From: Hydrogenophaga pseudoflava NBRC 102511
GTDB taxonomy: Bacteria; Pseudomonadota; Gammaproteobacteria; Burkholderiales; Burkholderiaceae_C
Assembly (NCBI RefSeq): GCF_001592285.1
Contig: NZ_BCWQ01000003.1
Coordinates: 186,001-250,000, forward strand
DNA: 64,000 bases
Reading direction: 5' to 3'
In this document: piece after piece, positions 1 to 64,000 of the stretch
Position numbering within the stretch: the stretch's first letter is position 1
Layout of the letters: every line of letters begins with the position of its first letter
Position numbers and translations under genes: made by a program
The notes under the pieces: model-generated
The model's input: only the letters and a program-made list of their open reading frames with translations
The model's database searches: none
Told to the model about the DNA's origin: nothing

Positions 1-70
1 GCCGAGCTGACAACTGCGCGATAGGTGCCGCCGCCCACCCGCTGCTACCCTGCGCCGCAGGAGACAACAA

Positions 71-2173
71 ATGGCCACGACACCGCCCCCGTACCTTCCC
101 CAGATCCGCCTCTTCCGGGACTGGCTGGCCCGCGAGCGCGGCCTGCGCTTTGACAGCTACGACGCGCTCTGGCGCTGGTCCACCACCGAGCTGGACGCCT
201 TCTGGCAGAGCATCTGGGACTACTTCGACCTGCGCTCGCCCACGCCGCACACGGCCGTGCTGGAGCGCAATGTGATGCCCGGTGCGCGCTGGTTCCCGGG
301 CGCGCAGTTCAACTACGCGCAGCAGGTGTTCCGCCATGTCGACGCCGCGCACGCGGCGGGTTTTCCGGCGGTGATCTCCGACAACGAAAAAGGCCTGCGG
401 CGCGAACTCGGCTGGCCCGAGCTGCGGCGCCAGGTCGCCTCGCTCGCGCTGCACCTGCAGGACCAGGGCGTGATGCCCGGCGACCGCGTGGCCGCCTACC
501 TGCCCAACATCCCCGAGACCATGGTCGCCTTCCTGGCGGTGGTCAGCATCGGCGGCGTGTGGAGCGTGTGCGCGCCCGACATGGGGACCAACGCCGTGCT
601 CGACCGCTTCAAGCAGATCGAGCCTGTGGCGCTGATCGCCTGCGACGGCGTGAGCTACGGCGGCAAGGACCACGACCGCCTGGCCGTGGTGGCCGAGCTG
701 CGCGCCGCGCTGCCGACCGTGCGCCACGTGATCCTGCACACCAACCTGGCGCAGGAGCCGGCCGAGGTGGACCACGCACTGGAGACGGCGCAACCTTGTG
801 CCGACTTCCACACCGCCACCGCGCGCGGCGACGCGGCGGTGGCCGCCTTCGAGCCGCTGTGGCTGCCCTTCGACCACCCGCTGTGGATCGTCTACAGCAG
901 CGGCACCACGGGCCTGCCCAAACCCATCGTGCACGGCCACGGCGGCACCGTCATCGTGGCCATGGCGCTCAAGACCCTGCACAACGACGTGGGCTGCAGC
1001 TACGCGCCCAACAGCTTCGGCGAGCGTTACCACTGGTACAGCTCCACCGGCTGGGTGATGTGGAACGCGCAGGTCAGCGGCCTGCTCGCCGGCACCACCT
1101 GCGTCATCTACGACGGCAACCCCGGCGGCTCGAAAGACCGGCCCGACTGGACCGTGCTCTGGCGCTTCGCCGCGCGCGAAGGCGTGACCTTCTTTGGCGC
1201 CGGTGCGGCGTTTTTTGCGAACTGCCACAAGGCGGGCGTGGACCTCGCGCAGTGCGGCGACCTGTCTTCGATACGGGCCCTGGGCTCCACCGGCTCGCCG
1301 CTGTCGGAAGACGCGCAGCGCTGGGGCACAGCGCAGTTCGCCGCCATCGCGAAGACCGATGCACAGAAGGACATCTGGTGGTGCAACATCTCCGGCGGCA
1401 CCGACTTCGCGGGCGCCTTCATCGGCGGCAATCGCGAACTGCCGCAGACCCCCGGCCGCATGCAGTGCCGCCTGCTGGGTTGCGCGGTCGAGTCCTGGGA
1501 CGAACAGGGCCGGCCGGTGACCGACGCCGTGGGCGAACTGGTCTGCGCGCAACCCATCCCGTCCATGCCGCTGTACTTCGTCGGCGACACCGACCACCAG
1601 CGCCTGATCGGCAGCTACTTCGACACCTTCCCTCCTGGTCATGGGCGCAAGCCCGGTGGCGGCGATCTTGGAAAAGAGGCCGGCGCCGTCTGGCGCCACG
1701 GCGACTGGCTGCGCATCTTCCCCGACGGTTCCTGCGTCATCTATGGCCGCTCCGACGCCACCATCAACCGCCACGGCCTGCGCATGGGCACCAGCGAGCT
1801 CTACAGTGCCGTCGAGGCCCTGCCCGAGGTGCTGGACTCCATGGTGGTGGACCTGGAGTACCTGGGCCGCGAGAGCTTCATGCCGCTGTTCGTGGTGCTG
1901 CGCCCCGGGCTCACGCTGGACGAGGCGCTCAACGCGAAGATCGCTGGCGCCATCCGCACCGTGCTCTCGCCGCGCTTCGTGCCCGACCAGATCCTGCAGG
2001 TCGCCGAGATTCCGCGCACCCTCTCGGGCAAGAAGCAGGAGCTGCCGATCAAGAAGCTGCTGCTCGGCCAGCCACTGGAGAAAGTGATCAACCGCGAGGC
2101 CATGGCCAACCCGGGCTGCCTGGACTGGTACGTGGCCTACGCCCGCCAGCGGGCCGGCGCCACCCCCGCCTGA
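71..2173 (+). CDS. aacS: acetoacetyl-CoA synthetase (acetoacetate-CoA ligase)
   Basis: An ATP-dependent acyl-CoA synthetase of the ANL superfamily that activates acetoacetate, linking ketone bodies or polyhydroxybutyrate breakdown to acetoacetyl-CoA. The 700-residue protein starts with the ACAS_N-type region (WFPGAQFNYA near residue 77). It carries the AMP-binding P-loop YSSGTTGLPKPIVHG at about residue 275 and the C-terminal SGKKQELPIKK near residue 652, which contains the catalytic and acetylatable lysine. The length and the AACS-specific opening favour acetoacetate over acetate. The ATG follows CAGGAGACAACAA, a good ribosome binding site. The gene is monocistronic as far as can be seen. 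A related short-chain acyl-CoA ligase cannot be excluded. Confidence 0.9.
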   Translation: MATTPPPYLPQIRLFRDWLARERGLRFDSYDALWRWSTTELDAFWQSIWDYFDLRSPTPHTAVLERNVMPGARWFPGAQFNYAQQVFRHVDAAHAAGFPAVISDNEKGLRRELGWPELRRQVASLALHLQDQGVMPGDRVAAYLPNIPETMVAFLAVVSIGGVWSVCAPDMGTNAVLDRFKQIEPVALIACDGVSYGGKDHDRLAVVAELRAALPTVRHVILHTNLAQEPAEVDHALETAQPCADFHTATARGDAAVAAFEPLWLPFDHPLWIVYSSGTTGLPKPIVHGHGGTVIVAMALKTLHNDVGCSYAPNSFGERYHWYSSTGWVMWNAQVSGLLAGTTCVIYDGNPGGSKDRPDWTVLWRFAAREGVTFFGAGAAFFANCHKAGVDLAQCGDLSSIRALGSTGSPLSEDAQRWGTAQFAAIAKTDAQKDIWWCNISGGTDFAGAFIGGNRELPQTPGRMQCRLLGCAVESWDEQGRPVTDAVGELVCAQPIPSMPLYFVGDTDHQRLIGSYFDTFPPGHGRKPGGGDLGKEAGAVWRHGDWLRIFPDGSCVIYGRSDATINRHGLRMGTSELYSAVEALPEVLDSMVVDLEYLGRESFMPLFVVLRPGLTLDEALNAKIAGAIRTVLSPRFVPDQILQVAEIPRTLSGKKQELPIKKLLLGQPLEKVINREAMANPGCLDWYVAYARQRAGATPA

Positions 2174-2303
2174 AGCCCCGCCGTGTACATGGTGAAACGC
2201 TTGGTTACTGGTCAAGCCGCCCGCTTTGTTGAACACTTTCGGGTGATCGCACTGCGCATGACCCATTCCGGCGCGCAGCCACCGATCAGATCGGAGGACG
2301 CAG

Positions 2304-2495
2304 ATGAACCGCGGCATTTCTCCTGTACAGCCCGAGGGCCTGGTTGCGCCTCTGGACATCGACATCGACATCCTGGACCACGCGCTGATGGACCTCCTGA
2401 CCAGCGACTGGCAGACCCTGGACGACGGTGCTCCCCAAGACACGGCCCTGGCCACTCCAGAGCACGTCCCCACCGCGCCCGACACCTTGAGGTGA
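2304..2495 (+). CDS. small acidic hypothetical protein (63 aa)
   Basis: A short reading frame that I do not recognise. The support is a good ribosome binding site (GGAGGA, five bases before the ATG), third-position GC bias like its neighbours, and an ordinary TGA stop. The protein is acidic and rich in Asp and Leu (DIDIDILDHALMDLL around residues 18-32), with no signal peptide or membrane segment. It stands alone between aacS and the DUF1993 gene. It could be a lineage-specific small protein or a chance ORF. Confidence 0.5.
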   Translation: MNRGISPVQPEGLVAPLDIDIDILDHALMDLLTSDWQTLDDGAPQDTALATPEHVPTAPDTLR

Positions 2496-2563
2496 GGGTG
2501 CCTGCAGGGGTGCGGGGTCTGGCGTAGCATGCCGGACCTCACCCACCACCCGCCTGCAAGTCC

Positions 2564-3085
2564 ATGCCCATCACCCTCTCGTCCGTCAGCCTGCCCGTCT
2601 TCCAGACCGCCCTGTCCAACCTGCTGCACTGCCTGAAAAAGGCAGAGGCCAATGCGGCCGCGCGAAAGTTCGATCCCAACGTGTTCGTCACCATGCGGCT
2701 GGCGCCCGACATGCTGCCGTTTGCGGCGCAGATCCGCATCGCCTGCGACGCGGCCAAGAACGGCACCGCGCGCCTGGCCGGCATCGAGGCGCCGAAGTTC
2801 GAGGACAACGAAACCACCTTCGCCGAGCTGCAGGCCCGCATCGCCAGAACACTGGACTGGCTGGCCACCGTGCCCGCCGCATCCATCGATGGCCGCGAAG
2901 AGGCACAGATCACCTTCCCGGTCGGCCGCGACAAGACCCGCACCATGACCGGCGAGGCGTACCTGAAACACTGGGCGCTGCCCAACCTGTTCTTCCACGT
3001 CACCACCGCCTACGCCCTGCTGCGGCACGCGGGGGTGGATGTGGGCAAGACGGACTACCTGGCGGGGGCGCAGGCGGGCGCCTGA
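2564..3085 (+). CDS. DUF1993 family protein
   Basis: A 173-residue protein matching the DUF1993 family, which resembles the DinB/YfiT-type four-helix bundle. It opens with ISSVSLPVF-type residues (LSSVSLPVFQTALSNLLHCL), has a central helical section, and ends with the family-typical NLFFHVTTAYALLRHAGVDVGK. The function of the family is unknown. There is no signal peptide, so it is cytoplasmic. It starts at the first ATG after a short leader. The uracil-DNA glycosylase homologue follows 41 bases downstream and may be co-transcribed. Identification of the family is fairly sure; a role is not. Confidence 0.8.
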   Translation: MPITLSSVSLPVFQTALSNLLHCLKKAEANAAARKFDPNVFVTMRLAPDMLPFAAQIRIACDAAKNGTARLAGIEAPKFEDNETTFAELQARIARTLDWLATVPAASIDGREEAQITFPVGRDKTRTMTGEAYLKHWALPNLFFHVTTAYALLRHAGVDVGKTDYLAGAQAGA

Positions 3086-3126
3086 ACCCGGTTCCCCGTG
3101 GGCGCCGGACTCCTCCGCCGAAGGGC

Positions 3127-3714
3127 ATGACCGCTTCCCGGTTCGACGACCTGCTGCACCGCGTCCATGCGTGCAGCGTCTGCGCCGAGCACCTGCCCCA
3201 TGGGCCGCGCCCGGTGCTCCAGGCGCACCCCTCGGCGCGGCTGCTGATTGCCGGGCAGGCGCCTGGCCGCAAGGTGCACGCCAGTGGGGTGCCGTTCGAC
3301 GACGCCAGCGGCGAACGCCTGCGCGACTGGGTGGGCGTGTCGCGCGCGATCTTCTACGACCGGCACCAGGTCGCCATTCTTCCGATGGGCTTCTGCTACC
3401 CAGGCGCCGGACGCGCGGGCGACCTGCCGCCGCGCCCGGAATGCGCGCCCACCTGGCGCGCGGCGCTGCTCGCGGGCATGCCGCACATCCGCCTCACCCT
3501 GGTCATCGGGCAATACGCCCTGGCGCATCATCTGCCGGCAGACCCCCGTGCCCTCACCGATGTGGTGAAGGCCTGGCGCGATCTGCCCCCCGCGCTCATG
3601 GTGCTGCCCCACCCCAGTCCGCGCAACAACCCCTGGCTCAAGAAGCACCCGTGGTTCGAAACGGAATGCGTTCCGCAGCTGCGCCAGCGGGTGGCGGCGG
3701 CACTCTCGATGTGA
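3127..3714 (+). CDS. uracil-DNA glycosylase family protein with Fe-S cysteines
   Basis: A 195-residue homologue of the family 4/5 uracil-DNA glycosylases. GQAPGRKVHASGVPFDDASG (residues 43-62) matches the first active-site motif GxAPGxxExxxGxPF, and PHPSPRNN near residue 160 matches the C-terminal HPSP loop. Four cysteines are spaced CxxC (C16, C19) and C-x15-C (C90, C106), the arrangement that holds the 4Fe-4S cluster in family 4 enzymes. The Glu/Asp of the classic GEAPG motif is Gln here, so the exact base specificity is open. It probably acts in base excision repair. The start is the ATG at 3127. Confidence 0.82.
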   Translation: MTASRFDDLLHRVHACSVCAEHLPHGPRPVLQAHPSARLLIAGQAPGRKVHASGVPFDDASGERLRDWVGVSRAIFYDRHQVAILPMGFCYPGAGRAGDLPPRPECAPTWRAALLAGMPHIRLTLVIGQYALAHHLPADPRALTDVVKAWRDLPPALMVLPHPSPRNNPWLKKHPWFETECVPQLRQRVAAALSM

Positions 3715-3718
3715 GTGT

Positions 3719-3853
3719 ATGAAGCACATTCTCAAGGCCGGGAAGGCGACGATCGAGCGGCTGGGGCTGGCGGCGGGATGCCCGGTGCAGTCCGTCACCT
3801 TCTGCTGTTTTTCAGCGGCCGACCTGGCGGTTTACCAGGCGGCACTGGCCTGA
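3719..3853 (+). pseudogene. macro-domain C-terminal remnant
   Basis: This 44-codon frame reads MKHILKAGKATIERLGLAAG and ends SVTFCCFSAADLAVYQAALA. The end matches the last strand and helix of macro domains (ADP-ribose/O-acetyl-ADP-ribose deacetylases such as YmdB), where xVxFxCFSxxDLxxYxxxL is typical. The preceding 120 or more residues of a macro domain are missing: the reading frame begins right after the stop of the glycosylase gene. I read it as a 5'-truncated relic. It has no clear ribosome binding site. A functional microprotein is less likely. Confidence 0.6.
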
Positions 3854-3864
3854 GCTGCCGCCCC

Positions 3865-4395
3865 ATGTCCCGCTTCGCCGTCCTTCTCCGTGGTGTCAAC
3901 GTCGGCAAGGCCAACCGCGTGCCGATGGCCGAGTTCCGGGCCATGCTCGAAGCGCTGGGTCACACCGAGGTGAAGACGCTGCTCAACAGCGGCAACGCGG
4001 TGTTCACGTCGACCCGCCGCAGCGCGGACAAGCTGGCCGACGAAATCGGTGCCGGCCTTGCGGAGCGCTTCGGCGTCACCACGCCCGTGATCGTCAAGTC
4101 GGCCAGCGAGCTCCAGGCGATCGTGAACGGCAACCCCATCGTTCCCCCTGAAGCGGAACACGCGCGCTTCCTCGTAGCCTTCGCGATGGGGCCGGACCGG
4201 CTGACGGCACTGGAGGACCTGCGGCCCCTGCTGCTCCCGGGCGAACGCCTCGCCATCACCGCGCACGCCGCCTACCTGCACTGCGCGAATGGCCTGCTGG
4301 AGAGCCAGGCCGGGGAGGCGCTGCTGGGCAAGGTGGGCAAGGGCGTCACCAGCCGCAACTGGGGCACGACGCTCAAGCTGGCCGCGCTGGTTTGA
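3865..4395 (+). CDS. DUF1697 domain-containing protein
   Basis: A 176-residue member of the DUF1697 family. It opens with the hallmark FAVLLRGVNVGKANRVPMAEF (residues 3-23), followed by LGHTEVKTLLNSGNAVF and the C-terminal GKGVTSRNWGTTLKL, which is strongly conserved in this family. No biochemical function is established. I chose the ATG at 3865 because the conserved core begins two residues later; the frame stays open upstream to 3715, but that part overlaps the macro-domain remnant in another frame. The protein is cytoplasmic. Confidence 0.85.
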   Translation: MSRFAVLLRGVNVGKANRVPMAEFRAMLEALGHTEVKTLLNSGNAVFTSTRRSADKLADEIGAGLAERFGVTTPVIVKSASELQAIVNGNPIVPPEAEHARFLVAFAMGPDRLTALEDLRPLLLPGERLAITAHAAYLHCANGLLESQAGEALLGKVGKGVTSRNWGTTLKLAALV

Positions 4396-4432
4396 CGCCA
4401 GAATGCGGCGATCCCACCCAACACCGCCGCCC

Positions 4433-4858
4433 ATGCTTCCATTCACTGTTGAACGCATCGATCACGTCGTGTTCCGCGTGCGGGACCTCGCCGCCAGCGT
4501 GGCGTTCTACGGGCGCGTGCTGGGCTGCCACCTTGTGCGCGAGCGGCCCGACCTCGGGCTCATGCACCTTCGGGCGGGCGCGTCCATGGTGGACCTCGTG
4601 TCCATCGACGGCCGGCTGGGCCGGGTGGGCGGGGAAGGGCCGAAGGCGGAAGGACGCAACGTCGACCACCTCTGCCTGCGGGTGGAGCCCTTCGACGAGC
4701 AGCGCATCGTGGCGCACCTCGCTGAGCACGGCGTCGTTCCCAAAGGTCCGGCGAGCACCAACTTCGGCGCAGAGGGGGAAGGGCTCTCCCTGTACTTGTG
4801 CGATCCGGACGGCAACGTCATCGAACTCAAAGGGCCGGCCCATGGCGTCGACGGGTGA
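4433..4858 (+). CDS. VOC (glyoxalase/bleomycin resistance) family protein
   Basis: A 141-residue single vicinal-oxygen-chelate module. The first half has IDHVVFRVRDLAASVAFYGRVLG (residues 7-29) with a metal-ligand-position His. The second half has NVDHLCLRVEPFDE and ends with the typical LYLCDPDGNVIELKGP, supplying the second His and the Glu. Such proteins are usually metal-dependent lyases, isomerases or dioxygenases; the substrate cannot be read from sequence. The ATG at 4433 is chosen because the fold begins immediately after it. It lies 37 bases downstream of the DUF1697 gene. Confidence 0.85.
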   Translation: MLPFTVERIDHVVFRVRDLAASVAFYGRVLGCHLVRERPDLGLMHLRAGASMVDLVSIDGRLGRVGGEGPKAEGRNVDHLCLRVEPFDEQRIVAHLAEHGVVPKGPASTNFGAEGEGLSLYLCDPDGNVIELKGPAHGVDG

Positions 4859-4860
4859 TG

Positions 4861-4893
4861 TATGAAACAAATACAATCCGTATATGTTTCATA
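4861..4893. promoter_or_regulatory. 33-bp near-palindromic operator candidate
   Basis: The left arm TATGAAACAAATAC (4861-4874) and the right arm GTATATGTTTCATA (4880-4893) are reverse complements with one mismatch, around a 5-base centre. It lies 12 bases before the ATG of the ParD-like gene, where an autorepressing antitoxin would bind. The DNA is notably AT-rich for this genome. The promoter is expected to overlap it. Confidence 0.65.
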
Positions 4894-4905
4894 TGGAGTC
4901 CACAC

Positions 4906-5175
4906 ATGGGCATCGTCAAGATTTCCGACCAGATGCATGAGAACCTGCGGGTCGCCGGCACGGCGCTGAGCCGGTCCATCAACGCGCAGGCCGAGCACTG
5001 GATGCGCGTCGGCATGCTCACCGAGATGCATCCCGACCTCGACTACCGCGCCATCTGCCAGCTGCTGATCCAGGCCGAACTCAACGGCGGGCTGGACCTC
5101 ACCAACGCCGCCACCCTCGGCACGGCCGCGTCACCCAAGACCGCCGCTGCAGTCGCCACCAAAGGCCGCCACTGA
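4906..5175 (+). CDS. ParD-like antitoxin family protein
   Basis: An 89-residue protein that I assign to the ParD-like family, annotated as type II antitoxin-like with a ribbon-helix-helix fold. MGIVKISDQMHENLRVAG (residues 1-18) resembles the N-terminal beta strand and first helix of an RHH protein. SRSINAQAEHWMRVGMLTEM and DYRAICQLLI follow. The tail is Ala/Thr-rich and probably disordered. GGAGTC precedes the ATG. The stop TGA overlaps the ATG of the next gene by one base, so translation is likely coupled. A perfectly placed palindrome upstream suggests autorepression. There is no classic ParE/RelE toxin next to it; a methionine aminopeptidase takes that place. Confidence 0.78.
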   Translation: MGIVKISDQMHENLRVAGTALSRSINAQAEHWMRVGMLTEMHPDLDYRAICQLLIQAELNGGLDLTNAATLGTAASPKTAAAVATKGRH

Positions 5176-5966
5176 TGGCGCGCGGCGTCCCCATCCGCAG
5201 CGCCGACGAACTGGTCATGGCGCGGCGCGCCGCCCAGCTGGCGGCCGAGGTGCTGGACATGATCGGGCCGCACGTCGTGCCCGGCGTCAGCACCGACGCG
5301 CTCGACCGCCTCTGCCACGACCACATCGTGAACGTGCAGGGCGCCATCCCCGCCAACCTCGGTTACCACGGCTACCCCAAGACCATCCTCACCTCGGTCA
5401 ACCACGTGGTCTGCCACGGCATTCCCGCGCCCGACAAGATCCTCAAGGCCGGCGACATCGTCAACATCGACGTGGCCGTGCTCAAGGACGGCTGGTTCGG
5501 CGACACCAGCCGCATGTTCTGCGTCGGCACGCCCAGCACCCTGGCGCGGCGGCTGGTGGACACCACCTACGAAGCCCTGCTGGCCGGCATCCGGCAGGTG
5601 CGGCCCGGCGCCACGCTCGGCGACGTGGGCCACGCCATCCAGAGCGTCGCGCACCGCGAGCACTTCAGCGTGGTGCGCGAGTACTGCGGCCACGGCATCG
5701 GCCAGATCTACCACGACGAACCCAACGTGCTGCACTACGGCCAGCGCGGCCAGGGCCTGCGGCTGGAAGCCGGCATGGTCTTCACCATCGAACCCATGCT
5801 CAACGCCGGCAAACGCGAGACCCGCCAACTGGCCGACGGCTGGACGGTGGTGACCAAGGACCGCTCGCTCTCGGCGCAGTGGGAGCACATGGTGGCGGTG
5901 ACGGAGCAGGGGTTTGAGGTGCTGACGGCGTGGCCGGGCGGGACGGGGGCTTATCCGTCGGGGTGA
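5175..5966 (+). CDS. map: type I methionyl aminopeptidase (map)
   Basis: Removes the initiator methionine from nascent proteins. The 263-residue protein has the type I layout without an N-terminal zinc finger. Its five metal ligands lie in NIDVAVLKDGWFGDTSRMF (two Asp), GHGIGQIYHDEPNV (His), FTIEPML (Glu) and QWEHMVAVT (Glu). The substrate-side CHGIP motif is also present. The start codon overlaps the stop of the ParD-like gene (TGATG), so it is the second gene of that operon. A housekeeping map normally sits beside rpsB or in a ribosomal operon, so this copy is probably an additional one. Confidence 0.9.
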   Translation: MARGVPIRSADELVMARRAAQLAAEVLDMIGPHVVPGVSTDALDRLCHDHIVNVQGAIPANLGYHGYPKTILTSVNHVVCHGIPAPDKILKAGDIVNIDVAVLKDGWFGDTSRMFCVGTPSTLARRLVDTTYEALLAGIRQVRPGATLGDVGHAIQSVAHREHFSVVREYCGHGIGQIYHDEPNVLHYGQRGQGLRLEAGMVFTIEPMLNAGKRETRQLADGWTVVTKDRSLSAQWEHMVAVTEQGFEVLTAWPGGTGAYPSG

Positions 5967-6105
5967 TGGAGTGCTGGGTTTACAGATTCCGTTAAACGGG
6001 CCGTGGCGGCTCTGTTGACGCTATACAGCCTTGATATAAAAGAGCTCTTACGAAAGGGGGACGGCTTTGCTTATCGGCAACGACCCGGGTTAGGCCCCAC
6101 AGTTC

Positions 6106-6519
6106 ATGACGTCTGACCACATCTCTTATCTCGCGCTGCTTGCATCTGTTGTCTCGCTCGTTATCTCGTTCCTCACGCTCTTCCGAGATCGACACGTTGT
6201 CAAAGTCCGAGCAGTTCCTATCAAAGAAGCCAGCGGCTTGGTGCTGTTAAGCGTCACGGTCTCTAACGCAGGGAAGCGTCCCATCGGAATTACGCATGTC
6301 TTGCTTAAGCCAAATGACCACCCTGGCCTGTACGTTGACTTTGCGCCTGCAGGCCATAACAAAGTGGACGTAGGCGAAAGCCGGTCTTGTCAAATCGGAC
6401 CGCGAGGTCTGCCGGTCACTTGGTCGTCGGTTCGTCAACTCCGAAGTATGAGCATCTACGTTCAAGACGCACTCGGAAAGACTCACAAGGCACGGTGGCA
6501 AGGCAAGATGCCGCAATGA
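6106..6519 (+). CDS. hypothetical membrane-anchored protein (137 aa)
   Basis: Not recognised. One N-terminal hydrophobic segment (about residues 7-26, YLALLASVVSLVISFLTLF) is followed by basic residues and a soluble beta-rich domain of about 100 residues, with GLVLLSVTVSNAGKRPIGIT resembling an immunoglobulin-like strand pair. The gene lies in a patch of visibly lower GC, with codons unlike its neighbours (many A/T third positions), which suggests lateral acquisition. The next gene in the patch, also a membrane protein, is 89 bases downstream on the same strand. The ATG at 6106 has no strong ribosome binding site. Confidence 0.6.
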   Translation: MTSDHISYLALLASVVSLVISFLTLFRDRHVVKVRAVPIKEASGLVLLSVTVSNAGKRPIGITHVLLKPNDHPGLYVDFAPAGHNKVDVGESRSCQIGPRGLPVTWSSVRQLRSMSIYVQDALGKTHKARWQGKMPQ

Positions 6520-6608
6520 GGTCTACCCCTTCGCCCAAGCGCGCTGTCGGCGCACTCAGCCTAAAAGTTATGTCCCTCAGTCGTTAGGTCCCCGATTCAC
6601 TTCCTCGT

Positions 6609-7376
6609 ATGGCCACAGAGTCACAAAACACAATCCCGACTTGGGCGCTGCCAGCCTTCTCATGGCTAGTGTCGTTCTACTTCTTGTTCGGCTTCTGCGC
6701 GAACGTCGGATTTCCTCCAGCTCGGACACTGCTTCTGGGGGACGCGCTCTACGTTGCTCTCTGGCTGTTTTTTCTGTTTCTGCCCTTTTTCAGCAAAGTC
6801 AAGGTTGGCTCGTTCCTTGAATTGGAACGTCAGGTGCAGCAAGCGAAGGATGAGTTGCGTGAGTTCAAGGCGGAAGTTCGGAATAGCGTCTCTGTGCTTT
6901 CCACCAACGTAAACACAATCGGTGGCATGACCAATCAAGTGACGGTGAATCTCCCCGGTCTTGCCGAACTACGCGAGGCAAGGCAGATGGTGGATGACAA
7001 AGCCCCTCCAGACACCAAACAGTCAGCCGAAAGTGTTGAGGCTCGCCTCGTTCTGCAGAGTGAGGATCCAACACTCGCTCTCGCAAAGACTCGGATCGAC
7101 ATCGAAAGACTGCTTCGCGAATCACTTGGGAAGCGCATCATGGTTCCCACAGTTGATGAGTCTATGAAGTTTGCGAGCATTAACCAGCTGTTCCAGATCT
7201 TCCTCGCACGGTACGAAGAGTTCTCTTATTTGCGGCAGCCGTTCAAGTACGTCATTCAAGTCTGCAACGCGGCAATCCATGCCCAGCGTGTTCCTGAAGC
7301 GGAAGCGCAAGAGGCTCTTGCCCTCGGAGCGCAGATCATCGCAGTTCTCGAGAAGTACGCTGGCTTACCTGAGTGA
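6609..7376 (+). CDS. hypothetical protein, two TM segments, coiled coil and DUF4145/HEPN-like C-terminus
   Basis: Not recognised as a whole. Two membrane segments (about residues 14-33 and 45-63, ending in FFLFLPFFSKVKVG) are followed by a predicted coiled coil (ELERQVQQAKDELREFKAEV, near residues 76-95). The C-terminal half is helical and ends with FKYVIQVCNAAIHAQRVPEA and a long helix. The R/N-x3-H pattern CNAAIHA resembles the end of DUF4145/HEPN-type domains, which occur in accessory and defence genes. Base composition is low in GC, like its upstream partner at 6106. A defence or sensing role is speculation. Confidence 0.6.
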   Translation: MATESQNTIPTWALPAFSWLVSFYFLFGFCANVGFPPARTLLLGDALYVALWLFFLFLPFFSKVKVGSFLELERQVQQAKDELREFKAEVRNSVSVLSTNVNTIGGMTNQVTVNLPGLAELREARQMVDDKAPPDTKQSAESVEARLVLQSEDPTLALAKTRIDIERLLRESLGKRIMVPTVDESMKFASINQLFQIFLARYEEFSYLRQPFKYVIQVCNAAIHAQRVPEAEAQEALALGAQIIAVLEKYAGLPE

Positions 7377-7688
7377 GGTCCAGCCCGCTCGCTCAACTAC
7401 CGATTCGCTACACCGCCATTCCTTGATCGTGGGATTCGGCTCGTACGTCGGGCCACACAGTGACTCACGAGTACCCGGCGTGCCCAATCTCCAGTGCTTG
7501 GGGCAGAAAAGGGTGATCATGGGGCAACAGCTGGGAGGATGGGCCGTGTGCCTTCGCGCTGCATCACAGACCTGCACCTAGTCCACACAATCATTTCCCC
7601 GGGTAAACCCTCCATTGACACCACCCCGCGCTGATCCGAAGGTGCAAGGCTTTCCGCAGCCTGCCAGCCTTCACCCCGGAGACGCGCC
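7377..7688. other. 312-base intergenic stretch
   Basis: No convincing gene: the short frames here lack ribosome binding sites and family features. Composition shifts from the AT-richer island back to the genome average at roughly 7580. The last 100 bases form the leader of the sigma54 activator and end with CCGGAGACGCGCC, an acceptable ribosome binding site. No repeat or attachment site was seen. Confidence 0.4.
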
Positions 7689-9593
<1,905 letters not shown>

Positions 9594-9604
9594 ACGCGTG
9601 GGGC

Positions 9605-9654
9605 GTGACAGCTGTCACTCTGGGTGGGTGACAGGTGCACGGGGTGTGACACCC
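9605..9654. promoter_or_regulatory. cluster of palindromic upstream activator sites
   Basis: Three related elements in 50 bases: a perfect 14-bp palindrome GTGACAGCTGTCAC (9605-9618), an imperfect copy GTGACAGGTGCAC (9628-9640), and GGGTGTGACACCC (9642-9654). All share the GTGACA core. They lie about 50-100 bases upstream of a sigma54 promoter, the usual distance for enhancer-binding proteins, and just after the activator gene. I infer they are its binding sites. Confidence 0.65.
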
Positions 9655-9706
9655 GCCGCCGCTGTCAAACGGTAAACAGATCAAGCACTTGCGCGCGCCG
9701 CCCGCA

Positions 9707-9721
9707 TGGCACGCGTCTTGT
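9707..9721 (+). promoter_or_regulatory. sigma54 (-24/-12) promoter
   Basis: TGGCACGCGTCTTGT matches the consensus TGGCACGN4TTGC except for the last base. The -24 GG is at 9708-9709. Transcription should begin near 9733, giving a leader of about 40 bases before the monooxygenase ATG at 9774. It fits the adjacent sigma54 activator gene and the upstream palindromes. Confidence 0.72.
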
Positions 9722-9773
9722 GATGCAGAAGGCACCGGCCCGCACCGAGGCCGGCATCACAGGAGACAAACCC

Positions 9774-11570
9774 ATGACTGCAAACACGCCCTCCCAGCGG
9801 GCCCAGCGCTGGCTGGACGCTTTCGGAGCCGCCCTGGCCTCCGGCAACCCCGACAACGTGCTGCCCCTCTTCGACGCCGACTGCTACTGGCGCGACCTCG
9901 TGTCCTTCACCTGGAACATCCGCACGCAGGAAGGCCACGACGCGGTGCGCGACATGCTCGCCGCGCGCCAGGCCGACGCGGGCGCGTCGAACTTCCAGCT
10001 TGAAGGCGAGGCCACCGAGGCCGATGGTGTCACCGAGGCCTGGTTCACCTTCGAGACCCGTGTCTCGCGCGGCCGGGGCCACCTTCGTCTGAAGGGTGAC
10101 AAGGCCTGGACCCTGCTGACCACCATGGTCGAGCTCAAGGGCTTTGAAGAGAAGAAGGGCGCCAACCGCATCAAGGGCGCCGAGCACGGCGTGCACAAGG
10201 GCCGCAAGAGCTGGCTCGAACTGCGGCAGGACGAGCAGGCGCGCCTGGGCTACGAGGAGCAGCCCTATGTGCTGATCATCGGCGGCGGGCAGGGCGGCAT
10301 CATCCTGGCCGCGCGGCTGCGCCGCCTGGGCGTGCCCACCATCGTGGTGGAGAAGAACCCGCGGCCCGGCGACAGCTGGCGCAACCGCTACAAGAGCCTG
10401 TGCCTGCACGACCCGGTCTGGTACGACCACCTGCCCTACATGCCGTTCCCGGACGACTGGCCGGTGTTCGCGCCCAAGGACAAGGTGGGCGACTGGCTGG
10501 AGATGTACACCAAGGTCATGGAGATCAACTACTGGGGCTCTACCACCGCGAAGAAGGCCAGCTACGACGAGGCCAAGGGCGAGTGGACCGTGGTGGTGGA
10601 CCGCAACGGTGAAGAGGTGACGCTGCGGCCGAAACAGCTGGTGTTCGCGCTCGGCGTGTCGGGCTACCCCAACGTGCCCAAGATTGCGGGCGCCGAGACC
10701 TTCGAGGGCGACCAGCACCACTCCAGCAAGCACCCCGGCCCCGAGAAGTACGCGGGCAAGAAGGCGGTGGTGCTGGGCTCCAACAACTCGGCGCACGACA
10801 TCTGCGCGGCGCTCTGGGAACACGGCGCGGACGTGACCATGATCCAGCGCAGCAGCACGCACATCGCGCCGTCGAACTCGCTGATGGAACTGGCGCTGGG
10901 CGGGCTCTACAGCGAAGAGGCGGTGAAGAACGGCATCGACCACCACAAGGCCGACCTGATCTTCGCCAGCGTGCCCTACAAGATCATGCACACCTTCCAC
11001 ATCCCCGTGTACGAGGAGATGAAGAAGCGCGACGCCGACCTCTACAGCCGGCTGGAGAAGGCGGGCTTCCTGCTCGATTTCGGCGACGACGGCTCGGGCC
11101 TGTTCATGAAGTACCTGCGCCGCGGTTCGGGCTACTACATCGACGTCGGCGCGAGCGAGCTGGTGGCCAACGGCAGCATCAAGCTCAAGAGCGGCGTGAA
11201 CATCGAGCGCATCAACCCGAAGAGCGTCACGCTCTCCGACGGCACCGAGCTGCCGGCCGACCTCATCGTCTACGCCACCGGCTATGGCTCGATGAACCAC
11301 TGGCTGGCCGATCTGGTGTCGCCCGAGGTGGCCGACCGCGTTGGCAAGGTCTGGGGCCTGGGGTCGAGTACGACGAAGGACCCCGGGCCGTGGGAAGGCG
11401 AGCTGCGCAACATGTGGAAGCCGACCAACCAGAAGCAGCTCTGGATTCACGGTGGCAACCTGCACCAGAGCCGCCACTATTCGCAGTTCCTGTCGCTGCA
11501 ACTGAAGGCGCGCTACGAAGGGCTGGACACGCCGGTCTACGGGCAGGCGGCGGTGCACCACCTGCGGTGA
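9774..11570 (+). CDS. FAD/NAD(P)H-dependent monooxygenase with N-terminal NTF2/SnoaL-like domain
   Basis: A 598-residue flavin-containing monooxygenase. Residues about 10-140 form a SnoaL/NTF2-like domain (QRWLDAFGAALASGNPDNVL, then DADCYWRDL). The FAD Rossmann motif IIGGGQGGIILAARLRRLG starts near residue 166. The FMO signature region is FEGDQHHSSKHPGPEKYAGK. A second Rossmann motif, VVLGSNNSAHDICAAL, near residue 330 binds NADPH. The ATYG-type motif is VYATGYGSMN. These proteins hydroxylate or Baeyer-Villiger oxidise small molecules; the substrate is not readable. The start at 9774 follows AGGAGACAAA. It is the apparent target of the sigma54 activator upstream. Confidence 0.85.
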   Translation: MTANTPSQRAQRWLDAFGAALASGNPDNVLPLFDADCYWRDLVSFTWNIRTQEGHDAVRDMLAARQADAGASNFQLEGEATEADGVTEAWFTFETRVSRGRGHLRLKGDKAWTLLTTMVELKGFEEKKGANRIKGAEHGVHKGRKSWLELRQDEQARLGYEEQPYVLIIGGGQGGIILAARLRRLGVPTIVVEKNPRPGDSWRNRYKSLCLHDPVWYDHLPYMPFPDDWPVFAPKDKVGDWLEMYTKVMEINYWGSTTAKKASYDEAKGEWTVVVDRNGEEVTLRPKQLVFALGVSGYPNVPKIAGAETFEGDQHHSSKHPGPEKYAGKKAVVLGSNNSAHDICAALWEHGADVTMIQRSSTHIAPSNSLMELALGGLYSEEAVKNGIDHHKADLIFASVPYKIMHTFHIPVYEEMKKRDADLYSRLEKAGFLLDFGDDGSGLFMKYLRRGSGYYIDVGASELVANGSIKLKSGVNIERINPKSVTLSDGTELPADLIVYATGYGSMNHWLADLVSPEVADRVGKVWGLGSSTTKDPGPWEGELRNMWKPTNQKQLWIHGGNLHQSRHYSQFLSLQLKARYEGLDTPVYGQAAVHHLR

Positions 11571-11591
11571 TCGTCTGAAGGGACGTGCTGG

Positions 11592-12491
11592 TCAGCCCTT
11601 GCGGCTCACCAGCACGATCCCCGCCGCCACGCCCAGCAGTGCCAGCACCAGCTGCAGGGTCAGCGGCTCGCCCAGCAGCACCACGCCGAACACCAGCGCG
11701 AACAGCGGGGTGAGGAAGGTGAATGTGGCCATCTGCGTCGCGGGGTAGTGGCGCAGCATCCACATCCAGGCCAGGTAGCTGGCGAAGGCGCCCACGGCGG
11801 TCTGCAGGAAGACCGAGCCCCAGGCCAGCGCGGAGTAGTCGAAGCTCCAGGTTTCGCCCAGCGCCAGCGACAGCACCGGGCAGACCACGGCGGTCACGCT
11901 CAGCTGGTAGAACAGCGACTTCTCGGCCTGGATAGAGGCCACCTTGGTGGTGCGGATGGCGATGGTGGTCAGGCCCCAGAACATGCCCGCTGCCAGGCCC
12001 ATGGCGTCGCCTTTCCACTGCCCTGGCGCGGAGCCGTGCAGGAAGGCTTCGCTGAAGGCGATGCCCACCGCGCCGAAGGCGATCACCAGGCCGATCCACT
12101 GGATCGTGCGCAGCTTCTCCGACGGCACGAAGCGCGGCAGCAGCACCGCCACCCAGAACGGGCTGGTGTAGAGGAACACCGTCAGGCGCGAGGCACTGGT
12201 GTGCTGCAGCCCGAGATAGATCAGGCAGAACTCGGCCGCGAACAGCAGGCCCACGATCAGGCCGCCCTGGAGCGAGCCATCGCTGTTGAACAGCTTCACG
12301 CCCCGGAACTGGCACCAGAGCCAGAGCAGGGCGGTGGCGCCGGCCATGCGCACGGAGGCCTGCCACAGCGGCGGGATTTCACGGCCCGCGAACTTGATCA
12401 GGATCTGCTGGAAGCCCCAGAAGGCGCAGCAGGCCACCAGCACGGTGATGGCGAAGGTGTCGAGGTGGTCTTTGCGTTGGACGGCGGTCAT
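11592..12491 (-). CDS. DMT superfamily transporter (EamA family)
   Basis: An inner-membrane transporter of 299 residues with about ten predicted membrane helices in two EamA repeats. The first repeat starts at AITVLVACCAFWGFQQILIK and the second near GLAAGMFWGLTTIAIRTTK. SYLAWMWMLRHYPATQMATF and the closing GVAAGIVLVSRKG are typical of RhaT/EamA exporters. It lies 52 bases downstream of the flavin reductase-MarR gene on the same strand and could be co-transcribed with it, perhaps moving the cluster's substrate or product. That link is inferred from position only. Confidence 0.85.
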   Translation of the reverse strand: MTAVQRKDHLDTFAITVLVACCAFWGFQQILIKFAGREIPPLWQASVRMAGATALLWLWCQFRGVKLFNSDGSLQGGLIVGLLFAAEFCLIYLGLQHTSASRLTVFLYTSPFWVAVLLPRFVPSEKLRTIQWIGLVIAFGAVGIAFSEAFLHGSAPGQWKGDAMGLAAGMFWGLTTIAIRTTKVASIQAEKSLFYQLSVTAVVCPVLSLALGETWSFDYSALAWGSVFLQTAVGAFASYLAWMWMLRHYPATQMATFTFLTPLFALVFGVVLLGEPLTLQLVLALLGVAAGIVLVSRKG

Positions 12492-12543
12492 GGGGGCAGG
12501 AGGGTAGCGCAGGCGCGACGCGACGGGTGTCGCGCGCGGCGCG

Positions 12544-13548
12544 TCATTGGCCGGAGGCGAGGCGTTGCAGATGGCGCTTGAGCGTGTCCGCCTCGTGCGC
12601 CGACCAGCGCGAGAGCAGATGGCTTTCCTGCGCGCGGGCCTGTTCGATCAGCGCGGCGGCGATGCGCCGGCCTTCGGCGGTGGCGGCCACCAGGGTGCGG
12701 CGCTGGTCGGCCGGGTCGGCCAGCAGTGCCAGCAGGCCGTCCTCGGCCATGCGCTGCACGAGCTTGGTGACGGTGGGCTGTTTGGCCAGCACGTCGTGCG
12801 CCAGCTGGCCGACGGCGATGGCGCCCTGGTTCTCGGGGTGGCTGAGCGCGGCGTCGTGCAGCACGGCCAGCACGCGCCAGGCGATGTGGGTCAGGCCCTG
12901 GGCGGCGATGGCGTTCTCGAAGTCCCGGTAGACCGCATGGCTGGCCTGGCCGAGCAGGTAGCCCAGGTAGCTGCCGACGAAGCGGCCGTCGGGCGGCCGC
13001 GGCGCGCTCGCGTCGGCCGGTGCGCCGTGCAGCGGGTGCTCGGTGTAGAAGCGGCCGCCGTGGTAGAGCAGGGGCGAGGCGTCGGCGCGGCGCGCGCAGC
13101 GCTCGACCTCGCCGACGAAGATCACGTGGTCGCCCTCGGTGTACTGGCTGCGGTTGAAGCACTCGAAGGTGGCGACGCTGCCTTCGAGCAGCGGCGCGCC
13201 GCCCGCGCCGTCGGTGTAGGCGACCCCGGCCCAGCGGTCGACGCCGCGCGCGGCAAAGCGCTCGGCCAGCGCCTGCTGGTCGGCGGCCAGCACATTGATC
13301 GCGTAGTGCCGGCCGTTGCTGAACACCGCCATCGAGCCGGCCGCCTTGCCCAGGCTCCACAGCACCAGCGGCGGGTCCAGCGAGACGGAATTGAACGAGC
13401 TGGCCGTCAGGCCGACGGGCTCACCCTGGTCGTTGCGCGCCGTGACGATGGTGACGCCGGTCGCGAACATGCCCAGCGTCGCGCGGAAGTCGCGCGGCGA
13501 AAAATCGGGCGGTTGGGCGGCGTGGCCGGCGGCACGGGACGGGGACAT
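12544..13548 (-). CDS. flavin reductase fused to a MarR-type domain
   Basis: A 334-residue two-domain protein. Residues about 20-170 are an HpaC-like flavin reductase (FRATLGMFATGVTIVTA, then GLTASSFNSVSLDPPLVLWSL). Residues about 195-334 look like a MarR winged helix (RVLAVLHDAALSHPENQGAI, then VLAKQPTVTKLVQRMAEDGL). This matches the layout of the reductase C1 of Acinetobacter p-hydroxyphenylacetate hydroxylase, where a MarR-like tail lets the substrate control flavin reduction. It should supply reduced flavin to the monooxygenase at 15535. It is transcribed divergently from the NicX-like operon across an 86-base gap with a palindrome. Confidence 0.87.
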   Translation of the reverse strand: MSPSRAAGHAAQPPDFSPRDFRATLGMFATGVTIVTARNDQGEPVGLTASSFNSVSLDPPLVLWSLGKAAGSMAVFSNGRHYAINVLAADQQALAERFAARGVDRWAGVAYTDGAGGAPLLEGSVATFECFNRSQYTEGDHVIFVGEVERCARRADASPLLYHGGRFYTEHPLHGAPADASAPRPPDGRFVGSYLGYLLGQASHAVYRDFENAIAAQGLTHIAWRVLAVLHDAALSHPENQGAIAVGQLAHDVLAKQPTVTKLVQRMAEDGLLALLADPADQRRTLVAATAEGRRIAAALIEQARAQESHLLSRWSAHEADTLKRHLQRLASGQ

Positions 13549-13567
13549 GGCTGCAATTTATATGAAA

Positions 13568-13577
13568 ATTCATGAAT
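13568..13577. promoter_or_regulatory. 10-bp palindrome between divergent catabolic genes
   Basis: ATTCATGAAT is a perfect palindrome within an AT-rich block (about 13557-13580) between the flavin reductase-MarR gene and the NicX-like gene. Position and composition suit a MarR-type operator controlling both directions. The regulator might be the MarR domain of the divergent gene or an unlinked protein. Confidence 0.45.
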
Positions 13578-13634
13578 AATGGGCCCGCGACCGCCATTTC
13601 CCCGATGGCAGGCCCCCCAAACAGGAGACAACCC

Positions 13635-14687
13635 ATGTTGCAGGAGCGGATCGAACCCGCCTGGATCGACGCGTTTGAAGCGGTGCTGCGGCGCTGTGCG
13701 CTGCAGCCGGGCGACACGGTGGCGATTCTCAACGAAAGCCAGAGCCGTCCGGTGCTGGTCGAGCTGGCGCGCCTGGCGGCGGCGCGGCTCGGGGCCCCGG
13801 CCTTCGTGCTGACCCTGCCCTCCGTGTTCGGCGCCGCGGGCGAACCCGTGACGCGCTCCACCGGGGCATCACCGGCCATTCAACAGCAGTTGCCGGTGAT
13901 CGCGGCATTGCAGGCCTGCACCTTGGTGATCGATTGCACGGTCGAGGGCCTGATGCATGCGCCCGAGCTGCCCGCCATCCTGCAGGGCAACGGCATCACG
14001 CAGCCGCGCGTCGTCTACGTCAGCAACGAGCACCCCGAAGCGCTGGCGCGCCTGCTGCCCGACGACGCGACCGAGGCGCGGGTGAAGGAACACGTCAAGC
14101 GCCTGCGCGGCGCGAAGGCCATGCGCGTGACCTCGCCCGCCGGCACCGAGCTCACGGTCTCGCTGCAGGGTGCGGTGGTGGGCGGCAACTGGGGCAGCAC
14201 CACACGTCCCGGCACGCTGACCCACTGGCCCGGCGGCCTGGTGCTGGCCTTCCCGGCGGCGGGCAGCGTCAGCGGCCGGCTGGTGCTGGCCGAGGGCGAC
14301 GTGAACCTGACCTTCAAGCGCTACATCGAACGCCCGATCACGCTGACCATCGAACACGACTACGTGACCCACATCGACGGCGGCGGCGTGGACGCCGAAC
14401 TGCTGCGCAGCTACTTCGCGGCCTGGGGGGAGAAGGAGGCGTATGCCGTGAGCCACGTGGGCTACGGCCTGTGCGAGGCCGCGCGCTGGGACAGCATGGC
14501 GCTTTACGACAAACGCGACTTCAACGGCACCGAGCTGCGCGCCTTCGCCGGCAACTTCCTCTACAGCACCGGCGCCAACGAAACCGCCGGCCGCTACACG
14601 CGCGGCCACTTCGACTGGCCGATGCGCGACTGCACCGTGGCGCTCGACGGCACGCTCGTCGTCGACGCAGGAAAGGTTGTGTCTTGA
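13635..14687 (+). CDS. NicX-like 2,5-dihydroxypyridine 5,6-dioxygenase (M29-like fold)
   Basis: A 350-residue protein, the same length as Pseudomonas putida NicX and alike along its whole span. Matching segments include LARLLPDDATEARV, THWPGGLVLAFP, then FKRYIERPITLTIE, then YAVSHVGYGLCEAARW, and LRAFAGNFLYSTGANE. NicX binds iron through two His and one Asp; the corresponding residues here are H274, H325 and D327 (GHFDWPMRDC). The expected reaction is extradiol-like opening of a dihydroxylated pyridine ring to N-formylmaleamate, but a different N-heterocycle is possible. The ATG follows ACAGGAGACAACCC. It is first in a three-gene operon. Confidence 0.82.
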   Translation: MLQERIEPAWIDAFEAVLRRCALQPGDTVAILNESQSRPVLVELARLAAARLGAPAFVLTLPSVFGAAGEPVTRSTGASPAIQQQLPVIAALQACTLVIDCTVEGLMHAPELPAILQGNGITQPRVVYVSNEHPEALARLLPDDATEARVKEHVKRLRGAKAMRVTSPAGTELTVSLQGAVVGGNWGSTTRPGTLTHWPGGLVLAFPAAGSVSGRLVLAEGDVNLTFKRYIERPITLTIEHDYVTHIDGGGVDAELLRSYFAAWGEKEAYAVSHVGYGLCEAARWDSMALYDKRDFNGTELRAFAGNFLYSTGANETAGRYTRGHFDWPMRDCTVALDGTLVVDAGKVVS

Positions 14688-15502
14688 ACAGCCTACCTAC
14701 CTTCACGACGCTGGGCGACGGCGAGACCACCGTGCTCATGCTGCACGGCATCGGCGGCGGGCACCTGGCCTTTGCGCCGCAGGTCGAGACCCTGGCCAGT
14801 GTGGGCTACCGCGCGGTGGCCTGGGACATGCCCGGCTACGGCCACAGCGCGCCCATCGAGCCCTACACCTTCAAGGGGCTGGCGCAGAGCTGCATCAACC
14901 TCATCGACGCGCTGCAGTGCGACAGCGTGGTTCTTGTAGGACACAGCATGGGTGGCATGGTGGCGCAGGAAGTCGTGGCCAGGCGCCCAGAGAAAGTGTG
15001 CAAGCTCATGCTCTGCGGCACCTCGGCCGCCTTCGGCAAGCGCAGCGACGGCAAGTCGGCCGAGGTCTGGGCGCAGCAGTTCATCGCGCAACGCACCGCG
15101 CCGCTGGACGCGGGCCAGAGCATGGCCGACATGGCCGCGAAGCTGGTGCCGCAGATGGTCGGCCCGGGCTCGCTGCCCGAAGGCGTGCGCCTGGCCGAGC
15201 AGTGCATGGGCCGCGTGCCGGCCGCCACCTACCGCCGCGCGCTGGACTGCATCGTCACCTTCGACCGGCAGGCCGCGCTGGCCCACATCGGCGTGCCCAC
15301 GCTGCTGGTGGGCGGCGAGTTCGACCGTGTGGCCTCGCCCGCGGTGATGAAGCAGATGGCGCAGCAGATCCCGAACGCGCGCTACACCGAGATGGCCGGC
15401 GTGGGCCACCTGATGAACCTGGAAGCGCCCGACGAGTTCGACCGCATCCTGCTGGATTTCCTCCGCGAGTCCGCGCCGAGGGCGCGCCCGGACCTGCACT
15501 GA
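14684..15502 (+). CDS. alpha/beta hydrolase, NicD-like (TTG start)
   Basis: A 272-residue alpha/beta hydrolase. LHGIGGGHLAF forms the oxyanion region, GHSMGG carries the nucleophile (Ser88), GGEFDRVA the Asp and GVGHLMN the His. In the nicotinate pathway NicD deformylates N-formylmaleamate, the product of NicX; the gene order here suggests the same or an analogous hydrolysis. The only plausible start is TTG at 14684, which overlaps the NicX-like stop by four bases (TTGA) and sits behind AGGAAAGG. No ATG or GTG precedes the conserved core, so this start is likely and translationally coupled. Confidence 0.85.
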   Translation: MNSLPTFTTLGDGETTVLMLHGIGGGHLAFAPQVETLASVGYRAVAWDMPGYGHSAPIEPYTFKGLAQSCINLIDALQCDSVVLVGHSMGGMVAQEVVARRPEKVCKLMLCGTSAAFGKRSDGKSAEVWAQQFIAQRTAPLDAGQSMADMAAKLVPQMVGPGSLPEGVRLAEQCMGRVPAATYRRALDCIVTFDRQAALAHIGVPTLLVGGEFDRVASPAVMKQMAQQIPNARYTEMAGVGHLMNLEAPDEFDRILLDFLRESAPRARPDLH

Positions 15503-15534
15503 ATCCGACACCCCCACCAGAGGAGACAACCCCG

Positions 15535-16806
15535 ATGAGCACCCGCCCCGTCAACCCGGTCACCGGCCTGGACTTCACCCCCGCCGTGGGCGACATGCCC
15601 TTCACGCCGCTGCAGCGCGAGTGGCTGGCCAGGGCGCACGCGCTGGGCCGCGACAAGTTCGCGGCGCGCGCGGCCCAGTGGGACCAGGAAGCGAGCTTCC
15701 CCTTCGCCAACTACGACGACCTGCGCGAACAGGGCTTCCTCAGGCTCTGCGTGCCGGTCGAGTTCGGCGGCGCGGGGGCGGACTTCCCGACCTACATGAT
15801 GGTGGCGGCCGAGATCGGGCGCTTCTGCGGTGCCACCGCGCTGACCTGGAACATGCACATCTGCTCGACCATGTGGACCGGCGTGCTGGCCGACGGCATC
15901 GCGATGAGCGAGGAGCAGCGCGCCGAACACGCGGCGCGGCGCAAGCTGCACTTCGCGCGCATCGTGAACGAGGGCAAGCTCTACGCCCAGCCCTTCAGCG
16001 AGGGCACGGCGGCGGCGGCGGGCCGTGCGCCCTTTGGCACCACGGCGAAAAAAGTCGAGGGCGGCTGGCTCATCAACGGCCGCAAGATCTGGGCGAGCCT
16101 CTCGGGCGCGGCCGACTACTACGGCGTGCTCTGCACCGAAGACAAGGGCGACCACCACCCCGACGCGCGCGACACGCTCTACATCAGCGTGCCCGCCACG
16201 GCCGAGGGCTTCTCCATCAGCGGCGACTGGGACCCGCTGGGCATGCGCGGCACCGTCAGCCGCAACCTCACGTTCAAGGACGTGTTCGTGAGCGACGACG
16301 AGCAGCTCATGCCGCGCGGCATCTACTTCAAGGGCGCGCAGACCTGGCCGGCCATGTTCTTCACGCTCTCGCCCACTTACCTGGGCGTGGCGAACGCGGC
16401 CTACGACTTCACGGTGCAGTACCTGCGCGGCGAGGTGCCGGGCGAGCCACCGATCAAGCGCCGCCAGTTCCCCACCAAGCAGATCACGGTGGCGCAGATG
16501 CGGCTGCAGCTCGAAGCCATGAAGAGCCTGTTCACCCGCGCCATCTTCGAGGCCAAACCCAACCCGAGCAAGGACGAGAAGCTGCGCCTCTACGCCGCGC
16601 ACCACGCGGTGATGGAAGGCGCCAACGACCTCGCGCGGCTGGCCATCCGCACCTGCGGCGGCCAGAGCATGCTCAAGCACCTGCCGCTGGAGCGCCTGTA
16701 CCGCGACAGCCGCTGCGGCGCGCTGATGCTGCCTTGGACGGCCGAGCTGATCCTCGACCGCATGGGCCGCGAGACCTTGTACGAGCCTGGCGAAAAGGAC
16801 GAGTGA
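15535..16806 (+). CDS. acyl-CoA-dehydrogenase-fold flavin monooxygenase (HpaH/C2-like)
   Basis: A 423-residue protein with the acyl-CoA dehydrogenase fold: a helical N-terminus (residues 15-130), a beta domain with GGWLINGRKIWASLSGAADY, and a C-terminal helical domain. The usual dehydrogenase catalytic EGT segment is absent; that region reads DSRCGALMLPWTAELILDRM. The length matches group D two-component monooxygenases such as the C2 oxygenase, and a matching flavin reductase is encoded 2 kb away. I infer it hydroxylates the aromatic or pyridine substrate before ring cleavage. The ATG follows AGAGGAGACAACCCCG. A true acyl-CoA dehydrogenase remains possible. Confidence 0.78.
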   Translation: MSTRPVNPVTGLDFTPAVGDMPFTPLQREWLARAHALGRDKFAARAAQWDQEASFPFANYDDLREQGFLRLCVPVEFGGAGADFPTYMMVAAEIGRFCGATALTWNMHICSTMWTGVLADGIAMSEEQRAEHAARRKLHFARIVNEGKLYAQPFSEGTAAAAGRAPFGTTAKKVEGGWLINGRKIWASLSGAADYYGVLCTEDKGDHHPDARDTLYISVPATAEGFSISGDWDPLGMRGTVSRNLTFKDVFVSDDEQLMPRGIYFKGAQTWPAMFFTLSPTYLGVANAAYDFTVQYLRGEVPGEPPIKRRQFPTKQITVAQMRLQLEAMKSLFTRAIFEAKPNPSKDEKLRLYAAHHAVMEGANDLARLAIRTCGGQSMLKHLPLERLYRDSRCGALMLPWTAELILDRMGRETLYEPGEKDE

Positions 16807-16833
16807 GCGGGGCGGGTCCCTAGAATTGCGGGG

Positions 16834-17766
16834 ATGACCCGACGCCCCGCTGCCGCTTCTTCTGAACGCCCACCTCGCCCTTGGTGCCGCCTGCCGGTGG
16901 CGCTGGCGCTGCTGGCGGCCTTGGGTGGGACTTCCCTGGCGGCGCTGGCGCAGCCGTTCGCGAAGGCGCCGGTCGACCCCTGCATCGAGTTCGTCGCGCG
17001 CCTGCCCAACGTGAAGGCAGCGCTGTGCCGCGCGGCCAAGCTCAAGCCCACCAGCGGTGGCGTGTCGGTGCAGGGCCGCACGCTGTACCAGCGCGACGTG
17101 ATGGCCCCCGACGCCAAGGTGCGGGTGCTGGTGGTGGGCGCGATGCACGGCGACGAGCTGTCCTCGGCCGCCGTGGCCCTGCACTGGATCCAGCGCGCCG
17201 TGGAGACACCGTCCAACGTGCACTGGCGCTTCATCCCGGCGCTCAACCCCGACGGCCTGATGGCGCGACCGGCCAAGCGGGTCAACGCCCGCGGCGTCGA
17301 CCTCAACCGCAATTTCCCGACGCCCAACTGGACGCGCGACGCCAAGATCTACTGGGAACAACGGACGCAGAAAGACCCGCGCCGCTGGCCCGGCCCCAAG
17401 CCGCTGTCCGAGCCCGAGTCGAAGTTCTTCCACGAAGAGATGGAGCGCTTCCAGCCGGACCTGATCGTGAGCATCCACGCGCCCTACGGCGTGCTCGACT
17501 TCGACGGCCCCACCGTGCCGCCGGCGCGCCTGGGCCGCCTCTACCTCGACCAGGTCGGCATCTTCCCCGGCAGCCTGGGCAACTACGGCGGCGTGCACAA
17601 GGGCATGCCGGTGGTGACCATCGAGCTGCCCAGCGCCATCCGCACCCCGCTGGACGCCGAGATGCGCCAGATGTGGCTGGACCTGCTGCGCTGGATGAGC
17701 GAGCGCGTCATCCCCGCCGAAGGCGACACCAAGGTGCTGCCGGTCAAGGTGAAGAAGACCGGCTGA
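16834..17766 (+). CDS. M14 family zinc carboxypeptidase, exported
   Basis: A 310-residue metallopeptidase of the M14 family, similar in plan to murein peptide amidases such as MpaA. A signal peptide (about residues 19-40, LPVALALLAALGGTSLAALA) implies export. AMHGDELSSAAV near residue 103 supplies the His and Glu zinc ligands and SIHAPYG the third His. VDLNRNFPT carries the substrate-binding Asn-Arg, and VTIELPS the catalytic Glu. It probably trims peptidoglycan peptides in the periplasm. A LysR-type regulator follows 22 bases later on the same strand. Confidence 0.86.
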   Translation: MTRRPAAASSERPPRPWCRLPVALALLAALGGTSLAALAQPFAKAPVDPCIEFVARLPNVKAALCRAAKLKPTSGGVSVQGRTLYQRDVMAPDAKVRVLVVGAMHGDELSSAAVALHWIQRAVETPSNVHWRFIPALNPDGLMARPAKRVNARGVDLNRNFPTPNWTRDAKIYWEQRTQKDPRRWPGPKPLSEPESKFFHEEMERFQPDLIVSIHAPYGVLDFDGPTVPPARLGRLYLDQVGIFPGSLGNYGGVHKGMPVVTIELPSAIRTPLDAEMRQMWLDLLRWMSERVIPAEGDTKVLPVKVKKTG

Positions 17767-17788
17767 CCACCCCACGCGCGGAGAACGC

Positions 17789-18766
17789 ATGAGCACTTTT
17801 GATCCCGACGCCCTGGAGTGTCTGGCCGCCATCATCGAAGAGGGCGGATTTGAGCGCGCGGCGCAGCGCCTGTCGATCACGCAGTCGGCGGTGTCGCAGC
17901 GCCTGCGCGCGCTGGAGGCGCAGGTGGGCACCGTGCTCATCGTGCGCAGCCGGCCGCTCAAGCCCACACCCGCGGGGCAACTCATGCTCAAGCACGCCAA
18001 GATGATGCGGCTGCTGCGGGCCGATCTGGAGACCGAACTCAGGGAGCTGGCGCCCGGCGCCGGCGGGGCGGGGCGGGACGAGGAGCGCATCTCGATCGCG
18101 ATCAATGCCGACAGCATCGCCACCTGGGCGATGCCGGCGCTGGACGCACTGGTGCGTCAGGGCCTGCCGGTGGAAATCATCACCGACAACGAGGAATTCA
18201 CCCAGGAGTGGTTGCGCGAGGGCCAGGTGCTGGGTTGCGTCACCTCGCTGGGGCAGGCGCTGCGCGGCTGCAGGATGGTGCCACTGGGCTGCATGGACTA
18301 TGTGGCCGTGGCGCAGGCGGATTTCGCCCGCAACCGTTGCCCCAAGGGCCTCAGCGCCCACAACTTCCATCAGCTGCCTTTTGTCGCGTTCAATCGCAAG
18401 GACTATCAGCAGCACGGTTTCGTGGAGCAGGCCTTCGGCCTGCCGCGAGTGGGGCTCAAGCAGTTGTATGTGCCGTCCAGCGTCGGGCAGCTGCGAGCGG
18501 TTCAGGCCGGCTGGGGCGTGAGCGTGCTGCCCGAGCTGCTGGTGCGCGACCAGCTCGCCACTGGCGAGCTGGTGAACCTGGCGCCGCGGCACCGGCTGAG
18601 CGTGACGCTGTACTGGCACTGCTGGAACCTGAGTTCGGGCGTGCTGGACGCACTGACTGCGGCGCTGACCGGGGCGGCCAAGCACAACCTGCTGCCCACC
18701 GGCACACAAAAAACCCCGCCGGGGCGGGGTTCGAAGCGCAGGGGTGCGGGCGTCACTTCGGCATGA
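17789..18766 (+). CDS. argP: LysR-family regulator, ArgP (IciA) type
   Basis: A 325-residue LysR regulator with the N-terminal winged helix [20 protein letters not shown] and ArgP-like features: [31 protein letters not shown] and the effector domain [21 protein letters not shown]. ArgP senses lysine and arginine and usually controls an adjacent argO/lysE exporter, which is not present here. The family is normally about 300 residues; the last 25 codons here run through a strong hairpin and 14 bases into the convergent fasciclin gene. The tail is therefore an extension read through the neighbour's terminator. Confidence 0.82.
18707..18731 (-). terminator. rho-independent terminator of the fasciclin operon
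   Basis: Stem CCCCGCC (18714-18720) and GGCGGGG (18723-18729) next to an A-run that reads as a U-tract on the minus strand. It lies 22 bases past the fasciclin stop at 18753 and inside the last codons of the convergent argP-like gene. Confidence 0.85.
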
Positions 18767-19208
18767 TGACGCTGTCGATGACGTGGATCACGCCGTTGTC
18801 GGCGACGATGTCCGTCTTCACCACATTGGCGGCATCCACCTTCACGCCGCCGGTGGTGGCCACGGTGATCTCGCTGCCCTGAACCGTCTTGACCTTGCCG
18901 GCCTTGACGTCGGCGGCCATCACCTTGCCCGGGACCACGTGGTAGGTCAGCACGGCGGTCAGCTTGGCCTTGTCCGCCAGCAAGGCATCCAGATCGGCCT
19001 TGGGCACCTTGGCGAAGGCTTCGTCGGTGGGCGCAAACACGGTGAACGGGCCCTTGCCCTTGAGCGTGTCGACCAGACCGGCGGCCTGCAGAGCCGTGGC
19101 CAGGGTCTTGAACGAGCCTGCCGCAACGGCGGTGTCGACGATGTCCTTGGCGTGGGCGGAACCCAGGGTGGCCAGGGCGATGACGGAGGCGATCAGGGAC
19201 TTCTTCAT
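18753..19208 (-). CDS. secreted fasciclin-domain protein
   Basis: A 151-residue exported protein. The signal peptide (residues 1-20) ends at GSAHA. One FAS1 domain follows, with the two family boxes [15 protein letters not shown] and [10 protein letters not shown] and the closing [17 protein letters not shown]1 domains mediate adhesion or binding at the cell surface. AGGAGTTACCC precedes the ATG. It is the downstream gene of a two-gene fasciclin operon, 54 bases after the lipoprotein form. Confidence 0.92.
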
Positions 19209-19262
19209 GGGTAACTCCTAGGAGGGGTTGATGACAGGGGACGGGAAAAAAAGAACAGGGGA

Positions 19263-19772
19263 TCAGGCCGGCGGCAGGATCACCCGGTCGATCAGGTGCA
19301 CCACGCCGTTGCTGCACAGGATGTCGGTGGCGACGATGGCCGCCTGGCGGCCGCGGCCGTCGGTGATGCGCAGGTCGCCGCCGACGGTGAAAGTCGCGCC
19401 CTGCAGGGTCGCGATGGGGGTGTTGACCGGCACCTGGTCCTTCAGCACCCGGCCGGACACCACGTGGTAGGTGAGCACGGCGGTCAGCAGCGGCTTGTCG
19501 GCCAGCAGCGCTTCCTTGGTGACGCCCAGCTCGGCCAGCAGGGCGGCGAACGCGGCGTTGGTGGGCGCGAACACGGTCAATGGCCCGGGCGCGCTGAGGG
19601 CGTCGACCAGGCCGGCCGCAACCACGGCCTCCACCAGGATGCTCAGGTTGGGCGTGGCCTGGGCGGTGGCCACGATGTTGGGTGGTGCGTGGTCGTCGTC
19701 ACCGCCGCCGCAGGCGGTCAGCAGGCCCGCCGCGGCACCGGCCAGCAACAGGGAACGTCTCGGAATCGGCAT
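19263..19772 (-). CDS. fasciclin-domain lipoprotein
   Basis: A 169-residue FAS1 protein with a lipoprotein signal (arginines at positions 5-6, then LLTACGGG with the lipidated Cys near residue 21). FAS1 boxes LTVFAPTNAAFAALL and LTYHVVSGRV and the ending SNGVVHLIDRVILPPA are clear. The arrangement suggests a membrane-anchored partner for the soluble fasciclin protein encoded just downstream. The two domains are homologous, so the pair looks like an old tandem duplication with different anchoring. It is transcribed towards 18753. Confidence 0.9.
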   Translation of the reverse strand: MPIPRRSLLLAGAAAGLLTACGGGDDDHAPPNIVATAQATPNLSILVEAVVAAGLVDALSAPGPLTVFAPTNAAFAALLAELGVTKEALLADKPLLTAVLTYHVVSGRVLKDQVPVNTPIATLQGATFTVGGDLRITDGRGRQAAIVATDILCSNGVVHLIDRVILPPA

Positions 19773-19896
19773 CTCGGTCTCCTTCAGGCGTGGGGTGGAT
19801 AGAGACAGCCGGCGCCGGGGCGGGGTGCTCCGGATTCAGGGTCCGCTGCTGTCCGGGCGGGATGTTAGTCGCATAAGATCAAAAAGTGACCAATCA

Positions 19897-19921
19897 GTAT
19901 AAAAAATATACTTCTCAGTAT
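19897..19921. promoter_or_regulatory. AT-rich operator/promoter candidate before the TetR gene
   Basis: GTATAAAAAATATAC (19897-19911) has inverted GTATA/TATAC ends, and TCAGTAT occurs at 19894-19900 and again at 19915-19921. This AT-rich block lies about 60 bases before the TetR start and between divergent genes, suiting TetR autoregulation. Confidence 0.4.
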
Positions 19922-19979
19922 GGTTATCTACCTTGGCGTCCATTTGGGGCACAATGCGAGTGCTGCCCAAAGATTGACC

Positions 19980-20618
19980 ATGACCACCGCCGTCTCCTCT
20001 CCGACTCCCCGTTCTTCCCCCAAGCGCAGTTTTCGCGAACAGATGCATCTGGCGCGCGAGGACGCGATCGTCTCGGTGGTCAATCGGCTGCTGGCCGAAA
20101 AGGGGTTCGAGTCGATGACGGTGGACGAGGTCGCCGCCGAGGTGGGCATCGCCAAGGCCAGCCTCTACAAGCACTTCCCGAGCAAGGAAGACCTGGCGGC
20201 CGCTGCGATGGTCAAGGTGATGAACCGGGCGCGGGCCTTCCTGGACACGCTGGACCCGAAGGCGCCGCCGCTGGACCTGCTGCGCCAGGTGGCGCGCTGG
20301 ACCATGGAGGTGCAGCTGGCCGGTGAAATGCCCTCGCTGCCCAGCGAGAACTCCAGCCTGCGCGCGTCACTGACGACCAACAAGGCCTATGTGGACGGCT
20401 TGATGGATGTGAGCGACCGGCTGGGTGCCTGGATCGAGGCGGCCCAGCAGCAGGGCAGCGTCAACCCGGCCCTGCCGCCGATCGCGGTGCTGTACACCCT
20501 CTATGCCCGGGCCTGCGACCCGGTCCTGGGGTTTCTCAAAGGGTCTGGCCTGTACAGCGACGGCCAGATCATCGACATGGTGCTCAGCACCTGTTTCGAC
20601 GGATTGCGCCAGCGCTGA
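19980..20618 (+). CDS. TetR family transcriptional regulator
   Basis: A 212-residue TetR-type repressor. The N-terminal helix-turn-helix spans REDAIVSVVNRLLAEKGFES to VGIAKASLYKHFPSKEDLAA (about residues 28-68). The C-terminal ligand domain is helical and not assigned to a subfamily. The ATG at 19980 is preferred to an in-frame ATG at 19920, because the latter lies in the presumed operator region and would add a 20-residue tail not typical of the family. It diverges from the fasciclin operon and converges on the uspA gene with a 15-base gap. The effector is unknown. Confidence 0.85.
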   Translation: MTTAVSSPTPRSSPKRSFREQMHLAREDAIVSVVNRLLAEKGFESMTVDEVAAEVGIAKASLYKHFPSKEDLAAAAMVKVMNRARAFLDTLDPKAPPLDLLRQVARWTMEVQLAGEMPSLPSENSSLRASLTTNKAYVDGLMDVSDRLGAWIEAAQQQGSVNPALPPIAVLYTLYARACDPVLGFLKGSGLYSDGQIIDMVLSTCFDGLRQR

Positions 20619-20633
20619 GGCTGGCGCGGTGCG

Positions 20634-21056
20634 TCAGCGCACCAGCATCACCGGCACGCCGCAGTGCGCCAGCACCTGCGTGGCGACCGAGCCCATCACC
20701 AGGTTGCCCAGGGCGCTGTGGCCGTGCGAGCCCATCATGACCAGGTCGTACTTGCCGGTGTCGGCCTGCTTGGCGATCTGTTCGCCGGGGGAGCCGGTCT
20801 TGTGCACGACCTTGGGCTCGATGCCGTGGCGCTTCAGGAACTTCACCACAGGCGCGGTGACCTTCTCGGCTTCCTCGGCGTAGTAGCTGTTGGCGACCTC
20901 GGCACCGACGGCGGCGCGCGCGCGCGGAGGCAGGGGCATCTGCACGGTGAAGATGGTGAACTCGTTGTTGGCGCTGAACACCTCGAGGTGGGTGGTCAGG
21001 TAGGCCAGCATCTTCTTGGTGTATGCGCTGCCGTCCACAGCGAGCAGGATCTTCAT
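20634..21056 (-). CDS. universal stress protein UspA family
   Basis: A 140-residue Usp-domain protein. It opens with MKILLAVDGSAYTKKMLAYL, whose conserved Asp contacts nucleotide. It ends with DLVMMGSHGHSALGNLVMGS and VATQVLAHCGVPVMLVR, which is the ATP-binding G-x2-G-x9-G-S/T signature of the ATP-binding subgroup. It is usually induced by stress or stationary phase. The ATG follows GGAGAGAAC. Convergent with the TetR gene. Confidence 0.92.
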   Translation of the reverse strand: MKILLAVDGSAYTKKMLAYLTTHLEVFSANNEFTIFTVQMPLPPRARAAVGAEVANSYYAEEAEKVTAPVVKFLKRHGIEPKVVHKTGSPGEQIAKQADTGKYDLVMMGSHGHSALGNLVMGSVATQVLAHCGVPVMLVR

Positions 21057-21128
21057 GTTCTCTCTCCGGTTGTGTGCCCCTGAGGCGGGCGAATTGCACC
21101 AGTGTACGCGCGGGGTGCAGGGTTTTTC

Positions 21129-21959
21129 CTATGGGATTTCCACATGCACCGTCAGTGTGGGTCTGAAATCGGCCTGCTCACCCTTGCGCGCGTAGCCCAG
21201 CGGATTGGCCACGATGCGGCAGCGGCCAACCTGCGCGTCGGTCGCGCAATGCAGGTGTCCGTGCAGCCAGAGATCGGCCAGGGGCAGCAGGTCGTCCAGC
21301 GCATTGCAGAAGCCGGCCGTGCCGGGGGCCAGGCCGTAGCGCGGGTCAGCGCTGTGCAGGGTAGGCGCGAAGTGCGTCACCACGACCGTGGGTCCGTCGT
21401 GTGGCTGCGCCAGTGCCTCGCGCAGCCAGTCCTGGCACTCCAGTCCGAGCTCGCGCATGGCGGCCGCGTCGAACAGTGCGCCGCTGCGCAGACCGGCCAT
21501 CTTGTGCAGGTAGAAATTGGCGGCGCGAAAGGCCTTCTCGCGCAGGCGCAGTCGCTCGGTCTCGGTGGCGTCTGCCGGGGCCAGCGCGTCGTAGTCGCTC
21601 CAGAGCGTGGTGCCGATGAAGCGCACCCCGTCGATCTGCAGCGTCTCGCGCTCCAGCCAGGCGATGCCGAGCCGGTCGCAGGCGCGGCGCAGGCCCGCGT
21701 GCGCCTCGTCCCAGTCGAGGCCGTCGTATTCGTGGTTGCCCGGCACGAACAGCACCGGGGTCGGCCAGCCGCCGTGCTGGGGCAGGGGCGAGAAGCGTCG
21801 CAGGCCCCAGTCGGGCTCGTCCATCACCGTGCCGTCTCGCCGTTTCTGGTAGGAGCCGATGTCGCCTGCCAGCACCAGCAGGTCGGCGTCTGCCGCGGGT
21901 GTGGCGGCAAAGCTGGCGTCGGTTTCGAGGTGCAGGTCGCTGAGCAGTTGGAGCTTCAT
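21129..21959 (-). CDS. metallophosphoesterase
   Basis: A 276-residue calcineurin-like phosphoesterase. The five metal-binding blocks appear in order: SDLHLE (residue 6), LAGDIGS, PGNHEYDG, THFAPT and HGHLHCATD. It is cytoplasmic. The start ATG overlaps the stop of the upstream LysR gene by four bases (ATGA), so the two are translationally coupled. The frame continues open upstream as an overlap with the LysR gene, but homology begins exactly at MKLQLLSDLHLE. The phosphoester substrate is unknown. Confidence 0.9.
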   Translation of the reverse strand: MKLQLLSDLHLETDASFAATPAADADLLVLAGDIGSYQKRRDGTVMDEPDWGLRRFSPLPQHGGWPTPVLFVPGNHEYDGLDWDEAHAGLRRACDRLGIAWLERETLQIDGVRFIGTTLWSDYDALAPADATETERLRLREKAFRAANFYLHKMAGLRSGALFDAAAMRELGLECQDWLREALAQPHDGPTVVVTHFAPTLHSADPRYGLAPGTAGFCNALDDLLPLADLWLHGHLHCATDAQVGRCRIVANPLGYARKGEQADFRPTLTVHVEIP

Positions 21960-22948
21960 GGCGCGATTGTCGGTGCAGCGTCTGCCGCGGCATCCGCAAA
22001 GCCCCGCCGCGCCGCGCGCTCGACCGCCTGCCGCAGCCAGCGGTGCGCGCCGTTGTGCGCCGACTGCCGGTGCCACAGGGCGTCGACGTGCACCGCCGGT
22101 ACCGGCAGCGGCAGCTCGCGCAGCGTCAGCGCCGACTCGATCCCGGTGACCTCGACGAAGTGCCGCGGCAGCACGGTCAGCAGGTCGGTGCTGGCCACCA
22201 CCCGACCGGCGGTGAAGAACTGGTTGACGGTGATCACCACCCGGCGCTGGCGCGACATCGCCGACAGCGCCTCGTCGACAAAGCCAAAGGGCCGCCCAGA
22301 GAAGCTCACCAGCAGGTGGCGCGCGGCGCAGTAGGCGTCGATGGTGAGCGGTTGTCCCGCCAGCGGATGGTCGCGGCGCATCACCACCACGTACTCGCCG
22401 TCGTAGAGCCGCTGGTGCAGGAAGCGCGGGGTGTGTTCCTGCAGGTGGATCGCGGTCAGTTCGGCGATCACGCCGGGGAAATGCCCGACCGCCAGGTCCG
22501 CTGAACCGGATTCCAGCAGCTCGCGCGGGTCGCGTGTGGTCAGCGGCACGACGCGCAGGTTCACGCCCGGCGCTTCCTTTTCCAGCAGGTCCACCAGTCC
22601 GGGCACCAGCTTGGCGGCCGTGGCGTCGGCCATGGCCAGCACGAAGGCCTTGCCTGCGGTCGACGGGTCGAAGTCGGCCGGCGACAGGGACTCGCGCAGC
22701 TGCGCCAGCGCGTCCCGCACCGTGGGCCACAGGGCCTGTGCCACCGGCGTCGCCTCCACACCGTAGCCGGAACGCCGCACCAGTTCGTCGCCCAGGTGTT
22801 CCCGCAAACGCTTGAGCGCGTTGCTCACCGCCGGCTGCGTCATCGCGAGGTTGTGTGCGGCGCGGGTGAGGTTGCGCTCGGCCATGACCTCGTCGAACAC
22901 CCTCAGCAGGTTGAGGTCCAGCGTGCGGAAGTTGAGCTCATTCATCAT
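21956..22948 (-). CDS. LysR family transcriptional regulator
   Basis: A 330-residue LysR regulator. The helix-turn-helix is NLTRAAHNLAMTQPAVSNALKRLRE (about residues 26-50) and the substrate-binding domain follows from about residue 95. The opening NFRTLDLNLLRVFDEVMAER is typical of the NahR/LinR-like group that responds to aromatic or other small ligands. It is followed by the coupled phosphoesterase gene, an unusual partner for a LysR protein. Its upstream side faces the membrane protein gene at 23049, which could be a divergent target. Confidence 0.88.
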   Translation of the reverse strand: MMNELNFRTLDLNLLRVFDEVMAERNLTRAAHNLAMTQPAVSNALKRLREHLGDELVRRSGYGVEATPVAQALWPTVRDALAQLRESLSPADFDPSTAGKAFVLAMADATAAKLVPGLVDLLEKEAPGVNLRVVPLTTRDPRELLESGSADLAVGHFPGVIAELTAIHLQEHTPRFLHQRLYDGEYVVVMRRDHPLAGQPLTIDAYCAARHLLVSFSGRPFGFVDEALSAMSRQRRVVITVNQFFTAGRVVASTDLLTVLPRHFVEVTGIESALTLRELPLPVPAVHVDALWHRQSAHNGAHRWLRQAVERAARRGFADAAADAAPTIAP

Positions 22949-23048
22949 CTTCGTGAATGTAATTCATCACAAAAATAAAGTGGCGTGACATCAGGGTTCA
23001 CCCTAGTATTCGCCTGTCCAAAAGACAAATTTTTCAAAGGAGTTCGCC

Positions 23049-23606
23049 ATGAGCACCGTCTTCTCTCCCTCTTCCGCCCCCGTCGGCATGGGCACCGCTG
23101 CCGACCGGGGTATCGGTCGCACCAGCCGCTTCGACGGCTCGCGCAGCCTGGCCACCATGCTTCTCGCCGCCGCCGTGGCCGCCCTTGTCGTGCTGGCCGA
23201 CCAGATGATCGGCTCCTGGGCCGATGGCCACCTGTTCCTGGGGTGGGTCGCCCTGTGGGTCGTGATCTTCGCGGGCTCCGCCCTGTTCGCCGGCACCGCC
23301 CGCCGCGCGGCGAAGGCCACGCTGCGCTCGCTCGACAGCTGGTCGCGTTCGCTGGCCGAGGCCCGCGCCGAAGCCCGCCTCTGGGACCTGGCCCGCACCG
23401 ATCCGCGCCTCAAGGCCGAGCTGATGCAGGCCCGTGCCCGCGAAGCCGAACTGGCCGAAGAACTGAACCCTTCGCCCGTTGCGGCGAAGAACGACTATGC
23501 GGACGCGCTGGCGCCGATGGGTCTGGACACGGGCTTCTCCGCACCGCTGCGCCGCTGGGCCCAGATGGAAGTGCGCCGCCAGACGGGCTACCTGCCCTAC
23601 CTGTAA
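23049..23606 (+). CDS. hypothetical two-TM membrane protein
   Basis: A 185-residue protein that I do not recognise by name. Two hydrophobic helices (about residues 37-56 and 62-82) follow a Ser/Thr-rich cytoplasmic start. A long amphipathic helix (SWSRSLAEARAEARLWDLAR) and a conserved-looking C-terminus RWAQMEVRRQTGYLPYL come after. A good AAAGGAG site precedes the ATG. A strong terminator closes the gene. Divergent from the LysR gene. Similar short membrane proteins are common in Burkholderiales. Confidence 0.75.
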   Translation: MSTVFSPSSAPVGMGTAADRGIGRTSRFDGSRSLATMLLAAAVAALVVLADQMIGSWADGHLFLGWVALWVVIFAGSALFAGTARRAAKATLRSLDSWSRSLAEARAEARLWDLARTDPRLKAELMQARAREAELAEELNPSPVAAKNDYADALAPMGLDTGFSAPLRRWAQMEVRRQTGYLPYL

Positions 23607-23624
23607 GCCTCCGCTTTCGCCCAT

Positions 23625-23661
23625 GAAAAAAGCCCCCCGGCAGGCGCCGGGGGGCTTTTTG
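23625..23661. terminator. bidirectional rho-independent terminator
   Basis: Nine-base stem GCCCCCCGG (23632-23640) and CCGGGGGGC (23647-23655), with an A-run before and a T-run after it. It serves both the membrane protein gene ending at 23606 and the convergent pckG ending at 23688. Confidence 0.92.
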
Positions 23662-23687
23662 TTTTGGTCGGCCCGTACGGGCCGGGA

Positions 23688-25562
23688 TCAGGCGGCGGTC
23701 AGGCGCTGTTCCAGGGCGTTCTTGGTGTCGATCAGGGCCTGGGGCATGTGGTAGGCCAGCTGCTCGAAGTGCGCGTCGTGCAGCTTGAACTCCTCGGCCC
23801 AGGCGGCCTTGTCGATGCTCGTGACCTGCGCGAACTGCTCGGCGCTGAAGTCCAGGCCGGTCCAGTTGATCTCGGCGTATTGCGGGGCCACGCCGAACAT
23901 GGTTTCCTTGCCTTGCGCCTGGCCTTCGATGCGGTCGATCATCCACTTGAGGACGCGCATGTTGTCGCCATAGCCGGGCCACACGAACTTGCCCGCCTCG
24001 TCCTTGCGGAACCAGTTCACGCAGAAGATCTTGGGCAGGGTGTGGCCGGATTCTTCCAGCTTGTGCTCCATGTCCAGCCAGTGCTGGAAGTAGTCGCTCA
24101 TGTTGTAGCCGCAGAACGGCAGCATGGCGAACGGGTCGCGGCGCACCACGCCCTGGGCGCCAAAGGCGGCGGCGGTGGTTTCGGAGCCCATCGTGGCGGC
24201 CATGTAGACGCCTTCCATCCAGGTACGTGCCTCGGTCACCAGGGGCACGGTGGTGGAGCGGCGGCCGCCGAAGATGAACGCGTCGATCGCCACGCCGTCG
24301 GCGTCGTCCCACTGCGGGTCCAGTGCGGGGTTGTTGGTGGCGGCCACGGTGAAGCGCGAGTTGGGGTGCGCGGCCTTGGTGCCCTTTTCCTTGGCAATCG
24401 CCGGGGTCCAGTCCTTGCCCTGCCAGTCGATCAGGTGCTCGGGCAGCGTGCCGGTGTCCTTCTCCATGCCTTCCCACCACACGTCGCCGTCGTCCGTCAG
24501 GGCCACGTTGGTGAAGATGACGTTCTTGTCCAGCGAACGCATGCAGTTCGGGTTGGTGTGCATGTTGGTGCCGGGGGCCACGCCGAAGTAGCCGGCCTCG
24601 GGGTTGATGGCGTACATCTTTCCGTCGGCATGGGGCTTGATCCAGGCGATGTCGTCACCGATGGTGGTGACCTTCCAGCCTGCAAAGCCCGCCTCGGGCG
24701 GCACCAGCATGGAGAAGTTGGTCTTGCCGCAGGCGCTGGGGAAGGCGGCGGCGACGTGGTACTTCTTGCCCTGGGGGTTGGTCACGCCCAGGATCAGCAT
24801 GTGCTCGGCCAGCCAGCCCTGGTCGCGGCCCATGTTGGAGGCGATGCGCAGCGCGAAGCACTTCTTGCCCAGCAGCGCGTTGCCACCGTAGCCCGAGCCG
24901 TAGGACCAGATCTCGCGCGTTTCGGGGAAATGCACGATGTACTTGGTGGTCGGGTTGCAGGGCCAGGTGGTGCTGTCCTTCTGGCCTTCGGCCAGCGGCG
25001 CGCCCACGGTGTGCATGCAGGGCACGAAGTCGCCGCTGTCGCCCAGCACGTCGTACACGGCCTTGCCCATGCGGGTCATCAGCTTCTGGTTCACCACCAC
25101 GTAGGCGCTGTCGGTCAGCTCGATGCCGATGTGGGCGATGTGCGAGCCCAGTGGGCCCATGGAGAACGGCACCACGTACATGGTGCGGCCCTTCATGCAG
25201 CCGTCGAACAGCGGGTTCAGGGTGGCGCGCATCTCGGCCGGGGCCATCCAGTTGTTGGTCGGGCCGGCGTCTTCCTTCTTCTCGGAGCAGATGTAGGTGC
25301 GGTCTTCCACGCGGGCCACGTCGGACGGGTCGGTCCAGGCCAGGAAGGAGCCCGGGCGCTTGGCCGGGTTGAGCTTCTTGAAGGTGCCGGCGTCGACCAG
25401 TTCCTGGCACAGGCGGTCGTATTCTTCCTGGCTGCCGTCGCACCAGACCACGTTGTCGGGCTTGCACAGGGCCACCATGTCGGCCACCCAGGCGATCAGG
25501 CGGGCGTGCTTGACGTAGGCGGGGGTGTTGAGGTTGAGGCCCTGCATCACGGGAGAGTTCAT
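23688..25562 (-). CDS. pckG: phosphoenolpyruvate carboxykinase (GTP)
   Basis: Converts oxaloacetate and GTP to phosphoenolpyruvate, the entry to gluconeogenesis. The 624-residue protein has the GTP-class length. Its active-site loop [16 protein letters not shown] carries the P-loop with the reactive Cys. Also present are the PEP-binding [15 protein letters not shown], the metal site TIGDDIAWI, and [14 protein letters not shown]. The start [12 protein letters not shown] at 25562 is chosen because the conserved region begins there and GGAG lies 12 bases before; upstream in-frame codons to 25646 look like leader. It is divergent from the DUF4440 gene across a 318-base gap. Confidence 0.95.
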
Positions 25563-25880
25563 CGAAAAGGCTCCGGTAGTTTGAAAGCGGCGGCCAAGAG
25601 ACACCAACAGCCGCTGGCCACGGAACGGTGGCGGGCGGCTCTGCAAGATCCCTTGGACAAAAAGGGCGGTCGGCGCTCGGGGCTGCAGGGCGGTTGCGGT
25701 GCAGCGCGACAGCCAGAAAGGGGGCGGATGATCCCGGGTTCTGGTCCGCGTGTCGGCCTAACCCATCAATTTTAAAAAAGAAGGTCGGTCAGTTACCGGC
25801 AAGTTACATGCAAGACATGCATAACCTGATGCATGAATGCCGGCGGGGGTACGGTGTCGTGCAACCGCTAGAGTGGGGCC
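25563..25880. other. 318-base divergent control region of pckG
   Basis: No gene is supported. Notable are an inverted repeat CATGCAT-aacctg-ATGCATG (25816-25822 and 25829-25835), a further ATGCA at 25808, a GTTAC repeat (25792 and 25804), and an AT-rich block with an A-run near 25770-25782. These sit where promoters of pckG and of the DUF4440 gene should lie. The regulator is unknown. Confidence 0.45.
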
Positions 25881-26270
25881 ATGGAACCCGAACTCATCCT
25901 GGAACCCGGTCTGGCGTCCTTGCTGGACGAACTCAGAACCCTTGAAGACCTCTACCACGCGGCCTTCCCGGACGCGACCCTGGCCGACTTCGACCGGCTG
26001 GTGGCGCCCGGCTTCTGGGAGACCGGTGCCACCGGCCGCCGCTACAGCCGGGTCTTCGCCCGCCAGGTGCTGGCGCAGCGCCCGGGGCGTCCCGACCCCG
26101 GGACATGGCAGACCGACCAGCACCACCTGCAGCGGGTGAGTGAAGACGTCTGGTTGCTGACCTACCGCCTGCGCCAGCCGGGCCGGGTCACGCGGCGCAT
26201 GACGCTGTGGCGTCGGGAGGCCGGGCGCTGGCAGGCGGTGTACCACCAGGGCACGGTGGTCGCCGGCTGA
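25881..26270 (+). CDS. DUF4440 (NTF2-like) family protein
   Basis: A 129-residue NTF2-fold protein. RTLEDLYHAAFPDATLADFDRLVAPGFWETGATGRRYSR is typical of the first helices and cone strand of DUF4440. RRMTLWRREAGRWQAVYHQGTVV matches the closing beta strands. The function of stand-alone members is unknown, though the fold often holds a small ligand. It ends before a shared terminator at 26289. Confidence 0.75.
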   Translation: MEPELILEPGLASLLDELRTLEDLYHAAFPDATLADFDRLVAPGFWETGATGRRYSRVFARQVLAQRPGRPDPGTWQTDQHHLQRVSEDVWLLTYRLRQPGRVTRRMTLWRREAGRWQAVYHQGTVVAG

Positions 26271-26287
26271 GCGACGTTCAAAACAAA

Positions 26288-26312
26288 AGCCGCCCGGTGG
26301 GCGGCTTCTCTT
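26288..26312. terminator. bidirectional terminator hairpin
   Basis: Stem GCCGCCC (26289-26295) and GGGCGGC (26299-26305) with a 3-base loop. AAAACAAAA flanks the left and TTCTCTT the right. It lies between the convergent DUF4440 gene and the small membrane protein gene. Confidence 0.8.
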
Positions 26313-26330
26313 CGCTGGCCGTGCCGGGTT

Positions 26331-26474
26331 TCAGGCCATGAACACGGCAATGAAGGCCAGCAGGAAGATCAGCACGCCGCCGGCCACGGGCAGCACGATG
26401 GGCATGAGCGGAACGATGGACTCGACCACGTCCTGGGGTTCATCGGCGTGGCTGTCGTGGGGGGCGTGGGCCAT
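26331..26474 (-). CDS. small membrane protein (47 aa)
   Basis: A 47-residue protein with an acidic, His-rich N-terminus (MAHAPHDSHADEPQDVVES) and one C-terminal membrane helix (IVLPVAGGVLIFLLAFIAVFMA). The start at 26474 is favoured because GGAGACGCCCC directly precedes it and the upstream in-frame extension to 26546 has no such site. It is not recognised; its size and layout suggest a respiratory-complex accessory or stress peptide, but that is a guess. It sits 75 bases downstream of the thioesterase gene on the same strand. Confidence 0.65.
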   Translation of the reverse strand: MAHAPHDSHADEPQDVVESIVPLMPIVLPVAGGVLIFLLAFIAVFMA

Positions 26475-26549
26475 GGGGCGTCTCCGGAATTGAGAAAAAT
26501 CAACGCGGATTCTAAAGCCGACGGCCCCGGACCGCACCCGGCCCAACCC

Positions 26550-26975
26550 TCACAGCAGCGCGTAGGTGGTGCTGGCGCGGCACACGCTCTTGCCGTCGTC
26601 GGCGCCGGCGATGTCGATTTCCCCGAACACCAGGTTCTTGCCGGCCCGCACCACGCGGGCGGTCACCAGCGCGTCCTGGTTGGATAGCGGCTTGAGGAAA
26701 CTGCTGTTCTGCTGCACCGTGGTCATGGGCCGGCGCGTGCCCAGCCGAGTCACGATGGCCAGCACCATCGCCGTGTCGGCGGCGGCCATCATGGCCTGGC
26801 CGCAGACCATGCCGCCGATGCGCGCCAGCTGGTCGTTCTGCGGCAGGCGCAGCACCACTTCGTCCGTCTGGAAGGACTCGACGCGCAGGCCCAGGGCCTG
26901 GACCCAGGGCGCGAACCAGTCGGACAGGCAGGCCTGCAGGGTGTCGGTGCTGAGGGGGGCGTCGGGTGCGGTCAT
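26550..26975 (-). CDS. PaaI-type hotdog thioesterase
   Basis: A 141-residue hotdog-fold protein. RIGGMVCGQAMMAAADTAMV is the long hotdog helix and the preceding loop, with the Gly and Asp positions expected in PaaI-like acyl-CoA thioesterases. TTVQQNSSFLKPLSNQDALV and GKNLVFGEIDIAGADDGKSV are the following strands. The acyl-CoA substrate is unknown. It is seven bases downstream of the threonine ammonia-lyase stop, on the same strand, so likely co-transcribed. Confidence 0.85.
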   Translation of the reverse strand: MTAPDAPLSTDTLQACLSDWFAPWVQALGLRVESFQTDEVVLRLPQNDQLARIGGMVCGQAMMAAADTAMVLAIVTRLGTRRPMTTVQQNSSFLKPLSNQDALVTARVVRAGKNLVFGEIDIAGADDGKSVCRASTTYALL

Positions 26976-26982
26976 GGGGTGG

Positions 26983-28182
26983 TCACATCCGTTGGGTGTC
27001 GAAACCGGCGGCCTGCAGCGCGTCGATCACCTGTTGCACATGCTCCCGGCCGCGCGTCTGCAGCACCAGCTCGACCGCCACGTTCTGCGCCGCCAGCAGG
27101 GTGAAGGCGCGCTGGTGGTGGACCTCGTCGATGTTGGCGCCGGCCTCGGCGACGATGGCCGTGATGCGCGCCAGGTTGCCGGGCACGTCGCGCGCGCTCA
27201 CCTGGATGCGCGCCAGCCGGCCCGCCCGCACCATGCCGCGCTCGATGATCGAGGCGAGCAGCATCGGGTCGATGTTGCCGCCGCAGAGCACCAGGCCCAC
27301 CTGGCGGCCAGCGAAACGCTCGGGGTGCTTGAGTACCGCGGCCAGCCCGGCGGCACCGGCGCCTTCGACCAGGGTCTTCTCGATCTCCAGCAGCATCACG
27401 ATGGCCTGCTCGATGTCGCCTTCGTCGACCAGCAGCAGGTCGTCGACCTTGTCGCGGATGATCGCCTGCGGGATCACACCCGGCGTGCCGACGGCGATGC
27501 CTTCGGCGATCGTGCTGCTGCCCTGCGGCAGGTGGGTGCCCTTGATGGCGTTGTACATCGCCGGAAAGCGCTCGGTCTGCACACCGATGATCTGGATGTC
27601 GGGGCGCATGGCGCGTGCCGCGGTCGCCATGCCGGCGATCAGACCGCCGCCGCCGATGGCGATCACGAGGGTGTCGATGTCGGGTTGCGCGCGCAGCATC
27701 TCCAGGGCCACCGTGCCCTGGCCTGCGACGATGGCCTCGTCGTCGTAGGGGTGCACGAACACCAGGCCCTGCTGCTCGGCCAGCGCGTAGGCGTGGGCGC
27801 GGGCTTCTTCCAGCGTGTCGCCGTGCAGCACCACCTCGGCGCCGAAACCGCGCGTGCGTTCCACCTTCACGCCCGGCGTGAAGCGCGGCATCACGATCAC
27901 CGCGCGGATGCCCAGGCGCTGTGCGTGGTAGGCCACGCCCTGGGCGTGGTTGCCGGCGCTCATGGCGATCACGCCGCGTGCCCGTTCGTCGGCCGACAAC
28001 TGGGAGAGCTTGTTGCAGGCGCCGCGCTCCTTGAAGGACGCGGTGTACTGCAGGTTCTCGAATTTGAGAAACACCTGGCAGCCCGTGAGCTGCGAAAGCG
28101 TGCGTGATTCCACGCACGGGGTGTCCAGCACCTGGCCGTTCAGGCGCTCAGCGGCGGCATCGATGTCTCTTTTTTCAAGCAT
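26983..28182 (-). CDS. ilvA: threonine ammonia-lyase with ACT domain
   Basis: A PLP enzyme converting threonine to 2-oxobutanoate and ammonia, feeding isoleucine synthesis or threonine breakdown. The 399-residue protein has the PLP-lysine motif SFKERGACNKL near residue 55, the glycine-rich phosphate loop IGGGGLIAGM, and a single C-terminal ACT domain (IQVSARDVPGNLARITAIVA onwards). That is the short TdcB/IlvA form rather than the double-ACT enzyme. The start MLEKRDIDAA at 28182 is chosen because the family begins there; the frame is open 29 codons further upstream. Confidence 0.92.
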   Translation of the reverse strand: MLEKRDIDAAAERLNGQVLDTPCVESRTLSQLTGCQVFLKFENLQYTASFKERGACNKLSQLSADERARGVIAMSAGNHAQGVAYHAQRLGIRAVIVMPRFTPGVKVERTRGFGAEVVLHGDTLEEARAHAYALAEQQGLVFVHPYDDEAIVAGQGTVALEMLRAQPDIDTLVIAIGGGGLIAGMATAARAMRPDIQIIGVQTERFPAMYNAIKGTHLPQGSSTIAEGIAVGTPGVIPQAIIRDKVDDLLLVDEGDIEQAIVMLLEIEKTLVEGAGAAGLAAVLKHPERFAGRQVGLVLCGGNIDPMLLASIIERGMVRAGRLARIQVSARDVPGNLARITAIVAEAGANIDEVHHQRAFTLLAAQNVAVELVLQTRGREHVQQVIDALQAAGFDTQRM

Positions 28183-28349
28183 CGGCCGATTGTGCCGCCG
28201 GACGATTGTCACAAGTGAGCGGGAAAGGCCCCACAACTCGTCGGACCGCGCTGGATCATGCTCTTCCATGATGGATCAAGCTGGGTTATGGTCCGCTCCA
28301 ATTCGCATTGCGGACTGCGTGCCCCGTTGTCAAGACTGGAGGTGTCCTC

Positions 28350-30764
28350 ATGAGCAAACGCCTGTTGCAGCGCGCCACGCCGGCGACGCCGCGTCCGGCC
28401 GAAGCGCGCCCGAGCCCCGAGCCCCGGCACAGCCCGGCCTTGGACGCGCGCGTGTTCGTGCCGTCCGGGCTGCGCCAGGCGCCGGTGCTGGACCTGATGT
28501 GCTCGCACTTCGTGCTCACGCTCGCCGCCCGCCAGGGTCAGCGCTTCAATGTGCGCCGCGATCTCAACACCCTGCTGGCGCTGGCCGGCCGCCACCTGGT
28601 GTGGCCCATGACCGTGCTGGCGCGCCTGCGCGAGTTCCTGGCCCGCCGCTGCAAGGACAACGAACTCTGGACCGGCAACGAACAGCTCTCGACCGCCGCC
28701 TTCATGGAGCGCTACGGCGTGTGGCGTGGCCCCTATGAAGAAGGTACGCTGTTCTTCTATCTCGACGAGTACGCCAAGGAATCACCCAAGGACCTGCTGT
28801 CGGTGCTGGCCGTGACGGGCGATTGGCTCAACCAGGCGCTCAAGAAGCAGAGCACCTTGGTGGAAAAGAACATCGACGCGCTGGCCAACCTGCTGCAGCT
28901 CAACCGCGCCGAGCGCGCGCTGCTGCTCTATGGCACGCTGGCGCGCTACCAGCGCGACCTGCGCTCCATCCTGGTCGAGTTCAAGGTCAACAACGCACCA
29001 GAGGCCTACGCGGCCATCGCCGACGTGGCCGGCGTCAAGGCCAGCGAGGTGGGTGAGGCGCTGCGCGCCGGCTCGCGGCTCGAACGCATCGGCATGGTGG
29101 AGAACCTGATCTCCGAGCACAACATCACCGACCTGGCCGACCTGATGAAGGTCAGCGAAAAGCTGCCGCCGGTGCTGATGCGCGAGTACCGCAGCGAGAG
29201 CGAGCTGATGGCGGTGTTCACGCGCCCCGCCGCGCGCTCGGCGCTGACGTCCAAGGACTTCGAGTACGTGGCCGATGACGTGCGCCTGCTCAGCGGCCTG
29301 CTGCGCGAAGCGGTGGCGCGCAAGGAGCCGGGCGTGAACATCCTGCTCTACGGCCCGCCCGGCACCGGCAAGACCGAACTGGCGCGGGTGGTGGCACAGG
29401 CCGCCGGATTGGAGCTGTTCGAGGTGGAATACGCCGACCGCGACGGCAACGCGCTCAGCGGCCGCGACCGCTACCGCTCGCTGCAGATCGCGCAGGTGTT
29501 CCTCAAGGGCACGGCCCACTCGGCGCTGCTGTTTGACGAGGTGGAGGACGTGTTCCCGCCCATCAGCAGCGAGGCGGCGCAGTTCATGGCGCGCGCCGAG
29601 CAGGTGTCGGCGCCGCACAGCAACAGCGTCAGCGGCAAGGCCTGGGTGAACCAGATTCTCGAATCCAATGCGGTGCCGACGGTCTGGGTCACCAACCGCA
29701 TCGAGCAGATCGACCCGGCCTTCCGCCGCCGCTTTGCCTACCACCTCGAACTCAAGAGCCCGCCACCCGGCGCGCGCGAGCAGCTGGTGCGCAAGACGCT
29801 GGAAGGTGAGCCGGTGTCCGACGGTCTCGTGGCGCGGCTGACCGCGCGCAAGGGGCTGACGCCGGCGCAGATCCGCACCGCGGTGCGCTTTGCGCATCTG
29901 GCGGCCGCGCCCGCGAAGACGCCCGGGCGCCGCAAGAAGGTGGCGGCCGACACCGGCCCCACGCTGGACGAGCTGATCGAGCGCCAGCTGCGCAACGCCG
30001 ACCTGGCCCTGGGCCGCCAGCCCGACGCCGGCCAGCGACCGGAAGTGACGCAGTACAGCCTGGACATGCTGAACGTCGAGTCGCGCTACGAGATCGGCCG
30101 CATCGTGGCCGCGCTCAAGGCGCGCGGCCACGGCTGCCTGTGCTTCCACGGCGCGCCCGGCACCGGCAAGACCGCGCTGGCCGAGCACATCGCCAAACAG
30201 CTCGAGCGGCCGCTGATGATCCGCCGCGCCAGCGACCTGGTGAGCAAGTTCGTGGGCGAGACCGAGCAGCAGATGGCGGCGATGTTCCGCGAGGCCGAGG
30301 CCGAGAAGGCGGTGCTGCTGCTGGACGAGGCCGACAGCTTCCTGCAGGACCGGCGCGGCGCGCAGCGCACCTACGAGGTGACCGAGGTCAACGAGATGCT
30401 GCAGGGCATGGAGCGTTTCAACGGCATCTTCGTCTGCACCACCAACCTGATGGACGCGATCGACCAGGCGGCGCTGCGGCGCTTCACCTTCAAGATCAGG
30501 TTCAAGCCGCTGCGCAGCGAGCAGCGCGAACGCATGTTCGTGGTCGAGGCGCTGGGCGGTGACGAGGCCGGCCTGACCGAGCCGATCCGTTCACGGCTGG
30601 CGAAGCTGGAGCAGCTGTGCCCGGGTGACTTCGCTGCGGTCAAGCGCCAGGTGGAGATCCTGGCCGAGACCCTGCCGCCGGAGGAGTTCCTGGCCCAGCT
30701 CGAGGCCGAGCACCGCATCAAGCCCGAGGTCCGCGAAGCGCGCGGCATGGGCTTCGTCCACTAG
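28350..30764 (+). CDS. double AAA+ ATPase (Cdc48-like arrangement)
   Basis: An 804-residue ATPase with two AAA+ modules. The first has Walker A LLYGPPGTGKTEL near residue 333 and Walker B LLFDEVEDVF near 394. The second has Walker A FHGAPGTGKTAL near residue 600 and Walker B VLLLDEADSFLQD near 655, with arginine-finger positions in ALRRFTFKIRF. Residues 1-300 are a helical N-terminal region of unknown role. It is likely a protein-remodelling machine; the substrate is unknown. GGAGGTGTCCTC precedes the ATG. It stands alone, divergent from ilvA, and convergent with the amidotransferase gene one base away. Confidence 0.85.
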   Translation: MSKRLLQRATPATPRPAEARPSPEPRHSPALDARVFVPSGLRQAPVLDLMCSHFVLTLAARQGQRFNVRRDLNTLLALAGRHLVWPMTVLARLREFLARRCKDNELWTGNEQLSTAAFMERYGVWRGPYEEGTLFFYLDEYAKESPKDLLSVLAVTGDWLNQALKKQSTLVEKNIDALANLLQLNRAERALLLYGTLARYQRDLRSILVEFKVNNAPEAYAAIADVAGVKASEVGEALRAGSRLERIGMVENLISEHNITDLADLMKVSEKLPPVLMREYRSESELMAVFTRPAARSALTSKDFEYVADDVRLLSGLLREAVARKEPGVNILLYGPPGTGKTELARVVAQAAGLELFEVEYADRDGNALSGRDRYRSLQIAQVFLKGTAHSALLFDEVEDVFPPISSEAAQFMARAEQVSAPHSNSVSGKAWVNQILESNAVPTVWVTNRIEQIDPAFRRRFAYHLELKSPPPGAREQLVRKTLEGEPVSDGLVARLTARKGLTPAQIRTAVRFAHLAAAPAKTPGRRKKVAADTGPTLDELIERQLRNADLALGRQPDAGQRPEVTQYSLDMLNVESRYEIGRIVAALKARGHGCLCFHGAPGTGKTALAEHIAKQLERPLMIRRASDLVSKFVGETEQQMAAMFREAEAEKAVLLLDEADSFLQDRRGAQRTYEVTEVNEMLQGMERFNGIFVCTTNLMDAIDQAALRRFTFKIRFKPLRSEQRERMFVVEALGGDEAGLTEPIRSRLAKLEQLCPGDFAAVKRQVEILAETLPPEEFLAQLEAEHRIKPEVREARGMGFVH

Positions 30765-30765
30765 A

Positions 30766-31488
30766 TCAGCCCAACGCCAGCCGCGCAAACCGAGGCAGCA
30801 CCGACGCCGCTTCGGGTGTCGGCCTGAGCGCGTCGGCGATCTGCGCCGCATCCAGCCCCTCTTGGGCCAGCGTCGGGCCCAGGCCTTCCAGGTAGGCGCG
30901 CAGCGCCTCGTCGGAAAACTCCGGGTGGAACTGCACGCCCCAGGCGCGTTCGCCGACGCGGAAGGCGTGGTGCGCCTCGTGCGCGCTGCCGGCGAGCAGC
31001 ACCGCGTCTGCGGGCAGGCGGCGCACCGACTGCCAGTGCACCGCCTGGGCGGGAAAGTGCTCGGGCAGGTCGCCCAGCAGCGGGTCTGCTTCGGAGGCGG
31101 CGTGGCGCGCCACCGTCACCGTGCCGATCTCGACGCCATCGGGGTGGTGGGCCACCTCGCCGCCCAGCGCGTGGGCCAGCAGCTGGTGACCGTAGCAGAT
31201 GCCCAGCAGCGGGGTGCCGGCCTCGACGGCGGCCTGCAGCCAGGGCACCAGCGCCTCGCTCCAGGGCTCGCGCTCGCTGACCATGTGGTGCGAGCCGGTG
31301 AGCACCACGCCCGAGAACCGCTGCGGCGCTTCCGGCAACCCGTCAACCTGTGCGTCGTGGGTCGCCAGCACGGTGGCACCGCCAGCGCGCAGCCCGGCGG
31401 CGATCCAGTCGTCGAAATCACCCAGGCGGTCGCGGATGTGGGCGTGGGTGGAGCCGGTCTTGAGGATGAGGAGGGGCGCGTGGGACAT
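30766..31488 (-). CDS. class I glutamine amidotransferase (GMP synthase-like)
   Basis: A 240-residue free-standing class I glutaminase domain. LLGICYGHQLLAHALGG holds the nucleophilic Cys and GVQFHPEFSDE the catalytic His and Glu. Such stand-alone proteins resemble GuaA's N-terminal domain, but usually act in unidentified amidation or gamma-glutamyl hydrolysis reactions. The start MSHAPLLILKTG is consistent with the fold's first strand. It ends one base after the convergent AAA+ gene. Confidence 0.87.
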   Translation of the reverse strand: MSHAPLLILKTGSTHAHIRDRLGDFDDWIAAGLRAGGATVLATHDAQVDGLPEAPQRFSGVVLTGSHHMVSEREPWSEALVPWLQAAVEAGTPLLGICYGHQLLAHALGGEVAHHPDGVEIGTVTVARHAASEADPLLGDLPEHFPAQAVHWQSVRRLPADAVLLAGSAHEAHHAFRVGERAWGVQFHPEFSDEALRAYLEGLGPTLAQEGLDAAQIADALRPTPEAASVLPRFARLALG

Positions 31489-31539
31489 GCGCCCGATTCT
31501 AGGAAGCCCCCGATGGCCTTGCCTTGTCAGGGGCGCCGG

Positions 31540-31881
31540 TCAGTGCAACAGGGCCATGGGACCCGACGGCAGTTCCTCGGGCGTGTGGTCCGGGTGGTGG
31601 TTCACGAAGAACATCAGCTTCTGGTCCAGCCGGGATACGCGCTGGTGGGCCACACCCTCGCAGTGGTGCTTGGAGATCAGGTTGAACAGCTTGCCGCGCA
31701 GGAACCACAGGTCCTGCGGGTTGCGGCAGGCCAGCAGCGCGGCGTGCAGCCGTGTGCGCAGCGGGTCCTGGATATCAGAGACGGCGTCCTCGAACTCGCT
31801 CACCAGGAAGTCCATCTCCAGGACCTGGGTGTCGTGGAAGCTGGGTTCTTTCCGTCCGAACCAGGGCAGCTTGAAAAACAT
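31540..31881 (-). CDS. hypothetical protein (113 aa)
   Basis: Not recognised. The protein begins MFFKLPWFGRKEPSFHDTQV and contains a helical core with HAALLACRNPQDLWFLRGKL and a His-rich LISKHHCEGVAHQRVSRLD section. It has no signal peptide or membrane helix. The start at 31881 is chosen because GGAGACCGTTC directly precedes it; the upstream frame extension to 32040 has no such site. Coding bias is like that of its neighbours. It follows the recQ gene, 171 bases downstream on the same strand. Confidence 0.7.
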   Translation of the reverse strand: MFFKLPWFGRKEPSFHDTQVLEMDFLVSEFEDAVSDIQDPLRTRLHAALLACRNPQDLWFLRGKLFNLISKHHCEGVAHQRVSRLDQKLMFFVNHHPDHTPEELPSGPMALLH

Positions 31882-32052
31882 GAACGGTCTCCGCTGAAGT
31901 CGTGGTGCCGGCACTTCACCGGCTTCCCACGTTTTTTCGGCGCAGGGGGCGGGGTCTTGAGAAAAATGGGCGGTGAAACACCCCCATTTCCGACGGGCGG
32001 TCGGGTGGTCAGACGATGGTTGACAGCCGTATCGGCGCAAGGCCGGCAGGCT

Positions 32053-33944
<1,892 letters not shown>

Positions 33945-33948
<4 letters not shown>

Positions 33949-34364
33949 ATCTGTTCCCAGGGCAGGCCGTCGAAGCGCCAGCCGTTGAGCGTGCTGCGCT
34001 TGAACCGGTCGTCCAGATCGCCTTCGAAGCCATGCACCACGTGCGCCACCTCGGCGAAGCCTGCAGCCTCCAGCGCGGCGGCGGCGTCCTGCGTGCGTTT
34101 GCCGCTGCGGCAGATCAGCAGCACTGGGCGGTCCTTGTCACCCGCCTCGGCCTCCACCGCGGCGGCGAAGGCCTGCGGATCGGCGGTCAGGTCCGGGTAC
34201 TCGTACCAGGCGATGTGCACCACGCCGGGCGGCCGGCCGACGTAGAGCGACTCGATTTCCATGCGCACGTCGACGAACAGCGGGGGCTCCAGGCCCTGGG
34301 CGGCGCGCTGCGCGGTCTGGTCTTGCAGCCAGGTCCAGGCTTCGGTCGGGAGCAGGTGTTTCAT
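33945..34364 (-). CDS. rhodanese-like domain protein
   Basis: A 139-residue single rhodanese domain. [20 protein letters not shown] is the conserved start of the fold and [20 protein letters not shown] carries the active-site Cys in a CRSGKR loop. That loop of six residues fits a sulfurtransferase rather than an arsenate reductase. Sulfur donor and acceptor are unknown. It is upstream of recQ with an ATGA overlap. Confidence 0.88.
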
Positions 34365-34418
34365 GGGGGCGTATTGTCGTTGAGGCCGGGACGCCCCTGC
34401 GCCTGCCCGGCGGGCGGT

Positions 34419-35003
34419 TCAGCGCGCGGCCCGGGGCGTCAGCGTGATCGTGAACAGCTGGTTCTGGAACTCGGGGCGGAACACCTGGCGGTCCGGCTCC
34501 CCGAGCGCGCGGGTGATGATCGCCCCCGGCATGCGCGGGTAGGTGCCGCGCCAGTAGTACAGCACCACCGGCTTTTCCCGGGCCAGTTGCCCCGCCGTCA
34601 GGCGGGCCTCGAAGACCTCGTCGCCCTCGGCGGCGGTGGCCGCAAAGCGGGTCGAGGTCGACACCAGCCGCCAGCGGCACCGGTCCTGTCCCGTGCCCGC
34701 CGCCGGGCGGCCGGGGACGGTGGTCTCGTAGTGGTGCCCGCCCTGGTGGGTGACCGGCAGCGCCACGCTCAGCTCGCCGCCCCCGGGTGGCGCACCCGCC
34801 GGGCAATCCTCGGCGCGGTAGTCCGCGTGCCAGCTCACCTGGCCAAACGGGCCGGGCGCGCGCTCGATCACCGCCGACACGGTGTGGCTGCGCTCGGCGC
34901 TCCACGGGCCGATCCGGTCGCAGCCCGCCAGCAGGGCGCAGAGGCCCCAGGCGAATACCCAGCGGCCGGGGCCAGCGGCCCATGGGCCCACACGCAGTTG
35001 CAC
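34419..35003 (-). CDS. hypothetical lipoprotein (194 aa)
   Basis: A lipoprotein signal ([17 protein letters not shown], Cys near residue 28) precedes a 165-residue beta-rich domain with two conserved-looking cysteines (EDCPAG and QDRCRWRL). I do not recognise the domain. The ending [14 protein letters not shown] suggests a beta sandwich. An ATG at 35003 follows AGGAGGTGTGTCG. It is 54 bases upstream of the rhodanese-recQ pair on the same strand. Confidence 0.7.
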
Positions 35004-35101
35004 GACACACCTCCTGGAAGCGGCGCAGTATAGAAAACAGGCGCTGCGCCGAAGCCCCTGACCACGGCTGGCCGGGGGGCGTTTCCTACAATCGCGGGAT
35101 C

Positions 35102-36148
35102 ATGAAAACGCCCGTCTACACCCGCGCCCAGGCGCTGCCCCAGATCCTGTCCCAACGCATCGCCATCCTCGACGGCGCCATGGGCACCATGATCCAGCGC
35201 TTCAAGCTCGGCGAGGCGCAGTACCGCGGCGAGCGTTTCAAGGACTTCCACAAGGACGTCAAGGGCAACAACGAACTGCTGAGCCTGACCCGCCCGGACG
35301 TGATCCGCGACATCCACGAGGGCTACCTCGCGGCCGGCGCCGACCTGATCGAGACCAACACCTTCGGCGCCACGACGATTGCGCAGGAGGACTACGACAT
35401 GGCCTACCTGGCGCGCGAGATGAACCTGGCCTCGGCCCGCATCGCCCGCGAGGCCTGCGACAAATTCAGCACGCCCGACAAGCCGCGCTTCGTGGCCGGC
35501 GCGCTCGGCCCCACGCCCAAGACCGCCAGCATCAGCCCCGACGTGAACGACGCCGGTGCCCGCAACATCACCTTCGAGCAGCTGCGCGCCGCCTACCTGG
35601 AGCAGGTGGAGGCGCTGGTGGAAGGCGGCGCCGACGTGCTGCTGGTCGAGACCATCTTCGACACGCTCAACGCCAAGGCCGCGCTGTTCGCCATCGACGA
35701 GTTCTTCGAGAAGAGCGGCGAGCGCCTGCCGGTCATCATCAGCGGCACCGTGACCGACGCCTCCGGCCGCATCCTCAGCGGTCAGACCGTCACCGCCTTC
35801 TGGGCCAGCGTGCGCCACATCCAGCCCTTGGCCGTGGGCCTGAACTGCGCGCTGGGCGCCACGCTGATGCGCCCCTATATCCAGGAACTGGCCAAGGTGG
35901 CGGGCGACACCTTCATCAGCTGCTACCCCAACGCCGGCCTGCCCAACCCCATGAGCGACACCGGCTTCGACGAGACGCCCGACGTCACCAGCCGCCTGCT
36001 GCGCGAGTTCGCAGCCGAGGGCCTGGTGAACATCGTGGGCGGCTGCTGCGGCACCACGCCCCAGCACATCGGCGCGATCCACGACGCGGTGGCCACGCAG
36101 GCGCCGCGGGCGGTGGGGCGGGCGATGTTCTACAAAGAGGCGGCCTGA
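35102..36148 (+). CDS. metH: methionine synthase, homocysteine-binding half (MetH N-terminal)
   Basis: A 348-residue protein equal to the first domain of cobalamin-dependent methionine synthase, which activates homocysteine on zinc. [20 protein letters not shown] (residues 20-39) is the MetH opening. The zinc ligands are the Cys in GLNCALG (about 249) and the Cys pair in GGCCGTTP (about 314-315). The rest of MetH is missing here; it is a separate gene at 46500. So the enzyme is encoded in two pieces, as in several Burkholderiales, but with about 10.3 kb of other genes between. The two products must associate. No riboswitch was seen ahead of this half. Confidence 0.93.
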
Positions 36149-36214
36149 CCCCGGACTGTGCTGCTGCTGCAGGTCGTTGGGCGATGTTCCATTTTTTTCT
36201 GAGTGACCTTCGCC

Positions 36215-36243
36215 TTGTGAGGGCGGTGCGCCGCCCCCACAAT
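36215..36243 (+). promoter_or_regulatory. sigma70-type promoter for the Mn riboswitch leader
   Basis: TTGTGA (36215-36220) and CACAAT (36238-36243) are separated by 17 bases. Transcription would begin close to 36250, directly at the start of the yybP-ykoY element. Each hexamer matches four of six consensus positions. Confidence 0.5.
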
Positions 36244-36251
36244 CGCCGCTC

Positions 36252-36430
36252 CCGTCAAGGGGAGTAACCAGCCCGCCACCGGACGCCCCGTCCGGCCTCG
36301 GCGGGTGGGGCGTCCGTCAGTACGCGGTCTTCACCGGAAGGCCGCCGGATGCCCCGGGCCTGGCGCCATGCCCGGTCCCGGCCAGACCTTGGAGGGTGTT
36401 CTTCATCCGATCAACACCGTCCTCAAGAAA
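36252..36430 (+). ncRNA. yybP-ykoY (manganese) riboswitch
   Basis: The leader of the TerC gene carries the conserved pieces of the yybP-ykoY element: CAAGGGGAGTAACCAGCC near 36258, the CGTCAGTACGCGGTCTTCACC segment in the middle (about 36311-36336), and GACCTTGGAGG near 36387. Long GC-rich paired arms lie between them. This RNA senses Mn(II) and is the usual regulator of TerC/Alx and MntP genes in proteobacteria. Expression of terC should rise with manganese. Confidence 0.85.
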
Positions 36431-36444
36431 AGGTCTTGTCCACC

Positions 36445-37395
36445 ATGGAAACCATTGCACCCCTCTGGCTCTGGGGCGTCTTCGTCGCCTTCGTGCTCGC
36501 GGCCCTGTTCGTCGACTTTGTCGTGCTCAAGAAGCAGGGCGCCCACGCCGTGGGCGTGAAGGAAGCGCTGAACTGGTCGCTCGCCTGGGTGGCGGTCAGC
36601 TTCGTCTTCAACGGCCTGCTGTGGTGGGCCATCAAGGACACCACCGGTTCGACTGCGGTCGCCAACGAGAAGTCGCTGGAGTTCCTCACCGGCTACCTGA
36701 TCGAGAAGAGCCTGGCGGTCGACAACATCTTCGTCTTCCTGCTGATCTTCACCTACTTCGCCGTGCCGCCGGCCTTCCAGAAGCGGGTGCTGATGATCGG
36801 CATCCTGGGCGCCATCGTGCTGCGCACCATCATGATCCTGGTGGGGGCCTGGCTGCTGGAGCAGTTCCACTGGATCCTCTACGTGTTCGGCGCCTTCCTG
36901 ATCCTCACCGGCATCAAGATGTGGTGGGCTGCGGGCAAGGAAGAGAGCCTGGACGACAACCCGGCGCTCAAGCTGCTGCGCCGTGTCATGCCGGTGAGCA
37001 AGCAGTTCGATGGCGAGAAGTTCTTCACCGTCGAGAACGGCAAGAAGATCGCCACGCCGCTGCTGATGGTGATCGCCATGGTGGGCCTGACCGACGTGAT
37101 CTTCGCGGTGGATTCGATCCCGGCCATCTTTGCCATCACCAAGGACCCGTTCATCGTGCTCACCAGCAACGTGTTCGCCATCCTGGGTCTGCGCGCCATG
37201 TTCTTCCTGCTGCAGGCCGCGGCCAGCCGCTTCCACCTGCTCAACTACGGGCTGGCCGTGATCCTGGTCTTCATCGGCAGCAAGATGATGCTGATCGACA
37301 TCTTCAAGATCCCGGTGGCGGTGTCGCTGGGCGTGGTGCTGGGCATCCTGGCCATCACCATGGTCTGGAGCGCCAAGACCGCCCCGAATACTTGA
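36445..37395 (+). CDS. TerC/Alx family membrane protein (probable Mn exporter)
   Basis: A 316-residue membrane protein of about nine helices. LAALFVDFVVLKKQGAHAVG and KEALNWSLAWVAVSFVFNGL are the TerC opening, and SLAVDNIFVFLLIFTYFAVP and GLTDVIFAVDSIPAIFAITK are the two conserved Asp-bearing helices. E. coli Alx of this family exports or buffers manganese; the yybP-ykoY element upstream supports the same role here. The start at 36445 is chosen because it opens the family; the frame is open into the riboswitch. Confidence 0.92.
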   Translation: METIAPLWLWGVFVAFVLAALFVDFVVLKKQGAHAVGVKEALNWSLAWVAVSFVFNGLLWWAIKDTTGSTAVANEKSLEFLTGYLIEKSLAVDNIFVFLLIFTYFAVPPAFQKRVLMIGILGAIVLRTIMILVGAWLLEQFHWILYVFGAFLILTGIKMWWAAGKEESLDDNPALKLLRRVMPVSKQFDGEKFFTVENGKKIATPLLMVIAMVGLTDVIFAVDSIPAIFAITKDPFIVLTSNVFAILGLRAMFFLLQAAASRFHLLNYGLAVILVFIGSKMMLIDIFKIPVAVSLGVVLGILAITMVWSAKTAPNT

Positions 37396-37402
37396 TGCCT
37401 AC

Positions 37403-37421
37403 TGTCACGGTCTCCGTGACA
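37403..37421. other. hairpin after terC
   Basis: TGTCACGG (37403-37410) and CCGTGACA (37414-37421) form a perfect 8-bp stem with a 3-base loop just after the terC stop. There is no U-tract, so it is either a weak terminator or an RNA-stabilising end. Confidence 0.45.
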
Positions 37422-37453
37422 CCCTGAATGCGGAATCCTGGGGCAAAAAGGAT

Positions 37454-37480
37454 TCAATTTCCCGTCTTTTCAACCGATGC
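37454..37480 (+). promoter_or_regulatory. sigma28 (FliA)-like promoter
   Basis: TCAA (37454-37457), 15 bases, then ACCGATGC (37473-37480) resembles the flagellar consensus TAAA-N15-GCCGATAA, with the central CCGAT intact. It lies about 45 bases before a chemoreceptor gene, a class normally under FliA. Confidence 0.5.
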
Positions 37481-37506
37481 CAGTGTGTCCGGGACCGACA
37501 CACTGG
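37480..37506. other. 10-bp inverted repeat in the chemoreceptor leader
   Basis: CCAGTGTGTC (37480-37489) and GACACACTGG (37497-37506) are perfect inverse arms around 7 bases. The hairpin ends about 6 bases before the AAGGAG site of the chemoreceptor gene and would begin near the predicted transcript start. Confidence 0.55.
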
Positions 37507-37526
37507 CCCCATTGAAGGAGACGTGA

Positions 37527-39086
37527 ATGCAACACTGGCTTCGGCGCTGGTCCATCGTGACCAAGCTGCGTTTCATGGCCCTGATGGGCATCGGTGGACT
37601 GGTGCTGCTGGCCACCTGGCTGGGGGCCGAGGAATACCGGCGGGCCCAGCAGGCCCGGGCCGAGGCCACGCGCCACACGGTGGAGCTGGCCCACGGCGTG
37701 CTGGCCTGGGCCCATGGCCTGGAACGCGCCGGCCAGGTGGACAAGGCCGGTGCGCAGACACTGGCCCGGCAGGCGCTGGCCAGCCTGCGCTACGGCGAGG
37801 GTGGGTACTTCTGGATCAACGACATGCAGCCGCGCATCGTCATGCACCCTGAGCAGCCGGCGCTGGAGGGGCAGGACGCCAGTGGCATCCGCGACCCGGA
37901 CGGGCAGGCGCTGTTCGTCCGCTTCGTCGAGACCGTGCGGCGTGAGCGGCAGGGGTTCGTGCGCTACCAATGGCCACGGCCGGGCAGCGTGGACCCGGTG
38001 CCCAAGCTGTCCTTCGTCAAGGGCTTCGAGCCCTGGGGCTGGGTGGTGGGCTCGGGTGTCTACGTGGACGATCTGCGCGACGAACTGGTGGCGTACGTCC
38101 AGCGCCTGGCGGTGGTGATCGGCCTGGCGCTGGCGATGACCATCGTGCTCACGCGCAGCATCTGCCGCTCCATCGTCGACGGCCTGAACCAGGCCATCCG
38201 GCTGGCGCAGGCCATCGCACGCGGGGACATCGCGCAGGAGGTGGCGCCGCCCGCCGGGCGCGACGAGGTGGGGCTGCTGATGCGGGCCCTGGCCGACATG
38301 ACGCAGAACCTGCGGCGCATGGTCGGGCAGGTGCGCGACTCGGCCCACCGCATGGACGAAGCGGCCGGCGAGATTGCCGCCGGCAACCGGGCGCTGTCGG
38401 CACGGACCGAACAGGCGGCCTCGGCCCTGAAGCAGACCGCGGTGGCCATGTCGGACATCCACGGCACCGTGGCGCGGAATGCGCTGGCGGCGGAGCAGGC
38501 CGGATCGATCTCCCAGGCGGCCTCGGTGTCTGCCCGCGACGGGCAGGCAGCGGTGTCCGACGTGGTGGGCACCATGGGCCAGATCACCGCGTCCTCGCGG
38601 CGCATCGCCGACATCACCGGCGTGATCGACGGCATCGCCTTCCAGACCAACATCCTGGCGCTCAACGCCGCCGTCGAGGCGGCCCGCGCGGGCGAACACG
38701 GCCGCGGTTTCGCGGTGGTGGCGTCGGAGGTGCGGTCGCTGGCCACCCGGTCGGCCGGGGCGGCGCGGGAGGTCCGGGACCTGATCGGCGAATCGGTGCA
38801 GCGGGTGGCATCCGGCGGCGCGCTGGTGGACAGCGCCGGCCAGACCATGCAGCAGATGGTCGAGTCGGTGCAGCGGGTGAACGCGCTGGTCGGCACCATG
38901 CGCCAGGCCAACCAGGCACAGGCGACGGGCGTGGGCGAGGTGAACCTCGCGGTCGCGAACCTCGATCAGATGACCCAGCAGAACGCGGCGCTGGTGGAAC
39001 AGTCGGCCGTGGCCGCCGCCAGCCTGCGCGACCAGGCCGCGCATCTGCTGGAAGCGGTGCAGGTGTTCAAGCTGCGCAGCACGTGA
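37527..39086 (+). CDS. methyl-accepting chemotaxis protein with Cache sensor
   Basis: A 519-residue chemoreceptor. Membrane helix 1 (about residues 12-32) is followed by a periplasmic single Cache domain ([20 protein letters not shown], then [20 protein letters not shown]). Helix 2 is at about 189-209. A HAMP-like linker and the signalling hairpin follow, whose tip is [37 protein letters not shown] with FxxPW-like residues is typical of sCache_2 receptors for small organic acids. The C-terminus lacks a CheR-binding NWETF-type pentapeptide. Confidence 0.92.
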
Positions 39087-39106
39087 ACGGCGCGCCGCGC
39101 AGTGCC

Positions 39107-39727
39107 TCAGCGGCGCTGGTCGGGCGTGGGCATCAGCCGGTCGATCTCCGCCTGCATGGTCTGCACCAGCTGGCTGTAGACCTGCAGCTTGTGGCCGCTG
39201 TCGCGCAGGCGCTCGGCCAGGCGCTGGGCCACGGCGGTCATGAGTTTGGCGGCGGTGGCGGGCTGCTCGGCGGTCAGCGCCTCCAGAGCATCGCGCGTGA
39301 GCACGGCGCAGGCCACATCGGTGCTGGCGGTGCAGGAGGCCGAGCGGGCGCCGCCGTCGACCAGGGCCATCTCGCCGATCAGGCTGCCCGGGCCCAGCAC
39401 GGTCACGGTGACCGGGTTGACGCGGCGCGCGATCAGCGTCTCCACCGTGATCTCGCCTTCGAGCACCAGCACCATGTAGCCGGTGTCGGTGGCCTCGCCC
39501 TGGCGGATGATGGTCGTGCCGCGCTTGAAGCGCCTGGGCCGCATGAAGCCGACCACGGTCAGCGCCTCGGCCTCGCTGAGCTGCATCAGCGCCGTGGGCG
39601 CGCGCAGCAGGTGGGCGGCTTCGTGCGCGGCGGAAGAACCGTTCACGGCGGCCTGGCGGTCGGCGGGCAGGCGCGACTCGGGGTACTCCCGGGCGCGCGC
39701 GCCGAACAGTCGGTCAAAAAGGGACAT
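39107..39727 (-). CDS. cyclic nucleotide-binding domain protein
   Basis: A 206-residue protein with one CNB domain (about residues 45-165). KRGTTIIRQGEATDTGYMVL and LGPGSLIGEMALVDGGARSA contain the phosphate-binding cassette GEMALVDGGARSA with its Glu and Arg. There is no C-terminal helix-turn-helix; a helical tail follows (MTAVAQRLAERLRDSGHKLQ). So it is not a Crp-type transcription factor as it stands, and may regulate a partner protein. It converges on the chemoreceptor gene. Confidence 0.85.
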   Translation of the reverse strand: MSLFDRLFGARAREYPESRLPADRQAAVNGSSAAHEAAHLLRAPTALMQLSEAEALTVVGFMRPRRFKRGTTIIRQGEATDTGYMVLVLEGEITVETLIARRVNPVTVTVLGPGSLIGEMALVDGGARSASCTASTDVACAVLTRDALEALTAEQPATAAKLMTAVAQRLAERLRDSGHKLQVYSQLVQTMQAEIDRLMPTPDQRR

Positions 39728-39784
39728 GCCGGCATTGTGCCGTGGCCATCCCGCGCCCAGGCGTGACCGAATGCGCGCCGGCCC

Positions 39785-40651
39785 TCAGGGCAGCGGGATC
39801 CACTCGTCGTGGTCGTCGGGCGGCAGCGCGAAGCGGCCTTCCCGCCAGTCGGCCTTGGCCTGCTCGATGCGTTCCCTGCGCGAGGACACGAAGTTCCAGA
39901 ACATGTGGCGCTCACCCAGCGGCTGGCCGCCGAAGACCATCAGCGTGGCGCCGTCGGGGCCGGCCGTCACCGAATCACCCTCGCCGGTGAACACCAGCAG
40001 CTGGCCGGGTTCCGCGGTCGTGTCGCCGTGGGTGACGGCGCCCCGCGCCACATACACCGCCTGTTCGGCGTGGCCACCGGTCAGGGCCAGCGTGGCGCCG
40101 GGCTGCAGGCGCGCGTGCAGCGCGAACAGCGGGGAATGTGTGCGCACCGGTGTCGTCTGGCCGTAGGCGCTGCCGGCGAACAGGCGCCACCACACGCCGC
40201 CGGTCTCGTGCTCGGGCATCAGGGCCTGCGGGTAGTGGTCGAAGGCCGGTTCGCACTCTTCGTCGGCCTCGGGCAGCGCGACCCAGAACTGCATCAGCTC
40301 CAGCCCGCCGCCCGCGAAGGACTCGGGGTGGGTGAAGCGCTCGGAATGGCTGATGCCGCGGCCCGCGGTCATCCAGTTCACGTCGCCGGGTTTGATGTCC
40401 TGCCGGATGCCCAGGCTGTCGCGGTGGGTGATCATGCCGCTGAGCAGGTAGCTCACGGTCGACAGGCCGATGTGCGGGTGCGGGCGCACGTCGGCGGCGC
40501 GCACGTGCTCGGGCGCCAGCGTCACCGGGCCGGCGTGGTCCATGAACACGAAGGGGCCGACGTGGCGGCGTTTGGCGTAGGGCAGCACGCGCCGCACGGT
40601 CAGGCCATGCCCCAGGTCGCCGGGGCGGGCGGTGATCAGCATCTCCAACAT
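39785..40651 (-). CDS. pirin family protein (downstream copy)
   Basis: A 288-residue bicupin of the pirin family. VRPHPHIGLSTVSYLLSGMI carries the first two metal His, and HRDSLGIRQDIKPGDVNWMT with GRGISHSE the others. The C-terminal cupin is degenerate, as usual. Bacterial pirins such as YhhW can act as quercetin dioxygenases or as regulators. The start at 40651 follows GGGGAGGCTTTGAC, one base from the stop of the second pirin gene. The two pirins are one operon. Confidence 0.88.
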   Translation of the reverse strand: MLEMLITARPGDLGHGLTVRRVLPYAKRRHVGPFVFMDHAGPVTLAPEHVRAADVRPHPHIGLSTVSYLLSGMITHRDSLGIRQDIKPGDVNWMTAGRGISHSERFTHPESFAGGGLELMQFWVALPEADEECEPAFDHYPQALMPEHETGGVWWRLFAGSAYGQTTPVRTHSPLFALHARLQPGATLALTGGHAEQAVYVARGAVTHGDTTAEPGQLLVFTGEGDSVTAGPDGATLMVFGGQPLGERHMFWNFVSSRRERIEQAKADWREGRFALPPDDHDEWIPLP

Positions 40652-40652
40652 G

Positions 40653-41525
40653 TCAAAGCCTCCCCATGCGGCCGGACTGGAAATCGACAAACGCTTGCTG
40701 GATCTCCTGCGGCGTGTTCATGACGAAGGGGCCGTAGCCCACGACGGGTTCGTCGATGGGTTCGCCGCACAGCCACAGCAGCGTGGTGTCGGCCAGCGCG
40801 GTCAGCTGCACATCCTCGCCGTCGCGGGTGAAGACGATCATTTCGGCGTCGCCGGCCTCCTGGCCATCGGCGGTTTTCACGCGGCCCTGGTAGACCAGCG
40901 GCACCGTGGTGTGGCCCTCGGGCGCGGGCAGGGTGACGGTGTGGCCGGCCTTGAGTTGCACGTCCCAGACCTGCATAGGGGTGAAGGTTCGGGCCGGGCC
41001 GCTGGCGCCGTCGAAGCTGCCCGCGATGGGCCGCACCGTGCCGGCGATGGCGCCATGCACGTCGGTCAGCGCCAGCGTCGGGATCTGCGCGGCGGTGATG
41101 CCCTGGTAACCGGGTGGCGCCATCTTGTCGCGCGCCGGCAGGTTCACCCACAGCTGCACCATGCGGAAGGGGCCGCCGCTGCGCGCGTAGGCCTCGCTGT
41201 GGAACTCCTCGTGCACGATGCCCGACGCGGCAGTCATCCACTGCACCTCGCCCGGGCCGATGGTGCCGCCGCCCCCGGTGGAGTCGCGGTGGGTGACCTC
41301 GCCGTCGTAGACGATGGTGACGGTCTCGAAGCCGCGGTGCGGGTGGGCGCCGACGCCGCGCCGCTTCGTGGTCGGTTCGAACTCGACCGGGCCGCCGTAG
41401 TCGAGCATGAGGAAGGGCGAGAACGCGGCGGGGTCGTCGTTGTACGAGAACAGGGTGCGCACGGGAAAACCGTCGCCGACCCAGTGGCCTTGCGTGTTGC
41501 GCTGGATGAATGACACGGACTTCAT
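40653..41525 (-). CDS. pirin family protein (upstream copy)
   Basis: A 290-residue bicupin of the pirin family, the first gene of the two-pirin operon. GVGAHPHRGFETVTIVYDGE holds the HPHRG metal site, and VTHRDSTGGGGTIGPGEVQWMTAASGIVHEE the further His and Glu. It is only distantly similar to the downstream copy, so this is not a recent duplication. The start at 41525 is set by an AGGAG site and the family's opening residues; the frame is open far upstream as a shadow of the RlmN-like gene on the other strand. Confidence 0.88.
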   Translation of the reverse strand: MKSVSFIQRNTQGHWVGDGFPVRTLFSYNDDPAAFSPFLMLDYGGPVEFEPTTKRRGVGAHPHRGFETVTIVYDGEVTHRDSTGGGGTIGPGEVQWMTAASGIVHEEFHSEAYARSGGPFRMVQLWVNLPARDKMAPPGYQGITAAQIPTLALTDVHGAIAGTVRPIAGSFDGASGPARTFTPMQVWDVQLKAGHTVTLPAPEGHTTVPLVYQGRVKTADGQEAGDAEMIVFTRDGEDVQLTALADTTLLWLCGEPIDEPVVGYGPFVMNTPQEIQQAFVDFQSGRMGRL

Positions 41526-41600
41526 CGTGGGGAGTCTCCTGGTGAAAGCGCATTCTGTGCCGGTACTGCGTTCAGCGCGACCCTCAGGGACAATCCCGGG

Positions 41601-42653
41601 ATGCGAATCTCTGACTTGCGCGAACGCCTCACTGCGCTCGGCGCCCTGCCCAAACACCAGCACCGCGTGCTCCGCCTGTGGAGCAACGCCCTGCCGCAGA
41701 CGGCGGGCAAGCGGCAGATCGAACACTTCCTGCCCGCCACGCTGCGCGCCGCACTGCCGGCGCTGGAGGCCGAGCTCGCGGGCCTCGCGCAGCTCGAATC
41801 CGCCCACCCCGGCGACGACGGCTCCGAGCGCCTGCTGGTGAAGCTGGGCGACGGCCAGCTGGTGGAAAGCGTGCTGCTGCTGCCCGACCGCACGCCCGGC
41901 CTGTGCGTCTCCACCCAGGTCGGCTGCGCGGTGGGCTGCCGCTTCTGCATGACCGGCACGACAGGGCTGATCCGCCAGCTCGGCAGCGCCGAGATCGTCG
42001 CCCAGGTGGCGCTGGCGCGCACGCGCCGGCCGGTGAAGAAGGTGGTGTTCATGGGCATGGGCGAGCCCGCGCACAACCTGGACAACGTGATGGAGGCCAT
42101 CGAGCTGCTGGGCACGGCCGGCAACATCGGCCACAAGAACCTGGTGTTTTCCACCGTGGGCGACCCGCGCGTGTTCGACGAACTGCCGCGCGGCGCGGTC
42201 AAGCCCGCGCTGGCGCTGTCGCTGCACACCACCCGCGCCGACCTGCGCCGCGACCTGCTGCCGCGCGCGCCGCTGCTCACGCCCGAAGAACTGGTGGAGG
42301 CAGGCGAGGCCTACGCCCGCGCCACCGGTTATCCGATCCAGTACCAGTGGACGCTGCTGGACGGCATCAACGACGGCGACGACGAGATCGAGGGCATCGT
42401 GCGCCTTCTCACGGGCAAGTACGCGATCCTCAACCTGATCCCGTACAACACCACCGAAGGCATGCCCTTCACGCGGCCGAGCTGGGAGAAGGCCGCCGAC
42501 ATCGCGCGCCGCCTGCACCGCCGCCACATCCTGACCAAGCTGCGCATGTCCGCCGGGCAGGACGTGGATGGTGGCTGCGGGCAGCTGCGCGCGCGGGCCG
42601 AAAAGCCCGAAAGACCGCCGCGCAAGGTGATCCCGGTCTCTGTGCGACCCTGA
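41601..42653 (+). CDS. RlmN-family radical SAM methyltransferase
   Basis: A 350-residue radical SAM enzyme of the RlmN/Cfr family, which methylates C2 or C8 of adenine in 23S rRNA or tRNA. CAVGCRFC is the 4Fe-4S motif (Cx3Cx2C), VVFMGMGEPAHNLDNVMEAI the MGMGEP signature, and LRMSAGQDVDGGCGQLR includes the resolving Cys near the C-terminus. The second methylatable Cys of RlmN corresponds to this or a nearby position. Whether this is the housekeeping RlmN or a paralogue cannot be decided; no ispG/ndk-type neighbours, common for rlmN, are seen. Confidence 0.83.
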   Translation: MRISDLRERLTALGALPKHQHRVLRLWSNALPQTAGKRQIEHFLPATLRAALPALEAELAGLAQLESAHPGDDGSERLLVKLGDGQLVESVLLLPDRTPGLCVSTQVGCAVGCRFCMTGTTGLIRQLGSAEIVAQVALARTRRPVKKVVFMGMGEPAHNLDNVMEAIELLGTAGNIGHKNLVFSTVGDPRVFDELPRGAVKPALALSLHTTRADLRRDLLPRAPLLTPEELVEAGEAYARATGYPIQYQWTLLDGINDGDDEIEGIVRLLTGKYAILNLIPYNTTEGMPFTRPSWEKAADIARRLHRRHILTKLRMSAGQDVDGGCGQLRARAEKPERPPRKVIPVSVRP

Positions 42654-42693
42654 ATGCGCCAGGTCGTTGCAGCGTCATGAGACCGAAGGTTGA

Positions 42694-43080
42694 TCACCGG
42701 TAGGTGGTCGAGCCCCGTTGCGTGCTGAGTGTGAGGATGGCGTTCAGATTCGTGTAGTTGCCGGCCACGTTCATGGCCTCGCATTGTGGGTTCTTCGCGC
42801 TGCTGTATGGGGTCGAGATGCAGCTAGACAGGGCGAAGCTCCCTTTGTCCTGCTCGCCAATCACGGTCAGCTGACAAATGCACTTCGTGCCGGTAGGAGA
42901 GAACGCATACAGATAGTGCGGCTTGCCGAAGCTGCCACCGCGGATGTCCATCGTTGCGCCTGTTCCATCCTGGGTCCAGATGCTGAACAGATCTTTGGAT
43001 GGGTCATCGCTTCCGCCGCCACAGGCGGTCAGCAGCGCAATGGTCGAAGCGGCGAACATTTTCTTGGCGAGTTGTTTCAT
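42694..43080 (-). CDS. small lipoprotein (128 aa)
   Basis: A lipoprotein signal with LLTACGGGSDD (lipidated Cys near residue 20) followed by a 100-residue domain with four further cysteines (KCICQ, SSCIS, NPQCEAM), likely disulphide-bonded in the periplasm. The family is not recognised. Upstream is a second lipoprotein gene on the same strand with a 77-base gap. The region has more A/T at third positions than the surroundings. Confidence 0.7.
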   Translation of the reverse strand: MKQLAKKMFAASTIALLTACGGGSDDPSKDLFSIWTQDGTGATMDIRGGSFGKPHYLYAFSPTGTKCICQLTVIGEQDKGSFALSSCISTPYSSAKNPQCEAMNVAGNYTNLNAILTLSTQRGSTTYR

Positions 43081-43157
43081 GGAGGTGTTCTCTCAGTTGA
43101 GCGGGTGGTTGGAGGGTCCCGGTTCCCGTCGAATCCGTTGACTTGGTTCGAGCGTGG

Positions 43158-43652
43158 TCAGGGGGGCGCGGCAGCCGCAGTCGCTGGTTTGGCGCCGCGC
43201 ACCCTGGCTACGAGATCCGAGATCAGGCCCTCCATGACTGTCTTGGGGTTCCTGAATCCGTGCAGGGGCGAATCGGACCATTGGCCCAGGGCAAGCAGTT
43301 GTCCCGTCTGAGCGTCGTACAACTGCACGGTGAGGTGCTTGAGATACATCACCAGGTCCCAGCGCCAGATGTCCGTGTAGCTCACCAACGCGTCGATACC
43401 GGGGGCGGTCCGGGTACCCGGAGGCAGAGCACCAACGACGGTCAGTTGTTCTTTGAGCAGCGCAGCCTCCAACAGGCTGTTCATTTGTGAGGAGTTGCCA
43501 TCGCTGGGGACAAGTGCGATCGTGAACAGGTTTTTTTGGACCGCAGCCCCGAGCGTGATTTCTTGTGTTGTGGAACAGCCGGCCAACAACACCAGGGCGA
43601 TGGCGGCAAGAGCTGACCGAAAGATGGGTGGCAATGACAGGGCAATCATCAA
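43158..43652 (-). CDS. hypothetical lipoprotein (164 aa)
   Basis: A lipoprotein signal (AALAAIALVLLAGCSTTQ, Cys near 26) and a domain with VSYTDIWRWDLVMYLKHLTV and VQLYDAQTGQLLALGQWSDS. This pattern resembles DUF4136-like or LptE-like lipoproteins that carry a Wxx-Y strand motif. It ends in a Pro/Ala tail. Start at 43652 or one codon later. Divergent from the HTH gene over an AT-rich promoter region. Confidence 0.72.
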   Translation of the reverse strand: MMIALSLPPIFRSALAAIALVLLAGCSTTQEITLGAAVQKNLFTIALVPSDGNSSQMNSLLEAALLKEQLTVVGALPPGTRTAPGIDALVSYTDIWRWDLVMYLKHLTVQLYDAQTGQLLALGQWSDSPLHGFRNPKTVMEGLISDLVARVRGAKPATAAAAPP

Positions 43653-43740
43653 TCAAAATTGAAACAAAATTTAAGTAATTGTTGAAATCATAAACAACAA
43701 GAAATAGAGCCATTTTTCAAGCGCCACGTAGGTTGGGCGC
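43653..43740. promoter_or_regulatory. AT-rich divergent promoter region with inverted repeat
   Basis: TTGTTG (43679-43684) and CAACAA (43695-43700) are perfect inverse arms 10 bases apart. CAAAATT occurs twice (43654 and 43665). The block is strikingly AT-rich and separates the lipoprotein gene from the HTH gene, where an autoregulatory site is expected. Confidence 0.4.
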
Positions 43741-44142
43741 ATGAACGAAAAGATGGAGTTCTCCCAGCGCCTGCGGGACGCGATGGTCCGCATGGGCTAC
43801 GTCGCCAGCCCGTCGGTGCTGGAGCACGAATTCAATCTGCGCTGGCCGGGGCGCTCCATCAGCAACCAGGCGGCCTGGGGCTGGCTCAACAGCCGTTCGA
43901 TTCCCACGCAGGACAAGCTGCAGGTGTTGGCCGAGTGGTTGAAGCTGGCGCCCGAGGTGCTGCGGTTTGGTGAGGCGGTGCGGTACAAGGTGCGCGAGCA
44001 CCAGCGCCGCTGGGACGAGAGCCTCAACCACACCGAGCGCGAGGTGATCGACGCCTACCTGCAGTTGCCTGCGCCACAGCGCAAGGTGGTGCGGGAGGTG
44101 GTGTTGGCGTTGGCGCAGGTGCACGTGCCAGGCCAAGGCTGA
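43741..44142 (+). CDS. XRE-like helix-turn-helix protein
   Basis: A 133-residue probable DNA-binding protein. FSQRLRDAMVRMGYVASPSV and SISNQAAWGWLNSRSIPTQD look like the first and third helices of a lambda-repressor-like fold. LQVLAEWLKLAPEVLRFGEA follows, as in related phage-type regulators. The C-terminal half is helical (HTEREVIDAYLQLPAPQRKV). It precedes the Fic gene by 104 bases on the same strand. It could control that gene or the divergent lipoprotein. Confidence 0.72.
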   Translation: MNEKMEFSQRLRDAMVRMGYVASPSVLEHEFNLRWPGRSISNQAAWGWLNSRSIPTQDKLQVLAEWLKLAPEVLRFGEAVRYKVREHQRRWDESLNHTEREVIDAYLQLPAPQRKVVREVVLALAQVHVPGQG

Positions 44143-44172
44143 GCCCGCAGCACCTGCACAGAAACCGCCCCG

Positions 44173-44223
44173 TTTCTATACACGTGGCGTTTAACATGCA
44201 TAGAAATTCGCATTTTCTATACA
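44173..44223. promoter_or_regulatory. triple TTTCTATRCA element before the Fic gene
   Basis: TTTCTATACA occurs at 44173-44182 and 44214-44223, and its inverse TGCATAGAAA at 44197-44206. The last two face each other across 7 bases as an imperfect palindrome. These lie 24 to 74 bases before the Fic ATG, so they may be the operator. The winged helix at the end of the Fic protein or the upstream HTH protein could bind here. Confidence 0.55.
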
Positions 44224-44246
44224 TATGAGCCTGATGGAGGCGATGC

Positions 44247-45329
44247 ATGTCCACCCTGACGCCCCTGGAACAGCTGGACCCGGCCCGGTTTGACACGCCA
44301 GCCATTCTGAAAAAGCTGGCCAGCAGCAGCCGGCAGCTGGCTGAGCTGAAAGGTCTGGCCGCGTCCATTCCCAACCAGGGCATCCTGATCAACACCCTGG
44401 GCTTGCAGGAGGCCAAGGACAGTTCCGAGATCGAGAACATCGTCACCACGCACGACGAGCTGTTCAAGGACGACGTGCATCCGGAGGCGTTCGCCAATCC
44501 GGCGGCCAAGGAGGTGCTGCGCTACCGGCAGGCGCTGCGCTTTGGCTTTGAGCAAGTGCGGGCCACCGGGCTGCTGACGGCCAATCATGTCGTGGGCATA
44601 CAGGGCGAGCTGGAGCGCAACAACGCGGGTTTTCGCAAGTTGCCCGGCACGGCGCTCAAGGACGGCAGCGGGCAGACGGTGTACACCCCGCCGCAGGACC
44701 CGGCCGAGATCGTGGCGCTGATGAGCGGGCTGGAGCGCTTCATGAACGATGACGCCCTGTTTCCGGTCGATCCGCTGATCAAGATGGCGCTGATCCACCA
44801 CCAGTTCGAGAGCATCCACCCGTTCTACGACGGCAACGGTCGCACGGGCCGCATCGTCAACGTGCTCTATCTGGTCAAGGAAGGCTTGCTGGACATTCCG
44901 GTGCTGTACCTGAGCCGCCACATCGTGCAGCACAAGGCCGACTACTACCGCTTGTTGCAAACGGTGCGCGACGACGACACCTGGGAGGACTGGGTGCTGT
45001 ACATGCTGCAGGCGGTGGAGACGACGGCTCGCCAGACCGTGACCACGGTGCAGGCCATCAAGACGGCGCTGTTCGACTACAAGCACCGCATTCGCGATGG
45101 GCACCGGTTCTACAGCCAGGACCTGATCAACAACCTGTTCACGCACCCGTACACCAAGATCGACTTTGTGCAGCGAGACCTGCAGGTCTCGCGCCTGACC
45201 GCCACCAAGTACCTGGAGGCGCTGGTGGACGGGGGCTTTCTGGCCAAGCAGAAAGTGGGGCGCAGCAACTACTACGTGAACGTCGCGCTCAACAGCATCC
45301 TGTCGGCGCCCGCTCCGACCGAGCCTTGA
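44247..45329 (+). CDS. Fic family protein (class II layout, C-terminal winged helix)
   Basis: A 360-residue Fic-domain AMPylator or related nucleotidyl-transferase. The N-terminal Fic_N region contains the inhibitory motif SSEIEN (residues 59-64, pattern [S/T]xxxE[N/G]), whose Glu blocks ATP. The active site is HPFYDGNGRTGR (191-202), matching HPFx[D/E]GNGRxxR. The C-terminus looks like a winged helix (FVQRDLQVSRLTATKYLEAL). GGAGG six bases before the ATG at 44247 decides the start over ATG 44243. Some of these proteins modify gyrase or host targets, but the target here is unknown. No Fic antitoxin FicA is adjacent. Confidence 0.9.
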   Translation: MSTLTPLEQLDPARFDTPAILKKLASSSRQLAELKGLAASIPNQGILINTLGLQEAKDSSEIENIVTTHDELFKDDVHPEAFANPAAKEVLRYRQALRFGFEQVRATGLLTANHVVGIQGELERNNAGFRKLPGTALKDGSGQTVYTPPQDPAEIVALMSGLERFMNDDALFPVDPLIKMALIHHQFESIHPFYDGNGRTGRIVNVLYLVKEGLLDIPVLYLSRHIVQHKADYYRLLQTVRDDDTWEDWVLYMLQAVETTARQTVTTVQAIKTALFDYKHRIRDGHRFYSQDLINNLFTHPYTKIDFVQRDLQVSRLTATKYLEALVDGGFLAKQKVGRSNYYVNVALNSILSAPAPTEP

Positions 45330-45335
45330 CCCGCT

Positions 45336-46271
45336 TCACTCCCGCTCCAGCTCCAGATACGTGCGGCTCGCGTTGCCCGGGTGCAGCTCGGCCGCATTGA
45401 GCAGGTCCATCCACGGCTTCGCGTCGAAGGCCTTGATGGCGGCGCCGATGTCCTCGCCGTTCTCCACCGCCTGCTTCATGTGCGAGCGCAGCGCCTGCAG
45501 GTAGTCGCGCGTCTGCGCCTGGGCCTTCGGCAGCTCGCACACCTCGCCGTGACCGGGCACGATGCGCGCAGGCTTGAGCGCTTCCAGCGCCGCGAAGCTG
45601 GCCAGCCAGCGGCCGGTGTGGCTGGCCGGGATCACGCCCAGCATGCGGTCGACGTAGACGATGTCGCCGCTGAAGACGATTTTCTGCTGCGGCAGCCAGA
45701 CCATCAGGTCGCCGGGCGTGTGCGCGCCGCCGCGGTGCTTCACTTCAACGGTCACGCCGCCCAGGTTCAGCGTCTCGTCGCTGCCCGCGAGCCAGCGCGT
45801 GGGCAGGGCGGGCACCGTGCCATCCAGCTTGTCCTTCAGCACCGGCTTGAGGGCGGCGAGGTGGTCGCCGCCGCGGGCCAGCAGGTCCGCCTTGCCGCTG
45901 GCGTGGGCGATGACCTCGGCGCCTTGGGCGATGAAGTGGCCGTTGCCCAGCCAGCGGTGGTCCTGCCCGCCGGTGTTGATGACCCACTTCACCGGCTGGT
46001 CCGTCACCTTTTTCACCGCCGCGTGGATCTTCTGCGCGCCCTGGGCGCTCGCGCCGCTGTCGATCAGCAGCGCGCCAGCCGGCGTCACCACCAGGCCGAT
46101 GTTGGCGTTCAGGCCCTCGTTGTCGTAGGTGCGGCCCACCTTTTCGCCGATGAAGGCGTAGACGCCGGGCGCAACGGGCTGGAAGCGCACCTCGACGGCG
46201 TGGGCCAGGGGTGAGGTGACGGCCCAGGCGAGCAGGCCGGCGGATATGGAAAACAGGGAAGGGAGGCGCAT
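45336..46271 (-). CDS. metallo-beta-lactamase-fold protein with altered metal motif, exported
   Basis: A 311-residue MBL-fold protein with a signal peptide (about residues 1-25, SAGLLAWAVTSPLAHA). The fold markers are NIGLVVTPAGALLIDSGASA and FSGDIVYVD. The canonical HxHxDH motif is replaced by INTGGQDHRWLGN, so the first two His ligands are gone while the Asp-His are kept. HRGGAHTPGDLMVW and VPGHGEVCE supply other His. It may bind one metal or be an alternative-substrate branch related to SoxH-like proteins. The start at 46271 is the best signal-peptide start. Confidence 0.82.
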   Translation of the reverse strand: MRLPSLFSISAGLLAWAVTSPLAHAVEVRFQPVAPGVYAFIGEKVGRTYDNEGLNANIGLVVTPAGALLIDSGASAQGAQKIHAAVKKVTDQPVKWVINTGGQDHRWLGNGHFIAQGAEVIAHASGKADLLARGGDHLAALKPVLKDKLDGTVPALPTRWLAGSDETLNLGGVTVEVKHRGGAHTPGDLMVWLPQQKIVFSGDIVYVDRMLGVIPASHTGRWLASFAALEALKPARIVPGHGEVCELPKAQAQTRDYLQALRSHMKQAVENGEDIGAAIKAFDAKPWMDLLNAAELHPGNASRTYLELERE

Positions 46272-46352
46272 GAACAAACCCAAAACATCAGAAATCAATT
46301 ATGTTGTGATTGATGGATGTCCCGGTGCACGGGTTTTCCCGGCATGCCCGGC

Positions 46353-46358
46353 TAAAAT
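46353..46358 (+). promoter_or_regulatory. -10 element of the riboswitch leader
   Basis: TAAAAT fits a sigma70 -10 box, and the base 7 downstream (46365) is exactly where the SAH aptamer begins. The -35 region is poor. The match in position is the main support. Confidence 0.45.
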
Positions 46359-46364
46359 CATGGC

Positions 46365-46471
46365 CTCTCAAGGAGCGCTGCAGCGCCGCCCCTCTGCGGG
46401 CCGCGTCAGGCTTGAGTCACCGGGCGTCGACGACGCCCCCGCCGGTCCCGGCGGCCACAACGGCGCTCACC
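46365..46471 (+). ncRNA. S-adenosylhomocysteine (SAH) riboswitch
   Basis: The leader of the C-terminal metH gene carries the conserved parts of the SAH aptamer: AAGGAGCGCTGC (46369-46380) and the closing AACGGCGCTCAC (46459-46470). GAGCGC (46373-46378) can pair with GCGCTC (46463-46468), and CTCAAG (46366-46371) with CTTGAG in the internal loop near 46413, the pseudoknot of this class. The riboswitch turns on genes for removing SAH, and metH is a usual client in betaproteobacteria. Confidence 0.87.
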
Positions 46472-46499
46472 AGTCCCCGAATGTCATCTGGTGAGCCCC

Positions 46500-49250
<2,751 letters not shown>

Positions 49251-49362
49251 CCCGGCAACGCCCGTTCGCCACGGCCGCCCGACAGCCCGTCGGTGCGCCG
49301 GGCAGCAGGGCCGGGGCTTGTGCTACAACGCCAAGCCCTTCCAGTTCCACCCTCTGATTGTC

Positions 49363-50220
49363 ATGGCCATCGTGTGTCCTTCCTGCGGCAAGGAAAACCG
49401 GGACCAGGCCCGTTTCTGCCGGGGTTGCGCCCGCCCGCTGGACCGGCCGGGCGGGGATGCGGGCTCGGACGCAGTGGCCCGCGAGCGCGCCAGCCGCGCG
49501 CTGCGCCGCGCCCGCCGGCGCAAGCGCTCGGGCCAGCGCACCGAACAACAGCCCGCCTGGTGGCGCTGGGCGGGCGCCATGACCGCGGGCGTGCTGGTGC
49601 TGGCCATCGGCTGGTGGCTCGGTGCCCACCAGTCCACGCCGGCGCCGGTGCAGGCCGCGCCCCTGGCGGGAGCGCCCGTGGCCTCACCGTCAGCCACGCC
49701 AACAGCCGGTACCGCGGCACCGGCCACCGCCCCGCAGACCGCCACGGAACCGGTGGGCGCGGACGCCGCATCGCCGAACACCCCCGAAGCCGCCGCCGCG
49801 GTCGACCGGCTGCGCCATTCGGTCGAGCTGCTGGAGCAACAGGACCGGGAGCGCGCAGCCGCCCAGGCCGCGCAACGGCAGAAGCTGGCGCAGGAACAGA
49901 AGCGCCAGGAAGACGCACGGCGCCGCGCCGAGGCGACCTCTGCCGCGGCTCCCAGCGCGCATGCGACGGCCCCCGAAACGCCTGCCGTGGCGACATCCGC
50001 GCCTGCTGCGCCCGCACCGGTGGCCGCTGCAGCTGCAGCTCCATCAGCGACCCGGCCGGCCGCAGGTGTCGACCAGCTGTGCGCAGGCAGCGACAACGTG
50101 TTCGCGCGCGACTTCTGCCGCATCCGCGAATGCGGCAAAGCCGTGTTTGCCAACGACCCCATCTGTGTGCGCTTCCGCCAGATGGACGAGGCGCGGCGCC
50201 GCGAGGCCGAGTACCGCTGA
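49363..50220 (+). CDS. zinc-ribbon membrane protein with Ala/Pro-rich linker
   Basis: A 285-residue protein of modular design: a zinc ribbon with two CxxC pairs (IVCPSCGKENRDQARFCRGC, residues 3-22), a basic stretch, one membrane helix (about 69-88), and a long Ala/Pro/Thr-rich linker with a coiled-coil segment (QQDRERAAAQAAQRQKLAQE). A C-terminal Cys-containing segment, DNVFARDFCRIRECGKAVFA, follows. The repetitive middle is low-complexity. The function is unknown. ATG 49363 is chosen because the zinc ribbon begins there. Confidence 0.75.
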   Translation: MAIVCPSCGKENRDQARFCRGCARPLDRPGGDAGSDAVARERASRALRRARRRKRSGQRTEQQPAWWRWAGAMTAGVLVLAIGWWLGAHQSTPAPVQAAPLAGAPVASPSATPTAGTAAPATAPQTATEPVGADAASPNTPEAAAAVDRLRHSVELLEQQDRERAAAQAAQRQKLAQEQKRQEDARRRAEATSAAAPSAHATAPETPAVATSAPAAPAPVAAAAAAPSATRPAAGVDQLCAGSDNVFARDFCRIRECGKAVFANDPICVRFRQMDEARRREAEYR

Positions 50221-50224
50221 TCGT

Positions 50225-51778
50225 TCAGCCCGCTGCCCGCAGCGCCCGCCGGTACTGCACCGCCTCGGCGATGTGCGCCACCCCCACGCTCTCGTTGCCG
50301 GCCAGGTCGGCGATGGTGCGCGCCACGCGCAGGGCTCGGTGGGTGCTGCGCGCGCTCCAGCCCAGGCGGGCCGCCGCGGTGTGCAGGAACTTGAGCGCGG
50401 TGGGTTCGGCCATCGCATGCCGGTCCAGCGCCTGGCCCGACAGCGCCTGGTTGCTCTGGCCCTGGCGCGCCTGCGCCCGCTGCCGCGCGGCCGCCACGCG
50501 TTCGCGCACGGTGGCGCTGGGTTCGCCGGCCGGGCTGTGCAGCAGGTCGTGCGGGGGCAGGGCGGGCACCTCGATGTGCAGGTCGATGCGGTCCAGCAGC
50601 GGGCCGGAGAGGCGCCCCTGGTAACGCGCGACCTGGTCGGGCGTGTCGCGGCAGGGCTGGGTGGGGTGGCCCAGGAAGCCACAGGGGCAGGGGTTCATCG
50701 CCGCCACCAGCTGGAAACGCGCCGGGAACTCGCTCTGCATCGCCGCGCGCGAGATGCGGATGTGGCCGCTTTCCAGCGGCTCGCGCAGGGCTTCGAGGGC
50801 GGCGCGCGGGAATTCGGGCAATTCGTCGAGGAACAGCACGCCGTGGTGTGCCAGCGAGATCTCGCCGGGCCGGGGCGGTGAGCCGCCGCCGACGAGGGCC
50901 ACGGCGCTGGCGCTGTGGTGCGGCGCGCAGGTGGGGCGCAGGCCCCAGGCTTCCAGCCGGAAGCGCCCGGCCAGCGAGGCCACGGCAGCCGATTCCAGCG
51001 CCTCGGAGGTGTCCATGGGGGGCAGCAGGCCGGCAAAACGCTGCGCCAGCATGCTCTTGCCCGAGCCCGGCGGGCCGACCATCAGCAGCGAGTGGCCGCC
51101 CGCCGCCGCGATCTCCAGCGCCCGGCGCGCGCCCGCCTGGCCCTTGACGTCGGCCAGGTCGGCGTAGGTTTCGCTGGCCGATACCGGCGTGGGCGACAGA
51201 CGCGCCCAGCCCGTGTCGTCGGGCGGTGCATCGCCGGTGCCCGCGGCCCCTTCGGGCAGGAACTGCGCCACCACGTCCAGCAGGTGGCGGGCCCGGCACA
51301 CCTGGGCCTGCGGCACCAGCGCCGCCTCTTCGGCGCTGCCGGGCGGCAGCACCAGCCGTGTGGTCGCTCCCGCGGAACCGTCCCGGTGCAGCGCCAGGCT
51401 CATGGCCAGGGCGCCGCGCACCGGGCGCAGCTCGCCGCCCAGCGAAAGCTCGCCCGCGAACTCCCAGCCGGCCAGCTTCGCGCCGTCGATCTGGCCCGCC
51501 GCGGCCAGGATGCCCAGCGCGATCGGCAGGTCGAAGCGGCCCGAGTCCTTGGGCAGGTCGGCCGGCGCCAGGTTCACGGTGATGCGCTTGTTGCTGGGGA
51601 ATTCGAGCCCGGCGTTGGCAATCGCCGAGCGCACGCGTTCGCGCGCTTCTTTCACTTCCGTGTCGACCAGACCCACCAGCGTGAAGCTGGGCAGGCCGTT
51701 GGCCAGGTGCACCTCCACCTGCACCGGCCGCGCCTCCAGCCCGATCAGCGCGCGGCTGTGCACCAATGACAAACCCAT
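50225..51778 (-). CDS. YifB family Mg-chelatase-like AAA+ ATPase
   Basis: A 517-residue AAA+ protein. The N-terminal lon-like S5 domain opens with MGLSLVHSRALIGLEARPVQVEVHL, and GRFDLPIALGIL follows. Walker A is MVGPPGSGKSMLAQ, Walker B VLFLDELPEF, and the sensor II end is RARATHRALRVARTIADLAG-like. The YifB/ComM group promotes branch migration in transformation and recombination. The start at 51778 is preferred to in-frame codons upstream to 51826, because homologues open at MGLSLV. It is divergent from glnK-amtB. Confidence 0.93.
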   Translation of the reverse strand: MGLSLVHSRALIGLEARPVQVEVHLANGLPSFTLVGLVDTEVKEARERVRSAIANAGLEFPSNKRITVNLAPADLPKDSGRFDLPIALGILAAAGQIDGAKLAGWEFAGELSLGGELRPVRGALAMSLALHRDGSAGATTRLVLPPGSAEEAALVPQAQVCRARHLLDVVAQFLPEGAAGTGDAPPDDTGWARLSPTPVSASETYADLADVKGQAGARRALEIAAAGGHSLLMVGPPGSGKSMLAQRFAGLLPPMDTSEALESAAVASLAGRFRLEAWGLRPTCAPHHSASAVALVGGGSPPRPGEISLAHHGVLFLDELPEFPRAALEALREPLESGHIRISRAAMQSEFPARFQLVAAMNPCPCGFLGHPTQPCRDTPDQVARYQGRLSGPLLDRIDLHIEVPALPPHDLLHSPAGEPSATVRERVAAARQRAQARQGQSNQALSGQALDRHAMAEPTALKFLHTAAARLGWSARSTHRALRVARTIADLAGNESVGVAHIAEAVQYRRALRAAG

Positions 51779-51825
51779 CCGGTCCTCCATCCCTGTTTCG
51801 GTGCATGGCCGGCTGGACACCGGCA

Positions 51826-51842
51826 TGCACGTGTTTGGTGCG
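51826..51842. promoter_or_regulatory. NtrC-like binding site
   Basis: TGCACGTGTTTGGTGCG matches the NtrC site GCAC-N6-GGTGC. It lies about 115 bases upstream of the sigma54 promoter of glnK-amtB, the expected enhancer distance. Confidence 0.6.
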
Positions 51843-51956
51843 GCTCTATGGCCGCGGCGCGGGGATCATGTCATGCCCACGGGGTGGGTCGCAGCCCCCG
51901 TCGGGAGGACGTTTTCCCTCGGGGCGGCCGCCTCGGGAGCGGGGTGGATGAGCAGC

Positions 51957-51971
51957 TGGCACGGTCCCTGC
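51957..51971 (+). promoter_or_regulatory. sigma54 promoter of glnK-amtB
   Basis: TGGCACGGTCCCTGC has GG and GC separated by exactly 10 bases and differs from TGGCACGN4TTGC in one base. Transcription should begin near 51983. It fits nitrogen-limitation control of the operon. Confidence 0.75.
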
Positions 51972-52049
51972 TTCTGGCTGTAAGCGATTGCATCAACCCG
52001 TGGTGTCACCCGGCCCCGCCCCGACACCGTCCCACCCTAGAAGAGGTAA

Positions 52050-52394
<345 letters not shown>

Positions 52395-52425
52395 TCCCCG
52401 CACCCGCATCAGAAAGAGCACCCAA

Positions 52426-53886
52426 ATGAAAAAACTGATCGCTTCCCTGCTCCTGGGGGCAGGCCTTATGTTCGGCGGGTTCTCCGCCATGGCCCAGGAC
52501 GCCGCCAAGCCGGCCGATGCACCGGCCGCCACCGCACCCGCCGCCGATGCCGCGGCTGCTCCCGCAGCGGCCCCTGCTGCCGACGCTGCAGCACCCGCTG
52601 CCGCCGAGGCCGCACCGGCTGCGGCAGAAGCTGCGCCCGCCGAAGCCGTGAAGGAAACGGTGGACAAGGGCGACGTGACCTGGATGATGATCGCCACCAT
52701 CCTCGTGCTGCTGATGGTCGTGCCCGGCCTGGCCCTGTTCTACGGCGGCCTGGTGCGCAGCAAGAACATGCTGTCCGTGCTGATGCAGGTCATGGTCGTG
52801 TTCTCGCTGATCGCCGTGCTGTGGGCCGTCTACGGCTACAGCGTCGCCTTCGGCGGCGAGGGCCTGATCTACGGCAACTTCGACAAGCTGTTCCTCAAGG
52901 GCGTCACCACCGACTCGCTGGCGGCCACCTTCACGGCTGGCGTGATGATCCCCGAGTTCATCTTCATCGCCTTCCAGTGCACCTTCGCGGGCATCACCTG
53001 CGCGCTGATCGTCGGCTCCTTCGCCGAGCGCATCAAGTTCGGTTCCGTGCTGCTGTTCTGTGCCATCTGGTTCACCTTCAGCTACCTGCCGATCGCCCAC
53101 ATGGTCTGGGGCGCGGGCGGCTACCTGTTCGACAAGGGCGCGCTGGACTTCGCCGGCGGCACCGTGGTGCACATCAACGCCGCCATGGCCGGCCTGGTGG
53201 GTGCCTATGTCCTGGGCAAGCGCATCGGCTACGGCAAGGAAGCCATGGCCCCGCACAGCCTGACCCTGACCATGGTCGGCGCCTCGCTGCTGTGGGTGGG
53301 CTGGTTCGGTTTCAACGCCGGCTCCAACCTGGAAGCCAACGGTGGCACCACCCTGGCCTTCATCAACACCCTGATGGCCACCGCCGCCGCCGTGCTGGCC
53401 TGGTGCGTGGGTGAAGCGCTGACCAAGGGCAAGGCCTCGATGCTGGGCGCCGCCTCCGGTGCCGTCTCCGGCCTGGTGGCCATCACCCCGGCCTGCGGCA
53501 CCGTCGGTGTCATGGGCGCCATCATCATCGGCCTGGTTGCCGGCTTCCTGTGCCTGTGGGGCGTGACCGGCCTGAAGAAGATGCTCGGTGCCGACGACTC
53601 GCTGGACGTGTTCGGCGTGCACGGCGTCGGCGGCATCGTCGGTGCCCTGCTGACCGGCGTGTTCTCCGCCGGCTCGCTGGGCGGCGTCAAGGGCGACGAC
53701 TTCTCCATCGCCAGCCAGCTGCTGATCCAGGCCGAAGGCGTGGTCATCACCATCGTGTGGTCCTCCATCGTCGCCTTCATCGCCTACAAGATCGTCGACC
53801 TGACCATGGGCCTGCGCGTGACCGAAGAGCAGGAACGCGAAGGTCTGGACATCAGCTCGCACGGCGAGACCGCCTACAACCGCTGA
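52426..53886 (+). CDS. amtB: ammonium transporter AmtB with Ala/Pro-rich N-terminal spacer
   Basis: A 486-residue Amt transporter. A signal peptide (residues 1-24) is followed by about 50 residues almost wholly Ala, Pro, Asp and Glu, then the 11-helix Amt core from about residue 84 (MMIATILVLLMVVPGLALFY). AFQCTFAGITCALIVGSFAE and NAGSNLEANGGTTLAFINTL are in the core, and the twin-His region appears as VVHINAAMAGLVGAY and DVFGVHGVGGIVGAL. The long spacer is common in Burkholderiales and its role is unknown. It is co-transcribed with glnK. Confidence 0.94.
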   Translation: MKKLIASLLLGAGLMFGGFSAMAQDAAKPADAPAATAPAADAAAAPAAAPAADAAAPAAAEAAPAAAEAAPAEAVKETVDKGDVTWMMIATILVLLMVVPGLALFYGGLVRSKNMLSVLMQVMVVFSLIAVLWAVYGYSVAFGGEGLIYGNFDKLFLKGVTTDSLAATFTAGVMIPEFIFIAFQCTFAGITCALIVGSFAERIKFGSVLLFCAIWFTFSYLPIAHMVWGAGGYLFDKGALDFAGGTVVHINAAMAGLVGAYVLGKRIGYGKEAMAPHSLTLTMVGASLLWVGWFGFNAGSNLEANGGTTLAFINTLMATAAAVLAWCVGEALTKGKASMLGAASGAVSGLVAITPACGTVGVMGAIIIGLVAGFLCLWGVTGLKKMLGADDSLDVFGVHGVGGIVGALLTGVFSAGSLGGVKGDDFSIASQLLIQAEGVVITIVWSSIVAFIAYKIVDLTMGLRVTEEQEREGLDISSHGETAYNR

Positions 53887-53917
53887 TACAGCGAACGATT
53901 GCCTCCTTTGGATGTTC

Positions 53918-53950
53918 GACCCGCGCGCCGCAAGGCCGCGGGTCTTTTTT
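53918..53950 (+). terminator. rho-independent terminator of glnK-amtB
   Basis: Arms GACCCGCG (53918-53925) and CGCGGGTC (53937-53944) close an 11-base loop, followed by TTTTTT at 53945-53950. It starts 32 bases after the amtB stop. Confidence 0.88.
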
Positions 53951-54027
53951 CGTCTGGTGAATGCATCACAGACAGGGCCTGGAGCGGGCGCGAGCATGCG
54001 CGCTGTCACACACTTCAGGAGGAACCT

Positions 54028-54255
54028 ATGTCTGCACAACCGATGTCGCTGTTTGCCGTGCTCGCACTCACCCTGGGCGTCGCGCTCCAGGCGGCAGCAG
54101 CCAGCCCGCCCGCCAAGACCGAACGCCGCCCGCCGGCCCGTGTCAGCTTCATCGAGGCGCCGTCCAGCGAAACACCGGCGGCGCGCGAGAAGCGCCTGAA
54201 GCGCGAGTGCCGCGGCCGGCCCAACGCCGGCGCCTGCCTGGGGCACACGCGCTGA
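54028..54255 (+). CDS. small exported hypothetical protein (75 aa)
   Basis: A 75-residue protein with a signal peptide (about residues 1-26, SLFAVLALTLGVALQAAAA) and a short basic mature part, REKRLKRECRGRPNAGACLG, carrying two Cys. CAGGAGGAACCT before the ATG is an excellent ribosome binding site. It is not recognised; the Cys pair suggests a disulphide in the periplasm. It stands between the amtB terminator and glcE. Confidence 0.65.
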   Translation: MSAQPMSLFAVLALTLGVALQAAAASPPAKTERRPPARVSFIEAPSSETPAAREKRLKRECRGRPNAGACLGHTR

Positions 54256-54331
54256 CGCAGGGGCCAGTGCCGCTGCGATTGCAGCCGGCCGTGCAAAAAA
54301 TTCAAAGGCTCTTGCAGGGCCCGCCGCTACC

Positions 54332-55468
54332 ATGGCGGCCATGCAGAACAGCCCCACGAACGACACCCCGCATGCGCTGATCGACCAGGTCCGCGCCGCC
54401 GTCGCTGCCCGCACGCCGCTGCGCATCCGGGGCGGCGACACCAAGGCCTTCCATGGCGAACCGGTGAGCGGCCAGCCGCTGGACACGCGCGCTTTCAGCG
54501 GCATCGTGGCGCACGAACCCAGCGAGCTGGTGATCACCGTGCGCGCCGGCACGCCGCTGGCCGAGGTCGAGGCGGCCCTGGCCGAGAAGGGCCAGCACCT
54601 GCCGTTCGACCCGCCCCATTTCGGTGCCGGTTCGACCATCGGTGGCGCCGTTGCCGCCGGTCTCGCCGGCCCGGCCCGCGCCACCGCCGGCGGCGTGCGC
54701 GACTACGTGCTGGGCGCCCAGTTCGTCAACGGCCGGGCCGAGTGGCTGACCTTCGGTGGCCAGGTCATGAAGAACGTGGCCGGCTACGACATCAGCCGCG
54801 CGCTCGCCGGCTCCATGGGCACGCTGGGCGTGATCACCCATCTGTCGCTCAAGGTGCTGCCGGTGGCGCCGGCCGAGGTCACGCTGGTGTTCCGCATGGG
54901 TCAGCGCGACGCGCTGGAGCAGCTGCACCGCTGGGGTGGCCAGCCGCTGCCTTTGAACGCATCCTGTTGGGTGAAGGACGACACCGCACCCGATGCGCCC
55001 GAGCTGCTGTTCGTGCGCCTGCGCGGTGCGGCGGCCGCGGTGGAGACCGCCAGCGAGCGACTGGCGCGCGAAGCCGGCGGCCAGCGCATGGACAACGCCC
55101 AGGCCGGGCCCGACTGGGCCGCCTGCCGCGACCAGACCCTGCCGTTCTTCAGCGCACCGTCGCCGGACCTGTGCCTGTGGCGCCTGTCGCTGCCGCAGAC
55201 CGCGCCGGTGCTGGAGCTGCCGTTTGCGCAGCTGATCGAGTGGCAGGGCGCGCAGCGCTGGCTCTGGGCGCCGGCCTCGGCGGCCACGCCGATCCGTGCG
55301 GCCGCGGCCAGGATGCAGGGCCACGCGACCCTGTTTCGCGCCGGCGCCGACGGCGCGCCGGGCGTGCGCCGTTTCGATGCCGAAAACCCGGCGCTGCAGG
55401 CCATCACGAAGCGCCTGCGCGAGGCGTTCGACCCGCTGGGCCTCTTCAACCAGAACAAGATGGGCTGA
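54332..55468 (+). CDS. glcE: glycolate oxidase FAD-binding subunit GlcE
   Basis: A 378-residue FAD-binding protein of the PCMH type. [20 protein letters not shown] is the GlcE opening. [29 protein letters not shown] and [20 protein letters not shown] are the FAD loops. GlcE works with GlcD and GlcF to oxidise glycolate to glyoxylate with electrons going to the quinone pool. glcF follows 7 bases downstream. No glcD is in the window, so that subunit must be elsewhere. Confidence 0.93.
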
Positions 55469-55475
55469 ACCCACG

Positions 55476-56708
55476 ATGCAAACCAACCTCGCCCCCGAAT
55501 TCAAAGGCACGCCCGACGGCATTGCCGCCGAGGCCATCCTGCGCAAGTGCGTGCACTGCGGCTTCTGCACCGCCACCTGCCCGACCTACCAGCTGCTGGG
55601 CGACGAGCTGGACGGTCCGCGCGGCCGCATCTATTTGATGAAGCAGGTGTTCGAAGGCGCCGAGCCGACACGCGCCACGCAGCTGCACCTGGACCGGTGT
55701 CTCACCTGCCGCAACTGCGAGAGCACCTGCCCCAGCGGCGTGGACTACGGCCACCTGGTGGACATCGGCCGCAAGGTGGTGGATGCCAAGGTGCCGCGTC
55801 CGGCCGGTGAAAAGGCGGTGCGCTGGCTGCTCAAGGAAGGCCTGACCTCGCCCGCTTTCGGCCCCGCCATGAAGCTGGGCCAGCTGGTGCGTGGCCTGCT
55901 GCCCGAGACCCTGAAGAACAAGGTGCCCGCGCAGCAGGACGCCGGCCGCTGGCCCACGACCACGCATGCGCGCAAGGTGCTGATGCTGGCGGGCTGCGTG
56001 CAGCCGGCCATGATGCCCAACATCAACACCGCCACCGCGCGCGTGCTGGACGCCGCCGGCATCCAGACCGTGGTCGCACCCGAGGCGGGCTGCTGCGGCG
56101 CGGTGAGGTTCCACCTGAACGACCAGGACGGCGGTATGGCGCAGATGCGCGCCAACATCGACGCCTGGTGGCCGCACGTCGAGGCGGGGGTGGAGGCGAT
56201 CGTGATGAACGCCTCCGGCTGCGGCGTCACCGTCAAGGAGTACGGCCACATCCTGCAGCACGACAGTGCCTACGCCGCCAAGGCCGCGCGCATCAGCGAA
56301 CTGACGAAGGACCTGAGCGAGCTGTTGCCCGCGCTGGTGCCGGTTTTGCAACCGAGGCTGGCCCGCAAACCCGACGCGAAAAAGCTGATCGGTTTCCACC
56401 CGCCGTGCACGCTGCAGCACGGACAGAAGCTCCGGGGCGGTGTCGAGACCCACCTGGCCGCGCTGGGCTTCACGGTGCAGGTGGCGCGCAACGAAGCCCA
56501 CCTGTGCTGCGGCTCGGCCGGCACCTATTCGGTGCTCAACCCCGAACTGGCCTACCAGCTGCGCGACCGCAAGCTCGGCCATCTGGCCGAGCTGCAACCC
56601 GCGGTGATCGCCAGCGCCAACATCGGCTGCATCACCCACCTGCAGAGCGGCACCGCCACGCCGGTGCGGCACTGGATCGAGCTGCTGGACGAGGCGCTGG
56701 GGTCCTGA
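55476..56708 (+). CDS. glcF: glycolate oxidase iron-sulfur subunit GlcF
   Basis: A 410-residue iron-sulfur protein. Two 4Fe-4S motifs appear near the N-terminus: [12 protein letters not shown] and [12 protein letters not shown]. Two CCG-type domains follow ([14 protein letters not shown] and [14 protein letters not shown]), as in LutA- and heterodisulphide-reductase-type proteins. It carries electrons from GlcDE to quinone. The start at 55476 is set by the family's opening and ACCCACG spacing from the glcE stop. Confidence 0.94.
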
Positions 56709-56903
56709 CCTGCGTCCGCGGTGCCGTCCGCGCCCGTGGCGCCAGCGGCACAGCCGCGGGCACTGTCGCACGCAGCGGCCCCGGCCCGACCCTTTGCGAC
56801 GATTTGTCATGCTTTGGTGGCACACAGGCCGTTATGCTGTCCCTCCGAGGCCGAGCGCGTCCGGCCCGCACCTCCCTTCACTCGACGCCACAGGAGCAGC
56901 AGC

Positions 56904-57323
56904 ATGGGTTTCTTCAGCAACATCCTCGAAAAACTCGGCATGAAGGACGCGGCCGCCGCGCCGGTCATCATTCCGCCCGCCGCCGCAGCCCCCGCACCCG
57001 CCCCGGCCGCAGCACCTGCCGCGGCCCCTGCGGCACCGGCCGCGCCGGTGGTGAATCCCATCGCCATGGTGGACGTGATGGCCCTGCTGACCGAGAAGGC
57101 CGCCAAGCATCCCGAAAAGCTCAACTGGAAGACCTCCATCGTCGACCTGCTCAAGCTGCTGGGCCTGGACAGCAGCCTGGCCGCGCGCAAGGAACTGGCC
57201 AAGGAGCTGTACTGCCCCGACGAGCTCATGGGCGACTCGGCCAAGATGAACATGTGGCTGCACAAGAACGTGCTGGGCCACATCGCGGCCAACGGCGGCA
57301 ACATCCCGCAAGAGCTGCTCTGA
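56904..57323 (+). CDS. DUF3597 domain-containing protein
   Basis: A 139-residue protein. The opening MGFFSNILEKLGMKDAAAAP and the C-terminal domain with DVMALLTEKAAKHPEKLNWK and SIVDLLKLLGLDSSLAARKE match DUF3597. Between them lies an Ala/Pro-only linker of about 30 residues. The fold is all-helical and the function is unknown. CAGGAGCAGCAGC precedes the ATG; the frame is open upstream to 56721 but without a good site. Confidence 0.85.
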   Translation: MGFFSNILEKLGMKDAAAAPVIIPPAAAAPAPAPAAAPAAAPAAPAAPVVNPIAMVDVMALLTEKAAKHPEKLNWKTSIVDLLKLLGLDSSLAARKELAKELYCPDELMGDSAKMNMWLHKNVLGHIAANGGNIPQELL

Positions 57324-57338
57324 TGTCTTGATGCAACC

Positions 57339-57369
57339 GCTGACAGCCTGCTGCCACAGCGCTGTCAGC
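57339..57369. repeat. 9-bp inverted repeat after the DUF3597 gene
   Basis: GCTGACAGC (57339-57347) and GCTGTCAGC (57361-57369) are perfect inverse arms 13 bases apart. There is no U-tract. The element lies 50 bases before the VOC gene and may be an operator or an mRNA end. Confidence 0.45.
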
Positions 57370-57419
57370 AGGGGGGCCGCAGACTCCGGGTTCTGTTCAA
57401 CCACCCCCTGGAGTCTTTC

Positions 57420-57797
57420 ATGGCACACACCCTCAACTGGTTCGAGATCCCGGTCGCCGACATGGACCGCGCCGTGCGCTTCTACGAGGCGCTCACCCGC
57501 CAGTCCCTCAAGCGCGAAGCCTTTGGCGGCCCCGGCCAGGAGCTGGCCGTGTTCCCCGGCGACCGCGAAGCCGATGTGCGCGGCGCGCTGTTCAAGAGCC
57601 CGGCCATGCAGCCTGCCGCACAGGGCACGCTGGTCTACCTCAACGCCGGCGACGCGCTCGACCCGTGGCTCTCTCGCGCCGAATCAGCGGGCGGCCGGGT
57701 GGCCCAGCCCAAGGTGACCCTGCCCGAAGGCATGGGCTGCTTCGCCCACATCATCGACAGCGAAGGCAACCGCGTGGGCCTGCACGCGCTGGCGTGA
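57420..57797 (+). CDS. VOC family protein
   Basis: A 125-residue vicinal-oxygen-chelate protein. NWFEIPVADMDRAVRFYEAL and GCFAHIIDSEGNRVGLHALA mark the paired beta-alpha-beta modules. Metal-ligand positions include a Glu in the first strand and a His and Asp/Glu near the end. It belongs to the PhnB/glyoxalase-like small VOC group. Substrate unknown. CTGGAGTCTTTC precedes the ATG. Confidence 0.85.
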   Translation: MAHTLNWFEIPVADMDRAVRFYEALTRQSLKREAFGGPGQELAVFPGDREADVRGALFKSPAMQPAAQGTLVYLNAGDALDPWLSRAESAGGRVAQPKVTLPEGMGCFAHIIDSEGNRVGLHALA

Positions 57798-57869
57798 AGA
57801 CCCGCACCAGAGCGGGAGGGCCTGCGGTTCACGCACAATGAGCCCGCCACGTCAGTACAGGGAGACCCG

Positions 57870-58475
57870 ATGAACACCGCCACCCACCCATTGCGCTGCC
57901 ACTGCGGCCGCTTGCAGGGCCACGTCACGCTGGAGGGGCGCAACACCCGAGTGGTCTGTTACTGCAAGGACTGCCAGGCGTTTGCACGATTTCTGGACCC
58001 CGCCGGGCGCGTGCTGGATGCGCAGGGCGGTTCGGACGTGGTGCAGCTGGCGCCGCACCGCATCCACATTGACCAGGGCGCCGAGCACCTCGCGGTGATG
58101 CGCCTGTCTCCCCAGGGCATGTTGCGCTGGTACGCCGCGTGTTGCCGCACGCCCATCGGCAATACCCTGGCCCGCCACGACCGGCCGTTCACCGGCCTGC
58201 TGGTGCAGTGCCTCGACAGCGCGCCACTGGAGCCTTCGTTCGGTCCGGTGGGCGCGCGCGTCAACACGCAGAGCGCCATTGGCGAACCCAAGCCCCGGAC
58301 CTCCGGTCTGCTTCGCACGATGTGGACGATTCTGGGCATGGTCCTGGGCAGCCGGCTGTCGGGGCGTTACAGGAACACGCCGTTCTTCGATGCGGCGGGT
58401 GCACCGGTCGCCACGCCCCAGGTGCTGTCGGCGGACGAGCGCGCACGCCTGCGGGCCGCGCCGGGCGGTGCCTGA
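57870..58475 (+). CDS. DUF6151 (GFA-like zinc-binding) family protein
   Basis: A 201-residue protein related to the GFA/CENP-V-like zinc fold. LRCHCGRLQGHVTL and VVCYCKDCQAFARFLD (residues 8-50) bear the CxC and CxxC zinc ligands, and LRWYAACCRTPIGNTLARHD adds a Cys pair. The C-terminus is helical with a hydrophobic segment. No reaction is assigned to this subfamily. The WYL regulator begins 6 bases after its stop, so the two are probably co-transcribed. Confidence 0.78.
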   Translation: MNTATHPLRCHCGRLQGHVTLEGRNTRVVCYCKDCQAFARFLDPAGRVLDAQGGSDVVQLAPHRIHIDQGAEHLAVMRLSPQGMLRWYAACCRTPIGNTLARHDRPFTGLLVQCLDSAPLEPSFGPVGARVNTQSAIGEPKPRTSGLLRTMWTILGMVLGSRLSGRYRNTPFFDAAGAPVATPQVLSADERARLRAAPGGA

Positions 58476-58480
58476 CTGCG

Positions 58481-59173
58481 ATGCGCCGCGCCGACCGGCT
58501 CTTTGCCCTGGTCCAGCTGATCCGTGGCCGGCGCCTGTCCACCGCCGCCTGGCTGGCCGGGCGCCTGGAGGTTTCGGTGCGCACGGTCTACCGCGACGTG
58601 GCCGACCTGCAGGCGCAGGGCGTGCCCATCGAGGGCGAGGCGGGCGTCGGCTACCGGCTGGGCACAGGCTTCGAACTGCCACCGCTGATGTTCACCGTCG
58701 ACGAGGCGCGGGCCCTGGCGCTGGCCACCCGCATGGCGCAGCAGTGGCTGGACCCGGCGATGGCGCTGGCCGCGTCGGATGCGATGTCGCGCGTGCTGTC
58801 GGTGCTGCCCGCCGGCGTGCGGGCCGAGGTGGAGCGCCAGCCCTTGCTGATCGCACCGGTGGGGCTGGAGCCCGCGCTGGGCCAGCGCCTGCAGGCGCTG
58901 CGCGAGGCGGCGCAGGGGCGGCGACGGGTGACACTGCGCTATGTCGACCAGGGCGAGCGGCGCACCGAGCGGCAGGTGCGGCCGCTGGGCTGCTTCTACT
59001 GGGGCCGGGTCTGGACGCTGGCGGCCTGGTGCGAGCAGCGCCAGGATTTCCGCAACTTCCGGCTCGACCGCATGGAGGCTCTGCAGGTGGAGGCGTCGGT
59101 GTTCCCGGTCGAGCCGGGCCGGACGCTGGCCGACCTGCTGCGCCGCGAAACCGGGCACAGCACCTGGCGCTGA
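58481..59173 (+). CDS. YafY-like helix-turn-helix/WYL domain transcriptional regulator
   Basis: A 230-residue regulator. The N-terminal HTH_11-type helix-turn-helix is MRRADRLFALVQLIRGRRLS, then LAGRLEVSVRTVYRDVADLQ (residues 24-46). The C-terminal WYL domain contains RRRVTLRYVDQGERRTERQV and PLGCFYWGRVWTLAAWCEQR, where GCFYWGRVW replaces the W-Y-L trio position. WYL domains bind nucleic-acid or nucleotide ligands. The protein probably controls the DUF6151 gene just upstream. Confidence 0.87.
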   Translation: MRRADRLFALVQLIRGRRLSTAAWLAGRLEVSVRTVYRDVADLQAQGVPIEGEAGVGYRLGTGFELPPLMFTVDEARALALATRMAQQWLDPAMALAASDAMSRVLSVLPAGVRAEVERQPLLIAPVGLEPALGQRLQALREAAQGRRRVTLRYVDQGERRTERQVRPLGCFYWGRVWTLAAWCEQRQDFRNFRLDRMEALQVEASVFPVEPGRTLADLLRRETGHSTWR

Positions 59174-60712
59174 TCAGGCCCGCACCGGCACCTCCCGGCG
59201 CCGGGTGACCTTCCCCTTGCTGTCGACGCTCTCCAGCTGCACGCCAAAGCCCCACAGCCGGGCCACGTGCTTGAGCACCTCGCCCGCGCTCTCGTGCAGC
59301 GGCCGGTCGTTGTGCTGGGTGTGGCGCAGCGTGAGCGAGCGGTCGCCGCGCAGGTTGACGTCCCAGACCTGGATGTTGGGCTCGCGCGAGCCCAGGTCGT
59401 ACTGGCGGGCGAGCGTCTCGCGCACGCGCCGGTAGCCCGTCTCGTCGTGAATGGCGCTGACCTCCAGCGTGTCCTGCTGGTCGTCGTCGACCAGGGCGAA
59501 CAGGCGGAACTCGCGCATCAGCCGAGGGCTGAGGTACTGGCCAATGAAGCTTTCGTCCTTGAAGTTGCGCATGGCGTGGTCCAGCGCGGGCAGCCAGGGC
59601 GTGCCCGCCAGTTCGGGGAACCACTGCCGGTCCTCGTCGGTGGGGGCGTCGCAGATGCGTTTGATGTCGGTGTACATCGCAAAGCCCAGGGCGTAGGGGT
59701 TGAGGCCGCTGTAGCGGCGGTCGCCGACGCCGGGCTGGAAGATCACGTTGGTGTGCGACTTGATCCACTCCATCATCACGCCGTCGGTGAGGAAGCCGTT
59801 GTCGTACATCTCGCTGAGCAGGCGGTGGTGCCAGAAGGTGGCCCAGCCCTCGTTCATCACCTGGGTCTGGCGCTGCGGGTAGAAGTACTGGGCGATCTTG
59901 CGCACGATGCGCACCACCTCGCGCTGCCAGGGCTCCAGCAGCGGCGCGTTCTTCTCGATGAAGTACAGGATGTTCTCTTCCGGCTCGGCCGGAAAGCGCT
60001 TGACGGCCAGGGCGTCGCCGTCGGCCTCGGCGCGCCGCGGCAGCGTGCGCCACAGCTCGTTGACCTGCTGCTGGGCATAGGCCTCGCGGTCCTTGCGCTC
60101 GGCCAGTTCCTGCGCCAGCGACTTGCGGCTGGGCCGGCGGTAGCGGTCCACGCCGTGGTTCTGCAGCGCGTGGCAGGAGTCCAGCAGGTCTTCCACGGCG
60201 TCGATGCCGTGCCGTTCCTCGCACTCGGCGATGTAGTTCCGTGCGTAGACCAGGTAGTCGATGATCGCGCTCGCATCGGTCCACATGCGGAACAGGTAGT
60301 TGCCCTTGAAGAAGCTGTTGTGGCCGTAGGCGGCGTGGGCGATCACCAGCGCCTGCATCGCCATCGTGTTCTCCTCCATCAGGTAGGCGATGCAGGGGTC
60401 GCTGTTGATGACGATCTCGTAGGCCAGCCCCATGTGGCCACGCTTGTAGTTCTTCTCGGTGAGGATGAACTCCTTGCCGAAGCGCCAGTGGCGGTAGTTG
60501 ACCGGCATGCCGACGCTGGCGTAGGCGTCCATCATCTGCTCGGCGGTGATCACCTCCAGCTGGTTGGCGTAGGTGTCCAGGCCGAAGCGGCGCGCGGTGC
60601 GTTCGATCACCTCGTGGTAGCGCTCGATCAGCTCGAAGGTCCAGTCGCTGGGGCCGGGCAGGGGCTCGGGCGGCCGGGGCAACATCGGCAGGGGGTGCTG
60701 GAGGGCGCTCAT
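59174..60712 (-). CDS. SpoVR family protein (YcgB-like)
   Basis: A 512-residue SpoVR-family protein. TFELIERYHEVIERTARRFG and YRHWRFGKEFILTEKNYKRG are conserved. The family is named for a Bacillus cortex-formation protein but is common in non-spore-formers. In Enterobacteria ycgB lies in the RpoS regulon. The start ATG overlaps the YeaH stop (ATGA), so it is the last gene of a three-gene operon prkA-yeaH-spoVR. Its biochemical role is not known. Confidence 0.93.
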   Translation of the reverse strand: MSALQHPLPMLPRPPEPLPGPSDWTFELIERYHEVIERTARRFGLDTYANQLEVITAEQMMDAYASVGMPVNYRHWRFGKEFILTEKNYKRGHMGLAYEIVINSDPCIAYLMEENTMAMQALVIAHAAYGHNSFFKGNYLFRMWTDASAIIDYLVYARNYIAECEERHGIDAVEDLLDSCHALQNHGVDRYRRPSRKSLAQELAERKDREAYAQQQVNELWRTLPRRAEADGDALAVKRFPAEPEENILYFIEKNAPLLEPWQREVVRIVRKIAQYFYPQRQTQVMNEGWATFWHHRLLSEMYDNGFLTDGVMMEWIKSHTNVIFQPGVGDRRYSGLNPYALGFAMYTDIKRICDAPTDEDRQWFPELAGTPWLPALDHAMRNFKDESFIGQYLSPRLMREFRLFALVDDDQQDTLEVSAIHDETGYRRVRETLARQYDLGSREPNIQVWDVNLRGDRSLTLRHTQHNDRPLHESAGEVLKHVARLWGFGVQLESVDSKGKVTRRREVPVRA

Positions 60713-61989
60713 GCCGGCACCCCTTCCTTGCGGAACAGGTCGCGGAACACCGGGTAGATCTCGGCCGCGGTCGAGACCTTGCGCAGCGCGAAGTTGGGGT
60801 GTGCCTGGCCCAGCGTCTCGTAGGCCTGCCACAGGTTCTGTTCTTCCTCGGTGACCTGGATGTAGGCGTAATAGCGGCAGGCCGGCAGCAGGCGGGAGTC
60901 CAGCAGCTCGGCGCACTTGGGCGAATCGTTCATCCAGTTGTCGCCGTCGCTGGCCTGCGCGCCGTAGATGTTCCACTCCTGCGGGTTGTAGCGCTCGCGC
61001 ACGATGCGGTCCATCAGCTCCAGCGCGCTGGAGACCACGGTGCCGCCGCTTTCGCGGGCGTGGAAGAACTCGTCCTCGGTGACCTCCTGGGCCTGGGTGT
61101 GGTGGCGGATGAACACCAGGTCGATCTGGTCGTAGTGCCGGGTCAGGAACAGGTAGAGCAGCACGAAGAAGCGCTTGGCCAGGTCCTTGCGCTGTTCGTC
61201 CATCGAGCCAGAGACGTCCATCAGGCAGAACATCACGGCGCGGGCGCTAGGCACCGGCACCCGCACATGGCTGCGGAACTTGAGGTCGATCGGGTCGATG
61301 TAGGGCAGGCGTTCGATGCGCCAGCGCAGCTGCCTGAGCCGCGCCTCCAGCTCGGCCACCTGGCTGCGGGTCACCGGGTCGTCGCCGTGGCGGCGCAATT
61401 CGGCAATGCGCTCTTCCAGCTCGGCGCACTCGCGCCGCACGGCGCCGCCCAGGGCGATGCGCCGGCCGTAGGCGCCGCGCATCGAGCGCACGATGTGCAG
61501 GTTGTTGGGCGTGCCGCTGCTGGTGAAGCCGGCGCGCCGGGTCTTGAACTCGGGCACCTGCGCCAGCTGGGTGCGGACCAGGTTGGGCAGGGCCAGGTCG
61601 TCGAAGAAGACCTGCATGAACTCTTCGCGGCTGAGGGCAAAAGTGAAGTCGTCTTCCCCCTCGCCGCTGTCGCTGGCCTGGCCGCTTCCGCTGCCCTGTC
61701 CGGTGCCGCCCTGGGGCCGCTGGATGCGGTCGCCGGCCAGGTACTCGCGGTTGCCGGTGTGCACCACCTCGCGCTTGCCGCCGGGGCCGTGGCGGAATTC
61801 GGGTTCGGACAGGTCGCGCTGCGGGATGTGGACCTCCTCGCCACGTTCGACGTCGCGGATGCCGCGCCCGCTGATGGCGCGCCGAACCGCCTCGCCGATC
61901 TGCTCGCGGTAGCGGCGCAGAAAGCGCTCCCGGTTGCCGATGGATTTGTTCTTGCCCGCCAGCCGCCGATCGATGATGGACTGCAGCAT
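60709..61989 (-). CDS. YeaH/YhbH family protein (DUF444)
   Basis: A 426-residue DUF444 protein. An N-terminal basic region (RRLAGKNKSIGNRERFLRRY) is followed by a von Willebrand factor A-like domain with a MIDAS-type motif in VMFCLMDVSGSMDEQRKDLA and RESGGTVVSSALELMDRIVR. It is the usual partner of the PrkA kinase and lies between prkA and spoVR, 31 bases after the former and overlapping the latter by four bases. The genes act together in stationary-phase or nitrogen-starvation responses. Confidence 0.93.
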   Translation of the reverse strand: MLQSIIDRRLAGKNKSIGNRERFLRRYREQIGEAVRRAISGRGIRDVERGEEVHIPQRDLSEPEFRHGPGGKREVVHTGNREYLAGDRIQRPQGGTGQGSGSGQASDSGEGEDDFTFALSREEFMQVFFDDLALPNLVRTQLAQVPEFKTRRAGFTSSGTPNNLHIVRSMRGAYGRRIALGGAVRRECAELEERIAELRRHGDDPVTRSQVAELEARLRQLRWRIERLPYIDPIDLKFRSHVRVPVPSARAVMFCLMDVSGSMDEQRKDLAKRFFVLLYLFLTRHYDQIDLVFIRHHTQAQEVTEDEFFHARESGGTVVSSALELMDRIVRERYNPQEWNIYGAQASDGDNWMNDSPKCAELLDSRLLPACRYYAYIQVTEEEQNLWQAYETLGQAHPNFALRKVSTAAEIYPVFRDLFRKEGVPA

Positions 61990-62020
61990 GGGTGTTCCTG
62001 GTGGACGCCGGCCCCCGCGG

Positions 62021-63943
62021 TCAGCTGGACTTGCGCACGCGCAGGTACCACTCGCACAGCAGGCGCACCTGCTTGGGCGTGTAGCCCTTGGCCACCATGC
62101 GGGTGACGAAGTCCTCGTGCTTCTTGGCCTCGTCGGCGCTGGCCTTGGCGTTGAAGCTGATCACCGGCAGCAGTTCCTCGGTGTTGCTGAACATCTTCTT
62201 CTCGATCACCGTGCGCAGCTTCTCGTAGCTGGTCCACAGCGGGTTGTGGCCGGCGTTGTTGGCGCGCGCGCGCAGCACGAAGTTGACGATCTCGTTGCGG
62301 AAGTCCTTGGGGTTGCTGATGCCCGCGGGCTTCTCGATCTTCTCCAGCTCGGCATTGAGCGACTGGCGGTCGAACACCTCGCCGGTGTCGGTGTCGCGGT
62401 ACTCGTGGTCCTGGATCCAGTAGTCGGCGTAGGTGACGTAGCGGTCGAAGATGTTCTGGCCGTATTCCGAATAGCTCTCCAGGTAGGCGGTCTGGATCTC
62501 CTTGCCGATGAACTCGGCGTAGCGCGGCGCCAGCTGCTCCTTGATAAAGCCGACGTACTTCTGCTCCAGCTCCTGCGGGAACTGCTCGCGCTCGATCTGC
62601 TGTTCCAGCACATACATCAGGTGCACCGGGTTGGCGGCCACCTCGGTGGAGTCGAAGTTGAAGACCTTGGAGATGATCTTGAACGCGAAGCGCGTGGAGA
62701 TGCCGCTCATGCCCTCGTCGACACCTGCGAAGTCGCGGTACTCCTGGTAGCTCTTGGCGCGTGGGTCGGTGTCCTTGAGGTTCTCGCCGTCGTAGACCTG
62801 CATCTTGGAGAACAGCGAAGAATTCTCCGGCTCCTTCAGGCGCGTGAGCACCGAGAACTGCGCCATCATCTTGAGCGTGCCCGGTGCGCAGGTGGCCTGC
62901 GAGAGCGAGGAGTGGCGGATCAGCTTCTCGTAGATCTTCACCTCCTCGGACACGCGCAGGCAGTACGGCACCTTGACGATGTAGATGCGGTCGAGGAAGG
63001 CCTCGTTGTTCTTGTTGTTGCGGAAGGCCTTCCACTCGCTCTCGTTGCTGTGCGCCAGCACGATGCCGTCGAAGGGGATGGCGCCGAAGCCCTCGGTGCC
63101 CTTGAAGTTGCCTTCCTGCGTGGCGGTCAGCAGCGGGTGCAGCACCTTGATCGGCGCCTTGAACATCTCGACGAATTCCATCAGACCCTGGTTGGCCAGG
63201 CACAGGCCGCCCGAGTAGCTGTAAGCGTCGGGGTCGTCCTGCGCATAGGTCTCCAGCTTGCGGATGTCCACCTTGCCCACCAGCGAGCTGATGTCCTGGT
63301 TGTTCTCGTCGCCCGGCTCGGTCTTGCTCACGGCGATCTGGCGCAGCACCGAGGGGTGGCGCTTGACCACGCGGAAGCGCCGGATGTCGCCGCCGTATTC
63401 CTCCAGCCGCTTGACGGCCCAGGGACTCATGATGCGGTTGAGGTAGCGCCGCGGGATGCCGAACTGCTCTTCCAGCAGGGCCGCGTCTTCCACCGGATCG
63501 AACAGCCCCAGCGGTGACTCGTTGACCGGCGAACCCTTGATGGCGTAGAACGGCACCAGTTCCATCAGCTGCTTGAGCCGCTCGGCGATCGAGCTCTTGC
63601 CGCCGCCCACCGGCCCCAGCAGATAGAGGATCTGCTTCTTCTCTTCCAGGCCCTGCGCGGCGTGGCGGAAGTAGGACACGACCTGCTCGATCGAGTCCTC
63701 CATGCCGTAGAACTCGGCAAAGGCCGGGTAGACCTTGATGACCTTGTTGGCGAACAGGCGCGAGAGCCGCGGGTCGTTGCGCGTGTCGACCATCTGCGGC
63801 TCGCCGATGGCCTTGAGCATGCGCTCGGCCACGGTGGCATAGGCCAGAGGGTTGCGCTTGCACTCCGCGAGATAGTCCTCCAGGGACATCTCTTCCTCAC
63901 GGGTGCGTTCGAAGCGGGCGCTGAAGCTGCTGATCACGTCCAT
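62021..63943 (-). CDS. PrkA family serine protein kinase (YeaG-like)
   Basis: A 640-residue PrkA-type protein. The N-terminal AAA domain carries Walker A LLGPVGGGKSSIAERLK near residue 108. The C-terminal half holds the PrkA domain. Sequences such as PIKVLHPLLTATQEGNFKGT and FDGIVLAHSNESEWKAFRNN are typical. E. coli YeaG regulates growth under sustained nitrogen starvation. GGAGGTCGCC precedes the ATG. It heads the operon with yeaH and spoVR. The last 57 bases of the window are its upstream leader. Confidence 0.95.
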   Translation of the reverse strand: MDVISSFSARFERTREEEMSLEDYLAECKRNPLAYATVAERMLKAIGEPQMVDTRNDPRLSRLFANKVIKVYPAFAEFYGMEDSIEQVVSYFRHAAQGLEEKKQILYLLGPVGGGKSSIAERLKQLMELVPFYAIKGSPVNESPLGLFDPVEDAALLEEQFGIPRRYLNRIMSPWAVKRLEEYGGDIRRFRVVKRHPSVLRQIAVSKTEPGDENNQDISSLVGKVDIRKLETYAQDDPDAYSYSGGLCLANQGLMEFVEMFKAPIKVLHPLLTATQEGNFKGTEGFGAIPFDGIVLAHSNESEWKAFRNNKNNEAFLDRIYIVKVPYCLRVSEEVKIYEKLIRHSSLSQATCAPGTLKMMAQFSVLTRLKEPENSSLFSKMQVYDGENLKDTDPRAKSYQEYRDFAGVDEGMSGISTRFAFKIISKVFNFDSTEVAANPVHLMYVLEQQIEREQFPQELEQKYVGFIKEQLAPRYAEFIGKEIQTAYLESYSEYGQNIFDRYVTYADYWIQDHEYRDTDTGEVFDRQSLNAELEKIEKPAGISNPKDFRNEIVNFVLRARANNAGHNPLWTSYEKLRTVIEKKMFSNTEELLPVISFNAKASADEAKKHEDFVTRMVAKGYTPKQVRLLCEWYLRVRKSS

Positions 63944-64000
63944 GGCGACCTCCTGTGGAGTTGCAACGTTGGATCACGACGCAGGCCTCAGGTTCACAGA

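Follow-up and report, generated by a model that had tools for sequence, protein, structure and literature searches.

Described systems and the layout of the locus

The HsaABCD cassette for steroid ring A has the same four kinds of activity as those predicted for the gene cluster analysed here. Its ring-cleaving enzyme is of the vicinal-oxygen-chelate type, whereas the one in our cluster belongs to the NicX family. The nearest layout found in the openly accessible literature is hcdABC, which, in the accessible part of its description, comprises a flavin hydroxylase, an extradiol dioxygenase and a putative hydrolase (PMC6222606). Regarding NicX itself, known from Pseudomonas putida KT2440 (7cn3, 7cup), the available part of one report states that Glu177 hydrogen-bonds the ring nitrogen and the 2-oxygen of 2,5-dihydroxypyridine (PMC7910607), and according to the available text of another, NicX and HpdF are closer to aminopeptidases than to known dioxygenases (PMC7356986). 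HpaC of Acinetobacter baumannii (5zc2) is a reductase that likewise has a C-terminal MarR domain and serves a separate oxygenase of the acyl-CoA-dehydrogenase (ACAD) fold; in the accessible part of its description, 4-hydroxyphenylacetate relieves the inhibition by the MarR domain (PMC10816480).

The locus lies in a window of 64 kb (the whole stretch of DNA that was analysed) from Hydrogenophaga, and we consider it fairly probable, judging from sequence comparisons, that it holds a catabolic cassette for a hydroxylated aromatic compound, carbocyclic or heterocyclic, other than the nic pathway. The ring-cleaving enzyme shares with NicX of P. putida the fold, the four iron ligands, the length and the equivalents of His105 and His189. 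However, it is 36% identical to it, falls into a separate clade, has Glu177 replaced and is accompanied by neither NicD nor NicE. With respect to the A. baumannii hydroxylase, the window oxygenase is distant (HphnlacHdxOX model, E 2e-12), a NicX-type gene follows in the window cluster, and a conserved operator together with unfused MarR relatives point to DNA binding here.

Plasmids of Rhizobium daejeonense (L120) and Peribacillus (L122) also have a NicX-like gene beside HpaB-type hydroxylase genes, and L120 has a flavin reductase as well. They differ from the window in the hydroxylase family, in having amidases or another hydrolase, and at position 177, which is Gln in L120, Glu in L122 and Asn in the window. 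A preliminary description of this DNA had presented a two-component hydroxylase combined with NicX-type cleavage as what would be a variant pathway. The pairing is indeed present, but the claimed novelty is weakened because such gene pairs already exist in these two plasmids. No description of the cassette, of a NicX with such partners, or of the idea of a reductase-MarR regulator was found in the openly accessible literature; subscription journals are mostly uncovered, and therefore this is a weak sign of novelty. The cassette is widespread in bacteria yet apparently undescribed.

The features of the locus are collected in Table 1. The four genes of the preliminary description are all present as open reading frames, with H274, H325 and D327 at the positions given there, and they belong to one coherent, conserved block. 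Nevertheless, the compact cluster of four is not the whole of this block, which also includes the EamA transporter. The NicX-like gene starts with an ATG behind AGGAGA, the start that its relatives use too, and its stop is overlapped by the TTG start codon of the hydrolase gene (TTGA). The gene for the M14-type peptidase begins 27 bp past the oxygenase gene. Open reading frames of the neighbourhoods were called by taking the longest frames under a codon-position G+C filter, and single-gene labels may err at the ends.

Table 1. Features of the locus, in positions of the window
Feature	Position	Strand	Basis or remark
EamA-family transporter	11592..12491	-	EamA Pfam 7.9e-34; member of conserved block
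Flavin reductase-MarR fusion	12544..13548	-	N-terminal reductase, C-terminal MarR winged-helix domain
Palindrome ATGAAAATTCAT, putative MarR operator	13562..13573	.	in divergent promoter
NicX-family Fe(II) ring-cleaving dioxygenase, 350 aa	13635..14687	+	7cn3 match, model, alignments
Alpha/beta hydrolase, probably for the product of ring cleavage	14684..15502	+	Abhydrolase_1 5.4e-31
ACAD-fold oxygenase of a two-component flavin monooxygenase	15535..16806	+	Pfam domains, 5z8t/5gj7
M14-type zinc peptidase, MpaA-like	16834..17766	+	Peptidase_M14 1.1e-15

The ring-cleaving dioxygenase and the hydrolase

Compared with solved structures, the NicX-like protein matched 7cn3 (NicX) with E 2e-55, and its model (pLDDT 88) gave a TM of 0.89 to 7cn3_C versus 0.58-0.64 to aminopeptidases. 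Peptidase_M29 (PF02073), a model that matches 30 of the 299 genomes of a phylum sample, had no match in this protein nor elsewhere in the genome, and the profile of the window clade matched none of five M29 outgroup rows, two of which are evidently wrong. A tree with these rows, taken as the longest frame of each locus, is left aside, as the outgroup fell apart in it. The lack of an M29 match and the closer model similarity to NicX led us to reject the aminopeptidase reading. In the alignment, H274, S311, H325 and D327 correspond to the iron ligands His265, Ser302, His318 and Asp320 of NicX, and all four are conserved in each of the 98 distinct rows covering those columns. Kinship with aminopeptidases or loss of the iron ligands had been named beforehand as arguments against a NicX-type ring-cleaving dioxygenase; since the NicX fold and the four ligands are kept, both arguments fail and the proposed enzyme type is supported.

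The window clade forms a single branch with support 100/100, separate from the nic-context NicX proteins, in a tree built from 55 of 107 rows after thinning Comamonadaceae and removing duplicates. The identity of the NicX-like protein to five nic-context proteins (L084-L088) is 38-41%. Asn185 of the window protein stands at the position of NicX Glu177, and Glu is found there in none of the 88 rows of the window clade, in 7/7 nic-context rows and in 9/11 of all outside rows; eight duplicate rows (L097-L103, L107) are kept apart from these 88 and 11, and L070 and L083 have no full row in the alignment. Position 105 of the pocket is His in 88/88 clade rows and position 189 is His in 87/88, a conservation that speaks for a NicX-like pose of the substrate. 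Outside the clade both positions vary (Phe occupies 105 in 8 of 11 rows, and L088 has Asn at 189), and therefore residue 177 by itself does not suffice to dismiss a pyridine.

Regarding the hydrolase, which had been called NicD-like, only the general hydrolase fold is shared with NicD. Long alignments give an identity of about 21-23% (best E 4e-6), whereas five NicD proteins are 48-65% identical to one another, so there is no NicD orthologue at the cluster. Its nearest NCBIfam models are PcaDC and PcaD, of enol-lactonases, both below cut-off. The earlier claim that NicE is absent agrees with our search, as the maleate isomerase of the family searched had no match in the genome with a query that matches two of three control records. 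The Pfam model Amdase, which was also silent in its own control, had no match in the genome, and an isomerase of another family than the NicE searched may be present. The genome encodes four isochorismatase-fold proteins (the fold of NicF), all outside the cluster. No single-component hydroxylase NicC was detected among the nine window proteins scanned, and the window cluster contains no gene for a molybdenum hydroxylase. Because Glu177 is lost, the hydrolase is not NicD and NicE is absent, 2,5-dihydroxypyridine seems an unlikely substrate. The N-heterocyclic substrate of NicX type suggested in the preliminary description is thus not supported, given the clade-wide loss of Glu177 and a hydrolase that is no NicD orthologue.

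The reductase-MarR fusion, its palindrome and the oxygenase

The fusion protein matches Flavin_Reduct of Pfam with E 2.6e-41, and its closest solved structure is 5zc2, the reductase of the A. baumannii p-hydroxyphenylacetate hydroxylase (E 8e-42). Its MarR part matches MarR_2 (8.4e-06) and MarR (3.9e-05), both just under the Pfam cut-offs, and solved MarR proteins match the tail as well, e.g. 7kfo with E 1.9e-18. Therefore, the flavin reductase with a MarR-like tail reported earlier is real in the window, but it is a minority state among relatives: a fusion in one frame occurs in 10 of 88 loci and separate genes in 56, with four changes between both states on the tree (26 scored rows). In 54 of the 56 unfused loci the MarR gene lies downstream of the reductase on the same strand, and this arrangement suggests that in the fusion a reductase has been joined to the regulator of its own operon. 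The DNA-recognition helix is close to that of the unfused MarR genes of relatives. In the region of this helix, 10/11 fused rows (counting the window) read AKQPTVTKLVQRM, and 10/16 of the unfused rows aligned read KQPTVTKLVQRM.

The palindrome pattern ATGAANNTTCAT matches the 64-kb window at a single place, the putative operator of Table 1, and did not appear in 100 shuffles. In 67 of 82 loci (L070 was dropped from 83) a copy lies upstream of the NicX-like gene at a distance of 300 bp or less, and the three further copies in those loci are all at cluster promoters. Of the 68 loci in which MarR was detected, 66 carry the palindrome, versus 3 of the 20 in which it was not, and 9 of the 10 fused loci retain the palindrome; L079 was dropped from these and from the gene-neighbour counts, which cover 88 of 89 loci. 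The three contigs with the palindrome and without MarR are short on the reductase side; among the other 17 this holds for some too (L039, L070). The fusion protein probably supplies the oxygenase with electrons and regulates the divergent operon.

The oxygenase carries acyl-CoA dehydrogenase domains and belongs to a highly conserved clade. Its best solved sequence match is 5z8t/5gj7 (E 7e-36), 5z8t being titled Flavin-containing monooxygenase, and in the fold search 5z8t reached Z 35.8 versus up to 38.3 for true acyl-CoA dehydrogenases. Pro400, invariant in 20/20 oxygenase rows, lies near what we take to be the position of the catalytic Glu of those dehydrogenases; the PDB alignments end just short of it. 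The oxygenase matches the HsaA model and the reductase the HsaB model, both below cut-off. An ACAD-fold oxygenase with a partner flavin reductase, the combination that marks group D two-component flavin monooxygenases, is thus found beside a NicX-family gene, in agreement with the two-component hydroxylase proposed before. An orphan homologue (57%) of the oxygenase sits on a cyanobacterial MAG plasmid.

Conservation of the cluster and its possible pathways

The gene order is kept in most of the relatives fetched and is not due to chance. Among 88 loci with the NicX-like gene, the hydrolase is nearby in 78, the ACAD-fold gene in 72 and the reductase in 72, and the recurrence of the order in Hydrogenophaga and relatives, which had been suggested as a check, is thereby established. 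In the 67 genomes of the genus, oxygenase and NicX-like gene occur together in 42, neither is found in 23, and the oxygenase without the NicX-like gene in 2, both less than 65% complete; G313 was not counted as a carrier, its sole match being 39% identical. The cassette is carried by 42 of 67 genomes, which makes an ordinary environmental aromatic its probable substrate. L068 is without hydrolase and oxygenase, and L060 and L071 are without oxygenase, on contigs that extend past that place. In L060 and L071, a seemingly alternative operon was read instead as a transhydrogenase and a CoA ligase, the sequence being judged by eye.

Several distant loci have a gene for an AMP-forming acyl-CoA ligase next to the oxygenase; the window genome retains the ligase at an unlinked place. 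When the genomes of the genus are restricted to those with a completeness of 90% or more and a contamination of 5% or less, it occurs in 29/29 cassette carriers versus 2/15 others, a count uncorrected for ancestry and with no control gene. Its nearest solved structure is feruloyl-CoA synthetase (E 2e-97). The operator was not found near the remote ligase of L135, so we claim no shared regulon. Regarding the other neighbours, an EamA transporter, which would take up or export the substrate or an intermediate, lies within 6 kb in 63/88 loci and an M14 peptidase within 8 kb in 38/88; acetoacetyl-CoA synthetase appears in 41/83 loci, a TTT binding protein is also among the neighbours, and some loci have a beta-lactamase-fold gene between hydrolase and oxygenase. 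These genes may belong to the route, but shared synteny would explain them equally well. A MoCoBD large subunit is present in 19/83 loci and a Rieske gene in 17/83, mostly in Ramlibacter, Caenimonas and other Burkholderiales, with no small subunits noticed next to the MoCoBD gene; a molybdenum hydroxylase or Rieske enzyme was considered for the first step, and in our judgement these are neighbours, not parts.

In the scheme that follows, the substrate and all reactions are inferred, as are the binding to DNA and the sense of the regulation. The reductase domain would use NAD(P)H to reduce flavin, and with this flavin and O2 the oxygenase would hydroxylate the ring, which the Fe(II) enzyme of the NicX family would then split between neighbouring carbons. 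The hydrolase would hydrolyse the ring-opened product, and the AMP-forming ligase probably serves to activate either the substrate or a product. In the divergent promoter the MarR domain would bind ATGAANNTTCAT, most likely to repress the operon until the substrate or an intermediate relieves the repression, reductase and regulator being in a single chain here. The gene set is related to that of nicotinic-acid degradation, without its key recognition residue and partner genes, and probably serves to oxygenate an aromatic ring and then split it.

One specific form of this cassette is a carbocyclic meta-cleavage as in HsaABCD, with hydroxylase and reductase giving a diol, the NicX-type enzyme acting as extradiol dioxygenase and the hydrolase as a C-C hydrolase. 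We regard it as a real possibility, somewhat short of an even chance. The same four activities, the HsaA and HsaB matches, the lost contact to the ring nitrogen and the likeness of the ligase to feruloyl-CoA synthetase are consistent with it, as is a 2-keto-4-pentenoate-hydratase-like gene (E 5e-30, below cut-off) adjoining dioxygenase and hydrolase in L112. However, a hydratase gene beside the cluster was seen at that one locus, the models nearest to the hydrolase are of enol-lactonases and, to our knowledge, no NicX-family enzyme cleaves a carbocycle. We consider unlikely a nic-type route, in which hydroxypyridine or hydroxypicolinate would become 2,5-dihydroxypyridine and then N-formylmaleamate, deformylated by the hydrolase, with NicE and NicF from unrelated genes. 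The NicX fold and ligands, the retained His105 and His189 equivalents, the known pairs with HpaB-type two-component hydroxylases and the isochorismatase-fold proteins elsewhere in the genome agree with this route, but the loss of Glu177 throughout the clade, a NicE search that was negative with a working control, the hydrolase and the lack of a molybdenum hydroxylase gene in the window cluster argue against it.

Two further alternatives concern single proteins. The MarR domain could be an effector-sensing autoinhibitory domain without DNA binding, given the architecture and the relief of inhibition described for HpaC; nevertheless, the fused loci mostly retain the operator, the recognition-helix regions of fused and unfused proteins are well kept, and where MarR is missing the operator is mostly missing too, which makes this quite improbable. 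That the last gene encodes an ordinary acyl-CoA dehydrogenase, among neighbours not forming one pathway, is very doubtful: true dehydrogenases top the fold search (Z 38) and the cyanobacterial homologue is an orphan, but the best sequence match is a flavin-containing monooxygenase, Pro400 is invariant near the presumed base position and the gene co-occurs strictly with the dioxygenase. The cassette other than the nic pathway is the reading that we retain. A bolder extension of it, rather unlikely in our opinion, is a trigger enzyme, one chain being flavin reductase and repressor of the divergent operon, so that the aromatic substrate would free the DNA and switch on flavin reduction together. 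It would serve a NicX-family clade that has moved away from pyridines to a substituted ring, perhaps CoA-tagged, and cleaves this ring with the substituent in the space of Glu177.

Owing to the operator, the idea that one protein may be flavin reductase and repressor of its operon at once can be put to the test directly. With the iron site intact and the nitrogen-recognising Glu gone, this sister clade of NicX is a natural test of what determines specificity in this unusual ring-cleaving fold, and a new ring-cleavage reaction may be found among its enzymes.

Fold and pocket of the NicX-like dioxygenase

The only strong solved relative of the dioxygenase by sequence was NicX (E 2e-55). Its structural model (pLDDT 88) gave a TM-score of 0.89 on NicX versus 0.58-0.64 on M29 aminopeptidases, so the aminopeptidase reading was rejected. 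According to PMC7910607, the iron of NicX is held by four residues, His265, Ser302, His318 and Asp320. All four are present in the 98 of 98 distinct rows covering those columns, and thus the conserved iron ligands reported in the preliminary description were confirmed.

Regarding the substrate pocket (NicX numbering), the same source describes hydrogen bonds of the substrate with Glu177 (through N1 and O1) and with His189 (through O1), the double alanine mutant being inactive (PMC7910607). Position 177 was never Glu in the 88 proteins of the window clade (72 Asn, 5 Gly, 5 Val, 4 Thr, 1 Ala and 1 Ile). Glu177 was found in all 7 proteins in nic context, which was assigned from adjoining hydrolase, isomerase or amidase genes, and the 11 rows outside the clade had 9 Glu and 2 Gln. 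Because the clade keeps His105 (88/88) and His189 (87/88), both variable elsewhere, the substrate pose may still be NicX-like. Furthermore, in a 55-row tree the window clade formed a single branch with support 100/100 and length 1.52. The window enzyme is therefore a NicX-family dioxygenase, but one for which 2,5-dihydroxypyridine would be an unlikely substrate; the NicX-type substrate proposed in the preliminary description is not supported, Glu177 being missing from the whole clade.

Gene content and conservation of the cassette

A recheck of the open reading frames showed that the four genes are as first described. The NicX-like protein is 98% identical to its Hydrogenophaga flava counterpart, and the host genome is close to H. 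flava.

Features of the window in and around the cassette
Feature	Position	Remark
Sigma-54 activator (GAF domain), then flavin-containing monooxygenase with SnoaL-like N-terminal part	7689-11570	Pair beside the cassette in only 4 compared loci (L004, L005, L010, L038)
EamA transporter	11592-12491	Member of the same conserved block
Flavin reductase and MarR domain in one chain	12544-13548	Pfam MarR just under cut-off; solved MarR proteins match clearly
Putative operator	13562-13573	Added on second look
NicX-like gene	start 13635	
Hydrolase gene		TTG start, overlapping the NicX-like stop codon
M14 peptidase gene	16834-17766	Member of the same conserved block

A DNA-pattern search of genome contigs matched 151 stretches, and 127 of them code for a relative. 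The compared set (L-numbers) was made up of the best 80 of these 127, three plasmid loci and six loci from other genomes, with a usable NicX-like gene in 88 of 89. Near this gene we found the hydrolase in at least 78 of the 88 loci, the oxygenase and the reductase each in at least 72, MarR in at least 68, EamA in at least 63 and M14 in at least 38; these are lower bounds because several loci stop at contig edges. L060, L068 and L071 are whole loci from which parts are truly missing. The cassette was present in 42 of the 67 Hydrogenophaga genomes, and the oxygenase occurred without it only in two incomplete genomes. In a class-wide sample of 274 genomes, 10 had any match (E <= 0.001), and seven of them, counting the window's genome, had at least 52% identity.

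Some variants were also observed. Some loci of Ramlibacter, Caenimonas and Hydrogenophaga have a beta-lactamase-family serine hydrolase gene inserted between those of the alpha/beta hydrolase and the oxygenase: L014 (about 11850-13150), L017, L022, L032, L043, L048, L054 and L064. Directly past the cassette and an ABC transporter of the polar amino acid type, L113 (9180-15916) has a LacI regulator and a dihydroxypropanesulfonate (sulfonate) degradation-like set, identified by eye from sequence.

The putative operator and the reductase-MarR fusion

The window contains a single copy of the palindrome ATGAANNTTCAT, and 0 of 100 shuffles had one. In 67 of 82 loci it was located no more than 300 bp upstream of the NicX-like gene; these loci hold just three additional copies, likewise at cluster promoters. 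It was present in 66 of the 68 loci where MarR was found versus 3 of the 20 where it was not; these three are on contigs cut on the reductase side, and among the 17 negatives the same holds for L039 and L070.

Where the two are separate genes, MarR lies downstream of the reductase in the same orientation (54/56 loci; the remaining two are divergent). The fusion appears in 10 of 88 loci, with at least four fused/split changes on the tree (26 rows scored). The operator is retained in 9 of the 10 fused loci, and the recognition-helix region of the fused chains matches that of unfused MarR genes. The economical reading of these sequences is that the fused protein retains binding to the putative operator, which would make it reductase and regulator at once. 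The reductase-MarR architecture is already known: Acinetobacter baumannii HpaC shares it and is described in PMC10816480 as an autoinhibited reductase freed by its substrate.

The remaining enzymes and the possible form of the ring

The oxygenase has an acyl-CoA dehydrogenase fold and its best solved sequence match was 5z8t/5gj7 (E 7e-36), the former entitled flavin-containing monooxygenase. True dehydrogenases score equal or higher in the fold comparison, and therefore it is called an oxygenase on the grounds of its partner reductase, the match by sequence and its strict co-occurrence with the ring-cleaving enzyme. An orphan homologue (57%) lies at 9998-11245 of L118, a conjugative plasmid of Dolichospermum sp. 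DET69 from a cyanobacterial bloom MAG, with no annotated NicX-like gene within 10 kb. In L112, a 2-keto-4-pentenoate-hydratase-like gene (10775-11587, minus strand) adjoins the NicX-like and hydrolase genes, and a close homologue of the cassette oxygenase was not seen in the locus.

The hydrolase, initially called NicD-like, shows about 21-23% identity to NicD and is thus only distantly akin to it; the curated models closest to it are those of enol-lactonases and score far under cut-off. The absence of NicE did hold: the NicE query had no match in the window's genome and was positive in 2 of 3 control records, although an isomerase of another family may be present. Four isochorismatase-fold proteins encoded elsewhere in the genome are at most candidates for NicF.

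The proposed pairing of a two-component hydroxylase with NicX-type cleavage is not unique. Two plasmid loci have a NicX-like gene next to those of an HpaB-type 4-hydroxyphenylacetate hydroxylase: L120 (Rhizobium daejeonense, NZ_CP048425.1, 1643-8023), where a flavin reductase, two amidases and Gln at position 177 are also present, and L122 (Peribacillus frigoritolerans, NZ_CP084540.1, 3199-7017). These are other unexplored NicX-type routes. Judging from the open-licence literature, the cassette, the putative operator and the dioxygenase clade lacking Glu177 appear to be undescribed.

In distant relatives (L073, L074, L076, L081, L082, L110, L111) an AMP-forming acyl-CoA ligase gene follows the oxygenase, as it does, judged by position, in the compared genomes G283, G299, G329 and G336. 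The nearest solved structure of this ligase is feruloyl-CoA synthetase. In the window's genome a homologue with 55% identity lies on a different contig and outside any evident operon. Among the 44 Hydrogenophaga genomes with completeness of 90% or more and contamination of 5% or less, the ligase was found in 29 of 29 cassette carriers versus 2 of 15 others, and among all 67 in 38 of 42 versus 5 of 25, both counts uncorrected for ancestry.

The neighbours are different in Ensifer, Aminobacter and Shinella, namely a glutamine-synthetase-like gene and an APC permease, recognised by annotation in the first two and by similarity in Shinella. In the alphaproteobacterial form (L001, L002, L003) these two genes come after the cassette and the hydrolase is extended at its N-terminus by an additional part, which in L001 is a Polyketide_cyc2/SRPBCC-type domain. 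In Aminobacter (L002), a gentisate/5-aminosalicylate-dioxygenase-like cupin, a FAH-fold hydrolase and a nitrilase-like gene lie ahead of the cassette. From the ligase and the differing alphaproteobacterial neighbours, we therefore suspect that the ring is processed as a conjugate or in substituted form.
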